From Streptomyces sp. NBC_01255 (GTDB lineage: Bacteria; Actinomycetota; Actinomycetes; Streptomycetales; Streptomycetaceae): a DNA stretch of 64,000 nucleotides. A program made the translations under genes and the position numbers. Below the pieces are notes generated by a model. The model ran no database searches, was not told the DNA's origin, and worked only from the letters and a program-made list of their open reading frames with translations. The stretch spans positions 868,001-932,000 of the forward strand of contig NZ_CP108474.1 of assembly GCF_036226445.1 (NCBI RefSeq), given 5' to 3'. Positions 1-64,000 of the stretch are shown in pieces. Positions within the stretch are counted from its first letter, which is position 1. Every line of letters starts with the position of its first letter.

Positions 1-86
1 CTTCGGAGATAGTCCTCATGCAGTCCTCGAACAAAGGAGACCAGTTCGTCGCGGCTGCGGACTTCATCGTCGGGAATCAGTGACAT
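1..86 (-). CDS. N-terminal fragment of a DUF7660-like protein (cut by window edge)
   Basis: An ATG at 86 on the minus strand opens a frame that stays open to the window edge, giving 28 codons beginning MSLIPDDEV. The pattern with an Arg-Asp-Glu-Leu-Val segment followed by Phe-Val-Arg-Gly-Leu and an acidic Asp-Tyr resembles the N-terminus of small actinobacterial DUF7660 proteins as I remember them. A GGAGGG box lies about 12 nt upstream. The rest of the gene lies outside the window. Function is unknown; the family name rests on 28 residues only. Confidence 0.5.
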   Translation of the reverse strand, partial: MSLIPDDEVRSRDELVSFVRGLHEDYLR

Positions 87-175
87 AGAGCGAACCTACC
101 CTCCACCTCGTCCGCAGAGCGCTTGACGATCAATAGGAGCATCAACGGCCCGGGAGGGGCCTGGAGGTGGGTCGT

Positions 176-784
176 TCACCACCAGTAGGCGGGGTACTTC
201 GGTGCGCCGCGGCGGATGCGGGACGCGGTGAACGCGGTCAGCACGAGCAGGACGGTGGCGCCGAAGAGCAGCGGGACGAACCGGCCCGGCGCGGGCGACT
301 GGAGCACGATGACGACGGCGGTCGCGCAGGCCGGCGAGTGCGGGGTCCGGGCCAGTGTCGTCAGGGCGAGGGCGACACCGGCGGCGACGGCGGCGGCCCA
401 GGTGCTGCCGCCCGCCGCGGTCGCGACCGCGTATCCGGCGGCGGCCCCGAGCAGGTGGCCGACGACCACGCTGCGGGGCTGGGCCAGGGGGAGCGTGGGG
501 GCGCAGTGCACCAGGGCGGCGCTGGCGGCCAGCGGCGGTATCAGTACCGGCTCGTGGATGGCGGCGCCGATCGCGACGAGTCCCAGCAGGGCGGCCGTCG
601 CCGCGGTGACGCTGTGGAACGCGGCCGCGGGTGCGGGGCGGGCCGGAGCCCGGCCGGCGATCCTGGGCAGACGGAGGCGGGTGAGCGCTGCGGGGCCCTC
701 GGAGCCCGTGGGGCCCTCGGAGTCCGTGGGGTCGACGGAGTCCGTGGGGTGGGTTTCGGTACGGGGGACGGCGTCGGTGCTCAT
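176..784 (-). CDS. HPP family integral membrane protein
   Basis: This 202-residue protein has a disordered, Pro/Asp/Ser-rich N-terminus (about residues 1-50) and then four or five hydrophobic segments ending near the C-terminus. The block around His-Glu-Pro-Val-Leu-Ile-Pro-Pro-Leu-Ala and the His-Ser-Pro-Ala-Cys-Ala segment match the HPP family, whose eponymous motif is here HSP rather than HPP. HPP proteins are small polytopic membrane proteins; some relatives have been linked to nitrite transport in chloroplasts, but no role can be given here. The N-terminal tail is encoded by imperfect 18-bp repeats (about 690-750) giving a P-T-D-S-type repeat. It ends near the window start and is not obviously linked to its neighbours. 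Confidence 0.75.
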   Translation of the reverse strand: MSTDAVPRTETHPTDSVDPTDSEGPTGSEGPAALTRLRLPRIAGRAPARPAPAAAFHSVTAATAALLGLVAIGAAIHEPVLIPPLAASAALVHCAPTLPLAQPRSVVVGHLLGAAAGYAVATAAGGSTWAAAVAAGVALALTTLARTPHSPACATAVVIVLQSPAPGRFVPLLFGATVLLVLTAFTASRIRRGAPKYPAYWW

Positions 785-1002
785 GTGATGCGGTGTTTCC
801 GGGCAGGCGGCCGTGGGCCGGGCAGGACAGGGCAGGGGTCGAGGAGACGGTCGTACGGGACTCTGTGATCGACAGTCGGCCCGGTCATGCGCGTGATCCT
901 GATGCGGCGGCGCAACCGATCACCACTCTAACCAGCGGTTTCGCACCGGAGGGGGTGGGGTCGACGCGGTGCCCTCCGCACATCCGGCGTAAAGTGGGGT
1001 GA

Positions 1003-1248
1003 ATGAACACACTCAGGTACGAGCTGGTGTTCTCCGACGGCACGGGCTCGGCCCGGGACGTCGTGATCGTGGAGCGCACCCTCTCCTCGGGGCCCGGTGG
1101 CCATCCGGTGTACGCCGACCCGACGGGCATCATCCGAGCGGAGATCAGCGACCGCGGCGAGGTGCGCGTCCTCGCCTCGGGCGGCCACCAGGAACCAGCC
1201 CAGAGCGTCGCGGCCCGCCCGCTCCCCGATGAGCCGGAAGAGCGTTGA
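1003..1248 (+). CDS. DUF6296-like small protein
   Basis: An 81-residue soluble protein starts at an ATG preceded by an AGTGGGGTGA stretch acting as ribosome binding site. The sequence has the pattern of a small Streptomyces family: an N-terminal RYELVF strand, a central G-G-H-P-V-Y-A-D-x-T-G-I block, and A-E-I-S-D-R-G-E-V-R. I associate this with DUF6296 from memory; no function is known. It stands alone on the plus strand, ends just before a strong hairpin terminator, and is convergent with the first gene of the polyketide cluster. It probably marks the outside border of the cluster. Confidence 0.65.
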   Translation: MNTLRYELVFSDGTGSARDVVIVERTLSSGPGGHPVYADPTGIIRAEISDRGEVRVLASGGHQEPAQSVAARPLPDEPEER

Positions 1249-1254
1249 GAGCAC

Positions 1255-1290
1255 GGAGAACCCCCCGTCCACGGGGACGGGGGGTTCTCC
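1255..1290. terminator. Bidirectional hairpin terminator
   Basis: A perfect 16-bp inverted repeat (1255-1270 pairing with 1275-1290, loop ACGG) lies between the convergent DUF6296-like gene and the SnoaL-like gene. The stem is GC-rich and lacks a U tract, as is usual for streptomycete terminators. It likely ends transcription of the whole PKS operon coming from the minus strand. Confidence 0.85.
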
Positions 1291-1358
1291 TGGTTCCGGC
1301 CCCGCGGGGGATTCGGGGCCGGGGCAGGCGGGTGGGGGTCTGTGACGTCCGCGGGCGG

Positions 1359-1766
1359 CTACTTGGTCGGGAGCTCGTCCGCGAGGGGACGGTCGATCGC
1401 CATGATCCAGCGGTTGTCGCCGGTGCGCCGCATGACGTCGGTGCAGGTGCCCGTGATGATCTGGCGCCCGCCCTGCTCGTCGGCGACGTCGAGGCGGAAC
1501 TCGACGATCACCAGCGAGACGTCCCCGGCGACGTAGTTGTGCACGACCTTCGAGTCGAGCTTGGGGCCGGTCTTCAGCAGGTCGATGATGCCCTGCCGGC
1601 GCTCCGCGCCCGTCAGCGCACGGCCCGAGAGGTTCGAGATCGCGTCGTCGCGGTACAGCTGGTCGAAGATGGCTCCGTCGCCCGAGTTGAAGGCGTCGAT
1701 GAACGCCTGGTTCTGCTGCTCCACGTCGTCGGTGAGGACCAGGTTGTCGAGATCGGTGGTGGTCAT
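1359..1766 (-). CDS. SnoaL-like protein, candidate cyclase or tailoring protein (copy 1)
   Basis: The protein is about 135 residues when started at the ATG at 1766, which has a GAGGGAG box 11 nt upstream; a longer in-frame extension to 1874 looks non-coding. It has the NTF2/SnoaL fold signature: an N-terminal helix with A-F-N-S-G-D, a central L-L-K-T-G-P-K segment, and beta strands around Y-V-A-G-D and V-I-V-E-F-R-L-D-V. It is clearly paralogous to the SnoaL-like gene at 32411-32803, sharing LTDD, AFNSGD, GPK and YVAGD. SnoaL-fold proteins catalyse cyclisation, isomerisation or epoxide opening. It sits 136 bp downstream of the last PKS gene on the same strand, so it is probably the last gene of the PKS operon. 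A role in ring formation or double-bond shifting of the imine is inference. Confidence 0.8.
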   Translation of the reverse strand: MTTTDLDNLVLTDDVEQQNQAFIDAFNSGDGAIFDQLYRDDAISNLSGRALTGAERRQGIIDLLKTGPKLDSKVVHNYVAGDVSLVIVEFRLDVADEQGGRQIITGTCTDVMRRTGDNRWIMAIDRPLADELPTK

Positions 1767-1902
1767 GGTGATGACTGCTCCCTCTTCGTTGGTGCCTTCT
1801 TTGGTGTTACCGGCTGAGACGGGGGGGCCGAGGGCACGCCGACCGTACGCGGCAGCGCCCCACCCCCCGTCCACCGCGGGGTAATCGCCGATTCGGCGCG
1901 GA

Positions 1903-4900
1903 TCACCCCTCGGTCATCGGTGCCGCCGGGAAGTAGCCGACCTCGGTGAAGAAGTCGACGTACCTGCCGAACAGTTCCTTGGTCACGGGCGGGCAGTGGA
2001 CTCCGGTGCCCGCGAGCACCTCCAGCGTGTCGGCGATGTCCATGGGCGGGTAGAAACCGGAACTGTCCGCGGTCAGCAGCTCGAAGGCGTCGAGCAGCGG
2101 CACCAGCGCGTTGCCCCGGTCGGAGCGCACGAGCTCCAGCCAGTCGTCCCGGTCCAGTTCACCCAGCGGGTACCCGAACGACCGCAGGTGGTCGGCGGCT
2201 TCGGCCAACGTCAGCTCGCTCGGGTTGTAGAGGTGGAACGTCCGGCCCACCGCGCCCTCCCGGCCCGACATCGAGAGGATCGCGGCGCTGACGTAGTCCA
2301 CCGGCATCAGGTGGACGGGCCCCACCATCCCCTCCGGGACCGCGCCGGCCTGCAGGATGCCCTTGAGGCTCAGCCACACGAAGTCCCGTGTCTGGCAGGC
2401 CCCGTTGCGCTGGTCGCCGGAGATCACGTCGACGCGGTAGACCGAGACCGGGAGGCCCCTCTCCCGGGCCGTCCCGATGAGCTGCTCGCACACCCACTTG
2501 CTCTGGACGTAGCCGGTGGGCAGCGACTCCGCCGGGCCCGTCGGCGCGTCCGGCGCGAGCGCGGCGCCGCCGCTGTCGGCGCCCGAGAAGACCCCGGTCG
2601 TCGACACGTAGTGGACGGGGACCGTACGGTGCCGGGCCGCGAGCCGCAGGACCTCGACCGTGCCGGAGACGTTCGCCGCCTTCACGTCCTCGTACGGATG
2701 GAGCCAGTTGACCGAGGCGCCGACGTGGTAGACGACGTCGGTCTCCTTGCTCAGCCGGTCGAACTCCCCCTCGTCGAGGCCGAGAAGGGGCTGCGCGAGG
2801 TCGCCGACGACGATGTCGATCCGGCTCTCGTCGACCTCCTCCGCGAGGCGGTACCAGTCCAGGTTGGCGCGCAGCCGCTCCCCCGCCTCGGCCCGGTCCG
2901 CTCCGCGGACGAGCACCCGCACGCGAGCGGCCGTGGTCCGCATCAGGTCGCGCAGGACGAAGGCGCCGAGGAAGCCGGTGGCCCCGGTCAGGAACACCGC
3001 CCTGGGGTCGGTGGCGACCCGGGTGACGACTCCCTCGGGCCGGAGGTCCTCGGGGAGTACGGTCTCGGCCGCGAAGTCCACGGCGTGCGGCGCGGCACCG
3101 CCGTCACCGTTCGCCCCGGCCTGGCCGGCGGCGCTTCCCGCCTGCCCCTCCAGCGCGACCGTGCGGAGGTACGCGGCGAGCGCCGCGGGCGTCGGATGGT
3201 CGAAGACCAGTGTGGCGGGGAGCCTGACCCCCACGACCTCGTCGAGCCGGTTCCGGAGTTCGACCGCGGTCAGCGAGTCGAACCCGAGCGAGGGGAAGGG
3301 CCGGTCCCCGTCGATGCCCGCCGGGTCGGGGTGGCCGAGCACGGCACCGGCCTCGGCCCGGACGACCCCGAGGAGGTACGCGAGCTGTTCGGCTTCGCTC
3401 ATCCCGCGCAGGTCCCGGCCGGAGGAGGCGCCGCGGTCGGCGGCGTTCCGGGCGGTGCCGCGGGTGGGAGCGCCGGCGAGCGCGGACAGCAGCAGCGGCG
3501 CCCGGCCGGGGTTCTCCCGTAGGGCGGCCACGTCAAGCGGGGTGCCGACCAGGGCCGGCAGCGTCTGCGCGAGGGCGGCGTCGAGGATCGCCGGTCCGTT
3601 CTCGGCGGTGACGGGCCGGAAGCCGGCCCGGGCGATACGTCGGAGGTCCGCCTCGTCCAGGTCCCCGGTCATGCCGCCGGACTGCTCCCACAGGCCCCAG
3701 GCGACGGATGTCGCGGGCAGTCCGCGGGCCGCGCGGTGCGCGGCGAGGCCGTCGAGGAAGGCGTTGGCCGCGGCGTACGGGGCCTGGCCGGCGCCGCCGA
3801 TCACGCCCGCGAGGGAGGAGAAGAGGACGAAGGCCGAGAGGTCGAGGCCGCGGGTCAGCTCGTGGAGGTTCCAGGCGGCGTCGGCCTTCGGCCGCAGCAC
3901 CGCGTCCAGTCGCTCCGGCGTCTGGTCCGCGATCAGGCCGTCGTCCAGGACGCCGGCCAGGTGGACGACGCCGGTCAGCGGGCGGTCCGCCGGGACGTCG
4001 GCGAGAACCCGCGCGAGCGCCTCCCGGTCGGCCGCGTCGGCGGCGGCGACCGTCACCCGGGCACCGAGCCCGGTGAGCTCGTCGACCAACTGCCGCGCCC
4101 CGACGGCCTGTTCGCCGCGCCGGCTGGTCAGGAGCAGGTCCCTCACCCCGTGGCGGGTCACCAGGTGGCGCGCGAAGAGGGCTCCGAGCGAGCCGGTGCC
4201 GCCGGTGATCAGGACCGTACCCTCGGGGTTCCAGGAACCCGAAGGACGACCGTCCCCCGTGTGTGAGACGCGGCGCATCCGGGGCCGGAGCAACCGTCCG
4301 TCACGGAGGGCCAGTTGAGCCTCGCCGGTGCCGGCGCCGGAGATCTGCGGGAGTACGGCGTCCGAGGCCGGGGACCCGTCGGTGTCGACGAGCACGATGC
4401 GGCCGGGGTGTTCGGACTGGGCCGAGCGCAGCAGCCCCCAGACGGCGGACGCCGCGAGGTCGGTCACGTCCTCGGTCCGGGTCGCGACCGCGCCACGGGT
4501 GAGGACCACGAGCCTGGTCCCGGCGAGCCGGTCGTCCGCCAGCCACTCCTGGACCAGGGCGAGCGCGTGGCGCGCGGCCCGGTGGACCGAGCCGGGCAGC
4601 ACCCCGCCCTGCGCGCCGCCTGCGGGGGCGAGCACGGCGAAGAGCGGCTGCCCGTCGCCGGACCGCACGGCCTCCCCGGCCGCCGGGACGTCGGGCAGGT
4701 GCCGGGCGCCCGGCAGGAGGGCGTCGAGCTGCGGCGACCCGGCGCCGAGTACACCCCAGGACGCGGTCCCGTTCCGGGCACCTTCGAGGCCGACGGGCGC
4801 CCAGGCGACCTCGAAGAGGGCGTCGTGCTCGCGTGTCCCGGCAGCTGCGCGGGCCTCGGCGGAGCCGAAGCCGAGCGAGGCGATCGTGGCCACGGGCCTC

Positions 4901-7900
4901 CCTGTCGCGTCGGCAAGGTACGCGGCGAGGGTGCCGTCACCGGCGGGCGTCAGACGTACGCGGACGAGGGAGGCGCCGGTGGCGTGCAGGCGCACTCCCC
5001 GCCATGCGACGACAAGCCGCGCGGACCGGGAACCGGGATGTTCGGCGGAGCCGTGCTGCGCCTCGGACATCGGCTGCGCCCCGGCCGTCGGCAGCGCCGT
5101 GGCCGTCAGCGGCGCCGCGTGCAGGGCCGCGTCCAGGAGGGCGGGGTGCAGGCCGAACTCGCCGGGCAGTGCGCGGTTCCGGCCCGCTTCCGGCAGGTGC
5201 ACCTCGGCGTAGAGGTCGTCGCCGCGCCGCCATGCGGCGCTCACGCCCCGGAAGCCGGGGCCGTAGGCCGGCCCGTCTCCCGCGAGCCGTTCGTAGGCGC
5301 CGTCCAGGTCGACCGCGGTCGCGCCCGCGGGCGGCCAGGTCTCCAGCGCGAAGTCCGGCTCGGAGGCGTCCACGCCGACCTGGCCCCGCGCGGCGAGCTG
5401 CCACGTGACGTCACCGGCCTCGGGCCGGGTGTGGACCGTGACCGTACGCCGTCCCCACTCGTCCGCCGCGCCCACGCCGACCTGCACGCGCAGCCCGGCT
5501 CCGGGGTCCAGCCTCGGCAGCGCCTCGACGGAGAACGCGTCAAGGACGGTGGCGCCGAACTCGTCCCCGGCCCGCACCGCCAGTTCCACGAGGGCGGCCG
5601 GCGGCAGGACGGCCGCCCCGTCCACGACGTGGTCGGCCAGCCACGGGTGGGAGTGCCGGGTGATCCGGCTGGTGAAGAGCGCCTCGTCGCCGTGCGGCCC
5701 CGCGACGGTGACGGCCGCGCCCAGCAGGGGGTGCCCGACGGCGTCCAGGCCCAGGCCCACGGCGTCCGTGGCGGCAGAGGCCGGCTCGTACCAGTACCGG
5801 TCCTGCTGGAAGGCGTACGTCGGCAGGTCGACGCGCCGTGCCCCGGAGCCCGCGAAGACCTCGTCCCAGTCGGGGGCGGCACCCCGCACGTACGCCTCGC
5901 CGGCCGAGGTCCAGAACCGCTCCTGGCCGCCTTCGTCGCGCCGCAGCGTGCCGATCACGACGGCGTCGCGCCCGGCGTCCTCGACGATGTCCTGGATCCC
6001 GGTCACGAGGACCGGATGGGCGCTGGCCTCCACGAAGGTGGCGAAGCCCTGCCCGAGGAGGGCACGGACGGCCCGCTCCAGCTCGACGGTCTGCCGGAGG
6101 TTGCGGTACCAGTATCCGGCGTCCAGTTCGGGCCCCTCGACCCACTCCCCGGTCACGGTGGACAGCATGGGGATCTCGGGTTGACGGGGGGCCACATCCG
6201 CGAGGAGGGACGACAGTTCGTCCTGGAGCAGCTCCACGTACGCCGAGTGCGAGGCGTAGTCGACGGGGACGCGACGGGCCCGTATCCCGTCCGCCCGGGC
6301 GTCCGCGAGGAACTCGTCGAGCGCTTCGTTCTCGCCCGAGACGACGACCGAGCGGGGGCCGTTGACGGCGGCGATCTGGATCCTGCCCTCCCACGGCATG
6401 GTCCGCTCGCGGACCTCCGCGGCGGGAAGGGCCACGGAGACCATGCCGCCCAGACCGGCGAGGACCCGGCCGATCGCCTGGCTGCGCAGGGCCACGACGC
6501 GGGCGCCGTCCCGGAGGGTGAGTGCCCCGGCGACGGTCGCCGCCGCGATCTCGCCCTGCGAGTGTCCGATCACGGCCTCGGGACGCACGCCCCGGGAGCG
6601 CCACAGCTCGGCGAGTGACACCATCACCGCCCACAGGACGGGCTGGACGACGTCGACCCGCTCCAGGCCGGGGGTGCCGTCGGCTCCGCTTCCGTCGGTT
6701 CCGCTTCCGTCGGCTCCGCGTCCGTCGGTTCCGCGCAGGACGTCCTGGAGCGACCAGTCGGTGAACTCGGCCAGCGCCTCGGCGCAGGCGTCGATGCGCG
6801 CCGCGAACTCCGGGGACGTGTCCATGAGGTCCACGGCCATGCCGGCCCACTGCGAGCCCTGGCCGGGGAACAGGAACACGGTCTTGCCGGACCGGCCCGC
6901 GCTCCCCGTCACCAGGCCCGCGGCGGGTTCGCCCTCGGCGAGGGCCGTGAGCCGCGCCAGCCGGGCTTCCCGGTCGGCGCCGACGATCGACGCCCGCTCG
7001 GGGAGCGCGGCCCGGGTCGTCGCGAGCGAGAACGCCACGTCCTGGTCGGTGAGTTCGGGTCGCTCGGCGAGGTGCTCCGCGAGGCGACGCGCCTGATCGC
7101 GCAGGGCGGGGCGGGACTTCGCGGACAGCACCCAGGGCGTGTCCTGCCCGCTCGCCGTCTCCTCCTCCGGGGCGGTGATCGTCTCCGGCACCTCTTCGAG
7201 GATGACGTGGGCGTTGGTGCCGCTGACGCCGAAGGACGAGACCGCGGCGCGGCGCGGACGGTCGAGCTCGGGCCAAGCGAGTTCCTCGGTGAGGAGTTCG
7301 ACGGCGCCCGCGTGCCAGTCGACCACGGGGGTGGGCTCGTCGACGTGGAGCGTCCTCGGCATGGTCCCGTGGCGCATGGCCTGGATCATCTTGATCACGC
7401 CGCCGACGCCGGCAGCGGCGACGGTGTGCCCGATGTTGGATTTGAGCGAGCCGAGGCGCAGCGGCCGGTCGGCGGGGCGGCCCTGCCCGTACGTGGCGAG
7501 GAGTGCCTGCGCCTCGATCGGGTCGCCGAGCCGGGTCGCGGTGCCGTGCGCCTCGACGATGTCGACGTCGGCGGTCGTCAGTCCGGCATCGGCGAGCGCC
7601 CCCTTGACGACCCGTTCCTGGGAAGGGCCGTTGGGGGCGGTCAGGCCGTTGGAGGCACCGTCCTGGTTGACGGCGGAGCCCCGGATCACCGCGAGGACGC
7701 GGTGCCCGTTCCGTCGCGCGTCGGACAGCTTCTCGACCAGGACAAGGCCGACCCCTTCGGACCAGCCGGTGCCGCCCGCCGAGGCGGCGAAGGACCGGCA
7801 ACGGCCGTCGGCGGACAGGCCGTTCTGCCGGGAGAAATCGACGAACCCGCCGGGGTGGCCGTTGACCGTGACACCGCCGGCGACCGCGAGCGCCGACTCG

Positions 7901-8562
7901 CCCGAGCGTACGGACTGAACGGCCAGGTGCAGCGCCACCAGCGAGGACGAGCAGGCCGTGTCGAGCGAGACGGCCGGTCCCTCGAGCCCGAACGAGTAGG
8001 CGATGCGGCCGGAGGCCACGCTGCCGAGCTTGCTCGTCATGAGGTATCCCTCGAACTCCTCCGGTCCGTCGAGGCCGAGATAGCTCTGCTCGACGATGCC
8101 GGCGAAGACACCGGTGCTGCTGCCCCGCAGGGCCGTCGGGTCGATGCCCGCGTTCTCGAAGAGCTCCCAGGCCGTCTCCAGGAGCACCCGGTGCTGGGGG
8201 TCCATGGCGAGGGCCTCGCGCGGCGAGATCCCGAAGAAGCCCGCGTCGAAGCGGGTCGCACCCTCCAGGAAGCCGCCCTCCTTGGTGTACGTCCGGCCGG
8301 GCAGGCCCGGCTCGGGGTCGTACAGGGCGTCGACGTCCCAGCCGCGGTCGGCGGGCCACTCGGTGATGGCGTCGCGCCCCTCGGCCACGAGGTTCCACAG
8401 GTCGTCGGGGGAGGCGACGCCGCCCGGGTAGCGGCAGGCCATGCCGACGACGGCGACGGGTTCGGACGCCGCCGACTCCAGCTCGGCGAGCCGCCGGCGG
8501 GTCTTCTGCAGGTCCACGGTGACGCGTTTGAGGTAGTCGACGAGCTTTTCTTCGTTGTTCAT
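1903..8562 (-). CDS. Type I PKS module 5: KS-AT-DH-KR-ACP-TD (reductive release)
   Basis: This 2219-residue protein is the last extension module and chain-release unit. It begins with a coiled-coil docking helix (residues 1-32). The KS (about 34-455) has catalytic Cys204 in DTACSSS. The AT (about 565-860) carries GHSQGE and YASH, the methylmalonyl signature, unlike every other AT in the cluster. The DH (about 930-1210) has an intact HxxxGxxxxP motif and an Asp-x-x-x-His helix. The KR (about 1440-1630) has GGTGSLG, the LDD motif of B-type KRs, and Ser/Tyr catalytic residues. The ACP has LGFDSL near 1765. The C-terminal TD (about 1855-2219) is a short-chain reductase with TGATGFLG and YVQSK, which releases the chain as an aldehyde with NAD(P)H. 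The start is an ATG with GGGAG upstream. A 15-bp tandem repeat adds a Gly/Asp-rich loop inside the AT. Confidence 0.96.
6677..6736. repeat. Four tandem 15-bp repeats inside the module 5 AT
   Basis: Four copies of a 15-bp unit of the form CCGTCGGYTCCGCKY occur in frame. On the minus strand they encode a repeating Gly-Thr/Ala-Asp-Gly loop between the AT substrate-fold strands. Most ATs have a short loop here, so this looks like a recent in-frame expansion that should not disturb the active site. Confidence 0.85.
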
Positions 8563-8657
8563 GGGCTTGCGGTCTCCCAGATCAGTGGGTCGTCGGAGAG
8601 GCGGAGGAAGGGCGCGCGGCGGCGAGCGTTACTTCGCGGCGGGCGTGTGCGACCGGC

Positions 8658-11600
8658 TCAGTCGGCTGCCGGGTCCAACTCGCCGTCGATGAGGGCGAAG
8701 AGGTCGTCGGCGGTCGCGGACGCGAGCCGGTCGGCGAGATCGTCCTCGTCCGCCGCCGCGCGGTCGCCGCCGGTCGGCGTGGCTCCGTGGGCGGCACCGG
8801 CCTGCTGCCCTTCTCCGGTGAGCCGGAGCAGGAGGCCCTGGAGCCGTGCCGCGACGGCCGTGCGGAACGCCTCGTCGTCGGCCATGTCCGGCAGCGCCGA
8901 TTCCAGGTGGTCGAGGCCGGCCAGGGTCGAACGGATGCCGGCTTCCTCCCGTACGGCCGCGAGGTGGACGAGAAGGTGGCCGGTGAGCGCGTCGGGGGTC
9001 GGGTGGTCGAAGGCCAGCGTCGCGGGAAGCTCGGAACCGGTGGCCCGGCCGAGCCGGTTGCGCAGGTCGACGGCGATCAGCGAGTCGAAGCCGAGATCCT
9101 GGAAGGCCCGCTCGGGCTCGATGGCGTACGGGTCGAAGTGGCCCAGAACCGCGGCCACTTCACCCCTCACGAGATCGAGCAGCGCCACTCGTCGCGCCTC
9201 CGGCGGCATGGCCGCGAGGAGTTCGGCGAACGGCTCGGCGGCGGATTCGGCCGAGTCGCCGGGCTTGGCGGTCTCGACGGCGCGCCGCGCCGGGCCGGTC
9301 GGATGACCGCCCGCCGCCCCGGCCGGCTCCCCCTCCACTACCGGCGGGTCCACCGGAGCGAAATCCTCCAGCGGCACCTCCCGGTAGCCGAGCGACTCGA
9401 CCGTGATCACGGGGCGGCCTGCCTCGTCCGTGAGCCGGACGGCGGCGGTCCGCTCCCCGGTCTCGGTGAGGAGGACATGGGCCGTGGTCGCTCCGGTGGC
9501 GTGCAGCCGCACGCCCCGCCACTCGGCCGGTACGAGTACGGAACCGGTCGGGACCGGGAAGGGGTGCGCGAGGACGGCGGCGTCGAGGAGCGCGGGATGC
9601 AGCCCGAACCGGACGACGTCCGGCAGGAGTTCCTCGGAGAGTCGCACCTCGGGAGCGCCCTGTGCGGCCGCCGACGGCCCCTCCCGGTCCTCCCGGTCCT
9701 CCCGGCCTTCCTCCTCGTCGCCGCCCTCGGCGAGCAGCCCTTCCGCGTACAGGGCCCAGGACGCTCCCGGACGGGCCAATCGCGCGTGGACGGCCAGGGA
9801 ACGCCGGCCGGAGTCGTCCGGGGCCCCCACCCTCACCTGCGTCTCGACCGCGCCCTCGCGGGGCAGCACGAGCGGCGCCCGCAGGGACAGTTCGTCCAGG
9901 GCGGTCGCACCGGTGGCGTCACCCGCACGGATGGCCGTCTCCACGATCACGGAGGCGGAGAGGACGACCGTGTCCCGTACCGCGTGACCGGCCAGCCAGG
10001 GGTGGGTGAGGAGGGAGACCCGACCGTTGAACACCGTCTCGCCGGAGCCCGCCAGGGCGACGGGCGCGCCGAGGAACGGGTGCCCGTCCGGGTCCGCCCC
10101 GGAGTCGGCCGACCCGGAAGCGGACGCCCCTGACCTCGCGGGGCCGGACTCCAGCCAGTGGCGCCGGTGGCGGAAGGAGTACGTGGGCAGGTCGACGTGC
10201 GGACGGCTGCCACCGCCGCGTCCGTAGTAAGCCGGCCAGTCGACCGGAACGCCACGGGTGTGGAGCAGTCCCAGGGCGGCGAGCAGGGTCTCGGCCTCGG
10301 GTCGGGCCCGGCGGAGCGCCGGCACCGCCGTCATCGCCGGCATCGCCGTCATCGCCGCCTGAGCGCCCGCAGGCCGTACGCCGTCGGTCATCGCGGACAG
10401 GGCGCCGTCCGGGCCGAGTTCCAGCAGTGTGGTGACTCCGAGGTCGGACAGCGTCGCGACGGCGTCGCCGTACCGGACCGCGCCCCGCACCTGGTTCGTC
10501 CAGTACGCGGCGGTGCGCAGGTCGTCGCCGGTGGCGAGCCGGCCGGTCAGCGTCGACACGACCGGTATCTGCGGATCGCGGTACGTGAGCCCCTCCGCGA
10601 CCTTCTGGAACGCGTCGAGCATGCCGTCCATGTGCGGAGAGTGAAACGCATGACTGACCGTCAACATTCGCGTTCGGCGCCCGAGTTCCTCAAGACGTCC
10701 GGCGATCTCGGCCACCGCCTCGGCGTCGCCGGAGATGACGACGGAAGCGGGGCCGTTGACGGCCGCAATCGCCACCCGGTGCTCGAACCCCGTGAGCATT
10801 CCGGCGACTTCGTCCTCGTCGGCGCGTACCGCGAGCATCGACCCGCCTCCGGGCAGGGCCTGCATCAGGCGGGCCCGGGATGCCACGAGGAGGCAAGCGT
10901 CCGCGAGGGACAGGACCCCGGCGGCGTGGGCGGCGGCGAGTTCCCCGATGGAATGCCCCGCGACATAGTCCGGGGTCACGCCCCAGGACTCCAACAGCCG
11001 GAAGAGCGCCACCTCGACAGCGAACAGGGCGGGCTGGGTGTAGCCGGTCAGGTCGAGTTCGTCACCGGTCGCGATCACGTCCCGCAGAGGACGCTCCAGA
11101 TGGACGTCCAGCTCCGCCGCCACCGCGTCGAAAGCCCGCGCGAAGGCAGGGAACGACTCGTACAGCCCCTGCCCCATCCCGACCCGCTGCGCACCCTGCC
11201 CCGTGAAGACGAATCCGGTACGGACGGCCTCCCCGGCGGTGCCGCGTACGACGCCGGGTCCCTCGTCTCCGGCCGCCAGGGCTCGCAGCCCTGCGACGAG
11301 CGATTCCCGGTCGTCTCCGACGACCACGGCGCGGTGCTCGAACACCGACCGGCTCGTCGCCAACGACCAGCCGACGCGCTCCACTTCCGATGCCGCATCG
11401 GACTCGGCGAAGGCGGCAAGGCGTGCTGCCTGTGCCTCCAGCGCTTCACCGGTCTTCCCTGAGAGCAGCCACGGCACGGCCGGGAGCGAGGAGACCGGTG
11501 TGACGAGACCCTCGCCGTCGCCCACGGGCGCGGTCTGCGGGGCCTGTTCGATGATGACGTGCGCGTTGGTGCCGCTGATCCCGAAGGAGGAGACGGCGGC

Positions 11601-14600
11601 TCGGCGCGGGCGTCCGGCCTTCGGCCACTCCCGCTCCTCCCTGAGCAGCTCGACCGCTCCCGCCTCCCAATCCACATGCGGCGACGGTTCGTCCACGTGC
11701 AGGGTCCTCGGCAGCACACCATGCCGCATCGACTCGATCATCTTGATCACACCACCGACACCGGCAGCGGCCTGCGTGTGGCCGATGTTCGACTTCAACG
11801 AGCCTAGATAGACAGGCTGTTCCGTCGGTCGGTCCTGGCCGTAGGTCGCCAGCAGCGCCTGCGCCTCGATCGGGTCTCCCAACCGCGTTCCCGTGCCGTG
11901 GGCCTCCACCGCATCGACGTCGGAGGCGGACAGGCCCGCGTTCGCGAGCGCCTGTCGGATCACGCGCTCCTGCGCCGGGCCGTTCGGGGCGGTCAGGCCG
12001 TTCGACGCACCGTCCTGGTTCACGGCCGAACCACGCAGCACGGCCAGGACGCGATGCCCGTTGCGCTCGGCGTCCGACAACCGCTCCACCAGCAGCAGAC
12101 CCACACCCTCGGCCCACCCCGTCCCGTCCGCCGAAGCCGCGAACGGCTTGCAGCGGCCGTCGGTCGAGAGACCGCGCTGCCGGGAGAACTCGACGAACGT
12201 GAGCGGCGAGGACATGACGGTGACACCGCCGGCGAGAGCAAGGTCGCACTCGCCGCGCCGCAGCGCGTGCGCCGCCGTGTGGAGCGCCACCAGCGACGAC
12301 GAGCACGCCGTGTCGACGGTGATCGCGGGCCCTTCGAGGCCGAGCGCGTACGAGACCCGGCCGGAGGCCACACTGCCGGCGATGCCGGCAGCGAGGTAGC
12401 CCTCCAGGTCGTCCGGGACGTTCTGCGCGCCGACGCCGTAGTCGTGGTACATCACGCCCGCGAACACGCCGGTCCGGCTGCCGCGCAGGGTCGCGGGCAC
12501 GATGCCTGCGCTCTCCACGGCCTCCCAGGCGGTCTCCAGGAGGAGGCGCTGCTGCGGGTCGGTGGCGAGCGCCTCGCGCGGGGACATCCCGAAGAACTCC
12601 GCGTCGAACCCGTCCGCCTCGTGAAGGAACCCGCCGTGCCGGACGTACGACGTACCGATCCGCTCCGGATCAGGGTCGTACAGACTCTCCAGATCCCAGC
12701 CACGATTCACCGGGAACTCGCTGATCGCGTCCGTCCCCTCCGCCACCAGCCGCCACAGATCCCCCGGCGACGACACCCCACCCGGATACCGGCAGGCCAT
12801 CCCCACGATCGCGATCGGATCCTCGGCGGCGGTGACGTCACTCGGGGACGCACCCCGCTCGGCCACGGCCTTCACGGCCTTCGCCTGGTCGCCCACATCG
12901 GAGAACTCTCCGAGCAGGTGGGTGGCGAGGGCGGCGGGTGAGGGATGGTCGAAGACGAGCGTGGTCGGCAGCCGAAGCCCGGTGGCGGAGTTGAGACGGT
13001 TACGGAGCTCCACAGCCGTCAGGGAGTCGAAGCCCAGCTCCTGGAACGCCCGCTCCGCCTCCACCGCACCCGGATCCGTATGACCGAGCACGCCGGCGAC
13101 CACACCCCGCACCAGCTCCAGAAGGACCCGCTCGCGCTCGGCACGCTCCAGTCCGGCCAGGCGGTCCGACAGAGCCGAGGATCCGTCCATGGAGGCGGAG
13201 CCGGCTGCGGCGGCCCGGCGCGGTGCCGGCGGCACCAGCCCTCGCAGCATCACCGACAGCAGCTCGCTCCCCTGCGCCCGCAGGGCAGCGGTGTCCATCC
13301 GCGTGACCGCGAGAACCGCGTCGGCCGCACCATCAGCCGTGGCCGAGTCGAAGAGCTCCATCGCGTCCTTCGACTCCAGCGGCAACAGACCCGAACGCGC
13401 CAAGCGCCGCAGATCCGCCTCCCCCAGATGCCCCGACAGCGCACTCGACTCGGCCCACAGCCCCCACGCCAACGACACACCCGGAAGCCCCGACGCCCGC
13501 CGGAACTCCATCAGCGCGTCCAGGAAGGTGTTGCCGGCCGCGTAGTTCGCCTGCCCCGCCGTCCCCAGAAGACCGGCCAGCGACGAATAGACCACGAACG
13601 CGTCCAGCCGCATGTCCTTCGTCAGCTCATGCAGATTCCACACGGCATCGACCTTCGGCCGCAGCACCGCATCCAACCGCTCCGGCGTCAACGCCTCCAC
13701 CGTCGCGTCGTCCGACACACCCGCCGTATGCACCACCGCCGACAACGGGCGTTCAGCAGGAACCGCCGCGACCACCTCTGCCAACGCGGCACGATCCGCC
13801 ACATCAACAGCCGCGAACACCACCTCGGCGCCCGCTGCCTCCAGCTCCTCGGCCAACTCCACAGCCCCGGGCGCCTCCACACCACGTCGACTCAGCAGCA
13901 CCAGGCGACGAGCACCCCGCTCGTGGACGAGATGGCGGGCTACGACCGCACCGAGTGCACCCGTCGCACCGGTGATGAGGACCGTGCCCCGGGCCCAGTC
14001 CACGGGCTCCGCCGCCGGATCGACGTCGGCGCGGACGAGACGCGGCACGAGCACCCGGCCACCCCGCACGGCAGCCTGCTCCACACCCGACGCCACCACG
14101 GCAGGGACGTCCGTCTCCCCCTCCACATCCACCAGAACGACCCGCCCCGGATGCTCGGCCTGCACCGAACGCACCAGACCCCACACACCCGCGTGCACGA
14201 GATCCGACACGCCTTCGCCGTCGACACCCACCGCCCCCCGGGTCACGACCACCAACCGGGACTCGGCTCGCTGCTCGTCAGCCAGGAACTCCTGGACCTT
14301 CGCCAGCACCTCCCCCACGGCACCCCGAGCCGCCTCGGCCAGACCGCTCCCGGCCACCGCACCCGGAGCCAGCACCAGCGACACCGTCTCCGGCCCGCCG
14401 GCACCCTGCCGAGCGCCCGCCGGAACCGGCCGCCACTCCACCCGGAACAACCCGTCCCGCGCAGCACCCGCCGCACGCAACGCCTCCCGCGACAACGGCC
14501 GCAACACCAGCGCATCCACCGACCCCACCAACCCGCCCACGCCATCGGCGAGGGTCAGGGAGACCGAGTCCGGACCGGTCGTCGTCAGGCGGACCCGCAG

Positions 14601-17600
14601 GTCGGAAGCACCCGTGGCCTGGACGTTCACGCCGGACCAGGAGAACGGGAAGCCTTCCTGTCCGGTCTCGTCGGCGACGCCCGGAAGGAGGGAGTGGAGG
14701 GCCGCGTCGAGGAGCGCGGGATGCACCGCGAACAGACCCGCGTCCGCCAGCAGCCCCTCCCCCGAAGCGACCTCGGCGAACAGCTCCCCCTCGCCCTTCC
14801 ACAACCGCCGCAACCCCTGGAACGCAGCCCCGTACCCGTAGCCGCGCTCCGCCAGCCGGTCGTACACACCGGCCAGATCCACCTCCCGCACACCCACCGG
14901 CGGCCACACCGCCAGACCACCTCCCGAGTCCGGCTCCACGACCCGAGGCACCACCGAGCCACTCGCGTGCAGCACCCACGAGCCCTCACCCTCAAGCCGT
15001 CCGAACACCTCCACCGAACGACGACTCGACGACTCCTCCACACCGCCCACCACAACCTGCAGCTGCACACCGCCCCGCTCAGGAACCACCAGGGGAGCGG
15101 CCAGCGTCAGCTCCTCCACCTGTCCCGCGCCGACCTGCTCCCCCGCCGCCAGTACGAGCTCCACGAAGGCGGTGCCGGGGAAGGGAACGCTGTCGAGTAC
15201 GGCGTGATCGGCGAGCCACGGGTGCGTACGCCGCGAGACGCGGCTCGTGAACAGGGTCTCCTCGGCACCCGCCACCGCCACGGCGGCGCCCAGCAGCGGG
15301 TGACCGACCGACCCGAGACCGAGGGCCTCCGCGCCCGTCGCGACGGTGCCGGGCTCCAGCCAGTACCGGTCGGTCCGGAAGGCGTACGTGGGCAGGTCGA
15401 CGCGCCGGGCACCGGTCCCCTCGTAGAACGCGTCCCAGTTCACCGGGACGCCCCGGACGTGCAGCCGGCCCAGCGCGGTGATCAGCGTCCGGTCCTCGGG
15501 CTGATCACGGCGCAGCACGGGGACGGCGGCCACCGCTTCGGAAGCCCCGTTCCCCTCGTCCGGGCCGTTTGCGGTCCGGTCGATCAGGCCGTCGGCCAGG
15601 GCCGTCAGCACGCCGTCCGGGCCCAGCTCGACGAAGGTGGTGACGCCCTGCTCGACGAGGGTGCCGACCGCGTCGGCGAAGCGCACGGCTCCCCGTACCT
15701 GGTCCGTCCAGTAGGAGGCGGTACGCAGATCGTCCCCGGCGGCGAGCCGTCCGGTCAGGGTGGAGACGACGGTGATCCGCGGCGCGTCGAAGGCGGGCCG
15801 GGACGCGGCCTCGCCGAACGCGTCGAGCATCCCGTCCATGTGCGGCGAGTGGAAGGCGTGGCTGACGGTGAGCTGCTTGGTCTTGCGTCCCTGCTGTTCC
15901 AGTTCCGCGGCGATCTCGGCCACCGCGTCGGCGTCCCCGGAGATCACGACCGACGTGGGACCGTTGAGGGCGGCGATGGCGGCCCGCTTCTCACGGCCCG
16001 CGAGCAGGGCGACGACCTCCTCCTCGCTCGCCTGTACGGCCGTCATCGCCCCACCGCCGGGCAACTCCTGCATCAGGCGTCCTCGCTCGGCGACCAGCGA
16101 GCAGGCGTCCGCGAGGGTCAGGACCCCGGCGGCGTGGGCGGCGGCGAGTTCGCCGATCGAATGACCGGCGACGAAGTCCGGGGTCACGCCCCAGGACTCC
16201 AACAGCCGGAAGAGCGCCACCTCGACAGCGAACAGCGCGGGCTGGGTGTAGCCGGTTAGGTCGAGTTCGTCACCGGTCGCGATCACCTCCCGCAGAGGAC
16301 GCTCCAGATGGACGTCGAGCTCCGCCGCCACCGCGTCGAAAGCCCGGGCGAAAGCAGGGAACGACTCGTACAGTCCCTGCCCCATCCCGACCCGCTGCGC
16401 ACCCTGGCCCGTGAAGAGGAACGCGGTCCTTCCGCTGCTCCGGGCGTCCCGCACGACGCCCGGAGCCGTCCTGTCGTCTGCCAACAGACGCACACCCGCC
16501 AGCAGTTGCTCCCTATCTTCGCCTGTCACCATCGCGCGGTGCTCGAGCGCGGATCGGCTCACGGCGAGGGAGAAGCCCACGTCGACCGCGCTCGACTCGC
16601 CCGGCTCTGCCGCGTCCAGCGTGGTGGCGAGGCGCGCTGCCTGCTGCCGCAGCGCGTCGGCGGTCTTTCCGGAGAGCAGCCACGGCACCACCTGGAGGGG
16701 AGGCGAGGAGGCCGATGCGACGGGATCCTCGCCGTCGCCCACCGGCGCGGTCTGCGGGGCCTGTTCGATGATGACGTGCGCGTTCGTGCCACCGAATCCG
16801 AAGGAGGAGACCGCTGCCCGGCGCGGGCGCCCGACCTCCGGCCACTCCCGCTCCTCCCTGAGCAGCTCGACCGCTCCCGCCTCCCAATCCACATGCGGAG
16901 ACGGCTCGTCCACGTGCAACGTCCTCGGCAGCACACCATGCCGCATCGACTCGATCATCTTGATCACACCACCGACACCCGCGGCAGCCTGCGCATGACC
17001 GATGTTCGACTTCAACGACCCCAAATACAGAGGCCGTTCCCCCGGCCGCTCCTGCCCGTACGTCGCCAACAACGCCTGCGCCTCGATCGGATCACCCAAC
17101 CGCGTTCCCGTACCGTGCGCCTCCACCGCATCCACATCCGACGCCGACAGACCCGCACTCGCCAACGCCTGCCGGATCACCCGCTCCTGCGCCGGACCAT
17201 TCGGAGCCGTCAGACCATTCGACGCACCGTCCTGATTCACCGCCGAACCACGCAACACCGCCAGCACCCGATGCCCGTTCCGCTCCGCGTCCGACAACCG
17301 CTCCACCAACAGCAGACCCACACCCTCGGCCCACCCGGTCCCATCCGCCGAAGCACCGAACGCCTTGCACCGGCCGTCGGCCGCGAGACCGCGCAGCCGC
17401 GAGAACTCGACGAAGGCGACCGGGGTCGACATGACCGTCGCCCCGCCGGCGAGCGCGAGGTCGCACTCACCGCTGCGCAGCGCGTTCGCCGCCAGGTGCA
17501 GCGCCACCAGCGACGACGAACACGCCGTGTCCACCGTCACCGCCGGGCCCTCAAGGCCGTACGTGTACGACAGCCGGCCCGAGGCCACGCTGCCCGCGCT

Positions 17601-18194
17601 GCCGCTGAAGAGGTAACCCTCGAAGCCCTCGGGGGGCAGGTTGGGCCGGGATCCGTAGTCGTTGTACATGACACCGGTGAACACACCGGTACGGCTGCCG
17701 CGCAGCTCCTCCGGGTCGAGCCCCGCGTTCTCGAAGCTCTCCCACGCCGTCTGGAGCAGGAGCCGCTGCTGCGGGTCGGTGGCGAGCGCCTCGCGCGGGG
17801 ACATCCCGAAGAAGTCCGCGTCGAACCGGTCCGCCTCGTGGAGGAAGCCCCCTTCGCGGCCGTACGACGTACCCGGCCGGTCGGGGTCGGGGTCGTAGAG
17901 GTCGTCGAGGTCCCAGCCGCGGTTGACCGGGAACTCGCTGATCGCGTCCCGCCCCTCCGCCACCAGCCGCCAGAGGTCCCCGGGCGACGACACGCCACCC
18001 GGATAGCGGCAGGCCATCCCCACGATCGCGATGGGCTCCTGCGCCTTGTCCTCGACCTCGCGCAGGCGCCTGCGCGCGTCCCGGGCGTCCGCGATCGCCC
18101 GCTTGAGGTAGTCGCGGAGTTTGTCCTCGCCCGCCATGGTGTTCTCAGCTCCCCGTGGTGTCGTGCTCGTCGACTGATCTGCTGTGCTGGTCAT
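8658..18194 (-). CDS. Type I PKS modules 3 and 4: KS-AT-DH-KR-ACP / KS-AT-(DH remnant)-ACP
   Basis: The protein is about 3180 residues and carries two modules (positions counted from a GTG at 18203). Module 3: KS about 57-480 with Cys228, malonyl AT (GHSIGE, HAFH) about 580-880, DH about 945-1220 with H and P of the HxxxGxxxxP motif but Asp in place of Gly, complete KR about 1405-1590, ACP near 1725. Module 4: KS about 1795-2220, malonyl AT about 2320-2610, a shortened DH-like region about 2700-2920 in which the motif is [10 protein letters not shown] (Gly and Pro lost) and the distal helix lacks its His, then an ACP near 3038. No KR is present in module 4, so a beta-ketone should be passed on. 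Three starts are possible: GTG at 18203 (GTGA overlap with the upstream stop), ATG at 18194 with GGAG 8 nt upstream (chosen), or ATG at 18137 directly before the docking helix, with GGGGAG upstream. Confidence 0.95.
13341..13780. repeat. Near-identical KR-encoding segment (partner at 18917-19356)
   Basis: The KR of module 3 and the KR of module 2 share a highly similar stretch in the same phase with a constant offset of 5576 bp. The similarity continues less perfectly on both sides. It points to recent duplication or gene conversion between modules. Confidence 0.75.
16821..17360. repeat. Near-identical 540-bp KS segment (partner at 22433-22972)
   Basis: The C-terminal half of the module 3 KS and the same region of the module 2 KS align without gaps at a constant offset of 5612 bp, with few mismatches even at silent positions. 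A more diverged third copy lies in the module 4 KS at about 11592-12140. Silent-site identity of this degree suggests gene conversion or a recent module duplication, and it is a place where short-read assemblies can collapse. Confidence 0.85.
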
Positions 18195-18199
18195 GCGTG

Positions 18200-21100
18200 T
18201 CACTCCAGGTCGTCGAAGAGCGCGAAGAGCTCCTCGTCGCTCGCGGACGTGAGGTCCTGGTCCTGGTCGTCGTCCTCGTTCGCGTCCCCGGCCTCGGCGT
18301 CGCGCGCCCCGGCCGCCGCGTCGGCGACGTCGAGGAGCTCCCGCAGCCCGGCGGTGATCCGCTCGTGCGCGGTGCCGTCCGTGGCCGCCGTCTCGATCGC
18401 CGTCCCGATCGCCGCCTTGAGCCGGGCCAGTTCCGTCAGGACGGGCTCCTCCGGCGGGACCTCGTCGTGGGCGAGGAGGTCGAGCAGGCGAGTGGCGAGG
18501 GCGGCGGGTGAAGGATGGTCGAAGACGAGGGTGGTGGGCAGCCGAAGCCCGGTGGCGGAGTTGAGACGGTTACGGAGCTCCACGGCCGTCAGCGAGTCGA
18601 AGCCCAGCTCCTGGAACGCCCGCTCCGCCTCCACCGCACCCCGGTCCGCATGCCCCAGCACCCCCGCGACCTGCTCGCGTACGAGATCGATCAGGGCCCG
18701 CTCCCGCTCCGCCCGGCCGAGAACGGCCAGCCGCTCGGACAGGGCCGAGGCGCCATCCATGGAGGTGGAGGTGGAGCCGGAGCCGGCAGCGGTCCTGCGC
18801 GGCGGCGAAGGCACCAGGCCCCGCAGCATGACCGGCGGCGTGTCCTGCCGCGCCCGGAGGGCGGCGGTGTCGAGGCGGGTGACCGCGAGGACGGCGTCGG
18901 CCGCACCCGCGGACGTGGCCGAGTCGAAGAGCTCCATCGCGTCCTTCGACTCCAGCGGCAACAGACCCGAACGCGCCAAGCGCCGAAGATCCGCCTCCCC
19001 GAGATGCCCCGACAGCGCACTCGACTCGGCCCACAGCCCCCACGCCAACGACACACCGGCCAGCCCGGACGCCCGCCTGTGCTGCATCAACGCGTCCAGG
19101 AAGGTGTTGCCGGCGGCGTAGTTCGCCTGCCCCGCCGTCCCCAGCAGGCCCGCCAGCGACGAATAGACCACGAACGTGTCGAGCGCCGGCTCCTGCGTCA
19201 GCTCGTGCAGGTTCCATACGGCATCGATCTTCGGCCGCAGCACCGCGTCCAGCCGCTCGGGCGTCAGCGCCTCCACCGTCGCGTCGTCCGACACACCCGC
19301 CGTGTGCACCACCGCCGTCAACGGACGCTCGGCAGGAACCGCCGCGACCACCTCCGCCAACGCGGCACGATCCGCCACATCGACAGCGGCGAACACCACC
19401 TCGGCACCTGCCGCCGCCAGCTCCTCGGCCAACTCGGCCGCCCCCGGAGCCTCCGCGCCGCGCCGGCTGACCAGTACCAGTCGCCGTGCTCCGAGCCGGG
19501 TCACCGTGTGACGTGCGGCGAGGCTGCCGAGCGTGCCGGTGGCGCCGGTGATCAGAACCGTGCCCCGAGACCAGTCCGCGGATTCCTCGGCAGGCGCCGC
19601 GACATCGGCGCGGACGAGACGCGGGACGAGTACCCGGCCACCCCGCACGGCGGCCTGCTCCTCACCCGACGCAAGGACCACAGCGACGTCGGCCTCGTCC
19701 TCCACATCCGCCAGGACGACCCGACCCGGATGCTCCGTCTGCACCGAACGCACCAGACCCCACACACCCGCGTGCACGAGATCCGACACGCCCTCCGCGG
19801 CCTCGACACCCACCGCGCCCCGGGTCACCACCACCAACCGGGACCCGGCCGCCGACTCGTCCGCCAGGAATTCCTGGACCCGCGCCAACACCTCCGCCAC
19901 CGCGCCCCGAGCCGCCTCGGCCAGACCCTCCGGCCCCGCACCCCCGGGCGGCAGGACCAGCACCACCGGATCCGGCGCGTCGGCCCCCTCCCCTGCACCC
20001 ACGGGAACCGTCCGCCACTCCACGCGGAGCAACCCGTCCCGCGCAGCACCCGCCGCACGCAACGCCTCCCGCGACAAGGGGCGCAACACCAGCGAGTCCA
20101 CCGACCCCACCGACCCGCCCGCACCATCCGCAAGGGTGAGCGACACCACCAGGGAGTCCGGGTCGGGGCTGGTCAGGGCCAGCCGTACGCGGAGGACCGA
20201 GGATCCGGTGGCGTGGACGTCCACGCCGGACCAGGAGAAGGGCAGCCACGACGGGCCGTCCTCCGTGGCGACACCGGGGAGGAGGGAGTGGAGCGCCGCG
20301 TCGAGGAGCGCGGGATGGACGGCGAACAGGCCGGATTCCGCCCGGAGTTCCTCTCCCAGAGCCACCTCGGCGAACAGCTCCCCCTCGCTCTTCCACAACC
20401 GCCGCAACCCCTGGAACGCGGCGCCGTACTCGTACCCGCGCTCCGCCAACCGGCCGTACACACCGGCCAGATCCACCTCCGCCGCGCCCGCCGGCGGCCA
20501 CACCGTCAGACCACCCGCGTCCGGCGCGTCCGGCGCCGCCGCCCGGGGCAGCACCGACCCTTGCGCGTGCACCGTCCACGAGTCCTCCGCGTCCGGCCGC
20601 CCGTACACCTCCACGGAACGGCGACCGGAGGTCTCCTCCGCACTCCCCACGACAACCTGCACCTGCACGCCACCCCGCTCGGGCACCACCAGAGGTGCCG
20701 AGAGCAGCAGTTCCTCGACGTGGCCCGCGCCCGCCTGTTCCCCCGCGGTGAGCGCGAGTTCCAACAGGCCCGTGCCGGGCACCAGCATCGAGCCCGCCAC
20801 GGCGTGGTCCGCGAGCCACGGGTGCGTACGGGTGGAGAGGCGTCCCGTGAACACGTATCCGTCGCGGTCCGCCATGGCGACCTCCGCGCCGAGCAGCGGG
20901 TGGTCCGCAGCGGCCAGGCCGAGGGCCGTGGCGTCGCCCGATACCTCCGCACGGTCCTCCAGCCAGTACCGCCGGTGCCGGAAGGCGTACGTCGGGAGAT
21001 CGACCCGCCGTGCGCCCGGGAACACCGCCGCCCAGTCGGGGCCGGCTCCGCGCAGCGCCCTGCGGGCCACGGCCGCGCCCACGGTGCGGGTCTCGCTCGC

Positions 21101-24100
21101 GCCCTTGCGCAGGGCGGTGGCGAACGATCCCGCCTCCTTCGCCAGGCAGTCCTCGACCAGGGCGACGAGGACGCCGTCGGGGCCGAGCTCCAGCCATTCG
21201 GTGACGCCCTCGCCCTCCAGGTACCGCACGCCGTCGGCGAAGCGCACGGCCTCGCGGATGTGGCGTGCCCAGTAGGCGGGCGAGGTGAGCTGGTCGACGG
21301 TGGCCAGGGTTCCGGTGACGTTGGAGACGACCGGGATCCCCGGGGCTCGGAAGGTGAGCCCGGAGACCGCGGCGACGAACTCGTCGACGATGTCGTCCAT
21401 GTGCGGCGAGTGGAAGGCGTGGCTGACCGGCAGTCGCTTCGTCCGCCTGCCCTGCTCGCGCCAGTGCGCGACCAGCCGCTCGACCGCCTCCTCGTCGCCG
21501 GAGACGACGGTGGCGTTCGGGCCGTTGACTCCGGCGACGGCCACGGCGACAGGGACATCGGCATCCGCATCGGCATCGGCATCGAGGGCCGCGATCGCCT
21601 CGCGCACCTCGTCCTCGCCCGCCTGGACGGCGGCCATCGCGCCGTCCGCCCGGGCCGACTGCATCAGGCGGCCCCGGTGGGCGACCAGGACGCACGCGTC
21701 CGCCAGGTCGAGGACCCCGGCCAGATGGGCCGCGGTCACCTCGCCGATGGAATGGCCGATGAGGTAGTCGGGGACGAGGCCATGGGCCTCGAACAGCCGG
21801 AACAGAGCGGTTTCGAAGGCGAACAGCGCCGCCTGGGTGAACACCGTCCGGTCGATGAGCGCCGCGTTCTCCGACCCCTCGGGCGCGAAGAGAACATCCT
21901 TGAGGGGACGGGGCAGTTGCCGGTCGAGGTGGGCACAGATCTCGTCGAACGAGGCGGCGAACACCGGTGACCGGCCGTAGAGTTCACGCCCCATTCCCTG
22001 ACGCTGGGATCCCTGCCCCGTGAGCAGGACAGCGGTCCGTCCCGTGGCGGTCACCCCTCCCCGGACGACGGCCGGCGACTCCTCGCCGCGTGCCAAGGCG
22101 GCGAGGGCGTCGAGGAGTTCGTCCCGGTCGGCGCCGACGACGGCGGTCCGGTGGTCGAGCAGCGCTCGCGTCGTGGCCAGCGAGAGGCCGATGTCGGCGG
22201 CGCTCGCCTCCGGGTGCTCGATCGCGTACGTACGCAGGCGCTCGGCCTGATCGCGTACGGCACGCTCGTCGCGTCCCGACAGGATCCACGGAAGGGCCGC
22301 GCCCAACCCCGCGGGGGCGGTGGGGGCATCCGACGCCCCGTGCTCCACGGTACGGGCCGCCGCGTCCGGTGCCTGCTCGATGATGACGTGCGCGTTGGTG
22401 CCGCTGATCCCGAAGGAGGAGACGGCGGCTCGGCGCGGGCGCCCGACCTCCGGCCACTCCCGCTCCTCCCTGAGCAGCTCGACCGCTCCCGCCTCCCAAT
22501 CCACATGCGGCGACGGCTCGTCCACGTGCAACGTCCTCGGCAGCACACCATGCCGCATCGACTCGATCATCTTGATCACACCACCGACACCGGCGGCGGC
22601 CTGCGCATGACCGATGTTCGACTTCAACGACCCCAAATACAGAGGCCGTTCCTCCGGCCGCTCCTGCCCGTACGTCGCCAGCAACGCCTGCGCCTCGATC
22701 GGATCACCCAACCGCGTACCCGTACCGTGCGCCTCCACCGCATCCACATCCGACGCCGACAGACCCGCACTCGCCAACGCCTGCCGGATCACCCGCTCCT
22801 GCGCCGGACCGTTCGGAGCCGTCAGACCATTCGACGCACCGTCCTGATTCACCGCCGAACCACGCAACACCGCCAGCACCCGATGCCCGTTCCGCTCCGC
22901 GTCCGACAGCCGCTCCACCAACAGCAGACCCACACCCTCGGCCCACCCGGTCCCGTCCGCCGAAGCACCGAAGGAGCGGCAGCGGCCGTCTTCGGAGAGC
23001 CCCCGCTGCCGTGAGAACTCGACGAACACGTGCGGTCCCGCCATGACGGTCACGCCGCCGGCGAGCGCGAGGTCGCACTCACCGCTGCGCAGCGCGTTCG
23101 CCGCCAGGTGCAGCGCCACCAGCGACGACGAACACGCCGTGTCCACCGTCACCGCCGGGCCCTCAAGGCCGTACGTGTACGACAGCCGGCCGGAGACCAC
23201 GCTGGACAGGGTTCCCGCGAGGACGAAGCCCTCGAACTCCGCCGGGGTGGCGGCGAGGCGCGACGCGTAGTCGTCGTACATCGCCCCGGTGTAGACCCCG
23301 GTGTTGGTGCCGCGCAGGGTCGCCGGGTCGATGCCGGCGCTCTCGAAGCTCTCCCAGGCGGTCTCCAGGAGGAGGCGCTGCTGCGGATCGGTCGCGGTCG
23401 CCTCACGCGGGGACATCCCGAAGAACTCCGCGTCGAACCCGTCCGCCTCATGGAGGAACCCGCCGTGCCGGACGTACGACGTACCGATCCGCTCCGGATC
23501 AGGGTCGTACAGACTCTCCAGATCCCAGCCACGATTCACCGGGAACTCGCTGATCGCGTCCGTCCCCTCCGCCACCAGCCGCCACAGATCCCCCGGCGAC
23601 GACACGCCACCCGGATAGCGGCAGGCCATCCCCACGATCGCGATCGGATCCTCGGCGGTGGCGGTTCGTACGGAGGAGGCGCCGCCCGACGCTTCCGCCG
23701 ACGACATCGCCGTCCCCCCGGGCACCTGCGCGAGAAGGTGTTTCGCGAGCGCGGCCGGCGAGGGGTGGTCGAAGACGGCGGTGGCGGGGAGCCGCAGGCC
23801 GGTGGCGGCGTTGAGCCGGTTACGGAGTTCCACCCCGGCCAGGGAGTCGAAGCCGAGGTCCTTGAAGGAGCGTTCCGCCCCGACGGCGGCGGAGTCCGTG
23901 TGTCCGAGGACGTCCGCGACGACCGCCGTCACGAGCGCCACCGCGGTGCCGCGCCGCTCCTCCGGGGACTGCGCGGCGAGCCGGCCCGCCCAGGTGCCGG
24001 ACGTACCGGAGGTCTCCGCCGCCTCGCCACCGGCGGCCCGCGCGGTGCGGCGCGGACGGCCGCGGACGAGCCCGCGCCACAGCGCCGGGGGCTGTCCGTC

Positions 24101-27100
24101 CGTACCCCGGTGGGCGGTGGGCCGCAGCCCGGCGGGTACGAGCAGGGCATCGTCCCGGGAGACCGCGGCGTCGAAGAGCGCGAGGCCCAGCTCCGGGGTG
24201 AGCGGGGTGACCCCGGCACGGCTCCAGCGTGCGAGGTCGCCGGCCCCGAGCGTGCCGCCCATGCCGTGCGTACCGTCCCAGAGGCCCCAGGCGAGCGACG
24301 TGGCGCGCAGGCCCGCGGCGGCGCGGTGGGCGGCGAGTGCGTCGAGGCCCGTGTTGGCCGCCGCGTAGTTGGCCTGGCCGGCGGTGCCGACGATGCCGGA
24401 GACGGAGGAGAAGAGCACGAAGGCGTCGAGCCGCAGGCCCTTCGTCAGCTCGTGCAGGTTCCACGCGGCATCGACCTTCGGGCGCAGTACCCCTGCCAGC
24501 CGTTCCGGCGCGAGTGCCTCCACCGTCGCGTCGTCCACGACGCCCGCCGTGTGGACCACGGCCGTCAGCGGATGCTCCGCGGGCACGGCGGCGATCACCC
24601 GCGCCAGGCTCGCGCGGTCCGCCACGTCGGCGGCGGCGAACGCCACCTCCGCGCCGAGCCCGGTGAGGTCCGCGCCCAGGTCGGCCGCTCCCGGAGCGTC
24701 GGCGCCGCGACGGCTCACCAGCACCAGGCGCCGCACCCCGTGACGCGCCACGAGATGGCGTGCGACGAGGGCGCCGAGTCCTCCCGTGCCGCCGGTGACG
24801 AGGACGGTGCCCTCGGGTCCGAAGCCGGGTCCGAAGCCTCCGCCGGTGTCGTCTCCGGAGGGAGCGACGGCGCGGGCCAGCCTCGGCGCGAGCAGTCGGC
24901 CGTCCCGTACCGCGAGCTGCGGCTCGTCCCCGGCCGCCGCCGCGCGCATCAGGTCCTCGGCTCCCTCGCCCTCGCCCTCGCCCAGGTCGAGGAGGAGCAG
25001 ACGCCCTGGGTGCTCGGCCTGGGCGGAACGGATGAGGCCCCACAGGGGGGCGGTGGCGAGGGACGTGACGTCCTCGCCGGGGCGGGTGGCGACCGCGCCG
25101 CGGGTGACGCACAGCAGCCGCGAACCGTCGAAGCGGGGCTCGGCGAGGAACTCCTGGACGATGCCGAGGGCGCGCCTGACGGCGGTGTGCGCGGCCGCCG
25201 CCGGCTCCTCCCCGTCGAGTGCCCAGCGGTCTGCCCGGACGACGACGTCCCCCGCACCGGCCTCGGCGGCCTCGGCCAGGCCGTCCAGGTCCTCGACTTG
25301 CGCCCCGGCCTGCCCGACGGGCTCCGGAGTGGCGGTCTGCGTCCACGCGACGGTGTAGAGGGCGTCGGCGACGCTCGTGCCGGCGGTGACGAGCCTGTCC
25401 TTCGCCACCGCGCGCAGGGTCAGCGAGTCCACGGTGGCCACGGGCGCACCGGTGGTGTCGGTGAGGCGGAGCGCGACCGTGTCCGGGCCGGTGGGCGAGA
25501 TCCGTACCCGGAGCGCGGTGGCGCCTTCGGCGTGCAGGGTCACCCCGGCCCACGCGAACGGCAGCCGGATCCGGCCGGAGGGATCGGCGTCGGCGCGACC
25601 GCCGTCGTCAACGGCCGCGCCGTCGAGCACGATCGGGTGGAGCGCCGCGTCGAGCAGCGCCGGGTGGACGCCGAAGAGTCCCGCGCTCGCGTGCCGTGCC
25701 GCGGGCAGCCGGATCTCGGCGAGCGTGTCGGCGCCGTCGTGCCACAGCCCCGTCAGGCCCTGGAAGGCGGGGCCGTATCCGTAGCCGAGTTCGGCGAGAC
25801 GGTCGTAGACGCCGTCGAGGGACGTGGCGGTCGCCGACGAGGGCGGCCAGGGCTCGGATGCCTCCGGGGCGGTGAGGTGGTGGTCCGCCTCCGTGGCCGG
25901 ATCCCCTTCGTCGAGTACGCCGGAGACGTGACGGGTCCACTCCCGGGGCGCGTCGTGGGTGGTGTCCGGTCCGCCGGAGTCGGGGCTGCTGTGCACGGTG
26001 AACGTGCGCCCGGCCGGGGACACGACGCCGCTCACCCCGACCTGGACGCGGACGGCACCCCGCTCGGGCAGGACGAGGGGCGCTTCGAGGGTGAGCTCCT
26101 CGACCCTGGCCGCGCCGACGTGGTCGCCCGCGGCGAGGGCGAGTTCCAGGAAGGCGGTGGCGGGGAGCAGGACGGCGCCGTTGACCACGTGGTCGGCCAG
26201 CCAGGGCTGGTCGGCCAGGGAGAGACGGCCGGTCAGCAGGACACCGTCGCCGCCCGCGACGTCGACCGTGGTCGTCAGCAGCGGGTGCCGCGCCGGGTCG
26301 AAGCCGAGGGCGCGGGCGTCCGTACGGGGCTCGGGCGTCAGCCAGTAGTGCTCGCGGCGGAAGGTATACGTGGGCAGGTCCGTGCGGCGCCCGTCCGGGA
26401 AGAACGACGCCCGGTCCAGGGGTGCGCCGTGGACGTGGGCGGTCGCGACCCCGGCGGCGAGGGTCTCGGCCTCGGGGCGGCCCGCGCGCAGGAGCGCGAC
26501 GGCGGTGACGTCCGGAGCGTCCGGAGCGTCCGTGGGGTCTCCGGGCCGTGCGAGGGCGTCCTCGGCAAGTGCCGTGAGGACGGCGTCGGGGCCGACCTCG
26601 ACGAGGACGGTCGCGTCCTGGGCGGCCAGGGTGCGGACGGCGTCCAGGAAGCGCACCGGGCGCCGGATCTGGTCGGTCCAGTACGCGGGCGAGGTGAGCT
26701 CGCCAGGGGTGACGAGCTCGCCGGTGACCGTGGAGACGAGGGGGATCCGCGGTTCCTCGAAGGTCAGGCCCTCGGCGACCTGGAGGAACTCGTCGAGGAC
26801 GTCGTCCATGTGCGGGGAGTGGAAGGCGTGGCTGACGCGCAGCCGGCGGGTGCGCCGGCCGCGCCGGGCCCACGCGGCGCGGAGTTCCTCGGCGGCGTCG
26901 GCGTCGCCGGAGACGACCACGGCGGTGGGACCGTTGACGGCGGCGACGGCGATCCTGCCCTCGTACCCCTTCAGGGACTCGACGACCTCGGCCTCGTCCG
27001 CCTGGACGGCGATCATCGCGCCGCCCGCGCGGGCCGCCTGCATGAGCCGGCCGCGGGCGGTGACGAGGTGTGCGGCGTCGTCGAGGGAGAGGACGCCGGC

Positions 27101-30100
27101 GACGTGGGCCGCGGCGATCTCGCCGACGGAGTGGCCGGTGAGCAGGTCGGGGACGAGGCCGTGGTGTTCGAGGAGGCGGAACAGCGCCACCTCGAAGGCG
27201 AAGAGGGCGGGCTGGGTGTACGCGGTGAGGTCCAGGTCCTCCCCGGTCGCGACGATCTCCCGCAGCGGCCGGTCGAGGTGCCGGTCGAGGGCCGCGTACA
27301 CGGTGTCGAGCGCGGCGGCGAACACGGGGTGCGCGGCGCGCAGTTCCTCGCCCATGGCGGCGCGCTGGGCTCCCTGGCCGGTGAAGAGGAAGGCCGTGCG
27401 TCCGGTCCTGCCGGCGCCGCCGGTGACCAGGCCGGTGGCCTGCTCGCCGCGGCCGAGGGCGGCGAGACCGGCGAGCAGCTCGCCCCGGGTGGCGGCGGTG
27501 AGGGCGGCCCTGTGCTCGAAGGACGTACGGGAGGCGAGTGAGCGCCCGAGGTCGGCGACGGTGACGTCGTCCCGGCCGTCGAGGAAGGCGCGGAGGCGGT
27601 CGGCCTGGGCGCGCAGGGCGGCGGCGTCGCGGGCGGAGACCACGAGGGGGGCGGGTGCGGGGACACGGCTGTCTCCCCGGTCCGGCTCCGGCTTCTCCGG
27701 CTTCTCCGGGGCCTGTTCGACCACGACATGCGCGTTCGTGCCGCTGATGCCGAAGGAGGAGATCGCCGCGCGGCGCGGGCGGCCCGTCACCGGCCACTCC
27801 CGTTCCTCGGTGAGGAGTTCCACGTCGCCGGAGTCCCAGTCGACGTGGGTGGTGGGCCGGTCCACGTGGAGCGTCCTGGGCAGGACGCCGTGGTGCATGG
27901 CGAGGACCATCTTGATGAGCCCGCCCACGCCCGCGGCGGCCTGCGTGTGGCCGATGTTCGACTTCAGCGAGCCGAGCTGGAGCGGGGCGCCCTCGCCGCG
28001 GTCCTGGCCGTACGTGCCGAGGATCGCCTCGGCCTCGATGGGGTCGCCGAGCCTCGTGCCCGTACCGTGCGCCTCGACGGCGTCGACCTCGTCGGGGGTG
28101 AGCCCGGCGTCGGCCAGGGCCTGCCGGATGACGCGCTGCTGGGACGGGCCGTTGGGGGCGGTGAGCCCGTTGGAGGCGCCGTCCTGGTTGACGGCGCTGC
28201 CTCGGATGACGGCGAGTACGGGGTGGCCGTTGCGCTCGGCGTCCGAGAGGCGCTCGACGACGAGGAGGCCGACGCCCTCGGCCCAGGAGGTGCCGTCGGC
28301 GGAGTCGGCGAACGCCTTGGAGCGGCCGTCGGCGGCGAGGCCGCGCTGCCGCGAGAACTCGACGAACATGCCCGGTGTCGACATGACGGTCGCTCCGCCG
28401 GCGAGGGCGAGCGTCGACTCGCCCTGCCGCAGCGACCGGACGGCCAGGTGCAGCGCGACCAGGGAGGACGAGCAGGCGGTGTCGACGGTGACGGCAGGAC
28501 CGGTGAGACCGAGCTGGTAGGCGATGCGCCCCGACATCACGCTGGGCGTGGTGCCGGTCAGGAGGTGGCCCTCCACACCCTCGGCTCCGTCGTGCATGCG
28601 CGGGCCGTAGTCCAGGGCGGTGGCGCCGACGAAGACGGCGGTCCGGCTGCCCCTGAGGTCCTCGGGGTCGAGCCCCGCGCGTTCCACGGCCTCCCACGCC
28701 GACTCCAGGAGGAGCCGCTGCTGCGGGTCCATGGCGAGGGCCTCGCGGGGTGAGATCCCGAAGAACCCGGCGTCGAACAGGGCGGCGTCGTGCAGGAATC
28801 CGCCCTCGCGGACCGAGCTCTTGCCGCTTCGGTCGGGATCTGCGTCGAACAGGTCCTCGTCCCAGCCCCGGTCGGCGGGCAGCCCGGAGACGGCGTCACG
28901 CCCCTCGGAGACGAGCCGCCACAGGTCCTCGGGCGAGCGGACGCCGCCGGGGTAGCGGCAGGCCATGCCGATGATCGCGATGGGCTCGGCGGTGGTGTCC
29001 GCCGGTGTCGCGGGTGGTATCCCGTCAGCCGCTCCGGTTCCGTCGGCCTCTCCGGTCCCGCCCGTGAGCAGGTCGCCCAGGTGTGCGGCGAGGGCGCGCG
29101 GCGTCGGGTGGTCGAAGAGGAGTCCGCTGGGCAGACTCAGGCCCGTGTCGTCGGCGAGCGCGTCCCGCAGCTCGACCGACATGAGGGAGTCGAAGCCCAG
29201 TTCCTTGAAGGTGAGGCCGAGTTCGACCCGGTTCGGGTCGGCGTACTCGAGGACGGCGGCGACGTGCGCGCGCACACGCTCGGTCGTCTCGTGGCGGGCG
29301 GGACGGTCGTCAGCGCCCGCGCTCTTCCCGCCCGCGCTCTTCCCGGAGGTGCCGGTACCTGTGCCCGTCCCTGCGAGCGGCGCCGCCGTCCGCGCGGCGC
29401 CGTCGAACCAGTGGCGTTCGCGCTGGAAGGCGTACGTCGGCAGGGGCACCCTGGCCGCGCCGCCGCTCCCGTGGACGGCGGCCCAGTCGACGTCGTGGCC
29501 CCGGGCGAAGACGGCGGCGAGCGCGGCGAGCAGCGCCGGGGGCTCCGGGCGGTCCTTGCGCAGGGCGGAGACCGTCGCGGCGGCCTCCGGGTCGCGTAAC
29601 GAGTCCGCCGCCATCGCGGAACAGACCCCGTCGGGACCGAGTTCCAGGAACGTGTCGGCGCCCGACTCCTCCAGGGCGCGTACGGCGTCGAGGAAGCGTA
29701 CGGGCCTGCGGACCTGGTCCACCCAGTACGCGGGATCGCTCCACTGGCCCGCTGTGACGGGCAGGCCCGTCACCGTGGACACCACGTCGACGCGGGGCTC
29801 CCGGAAGTCCAGCTCCCCGACGATCCGGCGGAAGTCGTCGAGCATCGGCTCCATGAGGGGCGAGTGGAAGGCGTGCGAGACGCTGAGGCGCTTCGTCCGT
29901 CGGCCTTGTTCGCGCAGGTGGGCGACGGCATCGAGGACGGCACGTTCGTCACCGGCGAGGACGACGGCGCGCGGGCCGTTCACGGCCGCGAGGGAGAGTT
30001 CCCGCTCGTGTCCCGCGAGGAGCGGCAGCACTTCCTCCTCGCTCGCCTCGACCGCGACCATCGCACCGCCCTCCGGCAGCGCCTGCATGAGCCGGCCGCG

Positions 30101-32161
30101 CGCGGCGACGAGGCGTGCGGCGTCGCGCAGCGAGAGGACCCCGGCCACATGGGCGGCGCTGATCTCGCCGACCGAGTGACCGGCGAGCACACCGGGCCTG
30201 ACGCCCCAGGACTCGACGAGACGGTGGAGGGCGACCTCCACGGCGAAGAGCGCGGGCTGCGTGTGGACGGTCCGGTCGAGGGTGTCGCCCGCCGCGACGA
30301 GCTCGGCGAGGGGCCGGTCGAGGAGGGGGTCGAGTTCGGCGGCGACGGCGTCGAAGGCCGCGGCGAAGGCCGGGTAGGCGGCGTACAACTCGACGCCCAT
30401 GCCCGTACGTTGGGCGCCCTGGCCGCTGAAGAGGACGGCGAGGCGTCCGGGGGCGGGGGCGCCCGTGACGACACCCGGTGCGGGCGTCCCGGCGGCGAGG
30501 GCGCGGAGGCCGTCGAGGAGACGGGCGCGGTCCTGGGCGAGGACGACCGCGCGGTGTCCGAAGACCGTGCGGGTGGTGACCAGGGCCCGTCCGAGGTCGG
30601 CGGGCGCGAGCTCCGGGTCCGCGTCGACGGTCTCGTGCAGGAGCCGTGCCTGGGCGCGCAGGGCCTCGCGCCCGCGGCCGCTGACGACGAAGGGCAGCGT
30701 GGCCCCGTCGCCGGCGGGGGCCCCGTCGGCGGCGGGGGCCCCGTCGGCGGCGGGGGCCCCGTCGGCGGCGGGGGCCCTGCCCCCGGGGCCGGGCCGCTCG
30801 CGGTCCGGGACGGGCCCTTCGCTGAGGACCACGTGGGCGTTGGTGCCGCCCATGCCGAACGAGCTGACACCGGCGACGAGTTCACGGTCCGGGTGCGGCC
30901 ACTCCCGCAGTCCGGTGGCCACGTCGAGACCGAGGGTGTCGAGCGGGATGCCCGGGTGGGGCGTACGGAAGTTGAGGCTGGCCGGGATCCGGCGCCGGCC
31001 GAGCGCGAGGAGCGTCTTGATGAGGCCGACGATGCCCGCGGCGCCCTCCAGGTGGCCGACGTTCGTCTTGGCCGAGCCGACGAGGAGGGGTTCGCCCGCC
31101 GGGCGGGCGGTCCCCGCCGCACCGAGCACCGCGCCGAGCGCGGCGGCCTCGATGGGGTCGCCGACGGGGGTACCGGTGCCGTGCAGTTCCACGTACTGGA
31201 CGGTGGACGGGTCCAGATCCGCCTTGCGGTACGCCTCGCGCAGCACCTTCTCCTGGGCGGTCCTGCTGGGCACGGTCAGCCCCGGGGTGGCGCCGTCGTT
31301 GTTGACGGCGCTGGCGCGGATGACGCCGTGGACGCGGTCGCCGTCGGCGAGGGCACGGGCGAGGGGCTTGAGGACGACGACTCCGCCGCCCTCGCCCCGG
31401 ACGAAGCCGTTGGCGCGCGCGTCGAAGGTGTAGGCGGTGCCGTCCGGGGAGAGTCCGCCGAAGCGCTCCTCGGTCACGGCGCTCTCCGCGAGGATGTTGA
31501 GGTTCACGCCGGCGACGAGCGCCGTCGTGGACTCCCCCGCGCGCAGGGACTCGCAGGCCAGGTGCACGGCGACGAGCGAGGACGACTGCGCGGTGTCGAC
31601 GGTGAGGCTCGGACCCTGCAGGCCGAGGTGGTACGAGACGCGGTTGGCGATGACGCCCCGGTTCACGCCCGCCATGGTGTGCTGGGTGATGGCCTGTTCG
31701 CCGTACTGGTAGAGGAGGTTCGCGTAGTCGTCGCGGAGGGTGCCGACGAAGACGGCGGTCCGGCTGCCGGCGAGGGTGCCGGGGACGATTCCGGCGTCCT
31801 CCAGTGCCTCCCAGGCGAGTTCGAGGACCAGGCGCTGCTGCGGGTCCATGGCGGCGGCCTCGCGGGGCGAGATCCCGAAGAAGGCCGCGTCGAAGAGGTC
31901 GAGGGAGTCCAGGAACCCGCCCCGGCGCACACCGCGCTCCGACGGGTCCGCCGCCGGCCCGGCGGCGTCCGCTCCGCCGAGTACCGACTCCCACCGGCCG
32001 GCGGGTACGTCGGTGACGGCGCTCTCCCCGTTCCGCAGGAGCTCCCAGAAGGCAGCCGGGTTCGAGGCCTTCGGCAGACGGCAGGACATGCCGACAACAG
32101 CGATGGCCTCGTTCGCGGGAATCCCGTCGTTCGTCGTCACGCCTGGCTGCCTCTTCGTCAC
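18200..32161 (-). CDS. Type I PKS loading module and modules 1-2: KSQ-AT-ACP / KS-AT-DH-KR-ACP / KS-AT-DH-KR-ACP
   Basis: This giant protein of about 4650 residues starts the assembly line (positions counted from TTG at 32173). The loading KS has Gln196 replacing the catalytic Cys (DTAQSSS), so it is a KSQ that decarboxylates malonyl-ACP to acetyl-ACP. The loading AT (about 570-860) has GHSVGE and HAFH, malonyl-type, followed by an ACP near 996. Module 1 has KS Cys1234, malonyl AT about 1580-1880, intact DH near 1996, B-type KR about 2455-2640 and ACP near 2777. Module 2 has KS Cys3014, malonyl AT about 3370-3660, intact DH near 3792, B-type KR about 4205-4390 and ACP near 4525, then a C-terminal docking segment. 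Both modules should install double bonds. GTG at 32161 follows a GGGGGA box; GTG at 32140 preceded by AAGAGG is an equally good start. The stop overlaps the next PKS gene, indicating coupled translation. Confidence 0.96.
30703..30774. repeat. Four tandem 18-bp repeats in the KSQ-AT linker
   Basis: Four 18-bp units (CCCCGTCGGCGGCGGGGG type, the first with one change) encode a repeated Pro-Ala-Ala-Asp-Gly-Ala segment in the linker between the loading KS and AT. The repeat keeps the frame and is probably a neutral linker expansion. Confidence 0.85.
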
Positions 32162-32278
32162 TGAATCCCCCAACGGACTTACCCGACCACTTCTGCATTT
32201 CCGCCTACGCCAACGACCATACAGACGACGGGAATAGGCGCTGCAAATGTCCGGTAACTCGGATCGGGCAGGGGAGCT

Positions 32279-32296
32279 CGCTCATCGGCTGGTCAT
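32279..32296 (-). promoter_or_regulatory. Candidate SARP-binding direct repeat upstream of the PKS operon
   Basis: On the minus strand two heptamers, ATGACCA and ATGAGCG, start 11 bp apart, the spacing typical of SARP operators. They lie about 120-140 bp upstream of the PKS start and resemble the stronger GTGACCA repeats upstream of the monooxygenase and aminotransferase genes. No convincing -10 box could be fixed by eye. The surrounding 32174-32410 region is the divergent promoter region for the PKS operon and the second SnoaL-like gene. Confidence 0.45.
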
Positions 32297-32410
32297 TCAT
32301 GGGCGCTCGATTACTCCTCGCTGAACCCCTCGTGAGGCAGCCGGAGATAGCCTTCGAGCGCCAGTGGAATTAGCCGTGCACTTCACAGGGAAAGCGGGCA
32401 TGAATTCGCC

Positions 32411-32803
32411 ATGACGAGCCTTATCGACGACTTCGCTCTCACCGACGACGCGACCAGGCAGACCGAGCTCTACGTACGGGCGTTCAACTCGGGCGACCCT
32501 GATCTCGTCAACCTGCTCTACACCGAGACGGCGGTCTCCGCCTGGGAGGCGGACGCGCCGCTCACCGGCCAGGCCCGCAAGGACGCCCTCGCGGAGTTCC
32601 TCTCGCTCGGCCCGAAGATGACGGCCACGCTCCGCCACTCCTACGTGGCCGGCGACGCCGCGCTCCTGGTCGTGGACTGGCGGATCGACGTCACCGGCGC
32701 CGATGGCGTCGCGGAGGTTCACGAGGGCGTCGGCAACGACGTCCTGCGCCTCGGCGCGGACGGGAAGTGGCGCTTCGCCATCGACTACCCGAACGGCAGC
32801 TGA
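32411..32803 (+). CDS. SnoaL-like protein, candidate cyclase or tailoring protein (copy 2)
   Basis: A 130-residue NTF2/SnoaL-fold protein begins at the ATG at 32411. It shares LTDD, A-F-N-S-G-D, L-G-P-K and Y-V-A-G-D with the copy at 1359-1766, but the two differ elsewhere, so they are diverged paralogues rather than duplicates with one task. It is transcribed divergently from the PKS operon and is followed by a strong hairpin terminator, so it is a single-gene transcript. The pair brackets the PKS genes. Two SnoaL-like proteins in a cyclic-imine polyketide cluster could act on ring closure, epoxide opening or double-bond migration; the reaction cannot be read from sequence. Confidence 0.82.
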   Translation: MTSLIDDFALTDDATRQTELYVRAFNSGDPDLVNLLYTETAVSAWEADAPLTGQARKDALAEFLSLGPKMTATLRHSYVAGDAALLVVDWRIDVTGADGVAEVHEGVGNDVLRLGADGKWRFAIDYPNGS

Positions 32804-32813
32804 CGCCTGACGG

Positions 32814-32867
32814 GACGGAGAAGGGGCCCTGCTTCCGGTCGACCGGAAGCAGGCCCCCTTCTCCGTC
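32814..32867. terminator. Long bidirectional hairpin terminator
   Basis: An inverted repeat of about 26 bp with a single internal mismatch (32814-32840 against 32841-32867, centred on GTCGAC) separates the convergent SnoaL-like and type II thioesterase genes. The stem length and position make it a strong terminator for both. Confidence 0.9.
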
Positions 32868-32891
32868 GTGGCGCCGGCGCCACGGTGGGTG

Positions 32892-33644
32892 TCAGACGCG
32901 CAGGCCGAGCGCGGCGGTGATCACGTCGCCGATCTCCTCGGTGTGGCCGTCGAGGTAGAAGTGGCCGCCGGGGAAGACCCGCAGATCGGTGTCCGCGGCG
33001 GTGAAACCGCTCCATGCCGCCGCCCGCTCGACGGGGGCCACGGGGTCCGTGTCGCCGACGAGGACGGTGATCGGGCAGTCCAGCGGCGGGCCCGGCTGCC
33101 AGGCGTACGCGCCGATGGCCCGGTAGTCGGCGCGGAGGGCCGGCAGGGCCATCTCCATCAACTCGGGGTCGTCGAGGACGCCCGCGCCCGTGCCCCCGAG
33201 CGTCCGGATGGCCGCGATCACGTCGGCGTCGCTGGTCATCCGGTCGGCGGCCTGGGGCCGGGGCTCCGGCGCGGCCCGCCCGGAGAGGAACAGCCGCAGG
33301 GGGCCGGGCGCCGACCGCGCGGCGAGCCTGCGCGCCGTCTCGTAGGCGACGACCGCCCCCATGCTGTGCCCGAAGAAGGCGTACGGCCGGCCGTCCGCCG
33401 GGTCCAGGGCGTCCGCGACGAGTTCGGCGAGCCGGGTGACGGACTCGACCGGCTGCTCACGATGCCGGTCCTGCCGCCCCGGGTACTGCACGGCCAGCAC
33501 GTCGACGGCCGGGCTCAGGAGGCGGGAGAACGGCACGTAGGAGGTGGCCGCGCCGCCCGCGTGCGGGAAGCAGACCAGCCGGACCCCTCTCTCCGCGTCC
33601 CCCTGCGGCACCCCACCGAATCGCCGAAGCCATGTGACGTCCAC
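32892..33644 (-). CDS. Type II thioesterase (PKS editing enzyme)
   Basis: This 250-residue alpha/beta hydrolase matches the type II thioesterases that accompany modular PKS and NRPS clusters. It has the F-P-H-A-G-G oxyanion motif near residue 26, the nucleophile elbow GHSMG near 93, the catalytic Asp in GDTDP, and the catalytic His in GGHFYL near the C-terminus. Such enzymes remove aberrant acyl groups from ACPs and keep the assembly line moving. Because the PKS itself ends in a reductase and has no thioesterase domain, this is the only thioesterase in the cluster. The start is GTG at 33644 with an ideal AGGAGG 7-8 nt upstream. Two tandem 12-bp repeats lie just upstream. Confidence 0.92.
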   Translation of the reverse strand: MDVTWLRRFGGVPQGDAERGVRLVCFPHAGGAATSYVPFSRLLSPAVDVLAVQYPGRQDRHREQPVESVTRLAELVADALDPADGRPYAFFGHSMGAVVAYETARRLAARSAPGPLRLFLSGRAAPEPRPQAADRMTSDADVIAAIRTLGGTGAGVLDDPELMEMALPALRADYRAIGAYAWQPGPPLDCPITVLVGDTDPVAPVERAAAWSGFTAADTDLRVFPGGHFYLDGHTEEIGDVITAALGLRV

Positions 33645-33666
33645 TGCTGCCCCTCCTGTGCTTGCT

Positions 33667-33690
33667 CGGACTCCCGTTCGGATTCCCGTT
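33667..33690. repeat. Two tandem 12-bp repeats upstream of the thioesterase gene
   Basis: CGGACTCCCGTT and CGGATTCCCGTT follow each other directly, about 25 bp upstream of the GTG start. The 12-bp period differs from the 11-bp SARP spacing. It may be a regulatory element or chance. Confidence 0.5.
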
Positions 33691-33753
33691 CACGACTCTG
33701 CCGTACTCCCGCCGCTCCCGTACGCCGAACGGAGCGGCCGGCGGACGGTGCGG

Positions 33754-34347
33754 TCAGCGGACGGTGCCGTCCCAGCCGCCCCAGTCGCGCCGCCGCGCGA
33801 GCCCGGGCAGGTCGATGCGGCCCGTGCACCAGAGCAGGGTCTCGGTGGGGGCGTGCCCCGTCGGGGCGGTCGGGAAGAGCCGCTCGACGACGGGTGCGCA
33901 GAGGTCGTCCGTCGGCCGCCAGTCGAGGTCCAGCGCCGCGGCGACGTCGTACGTGTGGACGAGCATCTCGACGACGCCCATGGCGGCGAAGCCGGGGCCG
34001 TCCGAGTTGCCCCAGGGGTGGAAGGCACGGACCTGCGGGTCCGCCTCCCGCACGGCGGAGGCCAGGATGGTGGCGCAGACGCTGACGCCTTCGAGGCAGA
34101 CCGGGATCGGCGCCTGCTCGTTGAAGCCGGCGAGCATGCCGGTGAAGCGGTCGGACGGCCGGGCGATGAGGAGCGCCGAATAGCCGATGAGACCGAGGGC
34201 GGTGTGGTCGAGGACTTCGCGACAGGACCAGTCGCTGTCCCGGGCTTTGACGGACCAGTCCTGATCGGCGGCCTTCTGCAGAATGTCGGTGCAGTCGGTG
34301 GCGGTGGTAACTACGCGGTCGGGCCAGGAGATTGACATGCGAGTCAT
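33754..34347 (-). CDS. DinB-fold / maleylpyruvate isomerase N-terminal-like protein
   Basis: The protein is about 198 residues starting at ATG 34347 or ATG 34338 (no strong ribosome binding site distinguishes them). The N-terminal half, with W-S-x-R-E-V-L-D-H-x-A and a following long helix, resembles the metal-binding four-helix DinB/MDMPI fold used by mycothiol-dependent isomerases and transferases. The central H-T-Y-D-V-A-A-A-L segment supplies a second His commonly seen in this fold. Members often handle thiol adducts or isomerise double bonds. It is divergent from the monooxygenase gene and lies inside the cluster, so a role in adding mycothiol to the reactive polyene imine or in self-protection is possible, but this is inference. 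Confidence 0.7.
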   Translation of the reverse strand: MTRMSISWPDRVVTTATDCTDILQKAADQDWSVKARDSDWSCREVLDHTALGLIGYSALLIARPSDRFTGMLAGFNEQAPIPVCLEGVSVCATILASAVREADPQVRAFHPWGNSDGPGFAAMGVVEMLVHTYDVAAALDLDWRPTDDLCAPVVERLFPTAPTGHAPTETLLWCTGRIDLPGLARRRDWGGWDGTVR

Positions 34348-34463
34348 GCTGCCACAGATATCCACGGCTCCCGGGGAATCAATGGGCGGTGAGGGCCGCC
34401 GCCGTCCACTGTCCGCGAATCGCGCGGTAATTGCCCGGTAATCGGGAATACCCGGGCACCCCG

Positions 34464-34481
34464 GTGACCACCTCGTGACCA
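34464..34481 (+). promoter_or_regulatory. Candidate SARP-binding direct repeat upstream of the monooxygenase gene
   Basis: Two exact GTGACCA heptamers start 11 bp apart (34464 and 34475, spacer CCTC). A candidate -10 TACGCT starts at 34512, 37 bp after the second repeat start. The same arrangement, with a 36-bp distance to a -10-like TAGGGT, is present before the aminotransferase gene. Confidence 0.7.
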
Positions 34482-34567
34482 CGGTTTGATCGCCCGGGGA
34501 ACGGCCCGCCGTACGCTCGACGCCGGAACGTGACGAACGAGTCGATCGAGCAGGGAGATGGAATCGT

Positions 34568-35737
34568 ATGAACGCTGAACTCGAATCCGTACTGGAATCT
34601 GTCCGGAACATCGTGCCGACGCTCAGGGAGAACGGTATCGAGTCGGAGGACCGCGGCTGGATTCTCGACGAGAACATCGAACTCCTTGAAAAGGCCGGCG
34701 TCTTCCGCATCGCCGTCCCGAAGCGGTTCGGGGGCCTGGACTTCGACCTGGCCGACCAGTCCAAGGTCATCACCGAGGTGGCGCGCGGCTGCCCCTCGAC
34801 GGGGTGGGTGACGTTCGTCTGGGCGACCAGCGCGTGGGCGGCCACGCTCTATCCCGACCGGGCGCAGGAGGAGCTCTTCACCGACGGCTCGGTCCGGGTC
34901 TCCAGCGCCTTCGCGCCGACCGGCCGGCTCACACCCGTCGAGGGCGGCTACCGGCTGACCGGCAGCTGGCGGTTCAACTCCGGCTGCCGGGGCGCCCAGT
35001 GGAACTTCGCCTCCGCAATGCTGGAGCACCCGGACGGTTCCCTCGAAGAGGTCATGGCGCTGCTGCCGATGTCCGACATGACGGTGGTCGACGACTGGAA
35101 GGTGTCGGCCGGCTCCGGCACGGGCAGCGCGACCTCCTCGGCCGATGACGTCTTCGTCCCCGGCTACCGGGTGGGGCGCTTCGAGGAGTTGCTGTTCAGC
35201 ACGACCGGTGACCGCTCCAACGGCGGTGCGGACGGCCGCGAGTACGGGTTCGTGAGCGAGGTGATGGCCGCGGCCGCCGCGGTGTTCATCGGCATCGCCA
35301 AGGGCGCGTACGACCTCTTCGTCGAGCGTCTCCCGGGGCGCGGCATCACGTACACCTCGTGGACGGACCAGACCCGGCACCCGCTCACCCAGATCCAGGT
35401 GGCGACCGCCGCCAACAAGATCACGGCGGCGGAGGCGCTGGCCGGCGTATGGCTGGAGCTGATGCAGCGGCGGGCCGATGCCGGTGAGCAGCTGTCGCTG
35501 GAGGAGAAGGCCGTCGTGCGCGGCCAGACGGCCTTCGCGGCGCAGCTCGCGAAGGAGGCGGTCGAGGTGCTGTTCAACGCGAGTGGCGGCTCGGTGATCC
35601 AGCGCAGTGTCCCGCTGCAGCGCTTCCACCGCGACATCCAGGGTTTCTCCCTGCACGCGCTGGCTCAGCTGCACGGCAACCTGGAGGTGCAGGGCCGGGC
35701 GCTCCTGGGCCTCGACCAGGAGACCCCCTTCCTCTAG
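34568..35737 (+). CDS. Flavin-dependent monooxygenase, acyl-CoA dehydrogenase fold (two-component, group D)
   Basis: This 389-residue protein has the acyl-CoA dehydrogenase fold of group D two-component monooxygenases (HpaH/HsaA/XiaF/KijD3 type): helical N-terminus with VPKRFGG, a central beta domain with G-S-W-R-F-N-S-G-C, and a helical C-terminal domain with H-R-D-I-Q-G-F-S-L-H-A. Such enzymes take reduced FMN or FAD from a partner reductase and hydroxylate, N-oxidise or epoxidise their substrate. The likely partner, an HpaC/ActVB-like flavin reductase, lies immediately downstream in convergent orientation (35855-36379). In the cluster it is the main oxygenation enzyme, so it may hydroxylate or epoxidise the cyclic imine or its triene. 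It has its own promoter with an upstream SARP-like direct repeat. An acyl-CoA dehydrogenase proper is less likely given the reductase neighbour. Confidence 0.88.
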   Translation: MNAELESVLESVRNIVPTLRENGIESEDRGWILDENIELLEKAGVFRIAVPKRFGGLDFDLADQSKVITEVARGCPSTGWVTFVWATSAWAATLYPDRAQEELFTDGSVRVSSAFAPTGRLTPVEGGYRLTGSWRFNSGCRGAQWNFASAMLEHPDGSLEEVMALLPMSDMTVVDDWKVSAGSGTGSATSSADDVFVPGYRVGRFEELLFSTTGDRSNGGADGREYGFVSEVMAAAAAVFIGIAKGAYDLFVERLPGRGITYTSWTDQTRHPLTQIQVATAANKITAAEALAGVWLELMQRRADAGEQLSLEEKAVVRGQTAFAAQLAKEAVEVLFNASGGSVIQRSVPLQRFHRDIQGFSLHALAQLHGNLEVQGRALLGLDQETPFL

Positions 35738-35786
35738 ACGAGCGGGCGTGGCCCGGGGCCGGGGAGGCCCCGGGTCGGTGCGTGTC

Positions 35787-35834
35787 CATGCCGGTGATCC
35801 CGGCGGCCGTCCGGCCGCCGGGATCACCGGCATG
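35787..35834. terminator. Bidirectional hairpin terminator
   Basis: A perfect 22-bp inverted repeat with a GTCC loop (35787-35808 and 35813-35834) separates the convergent monooxygenase and flavin reductase genes. It is one of four long perfect hairpins at convergent gene ends in this cluster. Confidence 0.9.
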
Positions 35835-35854
35835 AGGGGTTCGGGGCCTTGCGT

Positions 35855-36379
35855 TCAGCGGCCGGGGGTGGTGCCGGTCCGCTGGAACCGGCCTTCGAAG
35901 AAGAGGAGTCCGTCGCCGGCGGCGCCGTTGACCGCGCTGACCACCTCGCCGAGGAAGACGGAGTGGTCGCCGACCTCGTGCGCCTCGGTGACCTCGCACT
36001 CCAGCCACGCCAGGGCTCCGGAGAGCAGCGGGGCGCCGGTGCCCGGGCCGGGCAGCCAGTCGACGCCTTCGAACTGGGCGGGTCCGAGCGGCCGCTTCTT
36101 GTCGGCGAAATACCGTGTGGTCTCCTCCTGTTCGGCGCTCATGACGGAGACGCCGAAGCGTCCGGCGTCGGTGATCGCGGCGTGCATGACGGCGCTGCGG
36201 CCGATGCAGCAGAGCACGGTCGGCGGATCGAGCGAGACGGAGCTGAAGGCGTTGGCCGTCATGCCGTGGGGGTTCTCGCCGCCGACAGTGAGCACGACGA
36301 CGCCGGTGGCGAAGCGGGACATCACCGCGCGCAGCGACGCGGGGGTCACCTCGGTGACGACGGGCCGTACGGGCGGCAT
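35855..36379 (-). CDS. Flavin reductase (HpaC/ActVB family), partner of the monooxygenase
   Basis: This 174-residue protein is a flavin reductase of the split-barrel FMN-binding family. The core motif G-M-T-A-N-A-F-S-S-V-S-L-D-P-P near residue 40-55 binds flavin, and the C-terminal G-D-H-S-V-F-L-G-E-V segment contains the conserved His that contacts NAD(P)H. It reduces FMN or FAD with NAD(P)H and releases it to a monooxygenase, here the group D enzyme at 34568-35737. The start at ATG 36379 follows the stop of a small upstream ORF by a single base, so the two are cotranscribed and probably translationally coupled. It is convergent with the monooxygenase and therefore under a separate promoter, divergent from the aminotransferase. 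Confidence 0.93.
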   Translation of the reverse strand: MPPVRPVVTEVTPASLRAVMSRFATGVVVLTVGGENPHGMTANAFSSVSLDPPTVLCCIGRSAVMHAAITDAGRFGVSVMSAEQEETTRYFADKKRPLGPAQFEGVDWLPGPGTGAPLLSGALAWLECEVTEAHEVGDHSVFLGEVVSAVNGAAGDGLLFFEGRFQRTGTTPGR

Positions 36380-36380
36380 C

Positions 36381-36572
36381 TCAGGCCCCCGCCGTGCGAG
36401 CCGGTGCGGAGGACCAGGCGCGGGCGCCCTCGCCGACCGGGATGCGGGCGAATATCAGCTCCAGGCAGTCGGCGGCGGAGAGCCGGCCGACCGATTCCCG
36501 GTCGTCCAGGCCTCGCCACCACCTGGCGATGTCCGGATCGGGAATCCCCGTAGCTACGGAAGAGAAACTCAT
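36381..36572 (-). CDS. Small uncharacterised protein coupled to the flavin reductase
   Basis: A 63-residue ORF starts at ATG 36572 with AGAGG four bases upstream and stops one base before the flavin reductase start. I do not recognise the family. The sequence is not membrane-like: it has an acidic/aromatic N-terminal half with P-D-P-D-I-A-R-W-W and a Leu/Ile-rich helix around D-C-L-E-L-I-F-A-R-I-P with one Cys. Coupling to the reductase and the divergent position to the aminotransferase argue that it is a real gene. It could be a small accessory subunit for flavin transfer, or a leader whose translation sets reductase expression. A longer in-frame extension to 36761 would overlap the promoter region and looks non-coding. 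Confidence 0.55.
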   Translation of the reverse strand: MSFSSVATGIPDPDIARWWRGLDDRESVGRLSAADCLELIFARIPVGEGARAWSSAPARTAGA

Positions 36573-36695
36573 GCCGCCTCTTTCGGAATTCGGATGTGGG
36601 AGCACCAGGACAACGTATCCGACGGCATTCTGACGCTCGTTCATTCTCAAGTAACGTGTGGCACAGGGGTGTTCATGCCTCGCCCCAACCGGCCG

Positions 36696-36713
36696 GTGAC
36701 CACGTCGTGACCC
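36696..36713 (+). promoter_or_regulatory. Candidate SARP-binding direct repeat upstream of the aminotransferase gene
   Basis: GTGACCA and GTGACCC start 11 bp apart (36696 and 36707, spacer CGTC), with a further GTGACGG immediately after. A -10-like TAGGGT starts at 36743. The 17-base core GTGACCACnTCGTGACC is shared with the site before the monooxygenase, strong evidence of one regulator acting on both. Confidence 0.7.
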
Positions 36714-36775
36714 GTGACGGCGCCGTTCCGCCGCCTCGTGGGTAGGGTCCCCGGTATCCAAGAAGAGGGGGCGTC

Positions 36776-38332
36776 ATGAACTCCGTATCCGATGAACCCG
36801 GAATCTCCGAGCCTTATCTGCTCGGTTTCCTCACTTCCGTCGGGCTCGATGTCGAATACACGCGGGCCGAGGGGAATACGCTGTTCTACCGCGGCGACGA
36901 CGGGGAGGAGATCCCGGTCCTGGACGCCGCGGGCGGCTACGGCTCGCTGATCTTCGGTCACCACCATCCCGAGATCGTCGCGCGGGCGAGGCGTCTCCTC
37001 GACGAGGGAGTCCCGGTCAACGCCCAGTTCTCGCGCAACTCGTGCGCCCAGGAGGTCGCCGCCCTGCTCAGCGGCATCGTCCGCCGGGAGACGGGAGCCG
37101 GCGAGGAGTACGCGGCGATCTTCGCCAACAGCGGCGCCGAGGCGATCGAGGCGGCCGTCAAGCACGCGGAGCTGGACCGGGTGCTGCGGGCGGGGGCTCT
37201 CGTCGCCGAGGTGGCGGAGCACGCTGCCGCCGCGCGGGCGGCGGTCGAGGCCGGCGAGGCGGTTCTGCCGGACGGGGAGCACCAGGACTTCGCGGCCCTG
37301 GCGGAGGAGGTCTCCCGTGCGAACGCGCAGGTCATGTCGCGGCCTCCGGTGTTCCTGACCCTGGAAGGTTCCTTCCACGGGAAGCTGGTCGGCAGTGTCC
37401 AGCTGACGCACAACGCGGCCTACCGGACTCCGTTCACCGCGCTGGCGAACCGGGCGAGGTTCGTCCCGCTCGACCGCCCCGACGCGCTCGGGGGGATCAT
37501 CGCCGAGGAAAGCGCCGCGCTCCGCGACCTCGTGGTGCGCGACGGCGTGGTCGCCGTCGTCGAGCGGCCCTTCCCGCTCGTGGCGGCGTTCCTGCTGGAG
37601 CCGATCCAGGGCGAGGGCGGCATCGTCCCGCTGACGCGGGAGTTCGCGAGCGCCGTCCGCCGGGAGTGCGACGCCGCCGGCATCCCGGTGGTGATCGACG
37701 AGATCCAGAGCGGGATGGGGCGCACGGGCGCGTTCCTCGCGAGTTCGCTGATCGGCCTGCGCGGCGACTACTACGTGCTGGCCAAGAGTCTGGGCGGTGG
37801 CCTGGCGAAGACGTCAGTGATGCTCGTACGGAGCGGCCGTTACCGCGACGAGTTCGAGCTCGTCCACAGCTCGACCTTCGCGAAGGACGGCTTCTCCACC
37901 CCGATCGCGCTGAAGGTCCTGGAGATGCTGGAGGCGGACGACGGCCTCGCCTACCGGCTCGCGAGGGAGCGGGGCGCCCGGCTCGCCGAGGCCCTGGAAG
38001 GGGTCCGCGCCGACTTCCCGGACGTCGTGAAGGAGGTCCGCGGGAAGGGGCTGATGCTGGGCCTGGAGTTCCACGACCAGTCGGAGTCGTCCTCCGCGGT
38101 GGTGCGGGACGGGGCCAGGTCCGGCCTGCTGGGGTACACCCTGTCCGGCTATCTGCTGCGGGAGCACCGGGTGCGGACGTTCCCCACGGCGAGCGCCGGG
38201 AACACGCTGCGGTTCGCGCCGTCGGTGCATCTCACGGACGCGGAGATCGAGCGGCTCGCGGAGGCTTTGCGCGCGGTGGCCTCCGTGCTGCGCGACGAGG
38301 ACGAGAAGCGCCTCACCGGTGGAGGGGTGTGA
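36776..38332 (+). CDS. Class III PLP-dependent aminotransferase (polyketide aldehyde amination)
   Basis: This 518-residue fold-type I aminotransferase has the class III hallmarks: N-S-G-A-E-A-I-E-A-A near residue 122, E-P-I-Q-G-E-G-G near 279, V-I-D-E-I-Q-S-G-M-G-R-T-G near 304 with the PLP-contacting Asp, and the Schiff-base Lys at about 337 in LAKSLGGG. It has extra length between the cofactor motifs (about residues 150-200). In related clusters (coelimycin CpkG, streptazone and argimycin enzymes, from memory) such an enzyme transaminates the aldehyde released by the PKS reductase domain, and the amine then closes on a ketone to a cyclic imine. That is the expected role here. The start has an AGAGGGGG box 6 nt upstream, and the gene has its own SARP-type promoter and a strong terminator. 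Confidence 0.94.
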   Translation: MNSVSDEPGISEPYLLGFLTSVGLDVEYTRAEGNTLFYRGDDGEEIPVLDAAGGYGSLIFGHHHPEIVARARRLLDEGVPVNAQFSRNSCAQEVAALLSGIVRRETGAGEEYAAIFANSGAEAIEAAVKHAELDRVLRAGALVAEVAEHAAAARAAVEAGEAVLPDGEHQDFAALAEEVSRANAQVMSRPPVFLTLEGSFHGKLVGSVQLTHNAAYRTPFTALANRARFVPLDRPDALGGIIAEESAALRDLVVRDGVVAVVERPFPLVAAFLLEPIQGEGGIVPLTREFASAVRRECDAAGIPVVIDEIQSGMGRTGAFLASSLIGLRGDYYVLAKSLGGGLAKTSVMLVRSGRYRDEFELVHSSTFAKDGFSTPIALKVLEMLEADDGLAYRLARERGARLAEALEGVRADFPDVVKEVRGKGLMLGLEFHDQSESSSAVVRDGARSGLLGYTLSGYLLREHRVRTFPTASAGNTLRFAPSVHLTDAEIERLAEALRAVASVLRDEDEKRLTGGGV

Positions 38333-38352
38333 GGGGCGCGGATCCGCGTGAC

Positions 38353-38388
38353 CGGTGTGGCCCGTCCCGTCCGGGACGGGCCACACCG
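38353..38388. terminator. Bidirectional hairpin terminator
   Basis: A perfect 17-bp inverted repeat (38353-38369 and 38372-38388) starts 20 bp after the aminotransferase stop. It lies between this gene and the convergent SARP regulator gene. Confidence 0.9.
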
Positions 38389-38419
38389 TCGTCGACTGTG
38401 GAGGGTCTGCTCCGCAGCC

Positions 38420-38486
38420 GGTCTCGCCTCGACCGGTCTCGCCTCGTCCGGTCTCGCCTCGGCCGGTCTCGCCTCGTCCGGTCTCT
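38420..38486. repeat. 15-bp tandem repeats between aminotransferase and regulator genes
   Basis: Four full copies and one partial copy of a 15-bp unit GGTCTCGCCTCGNCC follow one another directly before the 3' end of the regulator gene. The repeats are non-coding and lie next to the hairpin at 38353. They may be slippage-derived; a role as a protein site or RNA element is not evident. Confidence 0.85.
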
Positions 38487-38497
38487 CCGCGGTCTGT

Positions 38498-40966
38498 CTA
38501 GCCGTACTGGCGCTCGCTCTGGACGCGCTGGACCTGTTCCTGCGCGCCGGCCCCGTGACCACCGGTCCCATGGCCAACGGTCCCGGGACCGACGACCCCA
38601 TGGCCGCCGGCCCCACCGCCGCCCTTTCCGGCGTGGCGGAATTCGGCGAGGCGCAGCACCGACCGGGCGGCGCGGACACCGGGACTCCGGCCCCCGCCCG
38701 TCGTGATCGCGCCCGCTGTCCCGCCCGCCGCCTCCTGCGCGTCTCCGGGGGCCGCCGCCGACAGCAGCTCCTGGAGTCGCTGTTCGGCGGCGTCCGAGAG
38801 CGGTTCGAGGGTGAGGGTGGTCGCCTGACGGCTGCCGCTGCCCCAGTCGGGGCGGCGCTCCAGGAGTTCGGGGCGGGCGGCCGCGATCACCACGAGGGGT
38901 ACGGCGCCGACCCTCTCCGGGAGCTGTTCGACGCAGTCGAGCAGCCGGTCGTCGCCCCGGTGGAGGTCGTCGACGACGATCACGAGGGGCCGTTCCTCGG
39001 CGGCGAGGCCCACGAACTCGTACCAGGCGTTGAGGAGTTCGGAGACCATCGGCTGACGGATCTCCGAGCCCTCGGGGTCGACGAGCGGGCTGAGGTACGG
39101 CAGCAGCCGGCCGGCCGTCTCCTCGCACTGCACCAGCTGATGGAGTGTGCTGGCCAGTTTGGCCCGCGCCTGCTTCCCCGAGTCGCCCTGCTGGATCCCA
39201 CAGCACGACGCCAGTATCGCGATCTGCGCGGAGAGCGGGTGGCTGCCGTAGAGGAGGGTGGCCCTCGTCGCCAGGAACAGGGGCGCGTGCGGGCGGCCGG
39301 TGATGCGGTGCTCCAGCTCGACGATGAACCGGGTCTTCCCGACGCCACCCTGGCCGAGGAGGGTCACCAGGTGCGGGTTGCCACGGTGCCGGGCCAGCTC
39401 CAGCAGTCCGCGCAGCACTTCGAGTTCGATCTCGCGGTCGACGATCGGCACGCCGTGGTGGTCGGTCGGCTCCTCGCTGCCGGACCGGACCCGCCAGCCA
39501 CTCGACGGATCCTCCGCCGGTTCGTAGGCGATCACGGACTCGGTCTCCCGGAACGTGCTGTCGCTCACCCTGACCTCGCCCTGGGGAACGACCGCGAGCA
39601 GCCGGTGACATTCGTCCATCAGTGAGCCGACGGCCGAGGGCGGTGTCTGCTCGTCGCCCGGGAGGTAGCGCACCAGCGCCTCCCCGACCTCGACGGCCGC
39701 CTTGACGGCGAGCCGCTCGGTGGGGGCGAGCCGGTCGCGGATGGCGAGGGCGGCGCGGACCGCGCGTTCGGCGTCGTCCGCACGGCCGTGGTGCACGCCG
39801 AACAGCGCCAGCGAGAACGGGCCGACGGAACCGGCGATGTTCCCGCCGTGGCGTTCGATCTCCTCCTTGACCGCGGCCGCCGTCCCCTGGAGCAGCCGGT
39901 CGGCCTCGATGCCCATCTCGGAGGCGTGGGCGTGGAGTTCGGTCCTGAGGAGGACGACGCCCACCTTGCGGTGCTCGGAGACCACGGTCTGCCGGGCCCC
40001 GGACGGGTTCGCCTCCGCGGGGCCCGCCGCCGCCCCGTCGGCCGGGGTGGCCGACGGGGTCTGCGCGGCCGGCGTGCCCGAGCCGGCCCGGTACGCGGGG
40101 GCTCCGGTGGCGCCCCGCAGGGCGACCGCGTGCTCGGTCGCAGCGACCTGGGTGAACTCGTACGAGGTGGCCGGGCCCTGCAAGGTGAGGGCGGGGTCGT
40201 GGGTGAGGATGGCCTGCTGGAGGGTGCGGAGTTCGTGACCGGGTTCCAGGCCCAGGTTCTCGACGAGGGCGGAGCGGATCCGGCCGTACACGTTGAGCGC
40301 GTCGGCCTGTCGTCCGCAGCGGTAGAGCGCCAGCATGAGCTGGCTGCATGCCCGTTCACGGAGGGGCTCCCTCTCGACGAGCGTCTCGAGCTCGCCGAGG
40401 ACGGAGTGGTGGCGCCCGAGGGCGAGTTGCGCCTCGAAGTAGTCCTCCATGGCGTCGGTACGCGCGCCCTGGACGGCCGACAGCTCGGGCCAGGAGATCC
40501 CGGTCTCCACCAGGTCCGTCAGCGCGGGTCCGCGCCAGAGGTCGAGCGCCTCCTTCAGGAGGCGTGCCGCGGACTCGGTCCGGCCGGCTTCCAGTTCCGC
40601 CCGCCCCTGGATCGCGCGCCGCTCGAAGCGGAAGAGGTCCACCTGCTCCGGTTCGACGCGCAGCATGTATCCGGGTGCCTGGGTGAGCAGGGCGGGGGGC
40701 TGCGTGCTCCGGCTGCCGGACCCGCCCTGCGCGCCGTTGTGGAGCACGCCCCGGAGTCCCCAGACCGCGTTCTGCAGGATCTTCCGCGCCGAGCTCGGGG
40801 CGTCGTCCGCGGACCATACGGCGTTGAGCAACTGACTGGTGGCGACGACCTTATTGGCCTTCAGCAGGAGGAACCCCAGGGTCGCCCGCTGACGGGAACC
40901 TCCTAGCGAGACGGTCCCGCCGCCCTCGGAAACGACCTCCAACGGCCCCAACATATGAATGTGCAT
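38498..40966 (-). CDS. SARP-family pathway regulator with degenerate cyclase domain and ATPase domain
   Basis: This 822-residue regulator begins at ATG 40966 with AGGGGG 5 nt upstream. Residues 1-95 form the OmpR-like winged-helix domain of SARPs, residues about 100-250 the bacterial transcriptional activation (BTAD) domain. Residues about 310-470 resemble a class III adenylate/guanylate cyclase, but both metal-binding Asp positions are lost (an LRTEL and a GPFS segment where FADLV and GDAV are usual), so it should be inactive. A P-loop ATPase follows (GQGGVGKTR near 545) with a Walker B-like V-I-V-V-D-D-L-H. This SARP-ATPase architecture is known in PimR-type activators. It is likely the cluster activator, binding the 11-bp-spaced repeats found upstream of four cluster genes. 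I see no TTA codon in it. Confidence 0.92.
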   Translation of the reverse strand: MHIHMLGPLEVVSEGGGTVSLGGSRQRATLGFLLLKANKVVATSQLLNAVWSADDAPSSARKILQNAVWGLRGVLHNGAQGGSGSRSTQPPALLTQAPGYMLRVEPEQVDLFRFERRAIQGRAELEAGRTESAARLLKEALDLWRGPALTDLVETGISWPELSAVQGARTDAMEDYFEAQLALGRHHSVLGELETLVEREPLRERACSQLMLALYRCGRQADALNVYGRIRSALVENLGLEPGHELRTLQQAILTHDPALTLQGPATSYEFTQVAATEHAVALRGATGAPAYRAGSGTPAAQTPSATPADGAAAGPAEANPSGARQTVVSEHRKVGVVLLRTELHAHASEMGIEADRLLQGTAAAVKEEIERHGGNIAGSVGPFSLALFGVHHGRADDAERAVRAALAIRDRLAPTERLAVKAAVEVGEALVRYLPGDEQTPPSAVGSLMDECHRLLAVVPQGEVRVSDSTFRETESVIAYEPAEDPSSGWRVRSGSEEPTDHHGVPIVDREIELEVLRGLLELARHRGNPHLVTLLGQGGVGKTRFIVELEHRITGRPHAPLFLATRATLLYGSHPLSAQIAILASCCGIQQGDSGKQARAKLASTLHQLVQCEETAGRLLPYLSPLVDPEGSEIRQPMVSELLNAWYEFVGLAAEERPLVIVVDDLHRGDDRLLDCVEQLPERVGAVPLVVIAAARPELLERRPDWGSGSRQATTLTLEPLSDAAEQRLQELLSAAAPGDAQEAAGGTAGAITTGGGRSPGVRAARSVLRLAEFRHAGKGGGGAGGHGVVGPGTVGHGTGGHGAGAQEQVQRVQSERQYG

Positions 40967-41586
40967 GTGTCCCCCTGGACTGCGCAAGATCCGACGAATG
41001 CCCCAATGGCCCCACTCACGTCCCCGTGTCGGCGTCTCGACCGAATCGCTCTCTTCTGCCGGCGTGTCGCCATGCTCCCCCGCATTCGGACATCATTCGC
41101 TCTTGGCTGGATTTAACTGTTTCCCGGCCTGAAATATTCAGCCTCCTGGAGAGTGGTCAGAAATCCAGGACATATCCGGCTGCACATTTCACCGCCGATT
41201 GCCATGATTTCACATCGACCGAACGTTCCCGCAGGAGTGGCGCGCCGGACCGACGGTGTCGATGGTCACGCGCCACCAGGTCCCACCTCGTTCGCCGCCC
41301 TGGCCGGAGCCTTCGGCATCCCGGTGCTCCCCCACCGTCGTCGAAGATCCCCACCGTTCGGGAACCGGCGGGAAACCGTCCCCTCTCCGCCGGCTCATCC
41401 GCCGCCTATTACCGGCCCGTGAGCAGGCATTGGGCAAGGAGCGGCGGGACCTCGGCTACTTTCGCACCGGCACGGAATTCGGCTCATTACCTTCGCTCGG
41501 CCGTCCGGGGATCACGCAATCCGGAACGGGCATCGCGCACGCACGCCGAACATCGCAGAACGTCGCAGAAACATCGAGGAGACATC
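40967..41586. other. 620-bp intergenic region between regulator and amine oxidase
   Basis: This is the longest gene-free stretch in the cluster and is less GC-rich than its surroundings at about 41080-41220. It must hold the divergent promoters of the SARP gene and the amine oxidase gene. Visible elements are an inverted repeat CTGAA-ATA-TTCAG (41129-41141), two CATTCG copies 11 bp apart (41083 and 41094) and 10-11-bp imperfect repeats of an ACATCG core just before the oxidase start (41549-41586). Short open frames here lack coding character. Confidence 0.6.
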
Positions 41587-43062
41587 GTGAACACCGACAG
41601 GACGCCGCCGCGCTCCGGCGCTCATCGCCCGGTGGGCCGCCGTACCGCACTCAAGGCCACGGGTCTGGCGGCGGTCGCTGCCTCGGCCGGCTCGCTGGCC
41701 TTCGGCGGCACGGCGCACGCCGGCCCCGCCCAGGTCACCGAGGACGCCCGGAGGGACTTCGACGTCATCGTCGTCGGCGCGGGATTCGCCGGTGCGGCCG
41801 CCGCCCGGGAACTCCGGTCGCGCGGCCTCCAGGTCCTGGTCCTCGAAGCCCGCAACCGCGTGGGCGGACGGGTGTGGACCGACAGCTACCTCGGCCGGAA
41901 GATCGAGCTCGGCGGGCAGTGGATCCACCCGGCGCAGACGTTCGCCATGGAGGAGCTGAACCGGTACCGCATCCCGCTGGTCACCGAGATCCAGCCGGAG
42001 GTGGCGATCTACCCCACCGCAAGCGGTCCGACCACCTTCGCGCCCGGCGAGGTGTTCGGGCGCCTCGGCGAGATGCTGACGCAGCTCTTCGAGGGCTCGC
42101 GGCAGTACTTCGAGCGGCCGCGCGACCCGCTGTTCCGCGCCGACCTGCTGCGTGCCGTCGACCCGCTCTCCCTGCACGACCGCATAGCCCAGCTCAACCT
42201 CCCGGCGCAGGACGCGGGTTGGCTGAGCTCGCAGGTCGCGGGGTTCGCCGGCGGCTCCAGCGGGGACGGCGCCCTCACCTCGCTCGCCCAGTGGTGGGCG
42301 CACACCGGCTGGAACGCGGACGGCTGGTTCTCCCTGATGTCGCAGCGCGTCGGCCTGGGCGGCATGAGCGGGCTCGTCCGCGCGATGCTGTACGAGCAGC
42401 CGCTGACCATCCGCCTCAACACCCCGGTCACCGCCGTCGCGGACACCGGCAGCGGCGTCTCGGTCGTCACGGCCAACCGCGGGACCTTCCGCGCCTCGCA
42501 CGTCGTCGTGGCGGTGCCCACCAATGTGTGGAAGGACATCACCTTCGCGCCGGGGCTGCCCAAGGTGCACGCCGACGCGGCGACCGAGGGCATCGGCGTG
42601 CGCCGCACGGTCAAGCTGTGGATGCACGTCAAGGGCGTCACCCCGCTCAGCCTCTGCCAGGGGTACGAGGGCCAGCGCATCGAGAGCCTGTTCCCGACCG
42701 CCAAACTGACCGACGGCCACCTCGTGATCGGTTTCGCCTTCGACCCGACCTTCGACCCGACGAACCTCGCGCAGGTGCAGGCCGCCGTCCGGGAGTACCT
42801 GCCGACCGCCCAGGTCGCGTCCGTACGCTCGCACGACTGGGGGGCCGACACGTACGCCCGGGGCGCCCAGGCACTGCGCCGCCCCGGCCAGCTCCTCCGC
42901 CAACTGCCGGACATCCAGCGGCCGTACGGCCGGATCGCGTTCGCGGGCGGCGACCTCGCGAGCGTGTGGAACGGCTTCGTCGACGGGGCGATCGAGTCGG
43001 GCCGGGCGGCGGCCGAGGTGGTGGCCCCGAGGGCACTCGCGTCGCGGCTCGTCAGGGCCTGA
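41587..43062 (+). CDS. Tat-exported FAD-dependent amine oxidase-like protein
   Basis: This flavoprotein of about 491 residues starts at GTG 41587, preceded by GAGGAG five bases upstream. It has a twin-arginine signal (G-R-R-T-A-L-K at residues about 18-24), a hydrophobic stretch and an A-H-A cleavage site near 48. The FAD-binding motif G-A-G-F-A-G follows near 60 with the G-G-R-V-W-T signature of flavin monoamine oxidases, and the C-terminus has A-G-G-D-L-A and a G-A-I-E-S-G-R-A-A-A motif that completes FAD binding. It should fold with FAD in the cytoplasm and be exported. The family oxidises C-N bonds or dehydrogenates amines. In a cyclic imine pathway it could oxidise the piperidine/imine ring outside the cell, as proposed for secreted flavoproteins of the coelimycin cluster. 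Confidence 0.92.
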   Translation: MNTDRTPPRSGAHRPVGRRTALKATGLAAVAASAGSLAFGGTAHAGPAQVTEDARRDFDVIVVGAGFAGAAAARELRSRGLQVLVLEARNRVGGRVWTDSYLGRKIELGGQWIHPAQTFAMEELNRYRIPLVTEIQPEVAIYPTASGPTTFAPGEVFGRLGEMLTQLFEGSRQYFERPRDPLFRADLLRAVDPLSLHDRIAQLNLPAQDAGWLSSQVAGFAGGSSGDGALTSLAQWWAHTGWNADGWFSLMSQRVGLGGMSGLVRAMLYEQPLTIRLNTPVTAVADTGSGVSVVTANRGTFRASHVVVAVPTNVWKDITFAPGLPKVHADAATEGIGVRRTVKLWMHVKGVTPLSLCQGYEGQRIESLFPTAKLTDGHLVIGFAFDPTFDPTNLAQVQAAVREYLPTAQVASVRSHDWGADTYARGAQALRRPGQLLRQLPDIQRPYGRIAFAGGDLASVWNGFVDGAIESGRAAAEVVAPRALASRLVRA

Positions 43063-43067
43063 GACGA

Positions 43068-43108
43068 CCGTGACCCGCGGAGTGGCGATGCCACTCCGCG
43101 GGTCACGG
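43068..43108. terminator. Bidirectional hairpin terminator
   Basis: A perfect 19-bp inverted repeat with a GAT loop (43068-43086 and 43090-43108) separates the convergent amine oxidase and SDR genes, overlapping the region just after both stop codons. Confidence 0.92.
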
Positions 43109-43114
43109 GTTCCG

Positions 43115-43888
43115 CTACTGCTGCGGCGGCACCGGCTGGATGTGCTGGGTGAGACCGCCGTCCACGACCAGCTCGACACCGGTGGTGAAGGTGGCGTCGA
43201 AGGCGAAGAAGAGCGCCGCGGTGGCGACCTCCTCCGGCGTGCCGTGCCGCTTCATCGGGGTGAGCTCGTCGCCCACCTGGCTGAGGATGGCCCGCTCCTC
43301 GTCGGTGGCGTCCGCGATGCCCATGGTCGGGGTGTGGATGAAGCCGGGGCTGACGGAGTTGACCCGGATGCCGCGGGGCAGGAGCTCGGCGGCGAAGACC
43401 TGCGCGAAGGAGCGCACGGCGGCCTTCGCGCCCGAGTACACGCCCATGCCGGGGGTGCCGGTCAGGTTGGCGATCGACGTGGTGAAGACGATCGACCCAC
43501 TGTCGTTCACGAGCGGGGCGAGCTTCTGCACCGTGAAGAACACGCCCTTGGTGTTCACGTCGAACTGCCGGTCGTAGGTCTCCTCGGTGACGAGGGCGAT
43601 CGGTTCGAGCGCGGCGTATCCGACGTTCACGAACACGGCGTCGACGCGGCCGAGCTTCTCCTCGACGGCCGCGCCCAGCTCCGCGATGTCCCCCATGCTC
43701 GCGACGTCCGACCGCAGGACGTGCACGGCCTTCCCGTCGAGATCGCGGCGCGCGGTCTCGATGTTGTCCTTGTTCCGCCCCGTCAGCAGGACCTCGGCCC
43801 CGCCGTCGAGCAGCCCCTGCACCATGGCGAGGCCCATGCCGTGCGTCCCACCGATGACCACGGCCTTCTTGCCGGCGTACTTGCCCAT
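43115..43888 (-). CDS. Short-chain dehydrogenase/reductase (SDR), probable tailoring reductase
   Basis: The protein is 257 residues when started at ATG 43888, which has AGGAG five to six bases upstream; a longer frame to 43963 would read through the promoter repeat. It is a classical SDR with G-G-T-H-G-M-G for NAD(P) binding, N-V-G, catalytic Ser in T-T-S-I-A-N and Tyr/Lys in Y-S-G-A-K. The C-terminal V-V-D-G-G-L is typical. It probably reduces a carbonyl or oxidises an alcohol, or reduces an imine/enone, of the alkaloid intermediate. Reductases of this class occur in related coelimycin- and argimycin-type clusters. It is the last gene with clear ties to the cluster on this side. Confidence 0.9.
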
Positions 43889-43945
43889 CACTACTCCTGA
43901 AGACGTCAAGCGACTCACTGAACGACACCGACCGTAACCGGGCCG

Positions 43946-43963
43946 GTACCACTGCGTGATCAC
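43946..43963 (-). promoter_or_regulatory. Weak candidate SARP-binding direct repeat upstream of the SDR gene
   Basis: On the minus strand GTGATCA and GTGGTAC start 11 bp apart, 58-75 bp before the SDR start. The first heptamer differs from GTGACCA at one base, the second at several, so this is a weaker match than the sites before the aminotransferase and monooxygenase. Confidence 0.35.
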
Positions 43964-44027
43964 TGACCGGTAACCGGGTCTCCACCGCCCGCGGCGACCT
44001 GATACCCGTATCGTCCGTGCCGGCCGG

Positions 44028-45575
44028 TCACGGGGTCCCGGGAGCGAAGGACAGCATGCGGGCCTCGTGGTCCGCGTCGTTGCCGGACACCCCGCTCGGC
44101 GAGATCACGATCCGGCCGTTCGCATAGGCCAGGCGTCCTGCCAGCATGCGACGTTCCACGGACCGGGCCGTCATGGGATGGACCAGCACCTGCTTCTTCG
44201 TGTCCGCGCTGCCCGGGCCGAGCCGGAGGATCCCGCCCGGCCGGTCGGCCGAGGGGGCCTCGTAGACGAGTGCGAACAGGCCGCCGTCCGTGCGCAGCGG
44301 GTGCAGGGTGGTGTCCGAGGACTTCACGCCCCAGACGAGCTTCCCGGTGTCGAGGCTGTAGCCGCCGACCCGGTCGGTACCGCCCAGGAACACGATGTCC
44401 TTGCCGACGGCGGTGCCCGGGCACTGCTGCATGTTCCCTCCCGAGTCCCCCGCGTCGGCGCAGTACGTGAACCCCTTGGGCCGGGCGTCGACGGTGACGC
44501 GGAGTTTCCCGCCGGGCTTCAAGGCCACGACCCGCCAGTTGCCGTTGGTGTCCTCGTGGTGGTAGGTGGTGAAGACGACCGGTTCGACGGAGAGCATCTT
44601 CCCGACGCTCCAGCCCGGTTGGGTGCGGTAGCGCCAGCGGACCTTGCCGGTGCGCGGGTCGAGCTCGCGGAGCTGGTGGTAGGACTTGCCGCGGTCGACG
44701 CTGATCGCACAGGTGGAGCTCACGACGAGCCGGGGGCCGCCCGCGAGGTTGTCGGGGTAGCACTTCCCGGGGTTCTCCAGCGGGATGTCGTAGAGCTTGG
44801 CGCCGGTGTCGATGCGGTACGCGGCGGCCTTCATGCTCTGGACGATCGCGAGGGTGCCGCCGCTGATCGCGCTGTTCACCATGATCGTGCGGTCCATGGA
44901 ACCGGTCTCGGTGAGCTTCTTGTGCCAGCCGGCCTTCCCGGTCCGGAGGTCGATCATCTGGAGCTGGTTGCAGCGGTTTCCGGTCCAGTTCCGGTTGCTC
45001 TGGTACACCACGACGATCTTGCCGTCGGGGGTCGGGTTGGCCGGTGCCTCGCAGACGGAGGCGGGCAGCGGCACACTCCACACCTCGGCTCCGTCCGACA
45101 GGCGGCGGGCGGTGACCTTCTCGTAGGCCGCCTGGACGACGGTGTCGCCGACGATCCACAGGGGGTAGAGCTTGATGTGGCGTCGGGGCAGGTCGGTCCG
45201 GTCGTCGACGATCCACGCCGCGGCGTCTCCGGCCTTGCGGCCCGCGTTGATCTCCTCCGACGTCGGGATCCTCTTCGGCGTCGGCGTGGCGACGGCGGGG
45301 GTACGGGACGGTGTCGGCGTCGCGGACGGGCTGGGCGCCTTGTCGGCCACGGGCGGGGCCGGGTCGCCCCACCGGCCGTCGGCGAGGGCGTACACCCATC
45401 CGCTCGCCGCCAGGACCAGCAGGACGACGACCGTCGCGATCAGCGGCCCCTTGCCGAAGCGTCTCCGGCGGGGCGGCGGCTCCGGCGGGGTGTAGCCCTC
45501 GGGGGCGTACGGGTTGTCGGCGACCGGCTGCTGTGGCTGGTTCGGCCGGTACCAGGGTTGTGGCGGGTGGTGCAT
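44028..45575 (-). CDS. Membrane-anchored PQQ-like beta-propeller repeat protein
   Basis: This 515-residue protein has a Pro-rich cytoplasmic N-terminus, one transmembrane helix at about 47-66, a Pro/Thr-rich linker, and an extracellular domain with repeated W-x-x-P-L and G-K-x-x-W blades of the PQQ-binding-like/BamB beta-propeller type. Cys residues are spread in the extracellular part. The family in Actinobacteria is of unknown function and not a quinoprotein enzyme; the blades are structural. It lies 38 bp downstream of another membrane protein gene on the same strand, so they are probably one operon. I place it outside the biosynthetic cluster. Confidence 0.85.
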
Positions 45576-45613
45576 CGGTCTCTCCTACTGTCCGCCGGTC
45601 CGAGAACTGTCCA

Positions 45614-46162
45614 TCACGAGGCGACTCGTTCGCCGGACGGGTCGGCGACCACGATCTGGAGGTGCGCCGGAGCGTAGCGGCGCGCCTTGTGGACCATCTT
45701 CGCGAGATCGAACTTGGCACGCGGAACGGCGACATGGATCGGCGCGGGCATGGCGGGGTCCTGCGCCAGGGCGGTCACCCCCGAGGGAAGGGCCGCGCCG
45801 GGCCGGAACCGCGCGCCGATCAGCGCCCGCTGCCCGTCCGCCGGTGTGACCACGACGAACTGGGTGACGTCGGTCCACGGCACCACCACGGTGCCGAACC
45901 GGGCGCCTGCCGCGTCGAACTGGAACGCCGTGCGGCGGCTCTCGAACGAGGCGATGATGAAGGGCACCGCCGCGACGATGACGACTCCGCCCTTCATGTC
46001 GAGGGCCCAGCCGAGGAGCGCGGCCAGGGCCACGACACCCACGATCGACCCCCACAGGGCCGCCTGGTCCTGCGCGGAGAAGGGATGGGTGACCCGGTAA
46101 CGCTCCCACCGGGCGCCACGGCGGGTGGGCCGTGCACCGGACGTGCCACTGGCATGCGACAT
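45614..46162 (-). CDS. Small membrane protein with PH-like C-terminal domain
   Basis: The predicted protein is 182 residues starting at ATG 46162; frame upstream of this is not coding. After a basic N-terminus (residues 1-25) it has two closely spaced hydrophobic segments (about 35-75), then a beta-rich domain with V-V-P-W-T-D-V-T-Q-F-V-V-V, a pattern of bacterial PH-like membrane proteins. The function is unknown. It is followed on the same strand by the beta-propeller membrane protein, and is divergent from the AfsR-like regulator gene, with a short region carrying both promoters. Confidence 0.7.
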   Translation of the reverse strand: MSHASGTSGARPTRRGARWERYRVTHPFSAQDQAALWGSIVGVVALAALLGWALDMKGGVVIVAAVPFIIASFESRRTAFQFDAAGARFGTVVVPWTDVTQFVVVTPADGQRALIGARFRPGAALPSGVTALAQDPAMPAPIHVAVPRAKFDLAKMVHKARRYAPAHLQIVVADPSGERVAS

Positions 46163-46364
46163 GGGGACATGTCCTCTCTTGACGGTGTGTCGGCTGCTGT
46201 TCGCCGACCGACTGTTCCCGCTCACCGCCCGGCACATCGGCACCCGACATGACGAGTCCCACACTGGAGAGGCACTCTGCAGCGCGGATGAAATCCCGCT
46301 GATGCAGGAGACTGGGACTCCTGCGCGGGCAGGGAACACGGGGACATGGGGCTTCGAAGTGGGC

Positions 46365-49300
46365 ATGGATGCAGGGAGGCCCGGTGCGGTTCCGGCCGGG
46401 ACGAGGGGGCGGCTGCGGATCGAGCTGCTCGGGCCGGTCCGGGCGCTGCGGGGCGATACGCCGATCGCACTCGGCCCGGTACGACGACAGGCGGTGCTCG
46501 CCGCCCTGGTCCTGCGCGCGCCCGCCTTCGTCACGTACGGGCAGCTCCTCGACGACGTCTGGGGAACCGAACCTCCGGGGACGGGTCACCGGGTCCTGCC
46601 GAGTTACGTCTACGCCCTGCGCAAGGCGCTGGACACGCCGGGCGCCGGGCCCGCCGGGTCGGAGATCGAAGGACGGCACGGCGGCTACCGCTTCGTGCCG
46701 GGCGAGACCCGAACCGACCTCGCCGACCTCGCCGAGCACGCCGGCCTCGCGCGGCGCGCGCAGGCCGCCGGTGACCTCGCCGGCGCCCTCGACCACGGCG
46801 ACCGGGCCCTGAAGCTGCTCCGCGGCGAACCCCTGCCCGGTGTGCCGGGGCCGCTCGCCGACACCGAGCGGCACCGCCTCGCCCGGCAGCGGCGCGCCCT
46901 GCACCAGGGCCGCGCCGAGTGTCTGGTGCTGCTCGGGCGGTATCCGGACGCCCTGGACGGTCTCCTGGACGCGCTGTCGGCCCGGCCTCACGACGAGCCG
47001 CTGGCCGCCCTGCGGATGCGCGCCCTGTACGGCAGCGGCCGGCAGGCCGAGGCGCTGGCCGTCTACCAGGAGACACGGCGGCTGCTCCTCGACGAGCTGG
47101 GCGTGGAACCGGGCGAGGAGCTGCGCCGCGTGCACCAGGCCGTCCTCCGCCGGGAGGACGAGCTGCTGCTCGGCCGGGCGCCGGGTCCGCGCGCGGCCGT
47201 CGCGCACACGGGCGTCCCGGACACGGGCGTCCCGGGCGCGGGCGGGGCCACCCCGCTCCAGGACTCACCGCCCCCGCAGCGTCCCCTTTCGCACCCTCGT
47301 CGCAACGAACTGCCGGGCGACACCGCCTGCCTGGTCGGCCGCGAGGCGGAACTCGCCCTGCTCACCGCCCCCGTGGCGCCCGGCGCCGTGTCCGTGATGA
47401 CGATCGACGGCACGGCGGGCGTCGGCAAGACCGCCCTGGTGGTGCGCGCCGCCTGGGCGTTGAGCGAGGCCTACCCCGACGGCTGCCTGTTCGTGGACCT
47501 GCACGCGTACGGCGCCGCCCACGAGAGCGTCGGCCCGCAGCGGGCGCTGCGGCGGTTGCTCCGCGCCGTCCGTGAGCCCGGCGCCGAACTCCCCCACGGT
47601 TCGCCTGACATGGACGACCGGATCGACCCGGACGACGTGACGGAGCTCGTCACCGCGTGGCGTGCGGCCACGAGCGGGCTGCGGCTGCTGCTGGTCGTGG
47701 ACAACGCCCGCAGCGCCGACCAGGTCAGACCGCTGCTGCCCGCCGGACCGGGTAGCCGGGTCCTGGTGGCGGGCCGGCATCGCCTGCCGGGCCTCGACGC
47801 CGATCTCCGGCTCACCGTGGAGCCACTCGGCTCCGGCGACGCCGTCGGCCTGTTCCGGGAGCTCCTCGGCGAGTCCCGGGCGGACCGCGAGCCAGAGGCC
47901 GCTCACGAGCTCGCCCTGCGCTGCGGCGGCCTCCCGCTGGCGCTGCGCATCGCGAGCGCCCGGCTGCAGAACCGCCCGTCCTGGACGCTGGCCTTCCTCG
48001 CAGACCGGATGACCGACGACGCGCGCGGCCTCGGCGAGCTGCGGGCCGGGGACCGCAGCGTGGAGGCCGCCTTCCGGATGTCGTACGACCAGCTCACGCC
48101 CGAACTGCGGCGCGGCTTCCGGGCGTTGGGGTCGGCTCCGACCGCCCGCTTCGACGCCCTCACCCTCGCCGCCATGCTGGGCCGGTCCGACGAGGACGCC
48201 GAGGCCCTCCTGGAGGACCTGGTCGACGCGAGCCTCCTCCAGGAGCCGCATCCCGGACGCTACCGGCTGCACGATCTCGTACGGGCACACGCGCGGAGTC
48301 TCGCGGCCGAAGCACCCCTGGAAGCCGCCGCGGACCGCGCCGCCGTCCTGCGGCTCTACGCGGCGGCGGGCCGCATGGCGAGCGACTGGTGGCCGCAGCC
48401 GTTCCCCGCCGGCCAGGACGTCACAGGGCCGCCGCCGTTCTCCGGTTGGGGCGAGGCCTCCGCCTGGCTCGGCGCGGCGGGCGGAGACCTGGTCGACGTC
48501 GTGGCCTTCGCGGCCGCCGCCGGTGAGTTCGACCACGCCTGCCGGATCGCCGAGGCCCTCGTCGACCACCTGGCGCGCCAGGGCCACTTCCACGAGTGCC
48601 GTGTCGCCCTGGAGCGCGCCCTGGAATGCGCGGACATGGCGACCGACCGCCGGATGCCCTCCTCGCTCCGCATCTGCCTGGGAATCGTCGACGTCTACCA
48701 GGGCCGGTTCCGGCAGGCGGGCGACCGGTTCACCGAAGCGCTGCGGTACGCCCGCTGCCAGGGGGATCCACGAGACGTGGCCCGGGCGATCGCCGGGATG
48801 GGCACCGCGGCGTTGACCCTGGGCCGGACCGACGAGGCGTTGGCCCGGCTGAGCGACGCGGTGGAACGGGCGTCCGGTCTCGACGACGACTGGCTGACCG
48901 GGATGGTGAACTGCAACCTCGGCGCGATCCACTCCCTGCAGGGACGGCACGAGCAGGCCCTGGACCACTACACCACCGCACTGGCCCTCGCCGAGAAGAA
49001 CGGCCGCCCCCGGACGATCAGCAGCACCCTGTGCTTCGTCGCCGACGCCCACCTGGCCCTCGGCCGGCACGCGGAGGCCACGCACCTGCTGCGGCGGGCG
49101 GCCGAACTGGCCCGCGAGGCCGAGGATCTCCCGCTCCGCGCGGCAGGCCTGTCACGGCTCGCCGCGGCGGAACACGTACAGGGGGATCTGAGCTCCGCCG
49201 TCGACACCCACCACGAGGCGCTGTCGGCGCTGAACCGGCACACGAGCACGTGGCTGGAGATGGACGTCCGGATCCGCCTCGGCAGCACGTACGCGGCGGC

Positions 49301-49439
49301 GGGCCGGCACGCCGAGGCGCACGAGGAGTTCCGTACCGCCCTCGCCCTGCCCGGAGCGGGTGACCACCCCCGGGAGTACGGCATGGCACGCGACGGGCTG
49401 AGCGGCACGTCCCCGGGGCCGGGCGACCCCCGGGAGTGA
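46365..49439 (+). CDS. AfsR/SARP-family regulator with NB-ARC ATPase and TPR domains
   Basis: The protein has about 1024 residues if started at ATG 46365; ATG 46302 is an alternative and neither has a strong ribosome binding site. It has the AfsR order: winged-helix SARP DNA-binding domain (about 15-110), BTAD helices (to about 265), NB-ARC-type ATPase with G-T-A-G-V-G-K-T near 350 and a Walker B-like L-L-L-V-V-D-N, and C-terminal TPR repeats (about 750-1000). AfsR-type regulators integrate signals and activate secondary metabolism. It is about 2.5 kb from the last cluster gene and is separated by membrane-protein genes, so it may regulate the cluster or something else. Confidence 0.9.
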   Translation: MDAGRPGAVPAGTRGRLRIELLGPVRALRGDTPIALGPVRRQAVLAALVLRAPAFVTYGQLLDDVWGTEPPGTGHRVLPSYVYALRKALDTPGAGPAGSEIEGRHGGYRFVPGETRTDLADLAEHAGLARRAQAAGDLAGALDHGDRALKLLRGEPLPGVPGPLADTERHRLARQRRALHQGRAECLVLLGRYPDALDGLLDALSARPHDEPLAALRMRALYGSGRQAEALAVYQETRRLLLDELGVEPGEELRRVHQAVLRREDELLLGRAPGPRAAVAHTGVPDTGVPGAGGATPLQDSPPPQRPLSHPRRNELPGDTACLVGREAELALLTAPVAPGAVSVMTIDGTAGVGKTALVVRAAWALSEAYPDGCLFVDLHAYGAAHESVGPQRALRRLLRAVREPGAELPHGSPDMDDRIDPDDVTELVTAWRAATSGLRLLLVVDNARSADQVRPLLPAGPGSRVLVAGRHRLPGLDADLRLTVEPLGSGDAVGLFRELLGESRADREPEAAHELALRCGGLPLALRIASARLQNRPSWTLAFLADRMTDDARGLGELRAGDRSVEAAFRMSYDQLTPELRRGFRALGSAPTARFDALTLAAMLGRSDEDAEALLEDLVDASLLQEPHPGRYRLHDLVRAHARSLAAEAPLEAAADRAAVLRLYAAAGRMASDWWPQPFPAGQDVTGPPPFSGWGEASAWLGAAGGDLVDVVAFAAAAGEFDHACRIAEALVDHLARQGHFHECRVALERALECADMATDRRMPSSLRICLGIVDVYQGRFRQAGDRFTEALRYARCQGDPRDVARAIAGMGTAALTLGRTDEALARLSDAVERASGLDDDWLTGMVNCNLGAIHSLQGRHEQALDHYTTALALAEKNGRPRTISSTLCFVADAHLALGRHAEATHLLRRAAELAREAEDLPLRAAGLSRLAAAEHVQGDLSSAVDTHHEALSALNRHTSTWLEMDVRIRLGSTYAAAGRHAEAHEEFRTALALPGAGDHPREYGMARDGLSGTSPGPGDPRE

Positions 49440-49452
49440 CCCGGTCAGCCGG

Positions 49453-50337
49453 TCAGCCGGTCCGGGGCTTCCCGAACTCCTCGATGAGCACGGGGTACTG
49501 CTCCCCGCCGTGCCCGGCGGCGATGGCGCGGTCGGCCATCGCCTTGATGAGCTTCGGCAGTTCGGCGTTGACGCCCAGCGTCTCGCTCTCCTCGATGAGG
49601 TGCTCCATCGCCCGCGCGTCGGTCTCCAGCGCCGACACCTCGGCGGGGAAGGAACCCTTGTCGATCTGCTCGGCGTACCCGGGCAGCCAGTCGGCCACGC
49701 CGGCGGCGATCTGCCGCGCGAACGGCGCGTACGTCGCGGCGTCGACACCGGCCGTCCTGAGCAGGGCGGTGCCCTGGAGCCAGGCGTTCAGGACGCTCCA
49801 CATCATGGCCAGGCCGGCCACGTCGTACAAGGACGCCAGGCCGTGGTCCGCACCGAGGTGGGTCACCGTGCCGAGGGCTTCGAGCGTCGCCTCGTGGGCC
49901 TGGAAGACCTCCTGGGGCCCGCTGTGGAGGATCACCGCATCGGCGGTGCCGATCCCCGACGGGATGGCCATGACGGCACCGTCCAGGTAGCGGGCGCCGC
50001 GTCGCGCGGCCCACTCGGCGGCGTCGCGCGCCTGGCCCGAGCTCCCCGAGGTGAGGTTGATCAGGGTCGTACCGTCCAAGGTGACGTCGTTCGCGTCGAA
50101 CAGCTCGTACATGGCGTCGTAGTCGGTGAGGCAGACGATCGTCAGGGGACCCGCCGTGAGCGCGTCGCCGAGGGTCGGCGCCGGCCGTGCGCCGGCGGCC
50201 ACCAGCGGGGCGGCCTTGGCGGACGTTCGGTTCCACACGGTCGTGGGATGCCCTGCGTTCAGGAACGCGCCGGCGAGTGCCCGGCCCATCAGTCCGAGTC
50301 CGATGACCGTCACGGGCGCGTGGGGTGTGTTGTTCAT
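49453..50337 (-). CDS. Imine reductase (IRED), NADPH-dependent, Asp-type
   Basis: This 294-residue protein has an N-terminal Rossmann fold (G-L-G-L-M-G near residue 13) with W-N-R-T at 35-38 and a Lys at 41 favouring NADPH. The C-terminal helical domain carries G-L-A-S-L-Y-D-V-A-G-L-A-M-M-W; the Asp at 172 aligns with the catalytic Asp of the R-selective IREDs (Asp187 of the Streptomyces kanamyceticus enzyme, from memory). These enzymes reduce cyclic imines such as piperideines to amines, which is exactly the compound class made by the cluster. It was chosen over 6-phosphogluconate or hydroxyisobutyrate dehydrogenases because of this motif. The start at ATG 50337 leaves a very short leader. 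It is divergent from a MerR regulator, a common stand-alone pair in streptomycetes, so a general imine detoxification role is also possible. Confidence 0.92.
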   Translation of the reverse strand: MNNTPHAPVTVIGLGLMGRALAGAFLNAGHPTTVWNRTSAKAAPLVAAGARPAPTLGDALTAGPLTIVCLTDYDAMYELFDANDVTLDGTTLINLTSGSSGQARDAAEWAARRGARYLDGAVMAIPSGIGTADAVILHSGPQEVFQAHEATLEALGTVTHLGADHGLASLYDVAGLAMMWSVLNAWLQGTALLRTAGVDAATYAPFARQIAAGVADWLPGYAEQIDKGSFPAEVSALETDARAMEHLIEESETLGVNAELPKLIKAMADRAIAAGHGGEQYPVLIEEFGKPRTG

Positions 50338-50344
50338 GGCAGCA

Positions 50345-50375
50345 TCGTCAACGTTGATACCGGTGTGAAGGTCAA
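50345..50375 (-). promoter_or_regulatory. Candidate MerR-type promoter and operator of the imine reductase gene
   Basis: On the minus strand a TTGACC -35 box (50370-50375) is followed by a 19-bp spacer and a weak TGACGA -10 box (50345-50350). The spacer contains an imperfect 16-bp dyad centred on ACCGGT (50354-50369). An overlong 19-bp spacer with an internal dyad is the hallmark of MerR-activated promoters, and the divergent MerR gene starts only 50 bp away. Confidence 0.55.
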
Positions 50376-50386
50376 GCGAGGTTTCG

Positions 50387-50800
50387 ATGCGTATCGGGGA
50401 ACTCAGTCGTCGGGCGGGCGTCAACGCCCACCAGTTGCGCTACTACGAGGCCCAGGGCCTGCTGACGGCGGACCGCGGCACGAACGGCTACCGCGAGTAC
50501 GACGAGAGCGCCCTGCTGCGGGTGAAGCAGATCCGGCACCTGCTCGGCGCCGGGCTGTCCTCCGAGGACATCGCGTACCTGCTGCCGTGCGCGATCGGCG
50601 AGGCGCCGGAACTCGCCGGGTGTCCGGAGCTGTTGGCCGCGATGCGCTCGCGCCTGCGGCGACTGGACGACCAGATGGAGCGGCTCGCCCAGTCCCGCGA
50701 AGCCCTCGCCGACTACATCGTCGCGGCGGAACGCGTGAGCGGCGAGAGCTACCCGCCCTTCACGGATGCCGACGCCGACGTACGGGCCGTCGCCTCCTGA
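50387..50800 (+). CDS. MerR-family transcriptional regulator
   Basis: This 137-residue protein has the MerR winged-helix domain at its N-terminus (M-R-I-G-E-L-S-R-R-A-G-V and R-Y-Y-E-x-Q-G-L-L, with N-G-Y-R-x-Y at about 36-41) followed by a coiled-coil helix (about 80-115). A Cys lies at 65 and another near 74, but there is no classical metal-binding C-terminal loop, so its ligand is likely organic. It starts at ATG 50387 with GAGG five bases upstream. The divergent gene is an imine reductase, and the shared spacer has a MerR-like operator, so it probably senses an imine or related compound and activates the reductase. Confidence 0.93.
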   Translation: MRIGELSRRAGVNAHQLRYYEAQGLLTADRGTNGYREYDESALLRVKQIRHLLGAGLSSEDIAYLLPCAIGEAPELAGCPELLAAMRSRLRRLDDQMERLAQSREALADYIVAAERVSGESYPPFTDADADVRAVAS

Positions 50801-50821
50801 ACGGGTGCTCGCGGCTCCCGG

Positions 50822-52012
50822 TCACACGTCCCAGGTGACGGGGAGGCTCTTCACGCCGTAGATGTCCGCGGTCTCCGGGCGCAGGACGACGTCCTCGGCC
50901 GGTACGGCCAGGCGCAGCGTGGGGAAGCGGGCGAGCAGCGCGTTGAACGCGACCCGCATCTCGACACGGGCCAGCTGCGCGCCCAGGCACAGGTGGACGC
51001 CGTGACCGAAGGCCACGTGTCCGGTGGACTGGCGCCGGATGTCGAGGACATGGGGATCGGCGTGGCGCTCGGGGTCGCGGTTGGCGGTGTTGTACGAGAG
51101 GACGACCGTCGTGCCCGCCTCGATCGTCTGGCCGCCCACCTCGACGTCCTCCAGCGCCGTCCGCATGAACGACTTGGCGACGCTCAGGTACCGCAGCAGC
51201 TCCTCGACGGCCTGGTCGATGAGCGCGGGATCGTCGCGCAGCGCGGCCAGTTGCTCCGGGTTCTGCAGCAGCGCGAAGGTGCCGAGGGCCAGCATGTTCG
51301 CGGTGGTGTCGAATCCGGCCGCCAGCAGGATCAGGCTGATGCCCTTCAGTTCCTCGTCGGTGAGGTCGCTGTCGGTGAGTTCGCTGAGTACGTCGTCGGT
51401 GGGGTTCGCGCGCTTGGCGGCCACCAGCTCGGCGAGGTACTCCTGGGTGGCGGTGTAGGCCGCGATCAGCTCCTCGTCACCGGTCTCCCCGCCCATGAAC
51501 GTGTCGATCTGCTCCTGGAACGAGTCCCGGTCCTCGTACGGCACCCCCAGCAGCTCACAGATGATGATGGTGGGGATGGGCTTGGCGAACGCGGTCACGA
51601 GGTCCACGTCCGGCCCGGTCTCCTCCATGGCGTCCAGGCAGGCGGCGGTGATCTGCTCGACGCGCTCGGTGAGCAGCCGCATCCGCCGCGCGGTGAACTT
51701 GCCCACCAGCGGCTTGCGGTAGCGGCTGTGGTCGGGATCGTCCATGAGCAGGAACTCGCCGGGCGGGGCCGGCGGGATCTCGAAGTCGACCACGTTCAGG
51801 AGGTCCCTGCGGGAGCTGAACCGGGGGTCGGCCAGGACGGACCGGACCAGGTCGTATCCGGTGATCAGCCAGCCGGGTTTCCCGCCGGGGTGGGTGAAGC
51901 GGCTGATGGGGCCGTGCCGGCGGGCGTCGACGAGCTCTGCCGGCGGGTCGAAGGGGCAGCCGGACGGACGCTCGGTCGGCAGCGTCGTGACGGTGTGGAC
52001 GGTGTCGGTCAT
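50822..52012 (-). CDS. Cytochrome P450 monooxygenase
   Basis: This soluble bacterial P450 is about 396 residues when started at ATG 52012, where GAGGA has a proper six-base spacing; an ATG at 52018 would abut the ribosome binding site. It has the I-helix motif A-G-F-D-T-T (Phe-Asp in place of the usual His-Glu), the K-helix E-E-L-L-R-Y, and the heme loop F-G-H-G-V-H-L-C-L-G-A-Q with the thiolate Cys. It would hydroxylate or oxidise a small molecule with electrons from a ferredoxin; no ferredoxin gene is next to it. It could add to the alkaloid, but it lies about 7 kb beyond the last clear cluster gene and has no SARP-like repeat I could find, so its substrate is open. Confidence 0.94.
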   Translation of the reverse strand: MTDTVHTVTTLPTERPSGCPFDPPAELVDARRHGPISRFTHPGGKPGWLITGYDLVRSVLADPRFSSRRDLLNVVDFEIPPAPPGEFLLMDDPDHSRYRKPLVGKFTARRMRLLTERVEQITAACLDAMEETGPDVDLVTAFAKPIPTIIICELLGVPYEDRDSFQEQIDTFMGGETGDEELIAAYTATQEYLAELVAAKRANPTDDVLSELTDSDLTDEELKGISLILLAAGFDTTANMLALGTFALLQNPEQLAALRDDPALIDQAVEELLRYLSVAKSFMRTALEDVEVGGQTIEAGTTVVLSYNTANRDPERHADPHVLDIRRQSTGHVAFGHGVHLCLGAQLARVEMRVAFNALLARFPTLRLAVPAEDVVLRPETADIYGVKSLPVTWDV

Positions 52013-52035
52013 CGCCATTCCTCATCTCGCGACAT

Positions 52036-52167
52036 TACGCGTTTGCGTATGAGGAAAGCTACGTTGCGTTCATGATCCCGTCAATCGCCAAAACCCCATT
52101 AACGCAGGTAGATTGCGGGAAACTGGTGCAATGGCGCTGCACATGAATGCAATGATGCGTTGCAATG
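52036..52167. promoter_or_regulatory. Divergent P450 / AI-2E-transporter promoter region with repeats
   Basis: The intergenic DNA between the P450 and the transporter gene is much less GC-rich than its neighbours. It contains an inverted repeat TACGC-N4-GCGTA (52036-52049) and three TGCAATG copies (starting at 52127, 52148 and 52161), two of which are preceded by ATGA-rich sequence. These are plausible operators for a regulator not encoded nearby. I cannot assign a protein. Confidence 0.45.
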
Positions 52168-52272
52168 AATGACGGCGAAGGCAATACGCACGCGCACCCG
52201 CGACCGGGCCGCCCACCGGACCGATACTCCGCCGGAGACCGCCCGTACGGCCGAGGCGCGCCGCCTGCTTGG

Positions 52273-53421
52273 ATGTCTCCCATGTTGAGTTCCACGAAAT
52301 CCGCCGGCGCGCTCCGGACAGCCGCACGTGTCTCCGCCGAATCGCTTCTCGTGCTGCTGATGGCCGCGGTGACGCTCTGGCTCGTGGGCCGGATGTGGTC
52401 CGTCGCGTGGCCGCTGATCGCGGCCCTGTTCCTCACCACCCTCACCTGGCCGCCGGCCCGGTTCCTGCGGCGGCACGGCTGGCCCCCCGCGCTGGCCGCG
52501 ACCACGGTGACCGTGCTCTTCCTCCTGCTGATCGCGGGCATCGTCGCGCTCATCTCCGTACCGATGGCGTCCCAGTCCGGCGAACTCGCCGACGGTGTGG
52601 TCGAAGGGATCCAGCGGCTGCGCGAGTGGGCGGCCGGGCCGCCCCTGAACATCGGCGACAGTCAGATCAACGGCGCCCTCGACACCGCCGTCGCCCGCCT
52701 CCAGGACAGCATCGGCAGCATGGTCAACGCCGTCGCGACGGGGGTCGGCACCGTCTTCAACGGCGTGGTCACCGCGTTCCTCTCGCTCTTCCTGATGTTC
52801 TTCTTCCTCAAGGACGGGCCGCGCTTCCTGCCGTGGCTCACCCGGCAGCTCCCCGGCCGGCTCGCCACCGACATCCCGGTCGTGGCCGCGCGCGGCTGGG
52901 ACACGCTCGGCGCGTTCGTACGCTCCCAGGCGTTCGTCGGCCTGATCGACGCCGTCCTCATCGGCCTCGGCCTGTGGTTCCTCGACGTGCCGCTGGTGCT
53001 TCCGCTGGCCGTCCTGACGTTCGTCTCCGCGTTCGTGCCGATCATCGGCGCCTTGTTCGCGGGGCTCGTCGCGGTCCTCATCGCCCTGGTGTCGAACGGC
53101 CCGACCGACGCGCTGATCGTGCTGGCCCTCATCGTGGTCGTCCAGCAGTTGGAGGGGAACGTCTTCCAGCCCATGCTCCAGAGCCGCGGCCTGGGCCTGC
53201 ACGCGGCGGTCATCCTCCTTGCGGTGACGCTCGGCGGCAGCCTGGCGGGCATCGTGGGCAGCCTGCTCGCCGTCCCCGCGGCCGCGCTGATCGCGGTGGT
53301 CTGGAACTACGTCCGCGGGGAGCTCGAAGAACCCGGGCAGGAACTCCCGGGACCCCGGCCGGAACCGGCGGCCGACGAGCCGCCCGCCGGCCCGGCCCTC
53401 GACCCGGCCGCGACCGCGTAG
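52273..53421 (+). CDS. AI-2E family transporter (PerM-like membrane protein)
   Basis: The protein is about 382 residues with seven to eight hydrophobic segments. The arrangement is typical of the AI-2E/PerM superfamily: a pair of N-terminal helices (L-L-V-L-L-M-A-A-V-T-L-W-L-V), a further helix, a soluble segment with amphipathic helices and the sequence F-L-K-D-G, then four C-terminal helices with Q-Q-L-E-G-N-V-F-Q-P and a conserved L-L-A-V-T-L-G-G. Roles include efflux of signals or cations. The start is uncertain: ATG at 52165 opens the frame, but the segment before 52273 looks non-coding, and no candidate has a good ribosome binding site. The C-terminal tail is Pro/Ala/Glu-rich. Confidence 0.85.
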   Translation: MSPMLSSTKSAGALRTAARVSAESLLVLLMAAVTLWLVGRMWSVAWPLIAALFLTTLTWPPARFLRRHGWPPALAATTVTVLFLLLIAGIVALISVPMASQSGELADGVVEGIQRLREWAAGPPLNIGDSQINGALDTAVARLQDSIGSMVNAVATGVGTVFNGVVTAFLSLFLMFFFLKDGPRFLPWLTRQLPGRLATDIPVVAARGWDTLGAFVRSQAFVGLIDAVLIGLGLWFLDVPLVLPLAVLTFVSAFVPIIGALFAGLVAVLIALVSNGPTDALIVLALIVVVQQLEGNVFQPMLQSRGLGLHAAVILLAVTLGGSLAGIVGSLLAVPAAALIAVVWNYVRGELEEPGQELPGPRPEPAADEPPAGPALDPAATA

Positions 53422-53435
53422 TCCGGCGGTTCGAC

Positions 53436-53485
53436 GTGCGCGTCACGACCCGCGGGTGAACCATTGAAGGGGGTCGTGCGTGCAC
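53436..53485. terminator. Imperfect hairpin after the AI-2E transporter gene
   Basis: A stem with a seven-base outer part including one G-T pair, a one-base bulge and an eight-base inner part CACGACCC/GGGTCGTG encloses a 19-base loop, starting 15 bp after the stop. It is weaker than the cluster terminators. Confidence 0.4.
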
Positions 53486-53540
53486 CAACCGCATGCGGGG
53501 GAAGTCAAGGCAGCAGCTTCGGCTTCTAGAGGTGGCGAGC

Positions 53541-55238
53541 GTGGACGTCTTCGATGCCGTCGTCGTCGGATCGGGTTTCGGCGGATCCGTCACCGCATTT
53601 CGTCTGGCCGAGGCCGACCTGAGCGTATGCCTGCTGGAAAGAGGACAGCCGTTCCCGCCCGGGTCCTTTCCGCGCAGCCCGCGTGACACGGCCAAAAACT
53701 TCTGGGACCCGGACTCCCGCCTCTACGGAATGTACGACATGTGGAGCTTCTCGAAGCTCGACGCCCTGGTGTCCAGCGGGCTCGGCGGGGGCTCGCTGAT
53801 CTACGCCAACGTGCTGATCCGCAAGCCGGAAAGCTGGTTCGTCCACGAGGCGTTCGACGGCGGCTACGAGGACTGGCCCGTCACACTCCAGGACCTCGAT
53901 CCGTACTACCAGCGCGTCGAGGACATGCTCGGTGCGCAGCGGTACCCGTCCGATGTGAAGCCCTATCAGGACACGCCCAAGACCCTCGCCATGGAGCAGG
54001 CGGCGGCCCGGCTGGGTCTTCCGTGGGAGCGTCCGAAGCTGGCCGTCTCGTTCGGAGACCCCGCCGTGCCCGGCGCGCCCATCCCGGGCGGCGAGGACAA
54101 CATCCATCACAGCCCCCGCTTCACGTGCAAGCTCGTCGGCGAATGCGACCTGGGCTGCAACTTCGGCAGCAAGAACAGTCTCGATTTCACCTACCTCAGC
54201 GCCGCGGACCGGCTCGGGGCGGACATCCGGACCGGCTGCGAGGTCCGCTCGTTCGAACCGGTCCCGCAGGGATTCCTGGTCTCCTACATCAAGCACGACG
54301 CCACCGGGGACGGAGATCCGCACGCGTCTCCCGAGCTGCACACCCTCAGGGCCAAGCGGCTGGTTCTCTCCGCCGGCACCCTCGGCACCACCTATCTGCT
54401 GCTGAGAAACCGCAGCGCCTTTCCCGCCCTCAGTCCGGCGCTGGGTACCCACTTCTCCGGAAACGGCGACTTTCTCGGGCTGGTCCTCAAAGCCCGGCGG
54501 AGCATTCAGGGCAGGCCCGGGGAGACGGAGCCGCGCATGCTGGAGCCGAGTTTCGGCCCGGTCATCACGAGTGCGATGCGCGTGGACCGCGAGGAGAACG
54601 GCGAGAACGGCGAGAGCGTCCGGGGCTTCTACATCGAGGACGCCGGATACCCGGAATTCCTGAACTGGCTCGTCGAGCACAACGTCCTCACCATGTCGAA
54701 CAGGGTCGCGAGGTTCCTGCTGCGGCGAGGCTGGTCGCAGCTGACGGGAACGGCAAAGAGCCGTGTGGGACGACAGCTCGGCGACGCCATGGGCAAGGGG
54801 CTGTTCACCGCGACGTCCGCGCCGCTGCTCGGCATGGGAAGGGACGTCCCCAACGGCCGCATGTTCCTCCGGGACGGGCATCTCGACCTCGCCTGGGACC
54901 TCACCGCCTCGGCTCCGTACTTCGACCAGATGAACACGACCATGAAGCGTGTGTCCCACAGCATCGGCGGGCGCTACGCATCGAGTCCCCTGTGGTGGCT
55001 CAACCGCCTCATCACCGTGCATCCCCTGGGCGGCGCGCCGATGGGACGCCATGAGCGGGAAGGCGTGGTCGACTCCTTCGGGCGGGTGTACGGCTACCCG
55101 GGGCTTTCGATCGCCGACGGCTCGGTGATGCCCGGCCCCGTGGGGCCGAATCCCTCGCTCACCATCGCGGCACTGGCCGACCGGTCGGCCGACCGCATCA
55201 TCGAGGATCACCGACAGCACTCCGCGGAGCCCACATGA
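53541..55238 (+). CDS. GMC-type FAD oxidoreductase (cholesterol oxidase-like)
   Basis: The protein is about 565 residues when started at GTG 53541 (AGAGG eight bases upstream); an ATG at 53493 would add 16 residues of unlikely sequence. The N-terminal FAD motif V-V-V-G-S-G-F-G-G-S-V and the S-S-G-L-G-G-G-S-L-I-Y-A-N segment fit the bacterial cholesterol-oxidase branch of GMC enzymes. The C-terminus has V-H-P-L-G-G-A-P-M-G and G-P-N-P-S-L-T-I, the conserved His/Asn region. A Cys-rich C-K-L-V-G-E-C-D-L-G-C segment in the middle resembles related dehydrogenases. There is no signal peptide, so it is likely cytoplasmic. Its stop overlaps the next gene (ATGA), tying it to a patatin-like lipase. It probably oxidises an alcohol on a lipid-like substrate. 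Confidence 0.92.
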   Translation: MDVFDAVVVGSGFGGSVTAFRLAEADLSVCLLERGQPFPPGSFPRSPRDTAKNFWDPDSRLYGMYDMWSFSKLDALVSSGLGGGSLIYANVLIRKPESWFVHEAFDGGYEDWPVTLQDLDPYYQRVEDMLGAQRYPSDVKPYQDTPKTLAMEQAAARLGLPWERPKLAVSFGDPAVPGAPIPGGEDNIHHSPRFTCKLVGECDLGCNFGSKNSLDFTYLSAADRLGADIRTGCEVRSFEPVPQGFLVSYIKHDATGDGDPHASPELHTLRAKRLVLSAGTLGTTYLLLRNRSAFPALSPALGTHFSGNGDFLGLVLKARRSIQGRPGETEPRMLEPSFGPVITSAMRVDREENGENGESVRGFYIEDAGYPEFLNWLVEHNVLTMSNRVARFLLRRGWSQLTGTAKSRVGRQLGDAMGKGLFTATSAPLLGMGRDVPNGRMFLRDGHLDLAWDLTASAPYFDQMNTTMKRVSHSIGGRYASSPLWWLNRLITVHPLGGAPMGRHEREGVVDSFGRVYGYPGLSIADGSVMPGPVGPNPSLTIAALADRSADRIIEDHRQHSAEPT

Positions 55239-56782
55239 CGACCGGCCAGGGCGGCGAGCGCCGCGAGGCGTCCCCCCGCAGATCCCTCATCCTCGCCGGC
55301 GGCGGCCTGAAGGTGGCCTTCCAGGCGGGCGTCCTCCAAGTCCTCCTGGACGAGGCCGAGTTGCGGTTCGATCACGTCGACGGAGCCAGTGGAGGCGTGT
55401 TCAACCTCGCGATGTACTGCCAAGGGATGTCCGGGCGCGAGATCGCGGACAACTGGCGCACCCTCTCCCCGCTGAAGGGCGTCACCCCGAACTGGCGCGA
55501 GTTGCCGAAGGGACCGTACGCCCGTTCCCTCTTCACGCTGGACGGCTATCGGCGCCGCGTCTTCCCGGACTGGGGACTGGACTGGGAGCGGATCCGGGCC
55601 ACCGACCGGGAAGCCACCTTCAACCTCTACGACTTCAGCTCCAACGAGCTGGAGACGGTGACCGCGGACCGCATGGACGAGGACCGCTTCTGCGCCGGGG
55701 TGGCACTGCCCATGTGGTTCCCTCCCGTCGTGATCGACGGGAGGACGTACATCGACCCGGTCTACCTGACGGACGGGAACGTCGAAGAGGCCATCCGGCG
55801 AGGCTGCGACGAACTGTGGATCATCTGGACGGTCAGCCGGCGGCACCGCTGGCGGAACGGCTTCGTGGCCAACTACTTCCACATCATCGAAACGACCGCC
55901 AACGGCCAGTTGAAGCACTGGCTTCGCCGGATCGAGGCCAGCAACACGGCCATCCGCGCGGGAGAGCACGGAGAGTTCGGACGCCTCATCGACGTCAGGC
56001 TCCTGAGCGCCGAGGTCCCGCTGAACTACCTCGTCAACTTCAGCAGGGACCGTTTCGCCCAGGCCGTGGAACTCGGCGTCCACCGCGCCCGCCAGTGGTG
56101 CACCGACCAGGGGATTCCCTGGAAGCCCGGCGCCCCTCCGGACCGCCCCGACGGCCCCACCCGTCTGCGCTTCACCGAACGCATGGTCGGACGCGTCGCC
56201 TTCGGCGAGCACGACGTCCAGGACATGCCCGCGCCGGAGGATGCGACTGCCGTCGACCTGGCCCTGCACGTGACCGTCGACATTCAGGGGATGGACCGCT
56301 TCCTCGTCGATCCGGAGCACGAGGCCTCCCTGCGGGGAGAGATCGTCTGCCAGGCTCTGGGCGGACGCCTTCCGGTCGAGCGAGGAACCTTCCAGCTGTT
56401 CGTGGAACGGTCCGACCCGGAACATCTCCAGATGTGTTACCGCCTGTTCTTCACCGACCGCGCCGGTCACCCCCTCACCCTCAGCGGGCACAAGGACGTC
56501 AACGAGGACTCCCGCCGGGGAGTCTGGAAGGACACGTCCGTCCTCCACACCCGCGTCCTCCGTGGCCACGTCGGCATCGACGAGGAGGCCGAAGCCCAGG
56601 TGGTGGCCACGGGAGCCGTTCGCATCCGCCCGGCCGACTTCCTGAAGCAGCTCACCACCTTCCGGGTCGAAGCGCCGACGCTCGCCGGCAGGGCGGCCAC
56701 GCTGGGCCGCTTCGGACGGTTCTTCTCCGGCAAGCTGTGGGACGTGTACGCGCAGAACGTCCTGCCCTGGTCACCCCTGTGA
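55235..56782 (+). CDS. Patatin-like phospholipase
   Basis: This 515-residue protein has the patatin fold: the G-G-G-L-K-V-A-F-Q-A-G oxyanion region near residue 25, the nucleophile elbow G-A-S-G-G at about 51-55, and an Asp-Gly in an L-T-D-G-N motif near 180 that supplies the catalytic Asp. The C-terminal half (from about 300) is an added beta-rich domain without a clear match. It likely hydrolyses an acyl ester from a lipid. The start ATG at 55235 overlaps the GMC oxidoreductase stop, and the metallophosphoesterase gene follows after 13 bp, so the three form one operon. There is no signal peptide or membrane helix. Confidence 0.9.
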   Translation: MTTGQGGERREASPRRSLILAGGGLKVAFQAGVLQVLLDEAELRFDHVDGASGGVFNLAMYCQGMSGREIADNWRTLSPLKGVTPNWRELPKGPYARSLFTLDGYRRRVFPDWGLDWERIRATDREATFNLYDFSSNELETVTADRMDEDRFCAGVALPMWFPPVVIDGRTYIDPVYLTDGNVEEAIRRGCDELWIIWTVSRRHRWRNGFVANYFHIIETTANGQLKHWLRRIEASNTAIRAGEHGEFGRLIDVRLLSAEVPLNYLVNFSRDRFAQAVELGVHRARQWCTDQGIPWKPGAPPDRPDGPTRLRFTERMVGRVAFGEHDVQDMPAPEDATAVDLALHVTVDIQGMDRFLVDPEHEASLRGEIVCQALGGRLPVERGTFQLFVERSDPEHLQMCYRLFFTDRAGHPLTLSGHKDVNEDSRRGVWKDTSVLHTRVLRGHVGIDEEAEAQVVATGAVRIRPADFLKQLTTFRVEAPTLAGRAATLGRFGRFFSGKLWDVYAQNVLPWSPL

Positions 56783-56795
56783 ACGAGGAGTCGTC

Positions 56796-58661
56796 GTGGA
56801 CGTCGGCAAGCTGCGCAAGCGCGCAACGGAGCTCCGGTTCACCCCGCGGAAGCCGGTGCGCTGGCTGGCACCGACGGAGCTGTCACGTACGGCGGTCAAG
56901 GTCGGTCTGGCCGCGGTGTTCGCCGACTACGCGGACAAGCGCGAGATACAGGGCGCGCTCCGGGCCGGACTGCTGCAGGCTCCGTTGGCGCATCCCGACG
57001 CCGGGGAGATCTGGATCGACTTCGTCGCCGACCTCGGCGACGGCTTCGAGGCGACGTACTCGGTGGCGTCCGCGCTGGCCGCGCCCGAGCTCGCCGTCTC
57101 CGATGCCGTCTCGTGCCCCCGGGGTTCGCTGCTCGTCCTCGGCGGGGACCAGGTGTATCCGGTGGCCTCGACGACGGCGTACGAGGACCGGCTGAAGGGG
57201 CCCTACCGCGCCGCGCTCCCGTCGGCACCCGACCAGCCGCTCATGGTGGCGCTGCCGGGCAACCACGACTGGTACGACGGACTCACCGCGTTCCTGCGGA
57301 CGTTCGCCCAGGAGAGGTGCATCGGCGGCTGGCAGACCCGGCAGACCCGGAGCTACTTCGCGGTGCGGCTGCCGCGGCGCTGGTGGCTCGTCGGTCTGGA
57401 CAGTCAGCTCGGCTCCTACATCGACGATCCGCAGCGACGGTACTTCGAGACCTGCCTCTCGCCGCGGCTGCTGCCGGGCGACAGCGTGATCGTCTGCTCC
57501 GCCGCGCCGACCTGGATCAAGAGCCACGGGGATCCCGACTCCTTCAACACCCTTCACTGGTTCGACCGGAACTTCATCCGGACCCGGCTCGACCGGGTGA
57601 CCGGGCAGCGCGTGGACACGGGCGCGTCGATCCGCCTCTGGCTGACCGGCGACAAGCACCACTACGCCCGCTACGAGGAACGGCTGCCCGACGACCCGCC
57701 CACGTCCGGCGGAACCCCGCCCACGAACCCCCGACGGCGCCAGATGGTGACGTGCGGCCTGGGCGGCGCGTTCCTGTCCTCCACGCACAGACTGCCGAAC
57801 GCGCTGTCGCTTCCCCCTGCCACGTCGCGGCTGCGGAAGAAGGACGACCCGCCGGCGGCATTCGCCCTCAGCCCGCACACGTACCCCACGGCGCAAGAGT
57901 CCCGCTCGCTCGCCCGGAGGATCGCCAACCCCTTCACGCGGTACTGGCTCGGGTGGCGCAACCCCGGGTTCGCCGGACTGGCCGGGGTGGTGCAGCTGGT
58001 GCTCGTCCTGTTGATGAGTGGCGCGTTCGCGCTGGCCGCAGGGAGACGGCATCCCGTCGACGCCATCCGGAGTGCCGGCGCCTACGACGTGATCGGCATG
58101 GTCGGCGTGTGCGTCTTTCTCTTCATCCTGCCCTTCGTGCTCGGCTGGGGAAGACGACCGGCGGGCGCACGGCCACCGCGGAGAATGACCGGTCCGATCG
58201 TCGCCACGCTGCTGCAACTGGCGGTCGCCGCAGGTGTCCTGGCCGTCACCGTCACCGTGGTCTGGGCGCTGCCACCTTCGTGGTTCGGATTGCTCCGGCT
58301 GGCCATCCCCGTGGCCGTCATCGTGGTGACGGGCGCGTTCCTCGGCTCCGCGGTCTTCGCCCTGTGGGTGCTGTTGACGCACCACGGTCTGGTCGCCGAT
58401 TGGCAAATGTCCGGCCAGTCCGTCGACGACCGCACGGGCTTCGTCCGGATGCACATCGCACCGGACGGCACGCTCACGCTCTACCCGCTGGCACTCCAAG
58501 GCACCTGCCGGGACTGGCGACTCGACGTGGTCGCGGACACCCCGACCTCGTGGGTCCGGCCGGTACCCGGTACGCCGCCGACCGTGCGACTCATCGAAGA
58601 TCCCGTGGTGATCGCACGGCACGGAGGACGAGCGGAGATCAGCCGCGGCCGCGGCGGTTGA
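56796..58661 (+). CDS. Membrane-anchored calcineurin-like metallophosphoesterase
   Basis: This 621-residue protein has a two-metal phosphoesterase domain: D-L-G-D-G-F near residue 77, G-G-D-Q-V-Y-P near 115, G-N-H-D-W-Y-D near 153, and a G-D-K-H-H-Y motif near 285. A C-terminal part with about four hydrophobic helices (about 400-535) anchors it in the membrane, followed by a cytoplasmic tail. It starts at GTG 56796 with GAGGAG five bases upstream, and ends 23 bp inside the convergent ABC permease gene. With the upstream GMC oxidoreductase and patatin-like lipase it forms an operon that could remove acyl and phosphate groups and oxidise a lipid alcohol. That scheme is inference; the substrate is unknown. 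Confidence 0.9.
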   Translation: MDVGKLRKRATELRFTPRKPVRWLAPTELSRTAVKVGLAAVFADYADKREIQGALRAGLLQAPLAHPDAGEIWIDFVADLGDGFEATYSVASALAAPELAVSDAVSCPRGSLLVLGGDQVYPVASTTAYEDRLKGPYRAALPSAPDQPLMVALPGNHDWYDGLTAFLRTFAQERCIGGWQTRQTRSYFAVRLPRRWWLVGLDSQLGSYIDDPQRRYFETCLSPRLLPGDSVIVCSAAPTWIKSHGDPDSFNTLHWFDRNFIRTRLDRVTGQRVDTGASIRLWLTGDKHHYARYEERLPDDPPTSGGTPPTNPRRRQMVTCGLGGAFLSSTHRLPNALSLPPATSRLRKKDDPPAAFALSPHTYPTAQESRSLARRIANPFTRYWLGWRNPGFAGLAGVVQLVLVLLMSGAFALAAGRRHPVDAIRSAGAYDVIGMVGVCVFLFILPFVLGWGRRPAGARPPRRMTGPIVATLLQLAVAAGVLAVTVTVVWALPPSWFGLLRLAIPVAVIVVTGAFLGSAVFALWVLLTHHGLVADWQMSGQSVDDRTGFVRMHIAPDGTLTLYPLALQGTCRDWRLDVVADTPTSWVRPVPGTPPTVRLIEDPVVIARHGGRAEISRGRGG

Positions 58662-59427
58662 ACGCCGCCCTCGCCCAGAGGAAGCCGACCAGGAGGACGC
58701 CGATCAGCCATCCCATGGCGAGGTAGCCGCTGTTGCCGATCTCGCTGCCCATGAGGAGCCCGCGCACCGTGTCGATGACGGGCGTGAAGGGCTGGTACTC
58801 GGCGAACAGGCGCACCGCCGTCGGCATCGAGTCCGTGGGCACGAAGGCGCTGCTGACCAGCGGCAGCAACTGCAGTGGCAGCATGGCGGTGCCGGCGCCG
58901 CCAGGGCTCTTGGCCTGGGCCCCGAAGGCGATCGAGAGCCAGGTCAGAGCGATGCCGAGCAGAGTGAGCACGCCGAACGCGGCGAGCCATTCGACCGGGG
59001 TCGAGGTGGGGCTGAAGCCCATGAGCAGGGCCACCAGGAGGACGAGCGTGACGGTGGCCATCGTGCGGATGGTTCCGCCGATCACATGCCCGGTCAGCAC
59101 CGCGGAGCGCGAGATCGGCATGGTGCGGAATCGTTTGACGATGCCTTCCGTCAGGTCGACGCTCACCATCACCGCCGTGGTCCCGCCGCCGTAGCAGACC
59201 GTGAGCAGGATCATCGAGGGGGCGATGTAGTTCAGATACTCGGTGCGACCCGAACCGCCGCCCATTCCGGCGCCCATGGTGCCGCCGAGAATGTAGACGA
59301 ACATGAGCAGCAGGATGATGGGCGTCACCAGGCTGGAGACCAGCATGACGGGATAACGGATTCCGTGCCGCAGGCTGCGCCGCAGCATGGTCATCGAATC
59401 GGTGACCACGTAGGAGGAGCTGCTCAT
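58639..59427 (-). CDS. ABC-2 type transporter permease (DrrB-like)
   Basis: This 262-residue protein has six hydrophobic helices of an ABC-2 permease; a loop with M-G-A-G-M-G-G-G-S-G-R-T-E-Y lies between the first helices, and the pattern with L-L-M-F-V-Y-I-L-G-G and V-P-T-D-S-M-P is usual for daunorubicin-resistance DrrB-type proteins. It forms an exporter with the ATPase encoded just upstream (ATGA overlap at 59424). Such pairs export drugs or lipids; the substrate is unknown. The gene is 15 kb from the biosynthetic cluster, so a role in exporting the alkaloid is unproven. The 3' end overlaps the convergent metallophosphoesterase gene by 23 bp. Confidence 0.92.
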   Translation of the reverse strand: MSSSSYVVTDSMTMLRRSLRHGIRYPVMLVSSLVTPIILLLMFVYILGGTMGAGMGGGSGRTEYLNYIAPSMILLTVCYGGGTTAVMVSVDLTEGIVKRFRTMPISRSAVLTGHVIGGTIRTMATVTLVLLVALLMGFSPTSTPVEWLAAFGVLTLLGIALTWLSIAFGAQAKSPGGAGTAMLPLQLLPLVSSAFVPTDSMPTAVRLFAEYQPFTPVIDTVRGLLMGSEIGNSGYLAMGWLIGVLLVGFLWARAAFNRRGRG

Positions 59428-60377
59428 CGGGCGGACCCCTTCTGGGCGCTGCTCGGGTCGGTCAGAGCGAGGAACACGTCATCGAGGTCGGGAGAGTGGA
59501 CCGTCAATTCGTCGACCTCGACGGCCACGTCGTCCAGTGTGTCGAGCAGCGTCCGGAGGGAGCGGACACTGCCGTCGGTCGGGACCCTCAGCGCGAGGGA
59601 CTTCTCGTCCCTGGACACGTCGTCGAGGATGCGGGCCGCCGCCTCGAGGTGGCCGGTCTCGGCGAACTGCAGCCGGATGTAGCTTCCCGGGACGCGCCGC
59701 TTGAGTTCCTCGGCGGTGCCCTCGGCGACCAGGCTCCCGTGGTCGAGGACCGCGATGCGGTCGGCGAGCTGGTCCGCCTCTTCCAGGTACTGGGTGGTGA
59801 GGAAGACGGTGACGCCTTCGGCGACCAGGCCGCGGATGATGCCCCACATGGCGTGCCGGCTGCGGGGATCGAGGCCGGTGGTCGGTTCGTCGAGGAAGAT
59901 GATGCGCGGCCTGCCGACCAGCGTCATGGCGAGGTCGAGCCTGCGCCGCATGCCCCCGGAGTAGGTGAGGGCTCCCTTGTCCGCCGCGTCCACCAGGTCG
60001 AACTGCTCCAGCAGTTCGGCGGCTCGACGCCGGCCGCCGCTGCGGCCCAAGTGGTACAGGTCCGCCATCATGATCAGGTTCTCCCTGCCGGTGAGCAGGT
60101 TGTCCACCGCGGAGAACTGACCCGTGACGCCGATGGCCGCCCGGACCTCCGCGGCGTTCCGCGTGATGTCGTGGCCCGCGACGTGTACGTCACCCGCGTC
60201 CGCGTCGGTGAGCGTCGCCAGGATCTCGACGGTCGTCGTCTTGCCGGCTCCGTTGGGGCCGAGGAGCGAGAAGATGGTGCCGGCCGGGATGTCCAGGTCG
60301 ATGCCGTCGAGCACCACCTTGTCTCCGTACGCCTTGCGTAAGCCGGTCGCCTTGATTGCTGCGGGGGGCGTTGTCAC
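59424..60377 (-). CDS. ABC transporter ATP-binding protein (DrrA-like)
   Basis: This 317-residue ATPase has Walker A G-P-N-G-A-G-K-T near residue 38, a Q-loop G-Q-F-S-A, the signature Y-S-G-G-M near 143, Walker B I-I-F-L-D-E-P and the H-like switch T-T-Q. The C-terminal extension (about 235-317) is typical of DrrA exporters. It pairs with the permease encoded downstream, with which it shares an ATGA overlap. The start is GTG 60377 with AAAGGAGGGGA upstream. It follows a DUF4097 gene and a ribbon-helix-helix regulator gene on the same strand, so the four are probably one operon controlled by that regulator. Confidence 0.95.
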   Translation of the reverse strand: MTTPPAAIKATGLRKAYGDKVVLDGIDLDIPAGTIFSLLGPNGAGKTTTVEILATLTDADAGDVHVAGHDITRNAAEVRAAIGVTGQFSAVDNLLTGRENLIMMADLYHLGRSGGRRRAAELLEQFDLVDAADKGALTYSGGMRRRLDLAMTLVGRPRIIFLDEPTTGLDPRSRHAMWGIIRGLVAEGVTVFLTTQYLEEADQLADRIAVLDHGSLVAEGTAEELKRRVPGSYIRLQFAETGHLEAAARILDDVSRDEKSLALRVPTDGSVRSLRTLLDTLDDVAVEVDELTVHSPDLDDVFLALTDPSSAQKGSAR

Positions 60378-60426
60378 GTCCCCTCCTTTCCTTCCTGCCC
60401 GATGTGCGCGGGGGGTACGAACCCCG

Positions 60427-61290
60427 TCAGGAGTGGTGGATGTCGATCTGGCCGACCAGGGTGCGCAGGTGCAGCCTGACGGTCTCCTCGGACGCCCCGG
60501 GCCCGTCGGTGGAGTTCAGGGCGTTGCTCACCCCGCCCACCAGGGCGTGGGCGTCGACGTACGCCGCCGAGTCCTCGTGGACGCCGACCTCGATCGAGCC
60601 GCGGGCGGTTTCGAGCGTGACCGATCCTCGGGAGACTTCGCTGACGTGGATGTCGCCGTTGGCGTTCTTGATCTCGACGTCACCGTCGGCCCGGCCGACC
60701 GAGACGTCGCCGTTGGTCGCGTTCAGTGTCAGACCGCGTGAGACGTGGCCGACCTTGGTGACGCCGCTGAGGTTCTCGATCGTGGCGGAACCGTCGACGT
60801 CGGCGATACGCAGCTTGCCCTGCGCGACGGTGATGTCGACGTCTCCCAGGACACGCTTGATCGTGACGTTGCCGAGCCCCGCCTCCAGGCGAAGCCCCGC
60901 GGTCTCCTCCAGGCGGATGTCACCGCATCCCGACTCGAAGCGGAAGGAGCCGAGCCGCCCCTGCCCGTCGACGGATCCCACGGCCGCGTCACCCTGCACC
61001 CGGGAGCCGGCCGGCAGGGCGATCGTGATGTGGATCGACTCGTCGCTGGTGGTCTCGACGTTCTTCTGCTTGCCGAAGAGCCTGCGGCGCGGCTTGGGGC
61101 CGCGGATCTGCAACGTGCCGCCGCTGTAGTCGACTTCGGTCTCCTCGGCGGCCCGGCGACTGGCCTCGCTGCCGTTGCTCGGCCGGACCTCCACCACGGT
61201 GTCGGTGCGGTCGTCGGCACGGAGTTCGACGTCTCCGGCGGCGATGCCGATCCGGACGGAGATCGGGTCGGGGGTTTCGAATGTGGGCAT
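60427..61290 (-). CDS. DUF4097 beta-helix family protein
   Basis: This 287-residue protein consists of short repeated strands with V-x-I-x-x-A-x-G-x-V and G-D-V/I-x-I repeats (about residues 100-260), the pattern of DUF4097 proteins predicted to form a right-handed beta-helix. No signal peptide, membrane helix or catalytic motif is visible. The start is ATG 61290 with AAAGG nine bases upstream. Such genes often occur next to ABC exporters and a small DNA-binding protein in streptomycetes, as here. It may be a scaffold or sensor for the exporter; no activity is known. Confidence 0.85.
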   Translation of the reverse strand: MPTFETPDPISVRIGIAAGDVELRADDRTDTVVEVRPSNGSEASRRAAEETEVDYSGGTLQIRGPKPRRRLFGKQKNVETTSDESIHITIALPAGSRVQGDAAVGSVDGQGRLGSFRFESGCGDIRLEETAGLRLEAGLGNVTIKRVLGDVDITVAQGKLRIADVDGSATIENLSGVTKVGHVSRGLTLNATNGDVSVGRADGDVEIKNANGDIHVSEVSRGSVTLETARGSIEVGVHEDSAAYVDAHALVGGVSNALNSTDGPGASEETVRLHLRTLVGQIDIHHS

Positions 61291-61362
61291 GCCAAACGCC
61301 TTTCTGGGCAGTCCAAACGTGGTCGACGAGCGACTGGACCGGGACGGGACGACGAAGCCACG

Positions 61363-61404
61363 CGATGGAGCGCACTCGATGGGGCGGACTCGATGGGGCG
61401 GACT
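61363..61404. repeat. Three tandem 14-bp repeats in the operon spacer
   Basis: Three 14-bp units CGATGGRGCGSACT occur between the ribbon-helix-helix gene stop and the DUF4097 gene. They are non-coding and may be slippage products or a transcript-stability element. Confidence 0.75.
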
Positions 61405-61410
61405 CAGCCC

Positions 61411-61911
61411 TCAGCGGGACCAGCCGGAGTAGCCCTGACCGATCCGCAGCTCGCCTCCGGCGCGGGTGCCGCCTACGGCGGCGGTGACGACGCGGGCGAG
61501 CCATGCGTTCGCCGACAGGCCCTCAAGGCCCGCGACTTCGTCGACCAGCAGCTTGACGGACTCGGGAATACGAAGGGTGACACGCGCCATCGCGCCGTCC
61601 CCCGCGGGCGGTCCGGATGTCGGTGCGGCCGGAGCCGAACCGGCGGGTGCGGAGGGCGGGGAATCCTCCACCGGGACCGTGACCCGGAAATCGGGGTTGC
61701 TCCCCCGGAGAACCACGTCCACGGAACCCGGCTTCAGGTCCACGGCGATCTCCTCGGCCGCGGCCGACACCACTTCCAGCAGGGTGAGCCGGATCGCCGA
61801 CTCCAGCGGAATGGCGAACCGCTCAAGAAAGGCCTCTGCCTCCTCCCCTCCCGCTGTACCGGCAGCGGCGACCGCACGATTGAGACTCGCGACAAACGGC
61901 GCCAGATCCAT
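61411..61911 (-). CDS. Ribbon-helix-helix regulator (HicB-antitoxin-like C-terminal domain)
   Basis: This 166-residue protein has an N-terminal helical domain (about residues 1-80), a Pro/Ala-rich linker (about 85-108) and a C-terminal ribbon-helix-helix domain (A-R-V-T-L-R-I-P-E-S-V-K-L-L-V-D-E then a second helix, about 110-150), the fold used by Arc/CopG/HicB regulators. Annotation pipelines commonly call such proteins HicB antitoxins, but no HicA toxin gene is adjacent, so a plain repressor is more likely. It begins at ATG 61911, which overlaps the first of five TGACGTCA palindromes. These proteins bind as dimers to short repeats, so it probably regulates its own operon with DUF4097 and the DrrAB-like exporter. 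Confidence 0.85.
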   Translation of the reverse strand: MDLAPFVASLNRAVAAAGTAGGEEAEAFLERFAIPLESAIRLTLLEVVSAAAEEIAVDLKPGSVDVVLRGSNPDFRVTVPVEDSPPSAPAGSAPAAPTSGPPAGDGAMARVTLRIPESVKLLVDEVAGLEGLSANAWLARVVTAAVGGTRAGGELRIGQGYSGWSR

Positions 61912-62003
61912 GACGTCACCGTAGCGTCATGAGTGACGTCACTACAAGCGGCGATGACGTCACATCCATCGATCTGACGTCACCCTCGACCCGGCTGACG
62001 TCA
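61911..62003 (-). promoter_or_regulatory. Array of five TGACGTCA palindromes, operator of the exporter operon
   Basis: The 8-bp palindrome TGACGTCA occurs at 61911, 61934, 61955, 61975 and 61996, with start spacings of 23, 21, 20 and 21 bp, about two helical turns. The array fills the space between the pirin stop and the ribbon-helix-helix start codon, with the first copy on the ATG. On the minus strand a TTGTAG/TACGGT promoter with an 18-bp spacer overlaps the second copy, and its -10 lies 6 bp from the ATG, so the transcript may be leaderless. Confidence 0.85.
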
Positions 62004-62018
62004 CCCGCACGCCACGGG

Positions 62019-62984
62019 TCAGCGCACGCGCCCGCGGGCCTTCAGCTGGGTCGCCGGGAGCTCCGGGGCCGGAAGGCGGTCGCCGTCGTAGCCCTTCACC
62101 TCGCCGAAGCGGCCGCTGTCCACCCAGGCCTCGCGGGCCTCGCGGATCTCCTCGTCCGTGCGGCCGATGAAGTTCCACCACATGACGATCTCCTCCTCGA
62201 ACGGTTCACCGCCGAGGAGCATCAGGCCCGCGTCCGACAGGGCGCGCAGGGGCAGCTCGGTGCGGCCGCAGCCGAGGTACAGCATGGAGCCGGGCAGGAC
62301 CGGTACGCCGTCGACGTGGGCCTCGCCCGACATGGCCAGGACCGCGTACTCGAAGTCGGGCTCCAGCGGGAGGCTCGTCTCGGTGCCCGCCGTCAGCGTG
62401 AGGTCGGCTCCGACGAGCGGCGAGTACGTGGTGCCGGGCGAGGTGGCGCCGTCGAGGGCCCCGAGGATCACGGTGGCCGTGAGACCGGGGGCCGTGACCC
62501 GGGGCAGGTCGGCGTGGTGCTGGAAGTGGGGCTCCACGTGGCGGTGGGCGTCGGGGAGCGCGACCCAGAGCTGTGCGCCGTGGAGGAAGCGGGCGTGCGG
62601 GCGGGGGCTCTCCTCGGAGTGGGAGATCGCCCGGCCCGAGGTCATCAGGCCCAGCTCACGCGGGCGGACCGTCTGGAGGCTGCCGGTGGAGTCGCGGTGC
62701 AGGACCTCGCCCTCGTGGAGCCAGCTCACGGTCTGCAGCCCCATGTGCGGGTGGGGCGGGACCTGCATGCCGGGCTCGTCGGCGATGTCGTCGGGGCCGT
62801 AGTGGTCGACGAACGCCCAGGCGCCGACCATCCGCCGGCCGAGGTTCGGGAGCAGTCGGCGGACCTCGGTCGACTCCCCGAGCTGGACGCGCCGCGGGCT
62901 GAGGAGCTCTCGTACGGGCTCGGCGACGACGAAGCCGCGGCCACCGCACACCGTCAACGCGGCCTGACGATCAAGATTGCTCAT
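62019..62984 (-). CDS. Pirin family protein
   Basis: This protein of about 321 residues has two cupin domains. The N-terminal domain carries P-H-P-H-M-G-L-Q-T-V with the two His that hold the metal, and the following H-S-E-E motif with the third His and a Glu ligand, as in bacterial pirins and quercetinases. Pirins bind iron and can act as redox sensors or dioxygenases. The start is ATG 62984; a TTG nine bases upstream is a weaker alternative. An inverted repeat 17 bp upstream is a candidate operator. It is unrelated to the adjacent operon. Confidence 0.95.
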   Translation of the reverse strand: MSNLDRQAALTVCGGRGFVVAEPVRELLSPRRVQLGESTEVRRLLPNLGRRMVGAWAFVDHYGPDDIADEPGMQVPPHPHMGLQTVSWLHEGEVLHRDSTGSLQTVRPRELGLMTSGRAISHSEESPRPHARFLHGAQLWVALPDAHRHVEPHFQHHADLPRVTAPGLTATVILGALDGATSPGTTYSPLVGADLTLTAGTETSLPLEPDFEYAVLAMSGEAHVDGVPVLPGSMLYLGCGRTELPLRALSDAGLMLLGGEPFEEEIVMWWNFIGRTDEEIREAREAWVDSGRFGEVKGYDGDRLPAPELPATQLKARGRVR

Positions 62985-63000
62985 GACGCTCAACCTATCG

Positions 63001-63018
63001 TAGTGGAATGTTCAACTA
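63001..63018. promoter_or_regulatory. Inverted repeat, candidate MarR-type operator of the pirin gene
   Basis: TAGTGGAA-TG-TTCAACTA is an 18-bp inverted repeat with seven of eight positions matching. Its length and the TTGAA/TTCAA arms resemble operators of MarR-family redox regulators. It lies 17 bp upstream of the pirin start and 70 bp from the TPR gene. No MarR gene is in this window. Confidence 0.5.
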
Positions 63019-63087
63019 TCCAGGTTTGTTGACCTGGTCGACCGTCACACAGAGTGGCAGATCCGGGAAGCCGGAAGGGGAGAGCAA

Positions 63088-63432
63088 GTGAGCGACACGT
63101 ACTACGAGTTCGGAACGGCCGGGGAACGCTGGGACCGCGCACGGTTGTTCTTCGACGCGAAGGAGTACGGGACCGCCGTCCGTATCCTGCGCGGCCTCGT
63201 CGCCGAGCACCCGGAGCAGACGGCCCAGCGGCTCCTCCTCGCGCGTGCCTACTACCACTCCGCGCAGCTCACCCGGGCCGAGACCGAACTGCGGGCCGTC
63301 CTGGACCGCGACCCCGTCGAGCACTACGCCCGGCTGATGCTCGGACGCACGCTGGAGCGCCAGGGGCGCCCGGACGAGGCCGCGCCGCACCTGAGGATGG
63401 CCGCCGCGATGGCGGGCGAGACCCCGCCCTGA
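63088..63432 (+). CDS. Small tetratricopeptide-repeat protein
   Basis: This 114-residue soluble protein consists of about three TPR units (A-R-L-F-F-D-A-K-E-Y near 20, A-R-A-Y-Y-H-S-A-Q-L near 52, and A-R-L-M-L-G-R-T-L-E near 80). It starts at GTG 63088 with a GGGGAGAG box upstream. TPR proteins mediate protein contacts; the partner is unknown. It is divergent from the pirin gene, and the two may share an operator. Confidence 0.88.
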   Translation: MSDTYYEFGTAGERWDRARLFFDAKEYGTAVRILRGLVAEHPEQTAQRLLLARAYYHSAQLTRAETELRAVLDRDPVEHYARLMLGRTLERQGRPDEAAPHLRMAAAMAGETPP

Positions 63433-63482
63433 CGCCGTTCTGATACCCCCGCACGGTATGGTCGCGCCAGGAGGTCCTGGTC

Positions 63483-63911
63483 TTGCGTACACGTCGGGCG
63501 GCCCGCGGACAGCGCGGCATGCGAGCAGGAGGTGCCCTGGCGCACCTCCTGCTCGTCGTCGTGCTCGCGCTCGGGGTGTTCCTGATGCACGCCGTCGGCC
63601 ACCCCGAGGGCTCCGGCGGTACGACGGAGACCACCGCGGCCGCCCACCACTCCACCCCGGAGCCCGGCGCGCATGCCGCCGGCGGCGACGGCTCCGACGC
63701 GCGGCACGACCCCGGCGCGGGGATGGACATGACCACGCTGTGCGTGGCCGTTCTCGGCGCCTGGCTCCTCGCCGGGCTCGTCCGGGCCGCCCTGGCCCGA
63801 CGCCCCGACTGGCTCACCGTCGTCCTCGCGCGGCTCGTCCCCGCCCTGGGACCCCACGCGCCGCCGCGCAGACCTCCCGACCTCGCCCTGCTGTCCGTCC
63901 TGCGGATCTAG
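63483..63911 (+). CDS. DUF6153 family membrane protein
   Basis: This 142-residue protein has a basic N-terminus, a transmembrane helix at about 18-36, a His/Gly/Ala-rich extracytoplasmic loop with a G-M-D-M motif, and a second helix at about 82-100 containing L-C-V-A-V-L-G. It matches the DUF6153 family of Actinobacteria, which is often near copper- or redox-related genes; no function is known. The start at TTG 63483 is supported by an ideal AGGAGG eight bases upstream. The remaining bases to the window end show no gene start I would trust. Confidence 0.8.
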   Translation: MRTRRAARGQRGMRAGGALAHLLLVVVLALGVFLMHAVGHPEGSGGTTETTAAAHHSTPEPGAHAAGGDGSDARHDPGAGMDMTTLCVAVLGAWLLAGLVRAALARRPDWLTVVLARLVPALGPHAPPRRPPDLALLSVLRI

Positions 63912-64000
63912 GCCGTATCGCCACCGCGGGCGCCTCGCGCTGCCCGTGAACGCCTTCGACCTGACCTTTTTCCCGCCGGTACGGACACCCGTTCCGTACG

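Follow-up and report, generated by a model that had tools for sequence, protein, structure and literature searches.

A gene for a ribbon-helix-helix (RHH) protein, rhh, is preceded in the window (the whole stretch of 64,000 nucleotides of DNA that was analysed) by an array of 8-bp palindromes. Comparison with homologous loci makes it very probable that these palindromes are operators of the adjacent RHH protein, which would act as an autorepressor over a leaderless promoter, with residue 112 of the protein setting the spelling of the operators. There is also a reasonable likelihood that the same description holds for a widespread group of actinobacterial autorepressors, in which the −10 element is made from two operator ends, the transcript is leaderless, the operators follow a two-letter code of Asn and Thr (perhaps also Ser), and paralogues are orthogonal. 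The mechanism is a variant of known RHH autorepression. The original prediction had described an array of five palindromes; what is added here is a sixth site, a probable leaderless promoter built from operators, conservation in much of the class and a proposed one-residue code.

Gene Content and Spread of the Operon

The array lies in front of an operon of four genes:

61411..61911, minus strand: rhh, a 166-aa RHH protein and proposed autorepressor; open reading frame with a predicted N-terminal helical and β-hairpin domain, a linker and a C-terminal RHH domain

60427..61290, minus strand: DUF4097 (Toastrack) protein, the conserved partner gene (PF13349, E 2.2e-14)

59424..60377, minus strand: DrrA-like ABC transporter ATPase (TIGR01188, 332.2 bits, above the cut-off of 312.45)

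58639..59427, minus strand: ABC-2 type permease (PF01061, E 1.2e-20; TIGR01247 drrB, 62.3 bits, below the cut-off of 223.05)

The predicted gene order, RHH-DUF4097-ATPase-permease, is borne out by the open reading frames, and for the last three genes by Pfam and NCBIfam models. Measured against DrrAB-type exporters, the ATPase qualifies as DrrA-like, and the permease falls below the drrB cut-off and is an ABC-2 permease by Pfam. A pirin gene lies upstream of rhh on the same (minus) strand, with its end at 62019; the stretches compared around eight homologous operons yielded no pirin. All four genes of the operon were present in 8 of the 8 longer homologous stretches that were compared first, one of which is a paralogue in the same genome.

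At E up to 0.001, 189 of 295 genomes from Streptomyces, the genus to which the window belongs, contain a relative of rhh; if weak matches to the RHH part alone are included, so do 109 of 296 genomes from the class and 59 of 296 from the phylum. Merging of identical proteins gave 123 distinct loci. The gene next after rhh codes for DUF4097 in 58 of the 63 loci with at least 4 kb of downstream sequence and in 58 of the 60 shorter ones, whereas an ATPase together with a permease could be recognised in 18 of the 63. It thus follows that RHH and DUF4097 form a conserved pair and that the transporter is optional. The original view of the operon as an exporter operon fits the window, where ATPase and permease are both present; in the homologues, the conserved partner is DUF4097.

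An actinobacterial operon of Toastrack (DUF4097), ABC ATPase and permease genes with an RHH transcription factor is mentioned in a PSP survey (PMC11237479) and is very likely of the same type as the one studied here. The passages of the survey that concern it deal with gene neighbourhood alone; operators, promoter and specificity are absent from them. The earlier statement that no description was known therefore needs to be narrowed: the operon type was already in print, and for these operators and the residue code no description was found in the open-access literature, outside which most subscription journals lie. Two DUF4097 proteins of unknown function are reported in the lunaemycin gene cluster, one after a 177-aa hypothetical protein and the other after a DrrA-type ATPase (PMC9866976); these proteins may belong to the RHH-DUF4097 module.

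Identity and Predicted Fold of the RHH Protein

No Pfam or NCBIfam model matched the RHH protein of the window. Its assignment, which bears out the original one, rests on its relatives, on matches of the family profile to solved structures and on the predicted fold, which has the strand-helix-helix domain of RHH proteins. A first AF2 model made from 13 sequences (mean pLDDT 53.8) was too poor for use; the model used here has a mean pLDDT of 81. Foldseek gave no match with E < 0.2, and MetJ is absent among the 50 listed matches of the predicted-fold comparison, which excludes nothing. With alignment A1, sequence matches in the PDB to TAL effectors arose from many weak repeat matches, none significant as a stretch, and were discarded; with the deeper alignment A3, RHH proteins were matched.

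The relatives are named in databases as hypothetical protein, HicB family antitoxin (several of them) or histidine kinase, and the latter two names look wrong. At E up to 0.1, the Pfam HicB model recognises 95 of 96 family members. However, in the window no toxin gene adjoins rhh, whose neighbours are pirin and DUF4097, and a toxin-antitoxin role was rejected for want of it.

The part of the protein predicted to read DNA is the strand of the RHH domain:

61564..61587, minus strand: strand ARVTLRIP, residues 109-116, predicted to contact DNA; aligned with Arc PQFNLRWP, with T112, the proposed specificity residue, opposite N11

Residues R110, T112 and R114 align with Q9, N11 and R13 of the Arc strand of phage P22, which contact bases (PMC12645479). 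Alternate polar residues of this kind agree with base contact by RHH strands, and such contact is predicted here. The Arc operator consists of TAGA boxes, unlike the palindromes in the window (PMC12645479). The strand follows the pattern R-x-[N/T/S]-x-R, and both Arg are invariant in the 96 sequences. As with RHH autorepressors that have operator arrays (Arc, MetJ and CopG type), the operators here lie over the protein's own promoter. To our knowledge, Arc has no N-terminal domain, no DUF4097 partner and no Asn/Thr pair of operator spellings.

The Proposed Operator Array in the Window

Five exact TGACGTCA palindromes occupy the 107-bp gap between pirin and rhh (range 61911-62003). They start at 61911, 61934, 61955, 61975 and 61996, with start-to-start spacings of 23, 21, 20 and 21 bp; the number of palindromes and the 20-23-bp spacing are thus as first described, and so is the overlap with the RHH start codon, since on the minus strand the last A of the copy at 61911 is the A of the ATG (61911). 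A weight matrix built from Thr-type sites (see below) revealed a degenerate sixth site, TGACGCTA, at 61922-61929. It is in register with the array and scores 3.9 bits, compared to −6.4 bits for the next best word, and the same TGACGCTA is found at the equivalent place in three other loci (L051, L052 and L083). Relative to the start codon, the sites are:

61911..61918, minus strand: operator at −7, TGACGTCA; first T falls at −7 within the −10 box, last A is the start-codon A; site at this offset in 154/206 homologues

61922..61929, minus strand: degenerate operator at −18, TGACGCTA; last A falls at −11 within the −10 box; site at −18/−19 in 158/206 homologues

61934..61941, minus strand: operator at −30, TGACGTCA; site at −29/−30 in 146/206 homologues

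61955..61962, minus strand: operator at −51, TGACGTCA; homologues have recurrent sites near −50

61975..61982, minus strand: operator at −71, exact copy of TGACGTCA

61996..62003, minus strand: operator at −92, exact copy of TGACGTCA

The window contains 7 copies of TGACGTCA, compared to a mean of 0.98 and a largest value of 4 in 100 dinucleotide shuffles. There are 92 copies in the whole 8.57-Mb genome (12 for a control pattern), and a Poisson estimate at this rate yields ca. 3e-12 expected clusters of five equally tight copies per genome. No other pair of TGACGTCA copies with starts 10-25 bp apart is present in the genome. The two remaining copies in the window, at 5406-5413 and 12833-12840, are isolated.

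That some regulator other than the adjacent RHH protein reads the palindromes is very improbable. Nothing specific speaks for it; of the 92 genomic copies, the context was inspected for the array and the two isolated window copies. Clustered copies occur in this genome at this operon only, and the operator spelling varies with a residue of the protein encoded next to the array (see below).

Triples of TGACGTCA were also seen in three other Streptomyces genomes (G248, G352 and G205, at L053:6375-6453, L054:6548-6599 and L055:6060-6107). Six query proteins of this locus gave no match around these triples, and in two of the three genomes the spacers are identical. Such repeats speak for a neutral tandem-repeat expansion with no regulatory role, but for the window this explanation is scarcely credible: the spacers of the window array are unlike each other and homologues keep the sites at fixed offsets, and a tandem-repeat artefact was rejected on these grounds. 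A replication role was likewise rejected, for the array is flanked by pirin and rhh on an 8.4-Mb contig and no replication initiator gene lies beside the repeats. The label "iteron" in the original prediction is misleading, because the neighbours of the array are the pirin gene and the operon itself.

Conservation of the Sites in Homologues

For comparison of upstream regions, homologous loci were merged to 207, five partial loci being dropped, and removal of L195, which is without the RHH strand, left 206 distinct genes. Loci with a match weaker than E 1e-6 were not entered and 17 loci fetched for other purposes were left out; the places of rhh used from the same genus comprise 30 loci (the window's own among them) and 20 fetched later.

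The −110..+1 regions of the 206 genes contain 643 sites matching TG[AG]nn[CT]CA (TGRnnYCA). Control searches found 57 sites in −300..−190 of 205 genes and 24 in intragenic sequence of comparable length, and two scrambled patterns gave 10 and 6 sites in the same comparison. Of the 206 genes, 172 have a site at two or more of the proximal positions (−7, −18/−19 and −29/−30) and 88 have one at all three. A search of homologous operons for the array, which had been suggested at the outset, thus revealed recurrent sites at the same offsets, with all three proximal positions empty in 8 genes alone. The distance between neighbouring sites is 11 bp in 236 cases and 20-23 bp in 106, and the 180 sites upstream of −40 are phased with the helix, with a best period of 10.8 bp and a vector length of 0.80. 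Conservation of the array extends over much of the class. In many Streptomyces loci of the Asn type (L006-L034), a second cluster of TGGYRCCA-like sites lies further upstream, between ca. −120 and −200 relative to the start codon.

The positions of the sites and their conservation are evident from the sequences as such; from them we infer binding and its cooperativity. In the proposed mechanism, each 8-bp palindrome (TGRnnYCA) would receive the two-stranded sheet of one RHH dimer. Dimers on neighbouring sites, at a distance of one or two helical turns, would lie on the same side of the DNA and bind together. Dimers of the RHH protein MetJ are described as binding 8-bp palindromes, with at least two adjacent sites required for repression (PMC3228920). 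The metbox matrix has the consensus A-G-A-C per half, and a GACGTC core is common to it and to TGACGTCA (PMC3228920); the Met boxes of MetJ are adjacent, whereas the sites here are one or two turns apart. At E up to 0.1, the 96 members between them match 23 Pfam families, and MetJ is not one of these.

A Probable Leaderless Promoter Built from Operators

Two promoter elements are predicted within the array:

61918..61923, minus strand: predicted −10 element TACGGT, −12 to −7, where the operators at −18 and −7 meet; ends 6 bp before the ATG

61942..61947, minus strand: predicted −35 element TTGTAG, separated by 18 bp from the −10 element; TTG at −36/−35 in homologues

The −10 element thus ends where the original prediction had put it. 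Since a σ70 consensus scan of 61800-62100 called no promoter, the promoter call rests on conservation in homologues. When the 206 genes were aligned on the start codon, A at −11 occurred together with T at −7 in 186 of them; shifted controls gave 0-17 at shifts of 1-3 bp, 108 at the −11 shift and 8 at −22. TTG is found at −36 or −35 in 184/206. The −18 operator ends at −11 and the next one starts at −7, so that the −10 hexamer spans the boundary between two operators; in most of the homologues, sites extend over both the start codon and the conserved −10 position.

With the −35/−10 pair of the homologues, the predicted start of transcription is the A of the ATG. Words resembling a Shine-Dalgarno sequence at −18..−4 are present in 4 of 206 genes, compared to 20-27 in four control windows. 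The transcript is probably leaderless, as had been suggested; both the geometry of the promoter and the rarity of Shine-Dalgarno-like words point this way. Among 37 held-out genes (see below), the promoter signature (A at −11 and T at −7) was present in 26, that is, in 19 of 20 from the same genus and in 7 of 17 from other genomes, so the signature fades in distant members.

In the mechanism that we propose, bound dimers would cover the leaderless promoter, whose −10 box would take its A at −11 from the last base of one operator and its T at −7 from the first base of the next. Since these bases would be shared, the repressor and RNA polymerase would compete and the operon would repress itself. 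Repression is what we infer from this arrangement, and autoregulation is a working model; the other part of the original claim, that the array is read by the operon's own RHH protein, draws support from the recurrent offsets in homologues and from the spelling that follows a residue of the RHH strand. As a guess, a derepression signal could act through DUF4097 or the N-terminal domain.

One can also imagine that the RHH protein is an activator, or that it activates from distal sites and represses from proximal ones. Sites beyond −40 are present in 122 of the 206 loci, and some RHH proteins, such as AmrZ, both activate and repress (PMC3325190). The most conserved sites, however, overlap the −10 box and the start codon, where bound protein should block polymerase, and activation is accordingly considered improbable. 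AmrZ reads GGC half-sites at its own promoter with residues K18, V20 and R22 of its RHH strand (PMC3325190); it comes from another group of organisms and its half-site differs from that found here. Simple autorepression, which we prefer, offers for the RHH-Toastrack module (its members are annotated as hypothetical protein, HicB antitoxin or histidine kinase) a precise model of a leaderless promoter made from repressor sites.

Residue 112 and the Spelling of the Operators

The sequences associate residue 112 with the spelling of the operators, which suggests that Asn goes with TGGYRCCA and Thr with TGACGTCA. In the 87 genes with Asn, 180 of 273 sites are G..C and 12 are A..T; in the 81 genes with Thr, 159 of 265 are A..T and 3 are G..C; and in the 38 genes with Ser, 45 of 105 are A..T and 12 are G..C, the rest being hybrids in each case. 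When each gene was assigned by its majority, Asn genes gave 78 G, 8 ties and 1 A, Thr genes gave 68 A, 13 ties (3 of them without sites) and no G, and Ser genes gave 23 A, 11 ties and 4 G. Exceptions include L228 (Asn), which leans to A, and L069 (Thr), which has a G..C site. The residue is Thr in the window's protein, whereas most of the Streptomyces copies inspected have Asn. According to the mechanism, residue 112 would set the third base pair of the half-site, with Thr specifying A and Asn specifying G; Ser would be mixed, leaning to A.

The rule that Asn means a G majority and Thr an A majority, with a tie counted as a miss, was fixed before held-out loci were fetched. Out of 44 such loci, 37 were used; two were already in the set and five were partial, had no start or had too little upstream sequence. 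The rule was correct for 28 of 29 scored genes (Asn 25/25; Thr 3/4, with one tie). Outside the score were six genes with fewer than two half-sites (1 Asn, 5 Thr), one with Ser and one with Ala. The nine held-out Thr genes thus divide into three that agree with the rule, one tie and five below the limit of two half-sites. As 20 of the 37 genes come from the same genus and are all Asn, the test bears mostly on the Asn half of the rule.

Among 155 columns of the protein alignment, position 112 was the best predictor of the operator (leave-one-out R2 0.704; 201 genes with at least two half-sites). The next best column, with R2 0.527, was position 28, which lies outside the RHH domain. A predictive position of this kind is one ground for considering that the RHH protein binds the array but that residue 112 is a lineage marker, the spelling being set by other residues or coevolved backgrounds. 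The tree is another: it yielded five independent Asn/Thr pairs, one of them on well-supported branches (four and one in another run), and with so few pairs no significance is reachable and shared descent could explain part of the association. We nevertheless consider a mere lineage marker unlikely, since position 112 is both the best column and the one aligned with the base-contacting N11 of Arc. Moreover, in 25 greedily chosen closest pairs of an Asn gene with a Thr or Ser gene, the Asn member was richer in G in 25/25. The paralogues described below argue in the same direction.

For relaxosome proteins of the SmpO type, one residue in the N-terminal region of the RHH protein (position 7) was found by experiment to switch DNA specificity (PMC8136818). 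Those proteins are conjugation factors acting at oriT with residues F/K, while the system described here is a proposed autorepressor with Asn/Thr (PMC8136818). The homologues offer hundreds of natural protein-operator pairs for one DNA-reading fold, together with a one-residue rule.

A distant relative, L288, has Ala at 112 (strand ARFALRLS) and carries TGATATCA at −29 and −18, perhaps a further operator spelling. Four loci with the strand VRFSLRLPKW (L247, L249, L263 and L266) have mixed spellings, and the genome G790 has two copies ca. 7 kb apart.

Paralogous Operons Within One Genome

The genome of the window (G000) has a second RHH-DUF4097-ABC operon, of the Asn type, at G000:C1:7864703-7865236 (L045:6704-7237), with TGGCGCCA/TGGTGCCA sites in front of it. 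The half-sites of the window's Thr copy comprise 10 A and 0 G, and those of the Asn paralogue 0 A and 6 G. An exact TGGCGCCA followed by TGGTGCCA within 25 bp occurs once in the genome, at the Asn paralogue.

Twelve genomes with both Asn and Thr types, G000 among them, were picked by hand from listings, both types having been fetched. The Asn copy had the higher fraction of G in 11 of the 12, so that Asn and Thr copies that share a genome differ as the residue rule predicts, which speaks against residue 112 as a lineage marker. In the exception, G775, the Asn copy is L228, which leans to A, and one Thr copy ties; the Thr copy of G620 also ties.

If residue 112 sets the spelling as proposed, it would keep paralogous operons of one genome insulated and explain how cross-talk between similar operons is avoided. 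Orthogonal autorepressors of this kind would be useful parts for Streptomyces work.
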